34,985 nt of DNA, from NCBI RefSeq assembly GCF_002932875.1, contig NZ_PSWS01000012.1:1-34985 (forward strand). Reading direction: 5' to 3'. Each line of letters opens with the position of its first letter. The first letter of the stretch is position 1. Shown piece by piece: positions 1 through 34,985 of the stretch. The DNA is from Rathayibacter tritici. GTDB taxonomy: Bacteria > Actinomycetota > Actinomycetes > Actinomycetales > Microbacteriaceae. The notes under the pieces were generated by a model that was not told the origin of the DNA, ran no database searches, and worked only from the letters and a program-made list of their open reading frames with translations. A program made the position numbers and the translations under genes.

Positions 1-39
1 TGGCATTGAACATAGTGCACGCTGTTGAGTTCTCAAGAA
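1..39 (-). promoter_or_regulatory. rRNA operon leader (upstream of a 16S gene outside the window)
   Basis: Read on the minus strand, 39 to 21 gives TTCTTGAGAACTCAACAGC followed by GTGC. This TTGAGAACTCAACAG element is the conserved leader found a short way upstream of 16S rRNA in many actinobacteria, where it belongs to the antitermination/processing region. No 16S sequence is inside the window, so the rRNA genes should begin just left of position 1, transcribed leftward. The assignment rests on recalled leader sequences, not on an alignment. Confidence 0.75.
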
Positions 40-178
40 TCGGACACACCCCGCCTCCACACCGAAAACGATGCTTCACAACGAGAGTGATCGAAAGATG
101 TTGCTGCTTGCGTCATACGCAGATACTCGGTTAGACTAGGAGAAGTTTCTTTCTCTTTGTCGCCGTGGCAACTTGTAT

Positions 179-206
179 AACCTAGCACATCCGCTGGCCG
201 TGTCAA
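179..206 (-). promoter_or_regulatory. Predicted rRNA operon promoter
   Basis: On the minus strand a perfect -35 TTGACA (206-201) is followed after 16 bases by the -10-like TAGGTT (184-179). It is the strongest -35 element seen upstream of any gene here and lies about 140 bases before the rRNA leader element at 21-39, in a noticeably AT-richer stretch. This is what is expected of a strong sigmaA promoter driving an rRNA operon. The 16-base spacer is slightly short; additional promoters may exist upstream. Confidence 0.65.
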
Positions 207-567
207 ATCCGGCTTCTTTGCCCTGTTGTCGCACCCGGAGGTGCCCCAACATTGCTCGGTAGAAGACTGACGTCCTCGACCGGGCGGCCAAGATACTGGA
301 TCCGAGGGATCCGGCGAAGGTATGGCATCCGTTCGGCAGGCCTGCCCCGAGAGGCTGTCTTACCGAGTGGATGGTCCCGATTGAGGCCGGGACGTGGGAG
401 CTGCTGCTCTTTCCGTTTCCCTGCGGCCTATGTGGCGACTCGGAATAAGTTACGCAGCGATCGCGGCGCTGTCAAACGGGAGCCGGAAATGGCTCATCCC
501 GGGCGTGTCGTCCTCGGGCTCGTCCCTGCACGCCCCGCTCTGCTGCATCCTCGGTCCCCCACCAACG
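207..567. other. No supported gene
   Basis: This stretch lies between the rRNA promoter and the catalase terminator. Open frames on the plus strand from 252 and 394 run into the 3' end of the catalase gene, have arginine/serine-rich composition typical of shadow frames, and lack ribosome binding sites. One other plus frame, roughly 264-450, reads like protein (VLDRAAKILDPRDPAKVW) but starts immediately after a stop codon and has no credible start, so it is at most a gene remnant. Confidence 0.5.
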
Positions 568-614
568 AGGAGGAGCGCGCGGCCCGGATCACTCCGGTAC
601 CACGCGCTCCTCCT
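568..614 (-). terminator. Hairpin downstream of the heme catalase gene
   Basis: Perfect 12-bp inverted repeat: AGGAGGAGCGCG at 568-579 and its complement at 603-614. Inside it a CCGG-6-CCGG inner hairpin can form. It lies 15 bases beyond the catalase stop codon in the direction of its transcription. No U-tract follows, which is common for terminator-like hairpins in high-GC actinobacteria. Confidence 0.55.
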
Positions 615-628
615 GGGGCAGTCGAGGA

Positions 629-2128
629 CTACGCGCCGATGCCGACGGCCTCCGCGGAGACATCCGCACCGGGCGCCGACGGCTCCAGCGCCTCGGCGAC
701 GCGCTGCGAGAGCGACGAGTCGACATTCGCCCAGTACTGGAGCACGCGCTGACGGAGCTCCGGACGCGTGACCTTCGATACGTGGCCAGCGATGTTCGCG
801 ACCAGACGGGCACGCGCATCGTCGTCGAGAACGTCGCGGTAGAGCGTTCCGGCCTGGCCGAAGTCGTCATCCTCAGGGTGCAGGGTCGCCGCTGCGCGCG
901 TCAGTTCACCGTCGGTGCTCCAGCCGGCCGACTCCGCCGCCCGGGCGGGATCGGCGTGAGCGCCGCCCTGCGAGTTCGGCGCGTAGACGGGCACCTCGGA
1001 CTTCTGAAAGTCGAACCGCATGGGGCCGTCCTTCGAGTACGAGTGCACCGGCGATTTCGGCGCGTTCACCGGCAGCTGGGCGTGGTTGGTCCCCACGCGG
1101 TAGCGGTGCGCGTCGGCATAGCTGAAGATGCGCGCGAGGAGCATCTTGTCGGGGCTGGCCGCGATCCCGGGTACGAAGTTCGACGGGGCGAACGCCGCCT
1201 GCTCGATCTGCGCGAAGTAGTTCTCAGGGTTGCGGTCGAGCGTCATCGTGCCGACTTCGATCAGCGGGTAGTCGGAGTGAGGCCAGACCTTGGTGAGATC
1301 GAACGGGTTGAAGCGGTAGCTCTTCGCGTCCTCATACGGCATGACCTGCACCGACAGCGTCCACGAGGGGAAGTCGCCGCGGTCGATCGCGGAGGACAGG
1401 TCGCGGATGTGGAAGTCCGCGTCCTCTCCGGCGATCTGGTCGGCCTGCTCCTGGGTCAGGATCTCGACGCCCTGGTCGGTCTTGAAGTGGTACTTGACCC
1501 AGAAGCGCTCGCCGGCCGCGTTGATCCACTGGTAGGTGTGCGAGCCGAAGCCGTCCATGTGCCGCCACGAGGAGGGCAGTCCGCGGTCGCCCATGAGCCA
1601 GGTGACCTGGTGAGCCGACTCGGGCGAGAGGGTCCAGAAGTCCCACTGCATGTCGTGGTCGCGCAGGTGGCTGCCGGGCAGGCGCTTCTGCGAGCGGATG
1701 AAGTCGGGGAACTTGATGCCGTCGCGGAGGAAGAAGACAGGGGTGTTGTTGCCGACCAGGTCGTAATTGCCCTCGCTCGTGTAGAACTTCAGCGCGAAGC
1801 CGCGGGGGTCGCGCCAGGTGTCCGGCGAACCCTGCTCACCGGCGACGGTCGAGAAGCGCGCGAGCATCTCCGTCTCGACTCCGGGCTGAAAGAGCGCGGC
1901 GCGGGTGTAGGCGCTGACGTCGGCGGTGGTGGTGAACAGACCGAAGGCGCCGCCGCCCTTGGCGTGGACGACGCGCTCCGGAATGCGCTCGCGGTTGAAC
2001 TGTGCCAGCTTCTCGACGAGGTAGTGGTCGTGGAGCGCGAGGGGTCCGTCGGCTCCGACGCTCAGCGAGTGGTCGTCGCTGGCGACCGGTGCTCCGGAGT
2101 TCGTGGTGGTGAATCGTTCCTCGGTCAT
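629..2128 (-). CDS. katA: Monofunctional heme catalase
   Basis: Breaks down hydrogen peroxide to water and oxygen in the cytoplasm. At 499 residues it has the length of small-subunit (clade 3 type) catalases. Visible hallmarks are the distal histidine in [12 protein letters not shown] (His55), the substrate-channel motif [20 protein letters not shown], the distal asparagine in VGNNTPVFF (about Asn127/128) and the proximal heme-ligand motif [14 protein letters not shown] with Tyr337. The ATG at 2128 is followed by [20 protein letters not shown], the usual start of these enzymes. It lies 57 bases behind a Fur-family regulator on the same strand, so it is probably co-transcribed with and controlled by that regulator. 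A second, unrelated manganese catalase is encoded at 30.9-31.8 kb. Confidence 0.96.
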
Positions 2129-2185
2129 GTTCCTCCTGTCGGCGAAGGGCGCGAGCGCCCGCCGCTGCGGTGTAGCGAATGGTGG

Positions 2186-2605
2186 TCAGTGGGCCGAGGC
2201 CAGGCAGTCGGGGCAGGTGCCCCAGAACGTGACGTCGGCAGTGTCGACGGCGAAGCCGCTCGCGGTCTGCGGGTGCAGGCACGGCGCCTCCCCGACGACG
2301 CAGTCGACATCGGCGACGGCCCCGCAGCGTCGGCAGACCACGTGGTGATGGTTATCGCCGACCCTCAGCTCGAACCGGCGGGGGTGACCCTCCGGTTCGA
2401 TGCGGCGGACGATCCCGGCGTCGGTGAATGCCGAGAGCACTCCGTAGACCGCCTGCGCCGAAGCCTCGGGGAGGCCTTCGCGCACCCGGGCCAAGACCGC
2501 CTCGACCCCGGAGTGCGGGTGCTCCTGAAGAGTGAGAAGCACCGCCCGCCGGGTGGCGGTGACCTTGAGCCCGGAGGCTCGGAGCCGCTGGTCCAGTGTC
2601 GCCAT
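2186..2605 (-). CDS. Fur-family peroxide/metal-responsive repressor
   Basis: A 139-residue DNA-binding regulator of the Fur superfamily. The winged-helix part (about 1-80) contains QAVYGVLSAFTDAGIVRRIE; the dimerisation/metal part has the HHH cluster (86-88), CRRC (Cys91, Cys94) and CPDC (Cys131, Cys134), a structural zinc arrangement seen in FurA and PerR types. The WGTCPDC ending resembles FurA proteins that sit before catalase or KatG genes, and here too the next gene is a catalase. The open frame extends 17 codons upstream to 2656, but the ATG at 2605 fits because a -10 box lies 7 bases before it, implying a leaderless transcript. Likely autoregulated and peroxide-sensing; that is inference from the family and neighbour. 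Confidence 0.93.
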   Translation of the reverse strand: MATLDQRLRASGLKVTATRRAVLLTLQEHPHSGVEAVLARVREGLPEASAQAVYGVLSAFTDAGIVRRIEPEGHPRRFELRVGDNHHHVVCRRCGAVADVDCVVGEAPCLHPQTASGFAVDTADVTFWGTCPDCLASAH

Positions 2606-2612
2606 GACGAGG

Positions 2613-2641
2613 ACACTACCGAGTTGTCTTGAACGGATCAA
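2613..2641 (-). promoter_or_regulatory. Promoter of the fur-katA operon, leaderless
   Basis: Minus strand: -35-like TTGATC (2641-2636), 17-base spacer, -10 TAGTGT (2618-2613), then 7 bases to the ATG at 2605, so transcription would start at or next to the A of ATG. The short inverted repeat TTGA-5-TCAA overlaps the -35 box and could be part of an operator for the Fur-type protein. Confidence 0.6.
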
Positions 2642-2723
2642 AACAACGGGTGGCATGGCGCGCTTTTCACGGTGAACGGTGCGGAACGCTACGGCGACTC
2701 CGCTCGGGCCGCGGAGGCTCCGC

Positions 2724-4025
2724 TCAGGCGACTGGGCCCTCGACCAGCACGACCTGGGCCGAGCGGGCGGCCCCCGTAGCGCCGGTCCACGAGATCGTCA
2801 CCGACTCGCCGGGCTCGCGCTGGGCGAGCAGGGCCGACAACTCGGCTGCGGAACCGACGGCCACGCCATCGACGGCAGTGACGATATCGCCCGCCTCGAG
2901 GCCCGCCTTCGCGGCCGGTGTGTCCTCGATGACGCCGCCAATCAACGCGCCGGAACCGGTGGTGGCCGGCGCGCGGGACGTCCGCGACGGTGTGGCCGCC
3001 GAAAGGGAGACACCGAGGAAGGCGGGATAGCCGATCTCGACGGTCCCGGTGTCGGCACCCGCCTCGATCGTGGTGACGATGTCGAGGGCCGTCGCGATCG
3101 GGATGGCGAAGCCGGTGATGTCGGCCGTGCCGCTCGACGCGGCGGTGTTGATCCCGACCACGCGGCCGGCGGAGTCGACGAGGGGGCCGCCGGAGTCGCC
3201 GGAGACGATGTCGGCATCGACCTGGAGGAGACCGGTCAGCGTCTCCTCCGAGACGCCGGACTCGGAGCGGGTGGTGATCTGCTGGTTCAGGGCCGTGACC
3301 ACTCCGGACGCGGCGACCAGGTCGCCGGTGCCACCCGCGTTCCCGACGGCGGTCACGGCATCGCCCACGGCCACTCCGTCGGTGTCGAGGGTGGCGCGCG
3401 TGAGACCGGAGGCGTCCTTCAGCTGCAGGACAGCGATGTCGTTCGTCGCGTCGGTGCCGACGACACGGGCGGTGTAGCTCCGCCCGGTCAATTCCACCGT
3501 GACCACGATCGCGGTGGCGCCCGCGACGACGTGATTGTTGGTGAGGATCATGCCGTCGGAGGTGAGGATCACGCCGGTGCCGGCCGAGCTGGCGCCCTGG
3601 TAGCTGAGCGCGGAGGTGATGGTGACGACGCCGGCGGTCTGCGCGGCACTCGCGGCGACGACGCCGGTGCTGCCGGAGGCGCCGGTGGCGGACTCGACGG
3701 AGGAGCCGCCCCGCAAGGATCCGCCCTCAACGGTCGATCCACCCCAGTAGGGGGAGATCGCGTAGCTGCCGGACGGCCCGCGGGATCCCCCCGGATCCAC
3801 GGTCGTGGTGCCCCGGGAGGCCGAGGAGGCCGCCTCAGTGCGGCCGGCGTACGAGACTCCGCCCGCCGCCACTCCGATCAGCACGGCGAGCCCCAGGCCG
3901 CCGGCGATCATCGCGCGACGACGGTCGCGACGAGCGAGGGCGCGTCGTGCGTCGGCGCTCGTCGCCTCGGCCGGGGCGGACTGGTCGGTGACCTGTCGCT
4001 CGTCGAATTCGTGTCTCTCGTTCAT
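2724..4025 (-). CDS. Membrane-anchored HtrA/DegP-like serine protease with PDZ domain
   Basis: A 433-residue envelope protease. A charged cytoplasmic N-terminus (1-37) precedes one membrane helix (about 38-60), a Ser/Gly/Thr-rich linker, a trypsin-like domain and a C-terminal PDZ domain (about 337-425, ending near GLEAGDIVTAVDGVAVG). The catalytic triad is visible: His165 in LTNNHVV, Asp196 in NDIAVLQL and Ser278 in VSGDSGGPL. Such proteins degrade or remodel misfolded exported proteins. The open frame reaches 4073, but the ATG at 4025 is preceded by GAGG at 8 bases and begins a normal HtrA N-terminus, so it is preferred. It is transcribed toward the fur-katA unit, but over 100 bases and a promoter separate them, so it is probably a separate unit. 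Confidence 0.93.
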   Translation of the reverse strand: MNERHEFDERQVTDQSAPAEATSADARRALARRDRRRAMIAGGLGLAVLIGVAAGGVSYAGRTEAASSASRGTTTVDPGGSRGPSGSYAISPYWGGSTVEGGSLRGGSSVESATGASGSTGVVAASAAQTAGVVTITSALSYQGASSAGTGVILTSDGMILTNNHVVAGATAIVVTVELTGRSYTARVVGTDATNDIAVLQLKDASGLTRATLDTDGVAVGDAVTAVGNAGGTGDLVAASGVVTALNQQITTRSESGVSEETLTGLLQVDADIVSGDSGGPLVDSAGRVVGINTAASSGTADITGFAIPIATALDIVTTIEAGADTGTVEIGYPAFLGVSLSAATPSRTSRAPATTGSGALIGGVIEDTPAAKAGLEAGDIVTAVDGVAVGSAAELSALLAQREPGESVTISWTGATGAARSAQVVLVEGPVA

Positions 4026-4182
4026 GGTGTCGTCCTCGTGCCGGGGTCGCCCCTGGCGGCGACCGGTCCCCATTCCATGCCCGGCCTCCCCACACCGGCT
4101 GGGTGTCGCTTAAGCGGTTCCTAAGAGCGCTGGCGACGATGGATAGTTGTGGCGACAACGACAAGCGGATAGCGTCGCTGCG

Positions 4183-4732
4183 GTGACCCCGCCTCCTCCT
4201 CCGACCTGCTCGCCCCCGACACCGCAATGGGCGCGGTGACTCTCCGCGTCGCCCTGAAGCACGCCTCGCCGCGCAGCGCCGGCCTCGTCCACACGGCGAT
4301 CCTCATCGAGACGGAGGCGGCCCTCGCTGCGGCCGTGTACAGCGTGGCGACCCGGCACCCCGGCTCCTTCACCGGCAGCTCCGACCACCTGGTCAGCAAG
4401 GCCTTCTCCTTCGACGACCCCGAGCACAACGGCGTCGAGCTCTACTGGGACCGCGACCGCACGCAGTGGTCGTGGACGCACGGGCGGATCTCTTCGTCTC
4501 GGCGGGCGGCTACCACCACCACATGGCGATGACTACGTGGAACTCGGCGGGCGCCGGACGTCGGCAGCAGGCCCTCGGCCTCGGACAGGTCGAGATCGCG
4601 GTGCCCGGCGCCGATGACCTCGGCGCGCTCGGCGAGCGGCTGGCCCGCTCCGGAGTCGCCACCCGCGAGGACGGCCGCACCCTCGCCTTCGAGGACCCCT
4701 GGGCGAACGCGATCCGCGTCACGACCACCTGA
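4183..4732 (+). pseudogene. Decayed VOC-family (glyoxalase/catechol 2,3-dioxygenase-like) gene
   Basis: Fragments in two frames spell a CatE-type vicinal-oxygen-chelate protein, normally about 280 residues. A possible GTG start at 4183 is out of frame with SSSDLLAPDTAMGAVTLRV (to about 4250). There the sequence jumps directly to ALKHASPRSAGL, dropping roughly 45 residues recalled from intact relatives. The segment ending GVELYWDRDRTQWSWTHGR stays in that frame to about 4485. The reading then shifts to the +1 frame and resumes at ADLFVSAGGYHHHMAM, skipping another part of the second VOC domain, and ends at 4732 with DPWANAIRVTTT. At least two internal deletions and a frameshift are implied. 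Codon usage is still that of the neighbours, suggesting fairly recent decay. Confidence 0.8.
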
Positions 4733-4812
4733 GCCGCCGCCGATCGCCAGGATCCCCGCAGGTACGATGGTCGCGCGGAAGACCGCACTCCCCCGAGATC
4801 CCGGAGAACACG

Positions 4813-5070
4813 GTGCCCACGATCGTCGTTGAAGTCATGCCCAAGGCCGAGCTGCTCGACCCGCAGGGGAAGGCCGTGGCCGGCGCACTCGCGCGGCTGG
4901 GCCACTCCGCTCTGCACGGCGTGCGGGTGGGCAAGCGCTTCGAGATCACGGTGGACGAGGTGACCGACGAGGTGCGCGCCTCGGTGCAGGCGATCGCCGA
5001 CGAGATGCTCTCGAACTCGGTGATCGAGGACGTCGTCGGGATCCACTACCCGGAGCAGGCCGCCCGATGA
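4813..5070 (+). CDS. purS: Phosphoribosylformylglycinamidine synthase subunit PurS
   Basis: Small (85 residue) structural subunit of the three-part FGAM synthase PurS-PurQ-PurL, the fourth step of de novo purine synthesis; PurS bridges PurL and PurQ and helps transfer ammonia. Hallmarks are the start [20 protein letters not shown] and the internal [17 protein letters not shown]. The start is GTG at 4813 with GGAG at 4803-4806. The stop overlaps the purQ start (ATGA), so the two are translationally coupled. TACGAT at about 4764 may be the -10 of the operon. Confidence 0.97.
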
Positions 5071-5765
5071 GGATCGGCGTCATCACCTTCCCCGGCTCGC
5101 TCGACGACCGCGACGCCCAGCGCGCCGTCCGCTTCGCGGGCGCGGATCCGGTCGCGCTCTGGCACGGCGACCACGACCTCGACGGGGTCGACGCGATCGT
5201 GCTGCCCGGCGGATTCTCGTACGGCGACTACCTGCGCTGCGGCGCCATCGCCTCCCACTCGCCGATCATGCGCGAGGTGATCGACGCGGCGAACGCCGGG
5301 ACGCCGGTGCTGGGCATCTGCAACGGATTCCAGATGTTGACGGAGGCGCACCTGCTGCCGGGCGGCCTGATCGCGAACGACGTCGGATCCTTCGTCTGCC
5401 GCGACCAGCGCCTGCTCGTCGCGAGCACCGAGACCGCCTGGACGAACGGCTTCGAGCCCGGCCAGGAGATCACGATCCCGCTCAAGAACGGCGAGGGCGG
5501 CTACATCGCCTCGGCCGAGACTCTGCTCGAACTGGAGGCGGAGGGACGCGTCGTCGTCCGCTACCTCGGCCACAACCCGAACGGCTCGATGAATGACATC
5601 GCCGGCATCAGCAACCGGCGCGGCAACGTGGTGGGGCTCATGCCGCACCCGGAGCACGCGGTCGAGGAGGGCTTCGGGCCGGACACTGCCGCGGCGATGC
5701 GCTCGGGCGTCGATGGGCTGACCTTCTTCACCTCGGCGCTGCGCTCGCTGATCGCCTCGGTCTGA
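5067..5765 (+). CDS. purQ: Phosphoribosylformylglycinamidine synthase, glutaminase subunit PurQ
   Basis: Class I glutamine amidotransferase subunit (232 residues) that releases ammonia from glutamine for PurL. The N-terminus [16 protein letters not shown], the oxyanion-loop region [17 protein letters not shown], the nucleophile Cys85 in GICNGFQML and the catalytic His/Glu of PHPEHAVEE are all present. It overlaps purS by 4 bases. Unlike the usual purSQL arrangement, purL does not follow; it is at 15.4 kb. A hairpin directly after the stop probably ends the transcript. Confidence 0.98.
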
Positions 5766-5766
5766 G

Positions 5767-5799
5767 GCGGCACGATCCACGAAAGACGGATCAGGCCGC
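5767..5799. terminator. Bidirectional hairpin between purQ and a convergent small gene
   Basis: GCGGC-2-GATCC-(9)-GGATC-2-GCCGC: two paired blocks separated by a small internal loop, starting 2 bases after the purQ stop and overlapping the stop codon of the convergent gene. The position fits a shared terminator; the stem is moderate and there is no clear U-run. Confidence 0.5.
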
Positions 5800-6042
5800 G
5801 ACGAGCTTCGCCAGGTACGTCGCGGGCTTGAGAGACAGGCGCGGCTCGGCTTGCCGGAAGGCGTGAAGGGCGGTGACCTGCTTGCGTGGTTCGATCCCGC
5901 GCTCCGCGAGCAGACGACGACCCCACTCGACCGCAGAGGCGACGGCGGCCGACGTGCTCGACGTTCCTTCGCCGAAGATGGCGACAAGCTCCTCGGCCGG
6001 ATCTGCGTGGTCGCCGAAGAAACCGCTGAGGGGAGATGCCAT
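5791..6042 (-). CDS. Small protein of unknown function
   Basis: An 83-residue cytoplasmic-looking protein starting MASPLSGFFGDHADPAEELV and ending LSLKPATYLAKLVAA. I do not recognise a domain. The ATG at 6042 is chosen over the upstream ATG at 6102 because AAGGGA lies about 7 bases before it and because the extension is arginine-rich shadow-like sequence. The protein has regular helical periodicity (ASAVEWGRRLLAERG), normal codon bias and no membrane segment or signal peptide. It is convergent with purQ and downstream of the GH65 gene on the same strand, about 150 bases away. It is likely a real, lineage-restricted gene. Confidence 0.7.
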   Translation of the reverse strand: MASPLSGFFGDHADPAEELVAIFGEGTSSTSAAVASAVEWGRRLLAERGIEPRKQVTALHAFRQAEPRLSLKPATYLAKLVAA

Positions 6043-6193
6043 CGTGAGTTCCCTTCTCTCGTTGTGAGGTGCGCGGCGAGGACGGCCGCGCACCTCCATC
6101 ATCGACGCCTGCTGGTGGAGCTGCCATCAGCCGGACGTACCTTCTTGGCCGCTGTCGGGGCGGTGTCCGGGCGTTCTTCGCGGCGGGGCGCGC

Positions 6194-8698
6194 TCACGGA
6201 CCGGTGAGCACCTCCGGCTCGGGGTTCATCGAGATGGTGGGGATCGAGGCGGTGATCACGGTCCCGTCGGAGCGGCGGGTGCCCTCGATATCGGAGGTGG
6301 TCGGGGCGCCGTGCAGGCGGCGGCCCTGATGGGTGAGCGGCACGCGCACGGGGCTGCCCGCCGCGACGTGCACGCGCTCGTCGCGGACGGTGATCGCGGC
6401 GGAGTCGCCGGTCTCGACGCTCAGTACGACCTCCGTCTGCGTCACCTCGACGCGCACGCGCGTGCCGTGGAGGGTGATGCGGAAGACGAGGCGCTCCCAG
6501 TCGTCGGGCAGGCGCGGGTCGAGCGTGATCCGGCCGCCGTGGTCGCGCATCCCGCCGAAGCCGTAGACCAGGGCACTCCAGACACCGCCGGTGGAGGCGA
6601 CGTGAATGCCGTCCGCCGTGTTGCGGTGCAGATCGGCGAGGTCGACGAAGAGCGCCGACAGGAAGTAGTGGCGGGCGAGGTCGCTGTAGCCGACCTCGGC
6701 CGCGATGATCGACTGCACGACGGCCGAGAGAGTCGAGTCGCCGGTGGTCAGCGCGTCGTAGTACTCGAAGTCGGCGCGCTTCTGCTCCGCGGTGAACTCG
6801 TTGCCCTGCAGCAGCAGCGCGAGCACGACATCCGCCTGCTTGAGCACCTGGAAGCGGTAGATCACCAGCGGGTGGAAGTGCAGCAGCAGCGGGCGCTTAC
6901 TCGCCGGAGTGTTCTCCAGGTCCCACAGCTCCTTCTCGAGGAAGGCCGCGTCCTGCGGGTGGATGCCCGCCCGGGCGTCGAAGGGGATGTGCATCTTCTC
7001 GGCGGCGCGCGCCCACTCGAGCACCTCGCCCTCATTGAGAGCGAGGCGGTCGGCCATCCGCTCGTACGCGGCCGGCTCGACGGCCCTGAGCAGCTCGACG
7101 GCACGCGCGGCCGAGCGGAGGTTCGACCGGGCCATGACGTTCGTGTACAGGTTGTCGTTAACGACGGTCGTGTACTCGTCCGGTCCCGTCACTCCGTGAA
7201 TGTGGAAGTGGTCGTCGCCGTTGCTGCGCCAGAAGCCCAGGTCGGCCCACATCCGCGCGGTCTCGACCAGGATGTCGATCGCCCCGCGAGCGAGGAAGTC
7301 GTCGTCTCCGGTCGCGCCCACGTACTGCATCAGCGCATACGAGATGTCGGCGTCGATGTGGTACTGCGCGGTGCCGGCGGCGTAGTACGCCGACGACTCC
7401 TGCCCGTTGATGGTGCGCCACGGGAACAGCGCGCCGCGCTGGTTCAGCTCCGCCGCCCGCGAGCGGGCCGCCTCGAGCATGTTCTGGCGGAAGCGCAGGG
7501 CGTTACGGGCGACGAGCGGCGCCGTGTAACTGAGGAACGGCAGGACGTAGACCTCGGTGTCCCAGAAGTAGTGGCCGCCGTAGCCGGAGCCCGAGACGCC
7601 CTTGGCCGCGACTCCGCCGCCGTCGGTGCGGGCGGTGGACTGCGCGAGCTGGAAGAGGTTCCAGCGGGTGGCCTGCTGGATCGCGGGCTGGCCGTCGAGC
7701 TGCACGTCGGAGCGGGTCCAGAAATCGTCGAGCCACTCGCGCTGCTTGGTGAACTGCTCCTCCACCGGAGTCTCGCGGGCGCGGTCGAGCGTGCGGTCGC
7801 AGCGATCGGCGAGCTCGCGCACGGGCACGCCGCGGGAGGTGTGGTAGGTCAGCGTCTTGACCAGGCGCACCGGTCGGCCGGCCTTGGCCTGCACCCGGTA
7901 GACGTGCTTGGCGAGGTCGTCGTCGATCTGCGAGGTCTGGTCCCACTCGTTCTCGGTCTCGAGCTGGTGCTCGGCGCCGCACGCGACGGTCATCTGCGAG
8001 TTGGTGGTGCGGTAGCCGAGGAGATAGCGCGTGCCGCTCACGCGCTTGAGGCGGGGCTGGAGCACCCGATCCTCGAACGACTCCGCCTGGCGCGGGTCGA
8101 AGCCGGCGCCCTCGCTGCCGGAGGGGGCGTGGTACTCGTCGACTCCGTCCTGCCGGTTGAGGATCTGGCTCGAGATGAGCACGGAGGCGTCGGCGTCGAG
8201 CATCTCGACCTCGTAGTCGAGGATCGCGAGGTGCCGGTCGGTGAACGAGACCAGGCGACGCGAGCGGAGCAGGACGCGCTTACCCGACGGGGTGCGCCAC
8301 TCCAGCTCGCGGGTGAGCACGCCGTTCGCGAAGTCGAGGCGCCGTGAGTACGCGAGGACGTCGGCCTCGCTCAGCACGAACGGCTCGTCGTCGACGTAGA
8401 GGCGGACGATTTTCGCGTCGGGCACGTTGACGATGGTCTGGCCGACGCGGGCGAAACCGAACGCCTCCTCCGCGTGGCGGATCGGCCAGGTCTCGTGGAA
8501 CCCGTTGATGAACGTCCCGTAGGCGTAGCCGTCGCGCCCCTCCTCCACGTTGCCGCGCAGGCCCAGGTAGCCGTTGCCGGTGGCGAACAGCGTCTCGGTG
8601 CGGCCCTGCAGCTCGGAGGCGAACTCGGTCTCGACGAGGGCCCACTCGTCGATCGGGAAGCGGTTCCGGTCGAGCGGGTCGGAGGTGATGGGGTTCAT
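6194..8698 (-). CDS. Glycoside hydrolase family 65 disaccharide phosphorylase
   Basis: Phosphorolyses an alpha-linked disaccharide (maltose, trehalose or kojibiose are the family choices) to glucose and beta-glucose 1-phosphate. The 834 residues show the GH65 plan: N-terminal beta-sandwich with NGYLGLRGNVEEG, (alpha/alpha)6 catalytic domain with HYFWDTEVYVLPFL, the general-acid motif VTGPDEYTTVVNDN with Glu508, and the KQADVVLALLLQGNEF segment, then a small C-terminal beta domain. The ATG at 8698 overlaps the stop of the upstream phosphoglucomutase-like gene (ATGA), so they are one operon and the partner would convert the beta-glucose 1-phosphate. The substrate cannot be told by eye. A perfect 6-bp inverted repeat, GCTCAC/GTGAGC, spans the stop codon. 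Confidence 0.95.
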   Translation of the reverse strand: MNPITSDPLDRNRFPIDEWALVETEFASELQGRTETLFATGNGYLGLRGNVEEGRDGYAYGTFINGFHETWPIRHAEEAFGFARVGQTIVNVPDAKIVRLYVDDEPFVLSEADVLAYSRRLDFANGVLTRELEWRTPSGKRVLLRSRRLVSFTDRHLAILDYEVEMLDADASVLISSQILNRQDGVDEYHAPSGSEGAGFDPRQAESFEDRVLQPRLKRVSGTRYLLGYRTTNSQMTVACGAEHQLETENEWDQTSQIDDDLAKHVYRVQAKAGRPVRLVKTLTYHTSRGVPVRELADRCDRTLDRARETPVEEQFTKQREWLDDFWTRSDVQLDGQPAIQQATRWNLFQLAQSTARTDGGGVAAKGVSGSGYGGHYFWDTEVYVLPFLSYTAPLVARNALRFRQNMLEAARSRAAELNQRGALFPWRTINGQESSAYYAAGTAQYHIDADISYALMQYVGATGDDDFLARGAIDILVETARMWADLGFWRSNGDDHFHIHGVTGPDEYTTVVNDNLYTNVMARSNLRSAARAVELLRAVEPAAYERMADRLALNEGEVLEWARAAEKMHIPFDARAGIHPQDAAFLEKELWDLENTPASKRPLLLHFHPLVIYRFQVLKQADVVLALLLQGNEFTAEQKRADFEYYDALTTGDSTLSAVVQSIIAAEVGYSDLARHYFLSALFVDLADLHRNTADGIHVASTGGVWSALVYGFGGMRDHGGRITLDPRLPDDWERLVFRITLHGTRVRVEVTQTEVVLSVETGDSAAITVRDERVHVAAGSPVRVPLTHQGRRLHGAPTTSDIEGTRRSDGTVITASIPTISMNPEPEVLTGP

Positions 8699-9468
8699 GC
8701 GGCGTCCTCGGGGGCGGTGGGGAGGAAGGGGAGCAACTCGGCCAGGTCGTCCACGACCAGGTCAGCGCCGTGCTCGAGCAGGGTGTCGGCGCCGACTCCG
8801 CGGTCGACACCGACGACGAGGCCGAAGCCGCCCGCGCGGCCCGCAGCGACTCCGGAGTGCGCGTCCTCGAGAACGGCGCAGTCGGCGGCCGCAAGGCCGA
8901 GGAGTTCGGCCGCGTAGAGGTAGGTGTCCGGCGCGGGCTTGCCGACGATCGAGCGCTCGGCCGCGAGCAGTCCGTCCACGACGACCTCGAAGCGCTCGCG
9001 CAGGCCCGCGGCCTCGAGCACGGGCACGCCGTTGCGGGAGGAGGTCACGACAGCGACCTGCACGCCCGCGGCGATCGCGGCGTCGACGAAGCGGAGCGAG
9101 CCCAGGTAAGGCGCTACTCCCTTCTCGGCGAGGGTGCGGTTGAAGGCGTCGTTCTTGCGGTTGCCGAGCCCGCAGACGGTCTCGAGCGACGGGTCGTCCC
9201 CCGGTGTGCCCTCGGGCAGGGTGATGCCGCGCGAGGCGAGGAGCGCCCGGACACCGTCGTAGCGCGGGCGGCCGTCGATGTACCGGAAGTAGTCGGCGTC
9301 GGTGTAGCCCTCGGCGACGCTGCGCGAGGAGAGGTAGTCGGTGAACAGCCGTGACCAGGCCTGCATGTGGACGTCGGCGGTCGGCGTCAGCACTCCGTCG
9401 AGGTCGAACAGGAGCGCGCGCAGGCCGCGAAGGGCGGAGGCATCGGGGCGCATCGGGGATGCAGTCAC
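8695..9468 (-). CDS. Beta-phosphoglucomutase-like HAD-superfamily enzyme
   Basis: HAD hydrolase/mutase of about 257 residues. Motif I FDLDGVLTPT gives the nucleophile Asp22 and acid/base Asp24; RYIDGRPRYDGVR is the cap-domain loop characteristic of beta-phosphoglucomutases; motif II is VVTSSRNG, motif III GKPAPDTYLYAA and motif IV LEDAHSGVAAGRAGGFG. With the GH65 phosphorylase overlapping its 3' end, the expected job is beta-glucose 1-phosphate to glucose 6-phosphate. The start is uncertain: the GTG at 9468 has GAGG 10 bases upstream, while the ATG at 9453 (MRPDASALRG) has no site, so GTG is preferred. The frame stays open upstream to 9969, but that part is non-coding-like. Confidence 0.92.
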   Translation of the reverse strand: MTASPMRPDASALRGLRALLFDLDGVLTPTADVHMQAWSRLFTDYLSSRSVAEGYTDADYFRYIDGRPRYDGVRALLASRGITLPEGTPGDDPSLETVCGLGNRKNDAFNRTLAEKGVAPYLGSLRFVDAAIAAGVQVAVVTSSRNGVPVLEAAGLRERFEVVVDGLLAAERSIVGKPAPDTYLYAAELLGLAAADCAVLEDAHSGVAAGRAGGFGLVVGVDRGVGADTLLEHGADLVVDDLAELLPFLPTAPEDAA

Positions 9469-9545
9469 GGCGGGGGGACCTCTGATCGGGGGCAGGCGTT
9501 CGGCGGTTCCGCCGATGACGGTCGTCCGCCGCGGACTGGACGTAT

Positions 9546-9574
9546 CGTATACGCCCCCCGGTCGCCGTGTGGAA
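9546..9574 (-). promoter_or_regulatory. Promoter of the phosphoglucomutase-GH65 operon
   Basis: Minus strand: -35-like TTCCAC (9574-9569), 17-base spacer and -10 TATACG (9551-9546, within TATACGATAC). It lies about 80 bases before the predicted start. The -35 box is inside a LacI-type operator, consistent with a repressible sugar operon. Confidence 0.5.
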
Positions 9575-9583
9575 CCGTTTACA
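9570..9583. promoter_or_regulatory. LacI/GalR-family operator
   Basis: TGGAACCGTTTACA matches the LacI-family consensus TGNAANCGNTTNCA at every fixed position, centred on CG, and is flanked by GTG/CAC-like symmetry (GTGTGGAACCGTTTACAC). It overlaps the -35 box of the disaccharide-phosphorylase operon. No LacI-family gene is in the window, so the repressor must be encoded elsewhere. Confidence 0.75.
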
Positions 9584-9757
9584 CGTCCGTCATCTCTGCG
9601 CCATCCAGGGTGCCGATCCGCGCCGCGGCGGGGCGATATCGCCCGAGCGGAAGCATCAGCGGGGGTGCCCCCAGTCGGGTCGGTGAGGACGCGGGTGTCG
9701 AGGAAAAACCCGGCGAGCACCGCCGCCTCGGGCGCTCTCCAGCCTCGGTGACAGACG
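9584..9757. other. Intergenic stretch with a 14-bp palindrome
   Basis: Between the LacI operator and the 3' end of the DUF1697 gene. It contains the perfect, loop-free palindrome GGGCGATATCGCCC (9631-9644) and GGGGGTGCCCCC (9661-9672), either of which could help terminate the DUF1697 transcript or bind a dimeric protein. A minus-strand open frame reads EAAVLAGFFLDTRVLTD here without a start of its own; it may be a gene scrap. Confidence 0.35.
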
Positions 9758-10285
9758 TCAGGCCGTCGCGAGCTTCTCGACAGTGCGGAGGTTCCGCGTC
9801 GTGGTGGTCGAGCGGTAGGCGGAGCGGGCGAGGACCTTCGCGACGGGAGTGTCCGTGGAGGATCCGCGCGGGCAGCGCCAGTAGAGGACGTCGACACCGC
9901 GGGCGACCAGCTCGACCGCCGGGTCCGGATCACCGATCGCCGCCTGCGCGGCGTCGAGCGCGGCCTCATCGGAGCCGAAGACGACGTAGGGGTGCGCCTC
10001 GTCGTCGATCCGCGGAAAGGGGTAGGCAGCGAGCACGGCGGCGAGCGCCTCCTGCGTCACGAGCACGATCCAGGCGTCGTAGCCGAACCGCTCGGCGAGC
10101 GCCGCTTCGAGCGCGGGCTTCAGCTCGGCGACGGGGCGGTCGGAGTCGAGAGCCGCGTTGCCGCTCGCCAACACCGTCCGCACCCGCTCCCCTCCGACGC
10201 CGGCGACCGTCTCGGCGAGCTCCGCGTTGCGGACCGTCCGTCCGTTGACATTCACTCCGCGCAGGAGGGCGATAAAACGGGTCAT
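9758..10285 (-). CDS. DUF1697 family protein
   Basis: A 175-residue cytoplasmic protein, the usual size for DUF1697. The signature N-terminus MTRFIALLRGVNVNGR is followed by the typical LASGNAALDS (consensus SGN) and the Y-P-F region AAYPFPR. The C-terminus YRSTTTTRNLRTVEKL matches the family's TxRNxxTxxKL ending. The biochemical function is unknown in general. The ATG at 10285 lies 7 bases after a TACCGT -10 box, suggesting a leaderless mRNA. The upstream extension of the frame to 10816 is antisense to the next gene and not coding. It diverges from the DUF2254-like gene with only 23 bases between start codons. Confidence 0.93.
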   Translation of the reverse strand: MTRFIALLRGVNVNGRTVRNAELAETVAGVGGERVRTVLASGNAALDSDRPVAELKPALEAALAERFGYDAWIVLVTQEALAAVLAAYPFPRIDDEAHPYVVFGSDEAALDAAQAAIGDPDPAVELVARGVDVLYWRCPRGSSTDTPVAKVLARSAYRSTTTTRNLRTVEKLATA

Positions 10286-10292
10286 GCGGCCG

Positions 10293-10302
10293 ACGGTAGC
10301 GT
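10293..10302. promoter_or_regulatory. Overlapping divergent -10 boxes
   Basis: In ACGGTAGCGT the plus strand reads TAGCGT (10297-10302), 6 bases before the ATG at 10309, and the minus strand reads TACCGT (10298-10293), 7 bases before the ATG at 10285. The two -10 elements share two base pairs, so two leaderless promoters would compete for one site. -35 boxes are not convincing on either strand. Confidence 0.4.
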
Positions 10303-10308
10303 GAGGGC

Positions 10309-11052
10309 ATGGCGCTCGGAAGCGGACGACGACCCCGGCGGAGCCTCGAGGAGGAGATCCTGCTCGCGAGCGAGCGTGGATCGGGCGCGAGGACGCGCGC
10401 GGAGCTGGTGCCTCCCTCCGGCCGCCGCCTGGTGCTGCCGCCCGGATCCGGCACGCTGCTGCGCGTCGATGCGGGTGCCCTGGTGTCCCTCGCCGCGCAG
10501 GAGGACCTGCTGATCGCGCTGGAGCGGCGGCCCGGCGAGCACGCGGTGGCCGCGACTCCGCTGCTCTCGTGGTGGTCGGCGACCCCGTCGGTGCCCGGCG
10601 AGGAGGAGGAGCGCAGACTCGACGCGCTCGTGCTGCGGACGGTGGAGCTCGGGGCGGGGCCTGCGGAGGACGTGGATTCGCGGCTGCGGGAGCTGGCGCG
10701 CGTGGGGGACCTCGACGCGCTCGGCTCGGCGCTGGCACTGCTGGCGCGCATCCCGGACCCGCCGGCGGCGTTCCAGGATGGGGACGGCTTCCTGCGTGTG
10801 ATGGTGCCGGAGTCACCGTTCGAGCGGCGGCTCGAGGTGCTCACGGAGGCGCAGGGCACAGCGGGAGCGCTGCTGGTGCTGCTCCGGAACTGCGCGTTCA
10901 CGGCGACTCTGCCGCGGCGACGCTCGGCGATCGCGGCGATGAACGAGCGGGTGCGGGCGAGCGCGGAACCGGGGCGACTCGACTCCGCCCGGCTGGACCG
11001 GCTCGCGGAGGCGGTGGACGCGGCGCTGGACAAGCGCTGGACCGTGCTCTGA
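10309..11052 (+). CDS. Hypothetical protein resembling the soluble part of DUF2254 proteins
   Basis: A 247-residue protein with no signal peptide or membrane helix. By eye, the N-terminal half (LVPPSGRRLVLPPGSGTLLRVDAGAL to RRPGEHAVAATPLLSW) and the C-terminal helical part (FLRVMVPESPFERRLEVLTEAQ, then LLVLLRNCAF) resemble the cytoplasmic C-terminal portion of DUF2254 membrane proteins, without their membrane domain. This is a weak resemblance and no function is proposed. The ATG at 10309 is 6 bases after a TAGCGT box; codon usage is typical of the window. It ends 163 bases before the eis-like gene, in a gap filled by a symmetric hairpin. Confidence 0.8.
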   Translation: MALGSGRRPRRSLEEEILLASERGSGARTRAELVPPSGRRLVLPPGSGTLLRVDAGALVSLAAQEDLLIALERRPGEHAVAATPLLSWWSATPSVPGEEEERRLDALVLRTVELGAGPAEDVDSRLRELARVGDLDALGSALALLARIPDPPAAFQDGDGFLRVMVPESPFERRLEVLTEAQGTAGALLVLLRNCAFTATLPRRRSAIAAMNERVRASAEPGRLDSARLDRLAEAVDAALDKRWTVL

Positions 11053-11100
11053 GGGCCCGCCTCCTCCCGCCTGTCGGCCGCTCCGGCACGCGTGAGCATG

Positions 11101-11175
11101 TTGGGCTCGCGGAAATACGTTCGGCTCGTAGGAACGGGCGGATTCGGCGAGCCGAGCGCGAATCCACGAGCCGGA
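11101..11175. repeat. Symmetric four-motif intergenic hairpin
   Basis: GGCTCG occurs at 11104-11109 and 11123-11128, and inverted (CGAGCC) at 11148-11153 and 11167-11172. The two direct copies and the two inverted copies are each 19 bases apart, so the whole block is symmetric about 11138. Pairing base by base gives a long imperfect stem with two 6-8 bp cores. It may end the upstream transcript or be a mobile palindromic repeat. Confidence 0.6.
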
Positions 11176-11203
11176 GTTCAACGCCAGCGCGCCCCCGGAT
11201 GAA

Positions 11204-11209
11204 TAGGGT
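11204..11209 (+). promoter_or_regulatory. -10 box of the eis-like gene, leaderless
   Basis: TAGGGT is followed by 6 bases and the ATG at 11216, with no purine-rich ribosome binding site in between, indicating a leaderless transcript. No clear -35. Confidence 0.5.
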
Positions 11210-11215
11210 GGTCGG

Positions 11216-12493
11216 ATGCCTCTCACCGGTCTCGACCTCCGCCGCTTCCCCGCCGCCGTCACCGCGGACGGCGGACCCGACTCCGCCACGGCCGCGTGGG
11301 CGACGGCGATCAACTCGGGCTTCCACGAGAAGGAGTTCACGCCCGAGAAGCTGCGCGACTGGGCCGAGCACATGGTGGCCGACCAGCGCGTGCTCACCGC
11401 GGTCCTCGACTCCTCGGCCCCCGAGGGGCTGGACGGCGAGGGAGTACCGGTGGGCACCTACGCCGCCTTCCCTGGGGCGCTGCAGGTCGGTCGCGGGCGC
11501 GAGCTGGCGGCGCACCTCGTGTCGCAGGTGACCGTGCGACCCACGCACCGGCGCCGCGGCATCCTGCGCGCGATGATCACCGAGGACCTGCGCCTGGCGA
11601 AGGAGGCCGGCACGCCGGTCGCGGCGCTCACGGCGAGCGAGGCCTCCATCTACCGCCGGTTCGGCTTCGGCCGCTCGGCCTTCACCCGCTCGATCCGCGT
11701 CGACACGGGGCCGCGCTTCGGTCTGCAGACCGAGCCCGCGGGTCGCGTCGAGGTCGTGTCGACGAGCTGGCTGAAGCCGCGCATCCCGGAGGTGTTCGCC
11801 GCCTTCCAGGCATCGACCCCCGGCTCGCTGACCCGTCAGTCGCGCTACGAGGCGAACTCGGTCGGGACCGCGTCCGGCGAGACCACGCCCGGCCTCGACG
11901 TCCGCTCGGCCGTGCACCTCGACGACGACGGAACCCTCGACGGCTTCGTGACGTACCGCGCGGTCGGACCCGAGGACGACCACACGCTCGAGATCGTCGA
12001 CCTCGTCGCTCCCAGCGCCGACGCCTACCTTGCGCTCTGGGGCTATCTCGGCGCGGTGGACCTCGCCTCCGCGGTCACCTGGGACATGGCTCCCGTCGAC
12101 GACCCGCTGACCTGGGCCCTCCGCGACGCGCGCGTCGTTCAGGTGCGGCACGTGGGCGACCTGATCTGGCTGCGGATCCTCGACGTCGCCACCGCGTTCT
12201 CGGCTCGGCCGTGGACCGCGGACGACACAGTGGTGGTCGAGGTGACCGACGGGCTGGGGCTCGCCGGCGGGCGTTATCGGATCACCGCGGAGGGCGGCTC
12301 CGGCACGGTGGAGAGCACGGAGGACGACGCCGAGCTGTCGCTGGACGTGGCGGACCTGGGATCGCTGCTGCTGGGCTCCGTACGGCCGTCCATCCTGGCG
12401 CGCGCCGGGTTGGCGCGGCTCGTGGGAGATCAGGAGCGGGTGGACCGGCTGTTCGCGCCGGTGGCGACTCCGTACTGCATCTCGTTCTTCTAG
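11216..12493 (+). CDS. eis: Eis-type GNAT acetyltransferase
   Basis: A 425-residue acetyl-CoA-dependent N-acetyltransferase of the 'enhanced intracellular survival' family, which in mycobacteria acetylates aminoglycosides and protein lysines. Seen: N-terminal GNAT fold with the acetyl-CoA loop VTVRPTHRRRGILRAMI (about 106-121), LTASEASIYRRFGFG with Tyr146 in the position of the proposed general acid (Tyr126 in M. tuberculosis Eis), a second tandem GNAT-like half, and a C-terminal SCP2-like domain. The chain ends in ISFF; in Eis the free C-terminal phenylalanine carboxylate acts as the catalytic base, so the ending is diagnostic. Physiological substrate here is unknown. Monocistronic by spacing. 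Confidence 0.93.
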   Translation: MPLTGLDLRRFPAAVTADGGPDSATAAWATAINSGFHEKEFTPEKLRDWAEHMVADQRVLTAVLDSSAPEGLDGEGVPVGTYAAFPGALQVGRGRELAAHLVSQVTVRPTHRRRGILRAMITEDLRLAKEAGTPVAALTASEASIYRRFGFGRSAFTRSIRVDTGPRFGLQTEPAGRVEVVSTSWLKPRIPEVFAAFQASTPGSLTRQSRYEANSVGTASGETTPGLDVRSAVHLDDDGTLDGFVTYRAVGPEDDHTLEIVDLVAPSADAYLALWGYLGAVDLASAVTWDMAPVDDPLTWALRDARVVQVRHVGDLIWLRILDVATAFSARPWTADDTVVVEVTDGLGLAGGRYRITAEGGSGTVESTEDDAELSLDVADLGSLLLGSVRPSILARAGLARLVGDQERVDRLFAPVATPYCISFF

Positions 12494-12530
12494 GCGGCTT
12501 GTTTTTCTCGGGGGCTCGCCGGGGCCGGGC

Positions 12531-12635
12531 GTGCGATTCGCAGGACATCCGTGCACAACCGAGCACTTTTCCCTGCAAGATTCGGTGCGACGTCGAGATC
12601 CCCTGCGAATCGCACAGGCCCCTGCAGATCGCACA
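12531..12635. repeat. Intergenic inverted-repeat element with 14-bp arms
   Basis: GTGCGATTCGCAGG (12531-12544) is perfectly complementary to CCTGCGAATCGCAC (12602-12615). A third, imperfect direct copy, CCTGCAGATCGCACA (12620-12634), follows, and a looser version (CCTGCAAGATTCGGTGCGAC) lies inside at about 12572-12591. The block fills the gap between the eis-like and MarP-like genes, both on the plus strand. It may be a termination structure for the first or a short palindromic repeat. Confidence 0.65.
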
Positions 12636-12731
12636 CCCGGCGGCCCGGACTGCCAGCCTCCTCCGGGCGTCCGCGCATCCCGCGTCGGTCATGCTGGAGG
12701 ATCCCGTCCCCGACACCGCCAGGAGTTCCGC

Positions 12732-13913
12732 GTGGGTGCATCAGTCATCGTCGACGTCATCGTCGTGCTGAGTCTCATCGGCGCGCTCGTCGACGGAGTG
12801 CGGCGCGGCCTTCTCCGCACCCTCGGTGGCCTCGCGGGGATCGTCGCCGGCGCGATCGGCGCCTCCTTCGCCGTACCCGCCGTCTCGTCGTGGGCGGCCG
12901 GCAGCGAGTGGCGCCTGCTCGCCGTGATCGGGACCGCGGTGCTGCTGCTGGGCGTCGGCTACGCGATCGGAGCAGCGTTGGGCGCGATCATCGGCCGCGG
13001 CGCGGACAGAGTGAAGCTCGGCCTGCTCGACCGGCTCGCGGGAGGCGTCGCCGGCCTAGCGATCAGCGGCCTGGTCTGGATCGCCGTCACCTCGGCCGTC
13101 TCCCTCCTCGGCGTCCCCCTCCTCACCACCTCCGTCGCCGGCTCGACCGTGGTCCGCGCAATCGACGACCTCACTCCCTCCCCCGTCCGCGCCTTCCTCG
13201 CGCAGCTCCAGTCGACCGTCGTCGACGAGGGCACCTCCTGGGTCGTCGAGGCGCTCGACGCGCCGACGCAGGCACCCGTCATCCCGGATGTGGCGACTGA
13301 TGACCCGGAGGTGGCCGCCGCCACCCGCTCGGTCGTGCGCGTCTCCGGCACGGCCTGGGCCTGCGATATCGGAGTGACGGGCAGCGGCTTCGTCGTCTCG
13401 GACGACCGCGTGATCACCAACGCGCATGTGGTGGCCGGAGTCTCGGAGCCGGTCGTCGAGGCCCCGGGCGAGGCACCGCGCACTGGCCGGATCGTCTACC
13501 TCGACCCGGCCGCCGACCTCGCCGTGATCGCCGTCACCGGGCTCGACGCGTCCCCGCTCCCGCTCGACGACGCCGTCGCGGCCGGAGACGACGCCGTCGT
13601 CGCGGGCTACCCCTTCGGTGGCCCGCTGACGGTCGGCTCCGCGGAGGTCTCCTCCGACGCGACGGTTTCGCTGATGGTCGACGGAGCGCCGACCTTGCGC
13701 GAGGTGCTGACGCTCGCCGCGGTGGTCAACCAGGGCAACTCGGGCGGTCCCCTGCTCTCGCTCGAGGGCACCGTCTCTGGTGTCGTCTTCGGCAAGGCCG
13801 CCTCGGTCGACAATGTCGGCTACGCCATCCCGCTCACGGCGCTCTCACCGGTGGCGGCGCAGGCCGCCTCCCTGACGGACGCCGTCGATCCGGGGGCCTG
13901 CCGTTCGACGTGA
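12732..13913 (+). CDS. MarP-like membrane serine protease (CvpA + trypsin domains)
   Basis: A 393-residue protein with four N-terminal membrane helices in a CvpA/colicin-V-production-like domain (about 1-125) and an extracytoplasmic trypsin-like domain. Triad: His232 in ITNAHVVAG, Asp262 in AADLAVIAV and Ser337 in NQGNSGGPL. Cys211 and Cys390 sit where the M. tuberculosis acid-resistance protease MarP (Rv3671c) has its stabilising disulfide. Expected role: cleavage of cell-wall enzymes under acid or oxidative stress. Start is GTG at 12732 with AGGAG 6 bases upstream; the frame continues open to 12531, but that part is the repeat element. It is convergent with the glycosyltransferase gene, with a 4-base gap. 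Confidence 0.94.
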
Positions 13914-13917
13914 GCGA

Positions 13918-15309
13918 TCACGGCAGCGGACCGCCCGTCAGCACGAGCGTGAGGTCGTCGAGCCGCACCGTCTCGGGGTGCGCCGACTCAAGATAGGCGG
14001 TGACCCGCGGATCGACCGGGAAGCGCGACGACGGCGCGATGGCGATAGCGACGATGCCGGTGGAGGACGGATCGGTCGTCACGCGGTCCCCGAGGTAGGG
14101 CACGTAGACGCCGGACGACATGCCCTGCGCGAGCACGAGGCCGCCGTCGAGCCCGCGCTCTCGCAGCACGTCGGCCACCCGCGCGATCCCGGTCGGGCGC
14201 TCCTCGGCGATGCCCGCAGAGGTGGCGGCCGCGACCACGATGGAGGCGGCCAGCAGCACGGCGCCCGACCCGCGCGGGACCAGCGCGGGCAGCAGGATCC
14301 CGCCGCGCAGCGCCTCCGCGATGCCGATGCCCGCCAGCGCACACAGCAGCCAGGCCCACGCCGCGTAATAGTGCGGCAGCGCCACCGAGCTGACGACCAC
14401 GTGGAACACCAGCAGGAGCAGGGTCGCGCCCCCGAGGTACAGCACCAGAGCCCGACGCCGCGGAGCGAGCAGGGCCAGCAGGGCGCCCAGGAGCAGCACG
14501 GCGAGCGCCACCGGGCCGATCCCGGCGAGCATGAACCAGAGGTTCGCCCACCACGGCGGGAAGACGTACGCGGACCCGGCGACCTCGATCAGGTGGCCGA
14601 TGGCGTTGTGCTCGGACTGGAAGTCGAGCAGGTACGGAATCGCCTCGACCGGGTGAACAGGCAGGTAGGCGAGGACCCCGGTCACGACGAACGCGACCGC
14701 GAAGGCGAGGGCGCCCCGGAGGGCCCGGCCGCGACTCCCCGAGCGCAGCAGCGGCAGGAGGAACACGGGCACGAGGACGGCGGTGGTCAGCTTCGAGGTG
14801 ACCGACAGGGCCAGCAGCGCGCCGGCCAGGGCGATCAGCCAGCCGCTCCGCCTGCCGGGCGAGGCGCGCGACCAGGTCCACGCCGCCGCCATCGCCGCGA
14901 CGGCGAACAGCACCATGAACGGCTCCAGCAGGGCGAGCCGGTCGATCCGGGTGCCTGCGCCCACGGCGGTACGCGGGAAGAGGAGGAACAGTCCGGCCGG
15001 GATCAGCGCAAGCGTCGAGCCGAGCTCGCTCCGGAACCACAGCCAGAGGATCGCGCCGGTGAGGAAGGCGGCCGTACCGGCGGCGATTCTGCCCGCGAGC
15101 AGTCCCTCGCCGAGGAGCACCTGCGCCAGCCCGATCAGGTACTTCGCGACCGGTGGATGCTCGAGGTTCGCGCTCACGTCACCGTGGAGGTAGTCCCACC
15201 CGGCGGCGAGGTACACGGGCTCGTCGGAGGAGATGTTCGCCGCGCTGAGGTTCCCGAAGCACTGGTAGAGCGCCCACAGCACGGTCCCGATCAGAGCCGC
15301 CCGCTTCAC
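13918..15309 (-). CDS. PMT/ArnT-type membrane glycosyltransferase
   Basis: A 463-residue polytopic membrane protein with about 10-12 helices. The first extracytoplasmic loop has [19 protein letters not shown] followed by [14 protein letters not shown], the acidic-pair and EHPPxxKxL signature of the GT-C dolichol-/polyprenyl-phosphate-mannose-using glycosyltransferases (GT39/GT83-like). It should transfer a sugar from a polyprenyl-phosphate donor to an exported acceptor (protein or envelope glycan). The C-terminal soluble part (about 360-463) is of unknown role. Start is GTG at 15309; the very long open frame upstream to 17775 is antisense to purL and not coding. It diverges from purL. Confidence 0.88.
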
Positions 15310-15316
15310 CCGCCCG

Positions 15317-15322
15317 ATCCTA
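15317..15322 (-). promoter_or_regulatory. -10 box of the glycosyltransferase gene, leaderless
   Basis: TAGGAT on the minus strand lies 7 bases before the GTG at 15309. The divergent purL gene has an identical TAGGATCG at 15375-15382 on the plus strand, so the 111-base gap carries two back-to-back -10 elements. Confidence 0.5.
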
Positions 15323-15420
15323 GGCGCCGACGCCCGCACCGCCCGCTCGCCCGGGCCGAGGCGGCGGCGCCGGGTAGGATCGACGCGCATCCCGTCCCCC
15401 TCCCCTGGAGCCTCCAGCAC

Positions 15421-17715
15421 ATGGCAGACAGCCGCACCGCCGTTCCCGACACCACTGCGAACGCGGAGGCGACGCCCGAGCGGGAGCAGCCTTACGCGGC
15501 CCTCGGACTCAAGCCCGACGAGTACGCGAGGATCCGCGAGATCCTCGGCCGGCGCCCCACCAGCGGCGAGCTCGCGATGTACTCGGTGATGTGGAGCGAG
15601 CACTGCTCCTACAAGTCGTCCAAGATGTACCTCCGCCAGTTCGGGCAGAAGGTCTCGCCCGCGATGAAGAAGAACCTCATGGTCGGCATGGGCGAGAACG
15701 CGGGAGTGGTCGACGTCGGCGAGGGCTGGGCGGTCACCTTCAAGATCGAGAGCCACAACCACCCCAGCTACATCGAGCCGTTCCAGGGAGCGGCGACCGG
15801 AGTCGGCGGCATCGTCCGCGACATCATCTCGATGGGCGCGCGGCCGGTCGCGGTCATGGACGCGCTGCGCTTCGGAGCGATCGACGACCCGGACACCGCC
15901 CGCGTCGTGCACGGCGTCGTGGCCGGCATCTCCTTCTACGGCAACTGCCTCGGCCTGCCGAACATCGGCGGCGAGACGTACTTCGACTCCGTCTACCAGG
16001 GCAACCCGCTCGTGAACGCGCTCGCCGTCGGCGTCCTGCGCCATGAGGACCTGCACCTCGCGAACGCCCGCGGCGTCGGCAACAAGGTGGTGCTCTTCGG
16101 GGCGCGCACGGGAGGCGACGGCATCGGCGGCGCGTCGATCCTCGCCTCCGACACCTTCGCCGACGGTGGACCGACCAAGCGCCCCGCGGTGCAGGTCGGC
16201 GATCCGTTCGCCGAGAAGGTGCTCATCGAATGCTGCCTCGAGCTGTTCCGCAAGGACCTCGTCGAGGGCATCCAGGACCTGGGCGCGGCGGGTATCTCGT
16301 GCGCCACCTCCGAGTTGGCGTCGAACGGCGACGGCGGCATGTTCATCTCGCTCGACTCCGTGCTGCTGCGCGACCCCTCGCTCACGGCGGAGGAGATCCT
16401 GATGTCGGAGTCGCAGGAGCGGATGATGGCCGTCGTCCGGCCCGACAAGCTCGACGCGTTCCTCGAGGTCGTCGGCAAGTGGGACGTCGAGACCAGCGTG
16501 CTCGGCGAGGTCACCGACTCCGGCCGCCTGATCATCGACTGGCACGGCGAAGAGATCGTCAACGTCGACCCGCGCACCGTCGCCGTCGACGGGCCGGTCT
16601 ACGAGCGCCCGATCGCCTACCCGATCTGGCTCGATGCGCTCCAGGCCGACTCCTCCTCCCGCCTGCCCCGGTCGAGCGACGGTGACGCGCTGCGCGCCGA
16701 GACCCTGGCGCTTCTGGGCTCCGCGAACCTGGCCGACAAGAGCTGGATCACCTCGCAGTACGACCGCTACGTGCTCGGCAACACGGCGCTGAGCTACCCG
16801 GACGACGGCGGCATGGTCCGCGTCGACGAGGAGTCGGGCCTGGGCTTCGCGGTCGCGACCGACGCGAACGGCCGTTGGTGCCAGCTCGACCCCGCGCAGG
16901 GTGCGCGCCTGGCGCTGGCCGAGGCGTTCCGCAACGTCGCGGTCACCGGAGCGACGCCGGTCGCCGTCTCGGACTGCCTCAACTTCGGCAGCCCCGAGAA
17001 CCCGGAGGTGATGTGGCAGTTCCGCGAGGCCGTGGGCGCCCTCGCCGATGCGTGCCTCGAACTCGAGATCCCCGTGACCGGCGGCAACGTCTCGTTCTAC
17101 AACCAGACCGGTGACGTGCCGATCTTCCCGACTCCGGTCGTGGGCGTGCTCGGCGTGATCGACGACGTCGCCCGCCGCATCCCCTCCGGCTGGCAGGACG
17201 AGGGCGACAACCTCTACCTCCTCGGCACGACCCGCGACGAGCTCGACGGCTCCGCGTGGGCCGGCACGGTGCACGACCACCTCGGCGGGCTGCCGCCGCA
17301 GCTCGATCTGGCGGCTGAGCGGGCGCTGGCCGAGCTGATCTCGGCGGGCGCGAAGGAGTCGCTGATCGCCTCCGCCCACGACCTCGCCGACGGCGGGCTT
17401 GTGGTCGCGCTGGCCGAGTCGGCCCTGCGCTTCGGCGTCGGGGCGCGCATCTGGCTCGGCGAGCTGATGGAGCGCGACGGCGTCGACGCGACGGCCGCGC
17501 TGTTCTCGGAGTCGACGGGCCGCGTGCTCGTGTCGGTGCCGCGCGAGGACGACGTGAAGTTCCGCGGGCTCTGCGAGGGCCGGGGCTACCCGGTGCTGCG
17601 GATCGGCGTGACCGACGCGGCGACTCCCGCGGTCGAGGTGCAGGGGCTGTTCACGCTGCCGCTGGACGAGCTGCGCGCCGTCAACAGCGCCGTGCTGCCG
17701 CGCCACTTCGGCTGA
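15421..17715 (+). CDS. purL: Phosphoribosylformylglycinamidine synthase subunit PurL
   Basis: Large catalytic subunit (764 residues, the small PurL type without a fused glutaminase) of FGAM synthase; it converts FGAR, ATP and ammonia to FGAM. Seen: the [12 protein letters not shown] motif with active-site His61, the phosphate/ATP loop [39 protein letters not shown], and the second half repeat with YDRYVLGNT and [13 protein letters not shown]. The ATG at 15421 begins the usual PurL N-terminus; a TAGGAT -10 box is at 15375-15380 and GGAG about 10 bases before the start. It must work with PurS and PurQ encoded 10 kb upstream on the same strand. A perfect 28-bp hairpin 35 bases after its stop is its likely terminator. 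Confidence 0.98.
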
Positions 17716-17750
17716 GCGCGCACGGGCGTCGCGAGCCCGGCCCACCCTCC

Positions 17751-17810
17751 CGCCACTATCCAAAAGTTGTCGCACTCGACGCCGAGTGCGACAACTTTTG
17801 GATAGTGGCG
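17751..17810. terminator. Perfect 28-bp stem, 4-base loop, between convergent genes
   Basis: Positions 17751-17778 are exactly complementary to 17783-17810, with loop ACGC. The arms contain the AT-rich block CTATCCAAAAGTTGTCGCAC, unlike surrounding base composition. The hairpin sits between the purL stop and the stop of a convergent lipoprotein gene, so a bidirectional terminator is the simplest role. Perfect complementarity over 28 bp is far beyond what termination needs; it could also be a mobile palindromic repeat. Confidence 0.7.
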
Positions 17811-17811
17811 C

Positions 17812-18036
17812 TTACGGTGCCGGTTGCGCCCGGTCGGCTGCCGCGGTCGGGACAGTCGGCACGGGCCGCGCAGCCGAGTCCGAGCCCGCGGCGGGCGGCT
17901 CTCCGGCGACGGATACCGTCGACGGCGCGGCGACCGGGCTCGTCTCCCCGACGGGGTTCGGCGCCTCAGCCGTGCAGCCGGCCAGCAGGACCACCGTGGC
18001 AAGGGCGATGAGGAGGCGCTGCGTCGTCCGGACCAT
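17812..18036 (-). CDS. Small lipoprotein
   Basis: A 74-residue secreted lipoprotein. The signal peptide MVRTTQRLLIALATVVLLAG ends in a lipobox, LLAGC, with Cys21 as the lipidated residue. The mature part is a short, Pro/Ala/Ser/Val-rich unstructured tail with no domain. The ATG at 18036 is 6 bases after a TAGAGT -10 box, implying a leaderless transcript. It is convergent with purL. Function unknown; it could serve as a cell-wall spacer or be a degenerate substrate-binding remnant. Confidence 0.75.
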   Translation of the reverse strand: MVRTTQRLLIALATVVLLAGCTAEAPNPVGETSPVAAPSTVSVAGEPPAAGSDSAARPVPTVPTAAADRAQPAP

Positions 18037-18042
18037 TCCGCG

Positions 18043-18048
18043 ACTCTA
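18043..18048 (-). promoter_or_regulatory. -10 box of the small lipoprotein gene, leaderless
   Basis: TAGAGT on the minus strand, 6 bases before the ATG at 18036, with no ribosome binding site between. Confidence 0.45.
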
Positions 18049-18186
18049 ACTCGGCACCCGCACGCGCGGGCAGCACCGCGCCCGACGCCACCCCCTGACG
18101 AGCGCCACCGATTGACCTCCCCCGTCGATCACAGCCATACCGAACACCTGTTGGACATCCGGCCCGATCAGGCGTCGACTGGAGCC

Positions 18187-19194
18187 ATGCAGTACACGCA
18201 GCTCGGCCGCACCGGCCTGTCCGTCTCCCGCACCGTCCTCGGCACCATGAACTTCGGCATGCAGACCGAGGAGTCCGACTCGTTCGCGATCATGGATCGC
18301 GCGCACGAGCTCGGCGTCAACTTCTTCGACACGGCCAACGTCTACGGAGGCGAGGCCGGCCGCGGTGCGACCGAGGAGATCGTGGGCCGCTGGTTCGCGC
18401 AGGGCGGCGAGCGGCGCGAACGCACAGTCCTCGCAACCAAGGTTTTCGGCGACATGGGCGAGTTCGCGGCCCCCGGAGCCGAGCGCGGCCGCGACTCCTG
18501 GCCCAACGGAGGCCGCCTCTCGGCTCTCACTCTGCGCCGCGCCCTCGACGAGAGCCTGCGCCGCCTGCAGACCGACCACATCGACCTCTACCAGTTCCAC
18601 CACGTCGACCGGACGACGCCGTGGGACGAGATCTGGCAGGCGATGGAGGTCGCCGTGCAGCAGGGCAAGGTTCTCTACGTCGGCTCCAGCAACTTCGCCG
18701 GCTGGCACATCGCCCAGGCGCAGGAGGCGGCGCGCGCCCGCCACTTCACTGGCCTCGCCTCGGAGCAGTCGATCTACAACCTGCTCGTCCGCGACGTCGA
18801 GCGCGAGGTCCTGCCGGCCGCGCTGCACTACGGGCTCGGTGTCATCCCCTGGTCGCCGCTGCAGGGCGGGTTGCTGGGCGGCGTGCTCGAGAAGACCGCG
18901 GAGGGCGGGCGCCGCTCCTCCGAGCGCAGCCTCGCTGCGATCCAGGAGCACCGCCCCGCGCTGGAGCAGTGGGAGGCGTTCGCCCGCGAGCGCGGCGAGG
19001 CGCCTGGCGAGCTGGCCCTGGCCTGGCTCCTGCACCAGCCCGCGGTCACCGGGCCGATCACCGGCCCGCGCACGCTCGAGCAGCTCGAGAGCGCCGTCGC
19101 CGCCGTCGACATCACCCTCGACTCCGAGGCTCTCGCGCGCCTCGACGAGATCTTCCCCGGCCACCGGAGCGCCCCCGAGGACTACGCCTGGTGA
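18187..19194 (+). CDS. Aldo-keto reductase
   Basis: A 335-residue cytosolic NADPH-dependent oxidoreductase with a TIM barrel. The catalytic tetrad is visible: Asp48 and Tyr53 in FFDTANVYGG, Lys85 in LATKVFG and His138 in DLYQFHHVD. The cofactor part has GPITGPRTLEQLESAV. Its length and the FDTANVYG motif fit the YghZ/L-glyceraldehyde-3-phosphate-reductase-like branch. The ATG at 18187 is taken as the start because MQYTQLGRTGLSVSRTVLGTM is the canonical N-terminus; GGAG is only 2 bases away, so initiation may be unusual. TTGACC at 18113 with CATACC 18 bases on is a possible promoter. The next gene is a second aldo-keto reductase 28 bases downstream. Confidence 0.95.
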   Translation: MQYTQLGRTGLSVSRTVLGTMNFGMQTEESDSFAIMDRAHELGVNFFDTANVYGGEAGRGATEEIVGRWFAQGGERRERTVLATKVFGDMGEFAAPGAERGRDSWPNGGRLSALTLRRALDESLRRLQTDHIDLYQFHHVDRTTPWDEIWQAMEVAVQQGKVLYVGSSNFAGWHIAQAQEAARARHFTGLASEQSIYNLLVRDVEREVLPAALHYGLGVIPWSPLQGGLLGGVLEKTAEGGRRSSERSLAAIQEHRPALEQWEAFARERGEAPGELALAWLLHQPAVTGPITGPRTLEQLESAVAAVDITLDSEALARLDEIFPGHRSAPEDYAW

Positions 19195-19222
19195 CCACCC
19201 ACCCCACTGCGAAGGAGCATTC

Positions 19223-20080
19223 ATGAAGCAGCGCACTCTCGGCGACATCCAAGTCGGCGCGATCGGACTCGGCGGCATGCCGATGTCGATCGAGGGCCGC
19301 CCGGACCGCGAGCGGTCGATCGCCACGATCCACGCGGCGCTGGACGCCGGCGTCACCCTGATCGACACGGCCGACGCCTACCACCTCGCGACCCAGGACG
19401 ACCTCGGCCACAACGAACTGCTGATCGCGGAGGCGCTGCGCGGCTACGGCGGCGACACCTCCACAGTGCTTGTCGCCACGAAGGGCGGGCACCTGCGGCG
19501 CGAGCCCGGGCCCTGGGACCAGAACGGGCGCCCTGAGTACCTGAAGGAGGCGGCACGCGCGTCCGCGCAGCGCCTCGGCGTCGAGGCGATCGGCCTCTAC
19601 CAGTACCACCGGCCCGACCCCGCCGTCCCGTACGCCGACTCGATCGGCGCGCTCGCCGAGCTGCTCGACGAGGGGCTCATCCTCCGTGCCGGGATCTCGA
19701 ACGCCGACCCCGACCAGATCCGCGAGGCGCACAGCATCCTCGGCGAGCGCCTGGTCTCGGTGCAGAACCAGTTCTCGCCGTCGTTCCGCTCCAGCGAGGC
19801 GGAGCTCGAGCTCTGCGCGGAGCTGGGCCTGGCCTTCCTGCCGTGGAGCCCGCTGGGCGGCATCTCGTCGGCGGGCGAACTCGGCTCGCGCTACTCCGCC
19901 TTCGCGACGGTCGCCGAGGCGCACGGAGTGACGCCGCAGGTGGTCTGCCTCGCCTGGGAGCTGGCGAAGGCCCCGGTCGTGCTGCCGATCCCCGGGGCGT
20001 CGCGCCCCGAGAGCATCCGCGACTCGGCGACGGCCGCCGATCTGCAGCTCAGCGCCGAGGAGCTGGCCTCGCTCGGCTGA
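19223..20080 (+). CDS. Aldo-keto reductase (second copy type)
   Basis: A 285-residue aldo-keto reductase of a different subgroup from the upstream one. Tetrad: Asp48 and Tyr53 in LIDTADAYH, Lys87 in LVATKGGH and His129 in GLYQYHRPD. The ending LPIPGASRPESIRDS is the cofactor-binding segment. A good ribosome site, GAAGGAG, precedes the ATG at 19223 by 5 bases. The 28-base gap after the first reductase suggests one operon. The substrate is unknown; it is convergent with a LysR regulator gene across a long inverted repeat. Confidence 0.94.
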   Translation: MKQRTLGDIQVGAIGLGGMPMSIEGRPDRERSIATIHAALDAGVTLIDTADAYHLATQDDLGHNELLIAEALRGYGGDTSTVLVATKGGHLRREPGPWDQNGRPEYLKEAARASAQRLGVEAIGLYQYHRPDPAVPYADSIGALAELLDEGLILRAGISNADPDQIREAHSILGERLVSVQNQFSPSFRSSEAELELCAELGLAFLPWSPLGGISSAGELGSRYSAFATVAEAHGVTPQVVCLAWELAKAPVVLPIPGASRPESIRDSATAADLQLSAEELASLG

Positions 20081-20084
20081 TTCC

Positions 20085-20171
20085 GTTCATAACGCAGGAA
20101 GGATTCGGATCCGGCCTCCGCCCCACGCGGTATTGCAGGGCGCCGCAGCCGTTTCTTCCTGCGTTATGAAC
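20085..20171. repeat. Long inverted repeat (17-bp arms) between convergent genes
   Basis: GTTCATAACGCAGGAAG (20085-20101) is the exact reverse complement of 20155-20171, enclosing 53 bases. The left arm starts 5 bases after the aldo-keto reductase stop and the right arm ends 10 bases before the stop codon of the convergent LysR gene. Bidirectional termination is the obvious role. The architecture (identical ends around a short core) would equally fit a small non-autonomous mobile element. Confidence 0.65.
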
Positions 20172-20181
20172 ACCACCCGGG

Positions 20182-21066
20182 TCAGACCGCGTCCTGCAGC
20201 GGCTCCGGAAGCGCCGAGACGAAGGCGCGAGCCGCCGCGCTCGGCCGCTCCGGCACCGCCACCATCGTCCGCCACACCAGCAGCGGGTCGGCGAGGGCCA
20301 CGGCCCGCAGCCCCGCCGGGCGCTTCTGCGCGAAGTGCGCCGGCACAACGGCGATACCCATCCCGTACTCGACCAGGTCGAGCAGCGTGTGCACGTCGTT
20401 CACCTCGAGTTCGACCTCAAAGCCGAGCCCGTGCGCCGCGAACGCCCGCGCGGCCAAGAGGCTCGCCGCCCAGTGCTCCTGCAGCCCGACGATCGTCTCA
20501 CCCGCCAGATCCGGGATGCGGCAGCCGACGCGGCCGGCGAGGGGGTGCCCCGGGCGCACCAGCACGGCGAAGCCCTCGCTCGCAAGCGGGAGCGTCCGCA
20601 CACCGCTGGGCACAGCACCGATGTCGGCAACGAGCGCCAGGTCGAGACGGCCGGCGGCAACGGAGTCGAGCAGGGTGCCGGACCCCTCGTGGATCAGCCG
20701 CAGCGCGACTCCCGGGTGCTGCTCGCGGAAGGTCGCCAGCTCGCGAGGCAGATGCACGCCGCCCAGGCACTCCTCCGTGCCGACCGCGAGGCTCCCGCGG
20801 AGCACCCCCTGCACGGCGAGCACCGCGTCACGGGCAGCGAGGGCGCTGGCGACGGTCCGCTCCGACTCCGCGAGCATCGCCCGGCCAGCCGGCGTCAGCT
20901 CGACGCGGCGGGTGCTGCGGGTGAACAGGGGGCTACCCAGCTCGCTCTCGAGCGCGCGGATCGAGGCCGAGAGCCCCGATTGCGAGATCTGCAGGGCGCT
21001 CGCGGCGCGGGTGAAGTGCTGCTCCTTCGCGACGGCGAGGAAGTGTTCGAGCTGACGCAGTTCCAT
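20182..21066 (-). CDS. LysR-family transcriptional regulator
   Basis: A 294-residue regulator with the LysR layout: N-terminal winged HTH (1-60, MELRQLEHFLAVAKEQHFTRAASALQ, SQSGLSASIRALE, LFTRS) and a periplasmic-binding-like effector domain (about 90-290). The ATG at 21066 has GAGGA about 7 bases upstream. The frame stays open further upstream, but that part is antisense to the TetR gene. It is convergent with the aldo-keto reductase pair and follows the TetR gene on the same strand by 41 bases, so co-transcription with tetR is possible. Targets unknown. Confidence 0.94.
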   Translation of the reverse strand: MELRQLEHFLAVAKEQHFTRAASALQISQSGLSASIRALESELGSPLFTRSTRRVELTPAGRAMLAESERTVASALAARDAVLAVQGVLRGSLAVGTEECLGGVHLPRELATFREQHPGVALRLIHEGSGTLLDSVAAGRLDLALVADIGAVPSGVRTLPLASEGFAVLVRPGHPLAGRVGCRIPDLAGETIVGLQEHWAASLLAARAFAAHGLGFEVELEVNDVHTLLDLVEYGMGIAVVPAHFAQKRPAGLRAVALADPLLVWRTMVAVPERPSAAARAFVSALPEPLQDAV

Positions 21067-21107
21067 ACGTCCATCCTCGTCGCGGGGACCGAGGAGCGGG
21101 AACCCGC

Positions 21108-21767
21108 TCAGGCGTCGGCGGCCGAGATCGCGAGCACGATCGCCGTCAGCGTCGTGCGCAGACGTTCCAGCGACTCCGTCTCGGACTCGTCCTCGAGGAT
21201 CGACTGCTTCACCGCATTGTCGTACCCCGCCACCAGGAGTCGCACCGCGGTCGCCGCCTCCAGCGAGAACTCCCGCCGCACCTGGCGGAGCGCCCCGTGC
21301 ACGATCTGCACGAGCGACGCGTCGAATCCCGCGCGGAAGTCGCGGTACTGGGGTGCGATCCTCGGGTCGCGCAGCGCCAGGAGCTCGAACTCCGACTCGA
21401 CCACGCACCAGCGCCGGTTGTCGGTGGTCGGTCCCTGGAGGAAGTCGAGGATGACCACGGCGAGCGTCTCGGCGGTCAGCGGCTCGTCGGCAGAGACGAC
21501 GCGTGGAATCGTGCGCCCCATCTGCTCGATGAGAGCGGTGACCCGGGCGCCGTTCTCCCGCTCCATCAGCGCGAAGAACAACTCCTCTTTCGTGGAGAAG
21601 TTGGAGTAGAAGGCACCGCGCGAGAATCCGGCGCGCTCGCAGATCTGCTCGACGGAGGCACTGTGCACGCCGGTCTCGGCGAACACGTCGTAGGCGGCGT
21701 CGAGCAGGCGCTCGCGGGTGCGTCCGCGGCGGGAGGTTTCGGGAGCGGTGGGGTCGATCGCGGTCAT
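21108..21767 (-). CDS. TetR-family repressor
   Basis: A 219-residue one-component repressor. The HTH part (about 15-62) reads TRERLLDAAYDVFAETGVHSASVEQICERAGFSRGAFYSNFSTKEELFFALM, here broken only by normal family spacing; the rest is the helical ligand-binding domain. The ATG at 21767 has AGGAGG 5 bases upstream. It is divergent from the MMPL/YhgE operon, and the gap contains four phased palindromes that are its likely operators, one covering its own -10 box. The expected role is repression of the exporter until a ligand binds. Confidence 0.95.
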   Translation of the reverse strand: MTAIDPTAPETSRRGRTRERLLDAAYDVFAETGVHSASVEQICERAGFSRGAFYSNFSTKEELFFALMERENGARVTALIEQMGRTIPRVVSADEPLTAETLAVVILDFLQGPTTDNRRWCVVESEFELLALRDPRIAPQYRDFRAGFDASLVQIVHGALRQVRREFSLEAATAVRLLVAGYDNAVKQSILEDESETESLERLRTTLTAIVLAISAADA

Positions 21768-21809
21768 CCTCGCCTCCTGTCCGCTCTGTCAACACCTTCG
21801 ACACCGATC

Positions 21810-21815
21810 ACCCTA
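21810..21815 (-). promoter_or_regulatory. -10 box of the tetR gene
   Basis: TAGGGT on the minus strand, about 43 bases before the ATG, leaving room for a leader with the AGGAGG site. It overlaps the first operator copy (21813-21823), as expected for autorepression. The -35 is not clear. Confidence 0.4.
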
Positions 21816-21874
21816 TCCGATACATTTCCGTATCGAATACGGTGCTGTATCGGATACGCTCGTGTATCGGAGTC
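21813..21874. promoter_or_regulatory. Four-copy palindromic operator array, 17-bp period
   Basis: Copies of GTATCNGATAC at 21813-21823 (CTATCCGATAC), 21830-21840 (GTATCGAATAC), 21847-21857 (GTATCGGATAC) and 21864-21874 (GTATCGGAGTC). Centres are at 21818, 21835, 21852 and 21869, exactly 17 bases apart. The third copy is nearest to the perfect palindrome; the outer ones are degenerate. The array fills the gap between the divergent tetR and MMPL genes and is the obvious binding region for the TetR protein. Confidence 0.8.
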
Positions 21875-21932
21875 GAGCTCCGCTCCGGTACGCAGACGTA
21901 TCTCCCCCCTCCCACCCCCGTCAGGAGACCGC

Positions 21933-24737
21933 GTGTCGTCGCTGCTCTACCGTCTCGGTCGTCGCGTGTACCGCGCCCACCGCCTCGTCGCCGTCCTGTG
22001 GCTGCTGATCGTGGTGGCGGGCGGCGGAGGCGCGCTGCTGCTCAATCAGGGCACCGACAACACGTTCTCCATCCCGGGCACCCAGTCGCAGACCGCGCTG
22101 GATCAGCTCGAACGCACCTTCCCCCAGGTCAGCGGAACGTCCGCGCGGTATGTCGTCGTCGCGCCTGAGGGAGGCGGCGTCCAGGACGCCGACGTGAAGG
22201 GACCGGTCGGCGACGCGGTCACCGCGCTCGGCGATGTCGACGAGGTCGCGGCGGTGACCGACCCCTACTCCGACAGCGTCTCCGGCACGATCTCCGAGGC
22301 CGGCAATGCCCTCGTCATCACCGCGCAGATGGACGGCTCCGCGACCACCACGAGCCCCGAGAGCCGCGACGCGCTGAAGGCCGAGGCGACGACCCTCCAG
22401 AACGCCCTGCCCGCCGGCTCCGTGGTCTCGCTCGGCGGCGACCTCTTCGCCCAGAACCTGCCCGGGGTGACGATCACCGAGGCGATCGGCCTCGTCGTCG
22501 CCCTCGTGGTGCTCGTGCTCACCTTCGGCTCGTTCCTCGCCGCCGGGATGCCGCTGGTCACCGCGCTGCTCGGCGTCGCCCTCTCGATGTCGGCGATCTT
22601 CATCGCCACCCGCTTCGCCTCGATCTCGTCGACGACGCCGCTCCTGGCCCTCATGCTGGGACTGGCGGTCGGCATCGACTACGCCCTCTTCATCATCAGC
22701 CGTCACCAGGACCAGTTGAAGCAGGGAATGGACCCGGAGGAGTCGACCGCGCGCGCAACGGCGACGGCCGGATCCGCCGTTGTCTTCGCCGGGCTGACCG
22801 TGATCATTGCGCTCGTCGGCCTCTCGGTTGCGGGCATCCCGTTCCTCACCACGATGGGCATCGCGGCTGCGGGCGGAGTCGCGATCGCCGTGGTCATCGC
22901 GCTCACCCTCACTCCCGCGCTGCTCGGCTTCGCTGGCGGGCGGCTCCGGCCCAAGGAGCGCCGCGCGAAAAAACGAGCCGCCAAGGCCGCGGCCGCCTCG
23001 GGAGCCCACGCCGACCTCGCGGCCGTGGAGGACTCGACAGCGCCCTCGCCCGGCGGCCGCGCGCACGCCGAGGTCCCGCGCGGCTTCTTCCGCGGCTGGG
23101 TCCAGGTCGTCACCCGCTTCCCGATCGTCACGATCATCGCGGTGATCGGCGTGCTCGGAGTCGCCAGCATCCCGGCGCTCAGCCTCCGCCTCGCCCTGCC
23201 GGACGCCGGATACCAGGCCGAGGGCACGCCGGCGCGTACCACCTACGACCTGCTCGCCGAGAACTTCGGCGCCGGATACAACGGCCCGCTCATTGTGACC
23301 GGCACGATCATCGGCTCGACCGATCCGCTCGGCCTGATGAACGACCTCAAGGGTGAGATCGAGAAGCTCGACGGAGTCGCCTCGGTGCCGCTCGCGACCC
23401 CGAACGAGACCGCCGACACCGGCATCATCCAGGTCATTCCGGAGGGCGGCCCCGACTCCGAGGCCACCAAGGCGCTGGTCGCCGAGATCCGCGACAAGCA
23501 CGACGACTTCCAGCGGGAGTACGGCGTCGACCTCGCGGTGACCGGCCAGACCGCGGTCGGCATCGACATCTCGGACACGCTCGCCACGGCGCTCTTACCC
23601 TTCGGCCTGCTCGTGGTCGGCCTGTCGCTGGTGCTGCTGACGATGGTGTTCCGCTCGCTCTGGGTGCCGATCAAGGCGACGCTGGGCTACCTGCTCTCGG
23701 TGGGCGTCTCCTTCGGAGCCGTGGCGGCGGTGTTCGAGTGGGGCTGGTTCTCGGACGCGCTCCACGTCGACAAGACGGGCCCGATCATCAGTTTCATGCC
23801 GATCATCCTGATGGGCGTGCTCTTCGGCCTGGCAATGGACTACGAGGTGTTCCTGGTCTCGCGGATGCGCGAGGACTACGTGCACGGCCGCCCGGCGCGC
23901 GCCGCCGTCGAGTCGGGCTTCGTCGGCTCGGCCAAGGTGGTCACGGCCGCCGCGATCATCATGTTCTCGGTCTTCGCCGCCTTCGTGCCGGAGGGGGACA
24001 CCAACATCAAGCCGATCGCGCTCGGCCTGGCCGTGGGCGTCTTCGTCGATGCCTTCATTGTGCGGATGACGCTGGTGCCCGCCGTGCTGCACCTGCTCGG
24101 TGACCGCGCCTGGCACATGCCGCGCTGGCTCGACCGAGTCCTCCCCTCCTTCGACGTCGAGGGCGAGGGCCTGACGAAGGAGCTCGCTCTCGCCGACTGG
24201 CCGGAGCCCGGATCCACCGACGTGATCGCCGCCGAGGGCCTCTGCCTCGACGGACCCGACGGACCCGTCTACCACGACGTCTCGCTGCGGGTCGCGCCGG
24301 GCTCCTCCCTGGTGGTGCACGGCCCGCACCGCACCGGCCGCACCGCACTGCTCCTGAGCATCGCCGGCCGCCTCGCCCCCGACTCCGGACGCCTGAAAGT
24401 CGCGGGCCTGGTCGTGCCGATCCGCTCCGCCGCCGTGCGCGGCCGGGTCGGGCTGGTGCGCCTGGCCGGAGCGGCCGACCCGGTCGCCGACGTGCGCTCC
24501 GTCCTGGAGTCGGCCCCGCCGATCCTGGTGCTCGATGACCTCGACACGGTCACCGATCCGCAACTGCGCGCCGCGATCCGGGCCGAGCTCGACGCCGCCC
24601 GTGCCGCCAACGACGCGTTCACCGTGGTCGCCTCCTCCGTCGACGCTGAGGCGCTCGACGACCTCCTCCCCTCCGACCGCGGCGTGCTCGCGGTCTCCCC
24701 CGCGGCGAAGCGCCGCGCGATCGCAAAGGTCCTCTGA
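21933..24737 (+). CDS. MMPL-family transporter with a degenerate ABC-ATPase-like C-terminal domain
   Basis: A 934-residue inner-membrane protein. Residues 1 to about 735 are an RND-superfamily MMPL exporter: TM1 at about 18-38, first porter loop (FSIPGTQSQTALDQLERTF), first helix bundle with GLAVGIDYALFIISRHQ, second loop, and second bundle with GLAMDYEVFLVSRMRE. About 775-934 is not MMPL: it reads like an ABC nucleotide-binding domain, with Walker A-like GPHRTGRT (797-804; Arg where Lys is invariant) and Walker B-like ILVLDDLD (864-871). Only about 60 residues separate them, and no LSGGQ signature or His switch is seen, so it is probably inactive or a binding module. The start is GTG at 21933 (AGGAGA just upstream). 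The next gene begins 3 bases after the stop. Confidence 0.92.
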   Translation: MSSLLYRLGRRVYRAHRLVAVLWLLIVVAGGGGALLLNQGTDNTFSIPGTQSQTALDQLERTFPQVSGTSARYVVVAPEGGGVQDADVKGPVGDAVTALGDVDEVAAVTDPYSDSVSGTISEAGNALVITAQMDGSATTTSPESRDALKAEATTLQNALPAGSVVSLGGDLFAQNLPGVTITEAIGLVVALVVLVLTFGSFLAAGMPLVTALLGVALSMSAIFIATRFASISSTTPLLALMLGLAVGIDYALFIISRHQDQLKQGMDPEESTARATATAGSAVVFAGLTVIIALVGLSVAGIPFLTTMGIAAAGGVAIAVVIALTLTPALLGFAGGRLRPKERRAKKRAAKAAAASGAHADLAAVEDSTAPSPGGRAHAEVPRGFFRGWVQVVTRFPIVTIIAVIGVLGVASIPALSLRLALPDAGYQAEGTPARTTYDLLAENFGAGYNGPLIVTGTIIGSTDPLGLMNDLKGEIEKLDGVASVPLATPNETADTGIIQVIPEGGPDSEATKALVAEIRDKHDDFQREYGVDLAVTGQTAVGIDISDTLATALLPFGLLVVGLSLVLLTMVFRSLWVPIKATLGYLLSVGVSFGAVAAVFEWGWFSDALHVDKTGPIISFMPIILMGVLFGLAMDYEVFLVSRMREDYVHGRPARAAVESGFVGSAKVVTAAAIIMFSVFAAFVPEGDTNIKPIALGLAVGVFVDAFIVRMTLVPAVLHLLGDRAWHMPRWLDRVLPSFDVEGEGLTKELALADWPEPGSTDVIAAEGLCLDGPDGPVYHDVSLRVAPGSSLVVHGPHRTGRTALLLSIAGRLAPDSGRLKVAGLVVPIRSAAVRGRVGLVRLAGAADPVADVRSVLESAPPILVLDDLDTVTDPQLRAAIRAELDAARAANDAFTVVASSVDAEALDDLLPSDRGVLAVSPAAKRRAIAKVL

Positions 24738-24740
24738 CAG

Positions 24741-26972
24741 ATGGCTCTTCTCTCCCTCGAACGCCCCCGCGGCGGCACGAAGGTGTCCTGGCTGACCCTT
24801 CTCGGGATCGTCCTGGTCCCCCTCGTCATCGGCGGCCTCCTGGTGTGGGCGCTGTGGAACCCCACCGAGCGCCTCGACACGATCACGGCCGCCGTGGTCA
24901 ACGAGGACACGCCCGTGGAGATCAACGGGCAGACCGTGCCGCTCGGGCGCCAGCTCGCGGCCGGACTCGTGACGGGCGGCACCGACTCTGCGAGCCCTGC
25001 CGCCCCCGCGTCCCCCTCGGCGAGCGCGACCCCGGTGCCGAACGTCTCCGGCTCGGACTCGACGGGCAACTTCACCTGGGTGCTCACCGACAAGGACGAC
25101 GCCGCGAAGGGCCTCGCCGATGGCAGCTACGCGACCGTTGTGACCATCCCCTCCTCCTTCTCGGCCGCCGCCACCTCGTACTCCGGCGACGCCGAGAAGG
25201 CGACGAAGGCGACCATCGACATCGCCACCAGCGAGAAGGCCAAGCTCGTCGACGACGCCATCTCGGCCACCGTGACCAGCACCGCCACCTCGCTGCTGAA
25301 CACGCAGCTCACCACCGCGTACCTCGAGAACGTCTACGTCGGCTTCAACACCCTGAACGAGCAGATCGGCCAGGCGGCCCAGGGCGCGGGCACACTCGCC
25401 GACGGCGCCGACCAGCTCGGCACCGGCGCCTCCACTCTCGCCGACGGTACGAGCGACCTCGCCGACGGCATCGATGCGCTGGCCACCGGCGCGTCCTCTC
25501 TGTCGGGCGGAGTCGCGCAGCTCGGCACCGGCGCCTCCTCCCTCGCCGACGGCGTAGGTCAGCTGGGCACCGGTGCGTCCGACCTCTCCGGCGGAGTCGC
25601 GCAGCTCGCCACGGGCGCGCGGGGCTCCGCCGGCGGGGCGACGCAGCTGCAGGGCGGCGCCACCGGCCTGGCGGACGGCCTCGACCAGTTGGCGGCGGGC
25701 GTGCAGAAGACGGGTGAGGGGACACAGCAGGTAACGACGCTCAGCGCGGGAGCGGCGACGGCCACCGCGGAAACCCTGAAGGCCCTCACCGGTGTGCTCG
25801 CGAGCTGCGAGACGGAGCAGTGCAGCGCCGCGAAAGCCGTCATCGCCTCGGCGAACGGGCCGACGGGCGCGGTCACCCTGACCGGGCAGACCGCCGGAGC
25901 GGTCGCCGGGATCGACGCCGGGATCCGCACAGGCAGCGACGGTCAGCCCTCGCTGGTCGACGCGGTCGGCCGGTCCGCCGCGGGCGCCCGCACCCTCGCG
26001 GGCGGGATCGGCCAGCTCTCCGGCGGACTCTCTCAGCTCGCCTCCGGTGCCGAGGCCGCGGCCGGCGGCGCCGCGCAGCTCTCCTCCGGGGCAACCACCG
26101 CCGCGGCCGGCGCCCGCGACCTCGCGACCGGCGCGACCACCGCCGCGGGCGGCGCCGCCGACCTCGCCACGGGAGCGTCCTCCGCCGCCGACGGAGCGGA
26201 CCAGCTCGCCGACGGCGCAAGCGGCGTTTCGGACGGGGCGGTGCAGCTCGCCGACGGCAGTCGCACGCTCGCCACGGGGCTCGACGCCGCCGTCGCGCAG
26301 CTGCCCAGCTACACCGAGTCGGAGTCGACGAACCTCGCCAACGTCGTCTCCGACCCGGTCGAGAACGCGAGGAGTACGAACGACCTGTTCGGGGCGTCCA
26401 GCGTCCCGTTCTTCGCCACGATCGCCCTCTGGCTCGGCGCCCTCGCGACCTTCCTGGTGCTCGCCGCGTTCTCGCACCGCGCGCTCTCCTCCACCCGCTC
26501 CTCCGCGGCACTCGCCCTCTCCTCCTCCCTGCCCGCGCTGGTGATCGGCGTCGTGCAGGGTCTCGCGGTCGCGACCGTGATGAGCAACGTCGCCGACCTG
26601 GAGCCGGGACGCTGGATCGGCTTCGCCCTGCTCTCGATGCTCGCCGGCGCCTCGTTCGCCGCGGTGAACCAGGGGCTCGTCGCGCTGCTCGGAGGGATCG
26701 GCCGCTTCCTGTCGATGGTCGCGGCGGTGATCGGGCTCGGCGCGGGCATCATCTCGACGGTCCCCGGCCTGTTCGACGACGTGCTCGGGTTCCTGCCGCT
26801 GTCGGCGGCGCAGAACGCGCTGTCCGGAGTGGTCGAAGGGACGGAGGGAACGGCCGGCGCGGTCGTCGGCCTGGTGATCTGGCTGCTGTTCGGCCTGCTG
26901 CTGACCGTCGCCGCGATCGCCCGCCGTCGGGTTGTCCCGGTCCGTGCCCTGCATCGCACCGCGGAGGCGTAG
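24741..26972 (+). CDS. YhgE/Pip-type membrane protein with long heptad-repeat region
   Basis: A 743-residue protein with one N-terminal helix (about 17-38), an extracytoplasmic domain beginning ITAAVVNEDTPVEINGQTVPLGRQL, a long low-complexity coiled region (about 205-520) built of LxxGxxx heptads such as LADGADQLGTGASTLADG, and a C-terminal bundle of about six helices (545-735) related to ABC-2 permeases. This is the plan of YhgE/Pip (phage infection protein) family members, found with exporters and type VII secretion genes. It follows the MMPL gene by 3 bases in one operon under TetR control. A Pro/Ser-rich insert (DSASPAAPASPSAS) interrupts the N-terminal domain. Role inferred as a partner of the exporter, perhaps spanning the thick cell wall. 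Confidence 0.9.
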   Translation: MALLSLERPRGGTKVSWLTLLGIVLVPLVIGGLLVWALWNPTERLDTITAAVVNEDTPVEINGQTVPLGRQLAAGLVTGGTDSASPAAPASPSASATPVPNVSGSDSTGNFTWVLTDKDDAAKGLADGSYATVVTIPSSFSAAATSYSGDAEKATKATIDIATSEKAKLVDDAISATVTSTATSLLNTQLTTAYLENVYVGFNTLNEQIGQAAQGAGTLADGADQLGTGASTLADGTSDLADGIDALATGASSLSGGVAQLGTGASSLADGVGQLGTGASDLSGGVAQLATGARGSAGGATQLQGGATGLADGLDQLAAGVQKTGEGTQQVTTLSAGAATATAETLKALTGVLASCETEQCSAAKAVIASANGPTGAVTLTGQTAGAVAGIDAGIRTGSDGQPSLVDAVGRSAAGARTLAGGIGQLSGGLSQLASGAEAAAGGAAQLSSGATTAAAGARDLATGATTAAGGAADLATGASSAADGADQLADGASGVSDGAVQLADGSRTLATGLDAAVAQLPSYTESESTNLANVVSDPVENARSTNDLFGASSVPFFATIALWLGALATFLVLAAFSHRALSSTRSSAALALSSSLPALVIGVVQGLAVATVMSNVADLEPGRWIGFALLSMLAGASFAAVNQGLVALLGGIGRFLSMVAAVIGLGAGIISTVPGLFDDVLGFLPLSAAQNALSGVVEGTEGTAGAVVGLVIWLLFGLLLTVAAIARRRVVPVRALHRTAEA

Positions 26973-27014
26973 CCCGCTCACCACGCCTGCCCGACCAAGG
27001 CTTGTCGGTCATCT

Positions 27015-27049
27015 CGTGCCGCCCTCCCCGAGCGAGGGCGGGTGGCACG
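27015..27049 (+). terminator. Hairpin after the MMPL-YhgE operon
   Basis: CGTGCCGCCCTC (27015-27026) pairs with GAGGGC-(4)-GGCACG (27034-27049), leaving a GGGT-side bulge. It is 43 bases after the YhgE stop and before the next promoter. Moderate stem, no U-tract. Confidence 0.45.
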
Positions 27050-27099
27050 GGGATCGCGCCGTGTCCGCGCCTCAGGGACGTCCGCCACATCCTGGGGGT

Positions 27100-27105
27100 T
27101 ACCCT
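27100..27105 (+). promoter_or_regulatory. -10 box of the following membrane-protein gene, leaderless
   Basis: TACCCT, then 6 bases, then the GTG at 27112; no ribosome site between them. Confidence 0.4.
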
Positions 27106-27111
27106 GACGCG

Positions 27112-28089
27112 GTGGAATCGGTACCAACGGGGATCCGGACACGGCGGGTCTACAGCCCGTCCGTCGTCCTCCGCGTGCGTACCCTCCTGCGGCGGCTGAT
27201 CGGCGCGCTGCTCGCTGCGGTGCTCATCCCGTTCGCGATCCTGGCCGATCGCCGCGGCGTCCTCGACGAGTCAACGCTCTCGCTCGGTCTCCTCGCCCTC
27301 ACCGTCGTGATCGGGCTGGTCTCGGCGGTGTCCCTCTTCATCGTCACTCCCACCCGCGTGATCACCACCGAGACGCAGGTCGTGCTGATGCGCGGCCACC
27401 GCCGCCGCGAGCAGTGGCCGCGCCGCTCGGTGCGCTTCGCCGAGTCGAGCGACGGCGACGGCTTCGTCGCCTGGTGCCGCGGCGATGGGATCGAGGTCCG
27501 CTGCGCGCACTTTCGACCAGAGGACTTCGCCACCCTGCTCGCCGACCTCCGCGCCGTCGCACGTGTCCGCGACGCCGTGCCGCCCGAGCTGGCGGGTTCC
27601 GCCTCCGCCGTGCTCTTCCGTCCGCACCGGGCACCGTTGCGCCGACGCGCCGTCGCCCTGGTCGTGGTGGCGACCGAGGCGTTCGCCGCAGGTGTCCTGG
27701 CCGTCGCCCTCGCCGATGCCCCGTCCGGCGGTCGCGCGCAGATCGTCCTCGGAGCAGTGATCGTGGCGCTCTCGCTGCCTCTGGGCCTCGTCGCCGCTCG
27801 GCTGGCGCTGCGGCCCGGACTGCCCGGCTCGATTGTGGTGTCGGAGTCGGCCATCCAGATCGATGGACTGGTCTTCCCTCTCGAGGCGTTGCGTTCCGTG
27901 GTCGCCTCGAGCCCCACGGGGAGCCGCAGCCTCCGCCTGACCCTCACGGAGACGAACGGCCGCATCACCGAGGTGCCCCTCGGCCTGCGGCTGCCGACGT
28001 TGCGGCGCGACCAGCTCTTCCCCGATTATCCGCTGCTGCTCGGCGTTCTGCGCGAGCGCACGGCGGGGCTACTGCGGATCGAGGGCTGA
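27112..28089 (+). CDS. Membrane protein of unknown function
   Basis: A 325-residue protein with two hydrophobic hairpins: helices at about 27-48 and 57-78, then at about 185-205 and 215-238. Each hairpin is followed by a soluble segment of similar size, the first containing PTRVITTETQVVLMRGHRRREQWP, the second SIVVSESAIQIDGLVFPLEALRSV. The alternation of a two-helix unit with a beta-rich segment looks like a duplicated bacterial PH-like architecture, but this is a structural guess. GTG at 27112 is preferred because of the -10 box 6 bases before it and loss of coding character further up. No neighbour hints at a role. Confidence 0.78.
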   Translation: MESVPTGIRTRRVYSPSVVLRVRTLLRRLIGALLAAVLIPFAILADRRGVLDESTLSLGLLALTVVIGLVSAVSLFIVTPTRVITTETQVVLMRGHRRREQWPRRSVRFAESSDGDGFVAWCRGDGIEVRCAHFRPEDFATLLADLRAVARVRDAVPPELAGSASAVLFRPHRAPLRRRAVALVVVATEAFAAGVLAVALADAPSGGRAQIVLGAVIVALSLPLGLVAARLALRPGLPGSIVVSESAIQIDGLVFPLEALRSVVASSPTGSRSLRLTLTETNGRITEVPLGLRLPTLRRDQLFPDYPLLLGVLRERTAGLLRIEG

Positions 28090-28122
28090 CGCCGTCGCCG
28101 CGGTGCCGCCCCGAGCGGCGCC

Positions 28123-28443
28123 TCAGTCCTCGGCGCCGTCGGCGATGCGCTGGTGGTGGTGGATGACCTCGGCGACGATGAAGCCGAGGAACTTCTCGGC
28201 GAACGCCGGATCGAGGTGCGACTCCTCGGCGAGCGCTCGAAGTCGCGCGATCTGACGAGCCTCACGATCGAGATCGGCCGGGGGCAGACCGTGCGCGGCC
28301 TTGAGCTTGCCGACCTTCTGCGTGAACTTGAACCGCTCGGCGAGCAGGTGGATCACCGCCGCATCGATGTTGTCGATGCTCTGACGGATCTGCACGAGCT
28401 CGGCGCGCGCCTGGGACTCCTCGGGAGTGATGTCAACGGTCAT
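28123..28443 (-). CDS. AroQ-type chorismate mutase
   Basis: A 106-residue all-helical monofunctional chorismate mutase (chorismate to prephenate, phenylalanine/tyrosine route). Active-site residues line up with E. coli enzyme spacing: Arg20 (Arg11), Arg37 (Arg28), Lys48 (Lys39), Arg60 (Arg51) and Glu61 (Glu52), with Gln98 close to the place of Gln88. The motif IRQSIDNIDAAVIHLLAERF is typical. There is no signal peptide, so it is cytosolic. The ATG at 28443 follows a TAGGGT box by 6 bases. It is convergent with the membrane-protein gene, 33 bases away. Confidence 0.93.
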   Translation of the reverse strand: MTVDITPEESQARAELVQIRQSIDNIDAAVIHLLAERFKFTQKVGKLKAAHGLPPADLDREARQIARLRALAEESHLDPAFAEKFLGFIVAEVIHHHQRIADGAED

Positions 28444-28449
28444 GGCGGG

Positions 28450-28455
28450 ACCCTA
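28450..28455 (-). promoter_or_regulatory. -10 box of the chorismate mutase gene, leaderless
   Basis: TAGGGT on the minus strand, 6 bases before the ATG at 28443. Confidence 0.5.
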
Positions 28456-28494
28456 ACGGACCGGTGCGGCTTCGAGCTGCGATCGGCGCGCGAC

Positions 28495-28528
28495 GACGGC
28501 CCCTACCCGACTTTCGGGAGGGGCCGTC
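28495..28528 (-). terminator. Hairpin downstream of ohr
   Basis: A 15-bp stem with one bulged A and a 3-base loop: GACGGCCCCT (28495-28504) pairs with AGGGGCCGTC (28519-28528), and CCCGA pairs with TCGGG inside. It lies 12 bases past the ohr stop in its direction of transcription. Confidence 0.7.
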
Positions 28529-28540
28529 ACGAGGGGCGGG

Positions 28541-28960
28541 TCAGTCGACCAGGTTGATCTGCACGGGGATGTTCCCGCGGGTGGCGTTGGAGTACGGGCA
28601 GAGCTGGTGCGCCGCGTCGGCGACCTTCTGCGCGTCCTCGGCACTCGCCTTCGGGACGTACACGTCGAGCTCGACCGCGAGGCCGAAGCCGTCCGAGTCG
28701 TTCTTGCCGATGGAGACGCTGGCCGAGACGGCCGCATCGGTCGTGTCGATCTTCAGCTGACGGCCGGCTCCGTGCAGGGCGCTGAGGAAGCAGGCGGAGT
28801 AGCCGGCCGCGAACAGCTGCTCGGGGTTGGTCCCCTCGCCGGAACCGCCGAGCTCCTGCGGGGCGCGGGTATCGAGGTCGAGCCGGTCGTCCTCAGTGCG
28901 GACGTGGCCGTCGCGTCCTCCACCGGAGGCGTGGGCGATGGCGGTGTAGAGAGCATCCAT
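28541..28960 (-). CDS. ohr: Organic hydroperoxide resistance protein (Ohr/OsmC family)
   Basis: A 139-residue thiol peroxidase that reduces organic hydroperoxides. The two redox cysteines are in place: Cys57 in AAGYSACFLSAL (peroxidatic) and Cys121 in HQLCPYSNATRGN (resolving); the conserved Glu48 and the N-terminal LYTAIAHASGGGRDG are typical of the Ohr subgroup rather than OsmC. GGGGAG directly upstream of the ATG at 28960 can serve as ribosome site. No adjacent OhrR (MarR-type) regulator is seen, so control is probably from elsewhere. It adds to the peroxide-defence genes in this window. Confidence 0.95.
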   Translation of the reverse strand: MDALYTAIAHASGGGRDGHVRTEDDRLDLDTRAPQELGGSGEGTNPEQLFAAGYSACFLSALHGAGRQLKIDTTDAAVSASVSIGKNDSDGFGLAVELDVYVPKASAEDAQKVADAAHQLCPYSNATRGNIPVQINLVD

Positions 28961-29143
28961 CTCCCCATCCCACCACCCGGCCGCCGTGAGTCAGGTGAAC
29001 GTGGAAGACACGTCCTGCGTTCTCCCGGAAATCCGGCCCGAGAACTCCCGAGGAGCCGTCAAGCCCCTCCCGCGCCGCGCCGTCCGGGTGTGCGGTGGAG
29101 GGACACCGACCCCACCGGCGCGAGCCGGAGAACGGAGACGAAC

Positions 29144-30319
29144 ATGCGAGCGCTCACGTGGCAGGGCATCGAGAAGGTTTCGGTCGAAACCGTCCCGGAC
29201 CCCCGCATCCAGCAGCCGACCGACGCGATCATCCGGATCACCTCGACCGCGATCTGCGGCTCCGACCTGCACCTGTACCGACTCCTCGGGCCCTACCTCG
29301 ACAAGGGCGACGTGCTCGGGCACGAGCCGATGGGCATCGTGGAGGAGGTGGGCACCGCGATCACCTCGCTGCGGGTGGGAGACCGAGTCGTCGTCCCCTT
29401 CAACATCGCCTGTGGCGACTGCTTCCCGTGCCGTCGCGGCCTGCAGTCGCAGTGCGAGACGACGCAGGTGACCGAGTACGGCTCCGGAGCGGCGCTGTTC
29501 GGTTACACGAAGATGTACGGCCAGGTCCCCGGCGGACAAGCCGAGCTGCTGCGCGTGCCGCTCGCCGACTACAACACAATCGTCGTCGGCACCGACCTAC
29601 CGGACGAGCGCTACTTGTTCCTCAGCGACATCGTGCCCACGGCCTGGCAGGGCGTGGAGTACGCGCAGGTTCCCGACGGCGGGACACTGGTCGTCTTCGG
29701 GCTCGGGCCGGTCGGCCAGTTCGCCGCGCGGATCGGCGTGCACCGCGGCTACCGTGTGCTCGCGGTGGAGCCGGTGGCCGAGCGGCGCGCGATGGCCGAG
29801 CGGTACGGCGTGGAGACGTTCGATCTCTCCGACGACATCACCGCCCAGCTGCGCGACCTGACCGACGGGCGCGGTCCCGACTCCGTCCTCGACGCCGTCG
29901 GCATGGAGGCGCACGGCTCGCCGGTCGGCTCCTTCGCGCAGACGATGGCCGGCCTGCTCCCCGATCCGCTCGCCCGCAAGGCGATGGACACGGTCGGCGT
30001 CGACCGGCTCGCCGCGGTGCACGCCTCGCTCGACCTGGTACGCCGCGGCGGGACCGTCTCGCTGAGCGGGGTCTACGGCGGCGAGGCCGACCCGATGCCG
30101 CTCAAGTCGATGTTCGACAAGCAGGTGACGATGCGGATGGGCCAGTGCAACGTGAAACGCTGGATCGACGACCTGCTGCCGCTGGTCGAGGACTCGTCCG
30201 ATCCGCTCGGCGTGCTGGACCTCGTGACCCACCGGGCACCCCTCGAGGACGCTCCGGCCCTGTACGAGACCTTCCAGAAGAAGGAGGACGGCTGCATCAA
30301 GGTCGTCCTGCAGCCGTAG
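29144..30319 (+). CDS. Zinc-dependent alcohol dehydrogenase
   Basis: A 391-residue medium-chain dehydrogenase of the glutathione-independent formaldehyde dehydrogenase-like branch. Catalytic zinc site: Cys38 in TAICGSDLH, His60 and Glu61 in LGHEPMG. Structural zinc: Cys90, Cys93, Cys96 and Cys104 in ACGDCFPCRRGLQSQC. The Rossmann motif is VVFGLGPVGQFAARIG. It probably oxidises alcohols or aldehydes with NAD(P). The ATG at 29144 has GGAG 6 bases upstream. It is alone on its strand and followed by a strong hairpin shared with the convergent csbD-like gene. Confidence 0.95.
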   Translation: MRALTWQGIEKVSVETVPDPRIQQPTDAIIRITSTAICGSDLHLYRLLGPYLDKGDVLGHEPMGIVEEVGTAITSLRVGDRVVVPFNIACGDCFPCRRGLQSQCETTQVTEYGSGAALFGYTKMYGQVPGGQAELLRVPLADYNTIVVGTDLPDERYLFLSDIVPTAWQGVEYAQVPDGGTLVVFGLGPVGQFAARIGVHRGYRVLAVEPVAERRAMAERYGVETFDLSDDITAQLRDLTDGRGPDSVLDAVGMEAHGSPVGSFAQTMAGLLPDPLARKAMDTVGVDRLAAVHASLDLVRRGGTVSLSGVYGGEADPMPLKSMFDKQVTMRMGQCNVKRWIDDLLPLVEDSSDPLGVLDLVTHRAPLEDAPALYETFQKKEDGCIKVVLQP

Positions 30320-30328
30320 CGGAGACGA

Positions 30329-30364
30329 CGAAGGCGGCGCCCCGTCAAGGGAGCGCCGCCTTCG
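30329..30364. terminator. Strong bidirectional terminator hairpin
   Basis: CGAAGGCGGCGC (30329-30340) and its exact complement (30353-30364) form a 12-bp stem around a 12-base loop that can pair further (CCC/GGG). It sits between the alcohol dehydrogenase stop and the convergent CsbD stop. On the plus strand the hairpin is preceded by the usual A-rich/GAAGGCGG type of actinobacterial terminators. Confidence 0.8.
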
Positions 30365-30379
30365 CCGTGGTGTGCAGAC

Positions 30380-30550
30380 CTACTTGAAAACGTCCTTGAC
30401 GTCCTCGCCGGTCTTCTTGACCGAGGCCGCAGCCTGGTCCTTCTGGCCTTCGGCCTTCAGGCTGTCGTCGTTCTTGTGGTCGCCCAGGGCTTCCTTCGCC
30501 TTGCCGGCGATATCCTGAGCGGCGTTCTTGATCTTGTCATCGAGCCCCAT
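30380..30550 (-). CDS. CsbD-like small stress protein
   Basis: A 56-residue protein, MGLDDKIKNAAQDIAGKAKE, then ALGDHKNDDSLKAEGQKDQA and AASVKKTGEDVKDVFK. The KxKNxxxxxxGKxKEAxG plus LKAEGxxxQ pattern is the CsbD family, small hydrophilic proteins induced in the general stress response of many bacteria; the molecular role is unclear. A strong AAGGAGG site lies 8 bases before the ATG at 30550. It is the first of several stress-type genes to the right, including a manganese catalase and amphipathic-repeat proteins. Confidence 0.92.
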   Translation of the reverse strand: MGLDDKIKNAAQDIAGKAKEALGDHKNDDSLKAEGQKDQAAASVKKTGEDVKDVFK

Positions 30551-30660
30551 GGTGGTGCCTCCTTCGCTGATCGTTGGCCCGACCGTAGGACCCTGAACTG
30601 CCCGCTTCCTGAGAGCCGACAGGGGCTTGCCCGGGCACCCTCCGGGCTGCCATGCTTCTC

Positions 30661-30690
30661 GCCCTCGACCGGAGCCGACCGGCCGAGGGC
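30661..30690 (-). terminator. Hairpin after the catalase-lipoprotein operon
   Basis: GCCCTCG-A-CCGG, 6-base loop, CCGG-C-CGAGGGC: an 11-bp stem with one mismatch, beginning 6 bases after the lipoprotein stop in the minus direction. Confidence 0.65.
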
Positions 30691-30696
30691 GCGCGG

Positions 30697-30897
30697 TCAG
30701 GTCGCCGGGGTGGCGGACTCCGACGGGGCCGACTGTGAAGGCGCGTTCGTGGGCGTCTGCGTCGAACCATCGTCGGCACTGGTGGGCACCGCACTCCCGG
30801 ACTGGATCGGAGTCTGGGCGTCACCGGTGCAGCCCGCCAGCAGCCCGATGGCGAGAGCGGAGGCGCCGAGCGCTCCGAGGATCCGCGAGGTGCTCAC
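30697..30897 (-). CDS. Small lipoprotein coupled to manganese catalase
   Basis: A 66-residue lipoprotein. The signal peptide with LLAGC lipobox (Cys23) is followed by a disordered Ser/Thr/Pro/Gln-rich tail (TPTNAPSQSAPSESATPAT). Start is GTG at 30897, overlapping the TGA of the manganese catalase gene (GTGA), so it is translated by coupling from the catalase message. The tail has no domain. It resembles in size and style the lipoprotein at 17.8 kb, though the sequences are not clearly related. A role at the membrane linked to the catalase is only inferred from the overlap. Confidence 0.82.
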   Translation of the reverse strand: MSTSRILGALGASALAIGLLAGCTGDAQTPIQSGSAVPTSADDGSTQTPTNAPSQSAPSESATPAT

Positions 30898-31778
30898 TTG
30901 CCCGTCACCGCGTCCTTCACAGCCCCGACCGCCTTCTCGACCAGGTTCGGCTTCGGGTCGGTGCCGTAGAAGCGCTCGTCCGGCTGGGTGGGCGGCGGCA
31001 TCGGCACTCCACCGCCGGGCTCGGCGACACGATAGCTGAACTCGCCCTTGCCGTCGGGGGTCGGACCCGAGGCCCACGTACCGTCGGCGGCCGCTGCTCC
31101 GTCTGAGAAGTTGATGTACTCGTACGACACCGAGCGCTCCTCCTTCGAGATCGGGAAGTTCGAGGGCACCGGCAGATCCTCCTTGCCCTCCGCGCGCAGC
31201 TCGGCAGCCGCCGCGATCCACTGGTTCTGGTGCATCGTGTCGCGAGCCAGGAGGAACGACAGGAGGTCGCGCACGCCGTGGTCGTCGGTCATGTGGTAGA
31301 GCCGAGCAACCTGGAGGCGGCCCTGCATCTCGGCGTTCGCGTTCGCGGTGAAGTCGGCAAGCAAGTTGCCGCTCGCGGTGATGTACGACCCCTGCCACGG
31401 GTTGCCCATACTGTCGACGGGGCGCACACCGGCACCGGCGACAATGGCGTGCTGCACGTCGGAGCCGCCGATAACTGCCGCGAGCACCGGGTCCTTCTTC
31501 ATCGCGTCCTCGGACTGCTCGATCGGCGCCTTCTCGAGCAGCTGCGCGATCATCACGGCGATCATCTCGACGTGGCCGAACTCCTCGGCGCCGATGCCGA
31601 ACAGCAAGTCCCGGTATTTGCCCGGATCGTGGGAATTCCAGGCCTGGAAGCCGTACTGCATCGCCACGGTGATCTCGCCGTACTGGCCGCCGAGCACCTC
31701 CTGGAAGCGGCGGGCGAAGACGGCGTCGGGCTTGGAGGGGGAGGCCGTGAACTGGAGTTCCTGACGGTGGAAGAACAT
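30894..31778 (-). CDS. Manganese catalase
   Basis: A 294-residue non-heme, di-manganese catalase. Metal ligands match the known arrangement (T. thermophilus Glu36, Glu70, His73, Glu155, His188): Glu35 in YGEITVAMQYGFQAW, Glu66 and His69 in GAEEFGHVEM, Glu150 in NANAEMQGRLQ and His183 in RDTMHQNQW. The ATG at 31778 begins the canonical MFFHRQELQF; AAAGG is 9 bases upstream and is itself duplicated (GGTACGAAAGGTAC). Its C-terminal extension includes FYGTDPKPNLVEKAVGAVKDAV. It overlaps the lipoprotein gene by 4 bases. It complements the heme catalase at 0.6-2.1 kb and would work when iron is short. Confidence 0.96.
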   Translation of the reverse strand: MFFHRQELQFTASPSKPDAVFARRFQEVLGGQYGEITVAMQYGFQAWNSHDPGKYRDLLFGIGAEEFGHVEMIAVMIAQLLEKAPIEQSEDAMKKDPVLAAVIGGSDVQHAIVAGAGVRPVDSMGNPWQGSYITASGNLLADFTANANAEMQGRLQVARLYHMTDDHGVRDLLSFLLARDTMHQNQWIAAAAELRAEGKEDLPVPSNFPISKEERSVSYEYINFSDGAAAADGTWASGPTPDGKGEFSYRVAEPGGGVPMPPPTQPDERFYGTDPKPNLVEKAVGAVKDAVTGK

Positions 31779-32060
31779 GACGAAGTACCTTTCGTACCTT
31801 TCCGGTGTGGCCGGGCGGAGCCGGACGCGGACGTCCGAGGTCTGTGTCTTCGACGCTAGGCAGCCCAGTTGGAGGGCCAGAAGGGGCTTGACGAAGGCCG
31901 GGAGCAATCTCGGCGCGATCGTGCGAACCCGGTCGCGGGGGCGCGGGATGGTAGCCGCTTCGAGGGTCGTTCGCTATGCCCTTTCCGCTGTTCGAGCGCC
32001 CGCCCAGACTGGCGACGCCGGCACGCACTTACCCCCACTCGATCCTGGAAGGGACAGACG
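31779..32060. other. Divergent promoter region without a gene
   Basis: The 282-base gap between the manganese catalase and the divergent stress operon. On the minus strand, TAGCGT at about 31854-31859 is a possible -10 for the catalase (weak TTCTGG -35 18 bases upstream). On the plus strand TTTCCG-17-CAGACT, ending near 32014, is a weak candidate. No clear alternative-sigma consensus or operator is seen. Frames that are open here are shadows. Confidence 0.3.
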
Positions 32061-32882
32061 ATGTCGAACATCGATCCCGATTCACCTCCGTTCGGAGACG
32101 GCGCCGCGAACTTCGGCGCGACCGAGACCCCCGCCGAGAGTGGGGCGCACACCGCCTCCCTCGGCGCGTACTCCTCCTCCTCCTCCGACTCCCCCTCGAG
32201 CAGCGCTACCGACACCGCGAAGGAGGCAGCCGGCACCGCGAAGGAGCAGGCCGGCGCCGTCGCCGATGATGCGAAGCAGGCCGCGAGCGACGTGCTGTCA
32301 GCAGGCAAGGACGAGGCAGCCAACGTCGTCCAGGAGGCGAAGGTTCAGGTCAAGGATCTCCTCGACCAGAGCCGCAGCCAGCTGACGGAGCAGGCGCACT
32401 CGCAGAAGGAGAACGCCGCCAAGGGCGCGCGCGCCTTCAGCGATGACCTCACTGCTCTCGCGAACGGCGAGGGCGGTCAGGACAACATGGCCGCGAACCT
32501 CGTGTCGCAGGCTGCCTCCCGTGCCCAGGGCGTCGCCCAGTGGCTGGAAAACCGGGACCCGTCGCAGCTGCTCGACGACGTGCGCTCGTTCGCGCGCCGC
32601 CGGCCGGGCGCCTTCATCCTGATCGCTGCCGCGACCGGCCTCGTGGGCGGACGTCTGATTCGGGCGCTGACCGCCGAGGCGAAGGACGAGAAGGAGGCAG
32701 CAACGGGGCGCACCGACGGCCCCGAGTACGACGCTCCCGCCGCCGACTCGCTCGCGTACGACGCTCCCGCCGCCTCGGCCTACGGCACGGTCGGCTCACG
32801 CTCGCTCGAGCGCGACTACGCCCCGACCGAGCCCGTCGCTGATCCGCTCGACGGCGGCTTCCCGAATGGCGGACGGCTGTGA
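32061..32882 (+). CDS. Amphipathic stress-type protein with one membrane helix
   Basis: A 273-residue protein of unknown exact function. An acidic disordered N-terminus with a serine run (SSSSSDSPSSS) leads to an Ala/Lys/Glu/Gln-rich helical section (DTAKEAAGTAKEQAGAVADDAKQAA) like LEA/CsbD or ElaB/DUF883 proteins. Then comes a basic-flanked membrane helix, RRRPGAFILIAAATGLVGGRL (about 180-203), and a Tyr/Asp/Pro-rich tail containing the near-repeat YDAPAADSLAYDAPAASAYG. The ATG at 32061 has GGAAGGGA upstream. Its TGA overlaps the GTG of the next gene, making a three-gene coupled operon. Probably a membrane-associated stress protectant. Confidence 0.85.
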   Translation: MSNIDPDSPPFGDGAANFGATETPAESGAHTASLGAYSSSSSDSPSSSATDTAKEAAGTAKEQAGAVADDAKQAASDVLSAGKDEAANVVQEAKVQVKDLLDQSRSQLTEQAHSQKENAAKGARAFSDDLTALANGEGGQDNMAANLVSQAASRAQGVAQWLENRDPSQLLDDVRSFARRRPGAFILIAAATGLVGGRLIRALTAEAKDEKEAATGRTDGPEYDAPAADSLAYDAPAASAYGTVGSRSLERDYAPTEPVADPLDGGFPNGGRL

Positions 32883-33313
32883 CCGATCCGACGGGCGTCC
32901 ACCGCTCGCCGCAGACGCCCGATGAGCGGGCGGGCTCGACGTCGCTGGGCGACCTGCTCAGTGAGGTCTCGCGCGATCTCTCCACGCTGATCCGCCAGGA
33001 AATGGCGCTCGCGAAGGCGGAACTCAAGGAGTCCGCAAGCAAGGCGGGTAAGGGAGCGGGTCTGCTCGGTGGGGCGGGTTACGCCGCACTGATGGCCGTG
33101 CTGTTCCTCTCGATCGCCCTCTGGTGGGGGCTGGGCACTCTGATCGGTAATGGCTGGTCCGGAGTGGTCGTTGCCGTGATCTGGGCGATCGTCGCCGCGA
33201 TCCTTTACGCCGTGGGCCGCAAGAGCCTGAAGCAGGTCGACGGTGCTCCCGAAACGGTCGACTCCCTCAAGAAGATTCCCGACACCCTCAAGCCGAACGG
33301 GGCAGGACGATGA
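32879..33313 (+). CDS. Actinobacterial Holin-X-like (phage holin superfamily III) membrane protein
   Basis: A 144-residue protein with a cytoplasmic helix SLGDLLSEVSRDLSTLIRQEMALAKAELKE (in two short blocks) and two membrane helices (about 65-89 and 92-113). The layout, with the RQEMALAKAELKE signature, is that of Holin-X/DUF1469-type proteins. Despite the name, these are chromosomal stress-envelope genes, not lysis genes. GTG start at 32879 overlaps the preceding stop (GTGA). It is usually found next to DUF3618, as here. Confidence 0.9.
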   Translation: MTDPTGVHRSPQTPDERAGSTSLGDLLSEVSRDLSTLIRQEMALAKAELKESASKAGKGAGLLGGAGYAALMAVLFLSIALWWGLGTLIGNGWSGVVVAVIWAIVAAILYAVGRKSLKQVDGAPETVDSLKKIPDTLKPNGAGR

Positions 33314-33897
33314 CGTACGACGCAGGACTGAACAAGACGCCGGAGCAGGGAAAGACACCCGAGCAGATCCGCGCGGATATCGAGCGCACCCGGCTGGAGC
33401 TCGGCGGTGACGTCGACGCACTGGCTGAAAAGGTCAGCCCGAGCGCCATCGCGCAGCGGCAGACCGATAAGGTCCGCGCGGCCGTGGGCTCTGTCCGCGA
33501 CCGGGTGATGGGCTCGGCGCAGGATGCCTCAGACTCGCTCTCGAGCGGAGCCGGCTCGGCGAAGGCCAAGGCCGAGGGCAACCCGTTCGCCGTGGGTTTG
33601 ATCGCCTTCGGCGCGGGGCTGCTCGTGGCCTCGCTGATCCCTGCGTCCAGCAAGGAGAAGGAGGCGGCGAGCCGCGTCAAGGAGCAGGCCCAGCCGGTCG
33701 TCGACACCGTGACGGACGCAGCGAAGGAGGCGGCCGGCGAGCTGCGCGAGCCGGCGCAGCAGGCCTTCGCCGCGGTCAAGGACACCGCGACCGACGCCGC
33801 GCAGAACGTCAAGGAGGCGGGCTCCTCGGCCGCCGGCGATGTGCAGGACTCGGCCCGCGAGGCCAAGCACGCCGTCCAGGAGGACGTGCAGCGCTGA
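33310..33897 (+). CDS. DUF3618 family membrane protein
   Basis: A 195-residue protein. The N-terminal IRADIERTRLELGGDVDALAEKVSP is the DUF3618 signature, followed by a helical linker, a single membrane helix at about 93-112 (FAVGLIAFGAGLLVASLIP) and a long Ala/Lys/Glu/Gln-rich amphipathic tail (KDTATDAAQNVKEAGSSAA). The start ATG at 33310 overlaps the preceding TGA (ATGA). With Holin-X and the LEA-like gene it forms an operon seen in many actinobacteria in stress contexts; its biochemical role is unknown. Confidence 0.92.
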   Translation: MTYDAGLNKTPEQGKTPEQIRADIERTRLELGGDVDALAEKVSPSAIAQRQTDKVRAAVGSVRDRVMGSAQDASDSLSSGAGSAKAKAEGNPFAVGLIAFGAGLLVASLIPASSKEKEAASRVKEQAQPVVDTVTDAAKEAAGELREPAQQAFAAVKDTATDAAQNVKEAGSSAAGDVQDSAREAKHAVQEDVQR

Positions 33898-33926
33898 TCG
33901 GTCGGCGCTGATCCGTCGGCGCTGAC
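33891..33926 (+). repeat. 14-base tandem repeat across the DUF3618 stop codon
   Basis: GCGCTGATCGGTCG (33891-33904) is followed directly by GCGCTGATCCGTCG (33905-33918) and a partial third copy GCGCTGAC. The first copy contains the TGA stop of the gene, and in the second copy the TGA recurs in another frame. Probably slippage-derived. Confidence 0.75.
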
Positions 33927-33956
33927 AGGGCGGTGGGCCTCCGGGCCCGCCGCCCT
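33927..33956 (+). terminator. Terminator of the Holin-X/DUF3618 operon
   Basis: AGGGCGGTGGGCC pairs with GGCCCGCCGCCCT: a 13-bp stem (one G-T pair) with the tetraloop TCCG, followed by TTCGG. It lies 30 bases after the stop codon. Confidence 0.8.
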
Positions 33957-33988
33957 TCGGCGTCTCCGGGGCGCGACGGCCGATCCGA

Positions 33989-34669
33989 TCACTGCCGCCC
34001 GCGCGGATGGATAGGCGCATCCCACCTCGGGAACGGTGCATAAAAACCAGGCAAAGACTCTTCCGGGAACTCGGCAGTATCCCGCGACGCGACCGCATCA
34101 AACAACACGTGAGCATCATTCGTCCAGAACAATTCGCTGTACACCTGGATTGAATATTGGCCACTCGCCTGGATGAAGTAGTTGATCCGATAACCGTCAC
34201 CCGTGATCCCCCACAGATCAGCACTCTCCAACGTCTCCCGAACAAAGTACTTCCACCCCTGTTCCTCGAAGTACGCCACCATCGGATCCAAATCCGACTT
34301 CTCCCCCTGAGCACCTGGCGGCTCGATGATCCGAGTGCACGTAACGTAGTAGCTGTTCTCACCTGTGCCACCCGGAAGACCACCCCCGACACCGCCGTTG
34401 TACCCCTCCTCGGGCAGCGTCTCCCCGCCGTTCCACCTCCACACACCGTCACTGATCCGCAACTGCGCATCCCGCAACAACTCCTGCGCATGCACGTAAC
34501 GCTGCGCATTCAGCTCGAGCTCCTCCTCCAACGTCAGACCCGCCACTTCCGCCCGCGTCATCCCCGCCGTATCCCGCCGCTCCGCCATCACGTTCGACGA
34601 ACACGCCGACACAACGACGAGAGCCACAAGAACCCCAGCAATCCGAGCTGCAGCCCGCGGATACGTCAC
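33989..34669 (-). CDS. Lipoprotein of unknown function (tandem paralog)
   Basis: A 226-residue lipoprotein: signal peptide with lipobox VVSAC (Cys23), then a helical part (LTLEEELELNAQRYVHAQELLRDAQ), a Gly-rich loop, and a C-terminal domain with ITGDGYRINYFIQASGQYSIQVYSELFWTNDA. I do not recognise the family. The local sequence is visibly richer in A/T and uses codons rare elsewhere in the window, suggesting recent transfer. Its ATG (34669) overlaps the TGA of an upstream, closely similar paralog now cut by an insertion sequence. The two share nearly all of the last 75 residues, ending PLGRQ/PRGRQ. Possibly an immunity or surface lipoprotein family that expands in tandem. Confidence 0.85.
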   Translation of the reverse strand: MTYPRAAARIAGVLVALVVVSACSSNVMAERRDTAGMTRAEVAGLTLEEELELNAQRYVHAQELLRDAQLRISDGVWRWNGGETLPEEGYNGGVGGGLPGGTGENSYYVTCTRIIEPPGAQGEKSDLDPMVAYFEEQGWKYFVRETLESADLWGITGDGYRINYFIQASGQYSIQVYSELFWTNDAHVLFDAVASRDTAEFPEESLPGFYAPFPRWDAPIHPRGRQ

Positions 34670-34886
34670 TGCCGACCCAGCGGACGAATCGGATTATCCC
34701 AGCGCGGGAAAGGCACATACACGCCGGGAAGCGACTCCTCAAGAAATGGATCGTAATCGCGAGATGCGACAGCCTCGAACAGGGCGTGGGCATCGTTGGT
34801 CCAGAACAGTTCGCTGTAGACCTGGATGGAATAGACCCCGCTCTTCTGTATGTAATACTTCACCCTATAGCCGTCACCGGTTATGC
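34666..34886 (-). pseudogene. Lipoprotein paralog truncated by an insertion sequence
   Basis: Only the last 72-73 codons remain, from ITGDGYRVKYYIQKSGVY to NPIRPLGRQ. They align end to end with the C-terminus of the neighbouring lipoprotein (for example QVYSELFWTNDAHALFEAVASR versus the same with V and D). At 34886/34887 homology stops exactly where the insertion sequence begins. The first three residues of the residual open frame (MSR) come from the element. The missing 5' part, with the signal peptide, should lie beyond the element, outside the window. Confidence 0.85.
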
Positions 34887-34985
34887 GGCTCATCGTAATT
34901 GAGGGTGTAGTCGGGGTCTGAAGCCGCCAGTTTCGAGCAGGCTGCGGGCGATGTAGTTGGTGAGGTTGCGGAAGCCGAGGGCGGA
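34887..34985 (-). mobile_element. End of an ISL3-type insertion sequence
   Basis: The element's left end in this orientation begins GGCTCATCGTAATTGAGGG at 34887, directly where similarity to the lipoprotein paralog ends. A GGCTC-like terminus suits ISL3-family inverted repeats. The transposase 3' end reaches to within 3 bases of this terminus. The rest of the element lies to the right of the window. If intact, an 8-base target duplication matching 34879-34886 is expected at its other end. Confidence 0.7.
34890..34985 (-). CDS. Transposase, C-terminal 31 residues (partial)
   Basis: The frame from the window edge to the TGA at 34890-34892 reads SALGFRNLTNYIARSLLETG, then GFRPRLHPQLR. The ALGFRNLTNYIARSLLE.GGFRP ending is one I recall from actinobacterial ISL3-type (IS204/IS1001/IS1096/IS1165) transposases. 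Only the C-terminus is visible, so completeness and activity cannot be judged, and the family assignment depends on this short stretch. Confidence 0.75.
   Translation of the reverse strand, partial: SALGFRNLTNYIARSLLETGGFRPRLHPQLR

What the first reader, a model, noticed from the sequence alone, without database searches (positions are those of the whole stretch)
24237..24737. MMPL exporter fused to a degenerate ABC-ATPase-like domain
The last about 160 residues of the MMPL protein do not belong to that family. They carry GPHRTGRT where a Walker A would be (Arg in place of the invariant Lys) and ILVLDDLD as a Walker B, only about 60 residues apart, with no LSGGQ signature or His switch. MMPL proteins are driven by the proton gradient, so an ATPase-like tail facing the cytoplasm, in an operon with an ABC-2-related YhgE/Pip protein, suggests a shrunken nucleotide-binding subunit that became fused to the pump, perhaps as a regulator or a dock for YhgE.
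Basis: partly seen in the sequence, partly recalled or inferred. Interest (0 to 1): 0.75.

Follow-up and report, generated by a model that had tools for sequence, protein, structure and literature searches.

The report
Proton pump fused to dead ATPase
A bacterial membrane pump carries at its tail the worn-down remains of an ATP-driven motor that, in related bacteria, sits as a separate gene beside a neighbouring membrane protein (YhgE), which suggests that the tail now ties the two membrane proteins together instead of burning ATP.

The parts
21933..24737 (+). MMPL-family (RND) exporter with fused C-terminal pseudo-NBD, 934 aa (GTG start inferred)
   Evidence: Pfam MMPL 2e-86; tail; full-length AF2 model pLDDT 83.2, pTM 0.75, blocks of residues 761-920 at 84-94, last 14 residues low
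24153..24209 (+). junction: DVEGE motif that also ends many untailed MMPLs, then the linker ELALADWPEP
   Evidence: untailed L160-L169 stop 16-31 aa after the end of the MMPL profile match; A3 L4 D6 W7 P8 invariant in the 28 rows of A1
24210..24737 (+). degenerate ABC NBD domain (RecA-like core, no helical subdomain), aa 760-934
24321..24344 (+). Walker A-like loop GPHRTGRT (canonical GxxGxGK[ST] altered at positions 4 and 7)
   Evidence: most conserved 12-mer of the tail in its clade
24462..24521 (+). place where the helical subdomain is missing
   Evidence: between the VGLV strand and Walker B, short tails have a median of 25 residues (18-40); ordinary NBDs 78, separate forms 79, L077 93, long tails 90
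24522..24545 (+). Walker B-like ILVLDDLD (Asp kept, catalytic Glu replaced by Asp)
24741..26972 (+). YhgE/Pip-family membrane protein (ABC-2 related), 743 aa, 3 bases after the MMPL stop
   Evidence: TIGR03061 3.1e-34, TIGR03062 1.2e-23; PF12698 8.3e-14
21108..21767 (-). divergent TetR-family regulator; a TetR-type gene lies within 30 of the 31 short-tail loci L001-L031
   Evidence: PF00440 7.6e-16

Best explanation
The tail is the NBD-like partner of YhgE, captured once by an MMPL pump and then worn down. Shown: NBD fold (predicted); grouping with NBD-like proteins encoded directly in front of yhgE; one fusion to MMPL in the sampled tree; loss of hydrolysis motifs; constant position before yhgE; purifying selection. 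Inferred: the domain, at the cytoplasmic end of the pump, still docks on YhgE's cytoplasmic face as an NBD docks on an ABC-2 permease. It would thus hold the proton-driven MMPL pump and YhgE in one complex and may pass conformational signals between them, without ATP hydrolysis. In the window's clade the retained Arg-type P-loop may still hold a phosphate-bearing ligand; most relatives have lost that loop.
For: Fold. The 31 tail-like places (E <= 1e-11) in the 70 genomes all lie 39-525 bases in front of a YhgE hit on the same strand. YhgE census: 53 of 100 with tailed MMPL in front, 32 with a separate NBD-like gene, 15 with neither; MMPL in front of YhgE without a tail: 0 of 53. One clade of tailed MMPLs, 64 of 84 rows, SH-aLRT 99. 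YhgE-linked domains (106 rows) apart from 16 ordinary NBDs, SH-aLRT 99. Intermediate L077. dN/dS of the tail 0.22-0.49 over 10 Rathayibacter pairs. The untailed MMPLs L160-L179 have no YhgE hit in the fetched stretch.
Against: No interaction was tested; operon position can reflect co-expression only. In Rathayibacter the tail evolves faster than the MMPL core (core dN/dS 0.07-0.19). Tail-YhgE rate correlation given the core is weak in short tails (partial r 0.28, 31 loci) and moderate in long ones (0.53, 32 loci). The helical subdomain, which in ABC exporters helps form the groove for the coupling helix (recalled), is absent here. 15 of 100 YhgE genes of the family and 20 of 29 of the phylum sample have no NBD-like gene seen in front, so YhgE need not have one.
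Confidence: 0.62

Rival explanations
1. Ligand sensor: in the window's clade (Rathayibacter, Cellulomonas marina, one Micrococcales MAG) the Arg-type P-loop binds a nucleotide or other phosphate compound without hydrolysis and gates the MMPL pump; docking on YhgE is secondary.
For: GPHR[ST]GRTALLL is the most conserved 12-mer of the tail in 7 sequences (11 of 12 invariant, first of 177 windows; 34% of the whole tail invariant) and the Walker B DD is kept in them too. Arg-type P-loops also occur in 17 of 45 separate YhgE-linked NBDs.
Against: 31 of 38 short tails and 33 of 33 long tails have lost the loop, so relatives do without it; positions 4 and 7 are both altered; no Q-loop, signature or dimer partner.
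Confidence: 0.2
2. Decaying passenger: the NBD was fused by accident and is drifting; it has no function beyond not harming the pump.
For: In Rathayibacter the tail diverges faster than the core, and motifs are lost in many tails.
Against: dN/dS of the tail below 0.5 in 14 of 14 pairs; in 2 of the 4 pairs outside Rathayibacter it is not above that of the core (whose core frames for L025/L027 include unsure N-termini). Structural residues and the ALADWPEP linker stay (12 invariant columns in 28 sequences). All 64 rows of the tailed clade keep a tail, although rows were partly sampled by the tail.
Confidence: 0.08
3. Active ATPase: the domain still drives MMPL or YhgE by ATP, perhaps with a partner NBD supplied in trans.
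For: L077 keeps GPSGSGKT; 7 of 45 separate forms keep the Walker A Lys.
Against: No catalytic Glu at the aligned place in 117 YhgE-linked domains (45 separate, 33 long, 38 short, L077), no LSGG but one chance string, helical subdomain missing in the window. MMPL keeps both Asp-Tyr pairs of the proton path (D249-Y250, D636-Y637 invariant in A2; role recalled), so it should not need ATP.
Confidence: 0.04
4. Fusion for co-localisation only: the tail meets YhgE but merely keeps two pumps with separate substrates side by side.
For: Constant order MMPL.tail-YhgE.
Against: Not distinguishable here from the best explanation.
Confidence: 0.06

Closest known systems
ABC transporter NBD (PF00005), e.g. 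CbiO, FbpC
   Same: RecA-like core and antiparallel beta subdomain, position of Walker A and B
   Different: no helical subdomain, LSGGQ, Q-loop, catalytic Glu or H-switch; Arg-type P-loop
MMPL / HAE2 family of the RND superfamily (PF03176)
   Same: pump body, both Asp-Tyr pairs
   Different: extra cytoplasmic pseudo-NBD; the untailed relatives L160-L169 stop 16-31 aa after the profile match
YhgE/Pip family (TIGR03061/TIGR03062; TC 9.B.74, homologues in the ABC-2 superfamily per a passage of PMC3924187)
   Same: the downstream gene matches it
   Different: its NBD-like partner lies on the MMPL protein instead of in its own gene; the passages that I read in two papers mention no NBD partner
ABC transporters with degenerate nucleotide sites (MRP1, CydDC; listing only)
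   Same: NBD-derived domain without full catalysis
   Different: there a catalytic site remains in the same transporter (recalled); here none was seen among the operon's genes (TetR, MMPL, YhgE)
MmpL3 with TtfA, MmpL5 with AcpM (listing only: titles and abstract starts)
   Same: MmpL pumps work with accessory or cytosolic partners
   Different: those partners are separate proteins and, as recalled, not ABC NBDs

Membership tests
ABC NBD (PF00005) | RecA-like alpha/beta core plus antiparallel beta subdomain | tested here: met
ABC NBD (PF00005) | Pfam gathering score | tested here: not met
   24.6 bits against 25 for the tail alone; 20.1 in the full frame
ABC NBD (PF00005) | Walker A GxxGxGK[ST] | tested here: not met
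   GPHRTGRT
ABC NBD (PF00005) | helical subdomain with LSGGQ signature | tested here: not met
   short tails: median 25 residues where ordinary NBDs have 78; no LSGG in the window's tail
ABC NBD (PF00005) | Walker B Asp plus catalytic Glu | tested here: not met
   LVLDDLD: Asp kept, Glu replaced
ABC NBD (PF00005) | Q-loop Gln and H-switch His | tested here: not met
   VGLVRLAG and VVASSVDA at the aligned places (read by eye)
ABC NBD (PF00005) | ATP binding and hydrolysis | not testable with these tools
   needs purified protein
AAA (PF00004) | Pfam gathering score | tested here: inconclusive
   23.7 bits against 21.2 for the tail alone, but 19.1 in the full frame; the structure matches shown are ABC proteins, which does not exclude AAA
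YhgE-linked NBD-like family (defined here) | groups with NBD-like genes next to yhgE, apart from ordinary NBDs | tested here: met
   split of 106 against 16 rows, SH-aLRT 99, quick tree; 14 of the 16 ordinary rows come from hits of the tail profile in 8 genomes
YhgE-linked NBD-like family (defined here) | encoded directly in front of yhgE | tested here: met
   window 24737/24741; 31 of 31
MMPL (PF03176) | Pfam gathering score | tested here: met
   290.4 bits against 20.5
MMPL (PF03176) | Asp-Tyr pairs of the proton path (recalled) | tested here: met
   D249-Y250 and D636-Y637 invariant in 29 rows
YhgE/Pip | TIGR03061 and TIGR03062 cut-offs | tested here: inconclusive
   N-terminal model 118 bits over 96.15; C-terminal model 83.8 under 102.2

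The most novel reading that the evidence does not exclude
A hybrid export machine in which the energy source of an ABC-type permease has been exchanged: YhgE, an ABC-2-fold membrane protein, is no longer moved by ATP but by the proton-driven MMPL pump, through the fused ex-ATPase that serves as the mechanical link.
Probability: 0.2. Interest if true: 0.88.

Novelty: new variant of a known kind. Interest (0 to 1): 0.62.

Why it matters
The YhgE/Pip domain was described as lacking a known function (passage of PMC4999554). A frequent NBD-like partner in Actinomycetota (85 of 100 genes in the family sample, 9 of 29 in the phylum sample) makes these YhgE proteins look like ABC-type systems with an unusual, mostly non-catalytic partner. 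The fusion to MMPL then links two transporter superfamilies (RND and ABC) in one operon. The set of states (separate with Lys, separate with Arg, fused and intact, fused and worn down) is a ready series for testing how a motor domain becomes a scaffold.

Tried and rejected
Chance Walker-like motifs: rejected. Ordinary fused NBD: rejected by motifs. AAA domain: the AAA model reaches its cut-off for the tail alone but not in the full frame; the listed structure matches were ABC proteins; not followed further. Annotation or frame artefact: rejected, since the same kind of fusion occurs in 31 of 32 loci (L032 is an ordinary NBD). Plasmid carriage: tblastn of the tail against the plasmids collection gave no match at 1e-5. 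A DNA pattern for the ALADWPEP linker matched 1 of 110 phylum genomes: too strict to inform. Rate correlation of tail and YhgE is not decisive because both share the core's history. The one LSGG-like string in a short tail (L015) lies just before Walker B and reads as chance. L160 has an NBD frame about 2.2 kb behind its untailed MMPL; it reads GPNGAGKT and LVLDEP, an ordinary NBD.

Literature (open-licence PMC full text only): MMPL + YhgE 2 papers, neither titled on this subject, not opened; MMPL/degenerate/NBD/fused/actinobacteria 0; RND/ATP-binding cassette domain/MMPL/fusion 0; pseudo-ATPase/ABC transporter/NBD 0; YhgE or Pip domain 138, 25 listed; two of phage infection protein/ABC-2/YhgE/ATP-binding 265, 15 listed; MmpL accessory terms 250, 12 listed; degenerate nucleotide-binding terms 4. 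Passages read: PMC3924187 and PMC4999554. All other papers: listing only.

Limits of counts. The 100 YhgE genes are the 106 matches with six two-piece matches merged, counted by hand. Motif counts use 45 of 56 separate NBD-like genes fetched: L056 holds two and a name clash in my script kept one (the dropped one reads GQAGSGRT), and the ten came later. One of those ten (L208) matched only the long-tail profile, at 2e-5. The 38 short tails include near-duplicates. MMPL tree: left out were L010, L012, L014, L029, L128, L132, L134, the split gene L008, duplicates of loci (L033-L039, L043), and MMPLs with a core match weaker than 1e-150 (L140-L150, L152, L153, L170); of the 20 untailed rows L173 and L175 have other C-terminal extensions (179 and 104 aa) with no NBD match. 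NBD tree: left out L010, L012, L014, L029, L128, L132, L134, L139, L154, L155, L156; of 20 ordinary NBD regions fetched 14 passed my motif filter, and L032 and L065 were added. The 27 fused places found by the profile in the 70 genomes were shown to be MMPL by fetched loci (6), by PF03176 (3) or by the MMPL core (18 of 18 genomes). Close untailed MMPLs also exist in that family (L151; frames of 780, 782 and 855 aa in G036 and G051, not fetched). The 15 YhgE genes with neither partner may have partners too diverged for my profiles. Tailed rows were partly sampled through the tail or through YhgE.

Full report
What is there. The window holds, on the + strand, an MMPL-family gene (21933-24737, 934 aa with an inferred GTG start) followed after 3 bases by a YhgE/Pip gene (24741-26972), with a TetR gene facing the other way (21108-21767). 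The nearest relatives found are Rathayibacter; the MMPL core is 97% identical over 712 columns to that of R. iranicus (L001). The MMPL body ends at a DVEGE motif; then come a conserved linker ELALADWPEP and a domain of about 175 residues.

It is a family trait. A genome scan with the tail gave 32 loci; 31 are MMPL proteins with the same kind of tail followed by YhgE, from Rathayibacter, Cellulomonas, Cellulosimicrobium, Agromyces, Microbacterium, Leifsonia, Brevibacterium, Paractinoplanes and others, and one is an ordinary NBD. A profile of 28 tails found matches at E <= 1e-11 in 70 of 199 genomes of the family of G001 (the genome of L001; Microbacteriaceae) and in 22 of 396 genomes of the phylum; both counts include separate NBD-like genes.

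The partner is YhgE. The next-best profile hits after the fused tails were not arbitrary NBDs. Of the 16 separate hits in the phylum search, 15 are directly followed by yhgE; the sixteenth (L065) is an ordinary NBD with no YhgE in the 1.8 kb behind it that the contig holds. Coming from the other side, a search for YhgE in 70 genomes of the family found 100 genes in 55 genomes. In front of them lie an MMPL with fused NBD-like tail in 53 (24 short, 29 long form), a separate NBD-like gene in 32, and neither in 15. No MMPL directly in front of YhgE lacked a tail, and no MMPL lay in the fetched stretch of 45 loci with the separate form. In the phylum sample (29 YhgE genes in 18 of 110 genomes) the numbers are 1 fused, 8 separate, 14 in tandem YhgE pairs and 6 others. 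So YhgE does not always have such a partner. Conversely, the untailed MMPLs L160-L169 from the phylum stop 16-31 residues after the profile match, and none of L160-L179 has a YhgE hit in the fetched stretch.

History. In a tree of 84 MMPL cores the 64 tailed ones are one clade (SH-aLRT 99), split into a long-tail group (30 rows, support 75 only) and a short-tail group that also holds L077 (34 rows, 99). L077 is an MMPL fused to an NBD with GPSGSGKT and a full-length helical subdomain: the expected intermediate. In the domain tree 106 YhgE-linked domains stand apart from 16 ordinary NBDs (99), and the short tails form one clade (98). The domain tree does not join short and long tails with each other before some separate forms, so it does not by itself show one fusion; the MMPL tree does. 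The simplest account: a YhgE partner NBD was fused once to an MMPL; later the long forms lost the P-loop but kept a vestigial helical part, while the short forms lost the helical part and mostly the P-loop. These are quick trees with long branches in places; one fusion is likely, not proven.

The degeneracy is not confined to the fusion. Among 45 separate YhgE-linked NBDs, 7 keep a Walker A Lys, 17 have Arg there and 21 have neither; none has LSGG and none has the catalytic Glu. So these YhgE proteins appear to work with an NBD-like partner that is mostly not a competent ATPase even when free.

Selection. dN/dS of the tail over 10 Rathayibacter pairs is 0.22-0.49, against 0.07-0.19 for the MMPL core and 0.19-0.35 for YhgE; four pairs from other genera give 0.20-0.34 for the tail, in two of them not above the core. 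The tail is under purifying selection. In the seven sequences of the window's clade the loop GPHR[ST]GRTALLL is the most conserved 12-mer of the tail (11 of 12 invariant, first of 177 windows; 34% of the whole tail invariant). That argues for a kept role of this loop in this clade, although 31 of 38 short tails do without it.

Most likely working. The proton-driven pump keeps both Asp-Tyr pairs (their role is recalled). Its cytoplasmic tail is a former YhgE NBD. By inference it still docks on YhgE and holds pump and YhgE together, perhaps relaying movement or, in the window's clade, the presence of a ligand. What YhgE and the pump export is unknown. Contact, ligand and substrate are untested here.

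Novelty. ABC NBD, MMPL and YhgE are each known; TC 9.B.74 (PIP) is noted as having homologues in the ABC-2 superfamily (passage of PMC3924187). The fusion, its tie to YhgE and the pseudo-NBD family were not found in the open literature searched (listings only, two papers read in passages), which leaves out most subscription journals.

Noticed in passing
L083, L084, L102, L104, L105, L107-L111, L113-L117, L121 and one of the two separate genes of L056: A clade of 17 separate YhgE-linked NBD-like proteins without a P-loop, mostly with an AETxQRPT-like string at the Walker A place and an S/A-P-D-like Walker B: apparently complete pseudo-NBDs as free-standing genes.
   Followed up: partly
L085-L087, L090-L093, L211: Tandem pairs of YhgE genes without an NBD-like gene seen in front; perhaps a different, NBD-free form of the YhgE system.
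   Followed up: no
L056: Two divergent NBD-YhgE operons lie back to back, one with a P-loop (GQAGSGRT), one without.
   Followed up: no
L015 (record labelled Stenotrophomonas maltophilia) and L008 (MAG labelled Microthrixaceae): L015 groups among Microbacterium in both trees and L008 with Agromyces and Microbacterium in the NBD tree; the labels are probably contamination or mis-binning.
   Followed up: partly
L008 3729-6702: The MMPL frame is split into two overlapping frames, a frameshift or assembly error.
   Followed up: no
L096, L097, L099: Short YhgE-like proteins (417-442 aa from the N-terminal domain on) with no NBD or MMPL seen in front.
   Followed up: no
window 24741-26972: The YhgE protein holds 12 stretches of the xxxLxxG heptad repeat (TIGR03057) and matches the EsaA N-terminal model at 2.4e-14, below its cut-off.
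   Followed up: no
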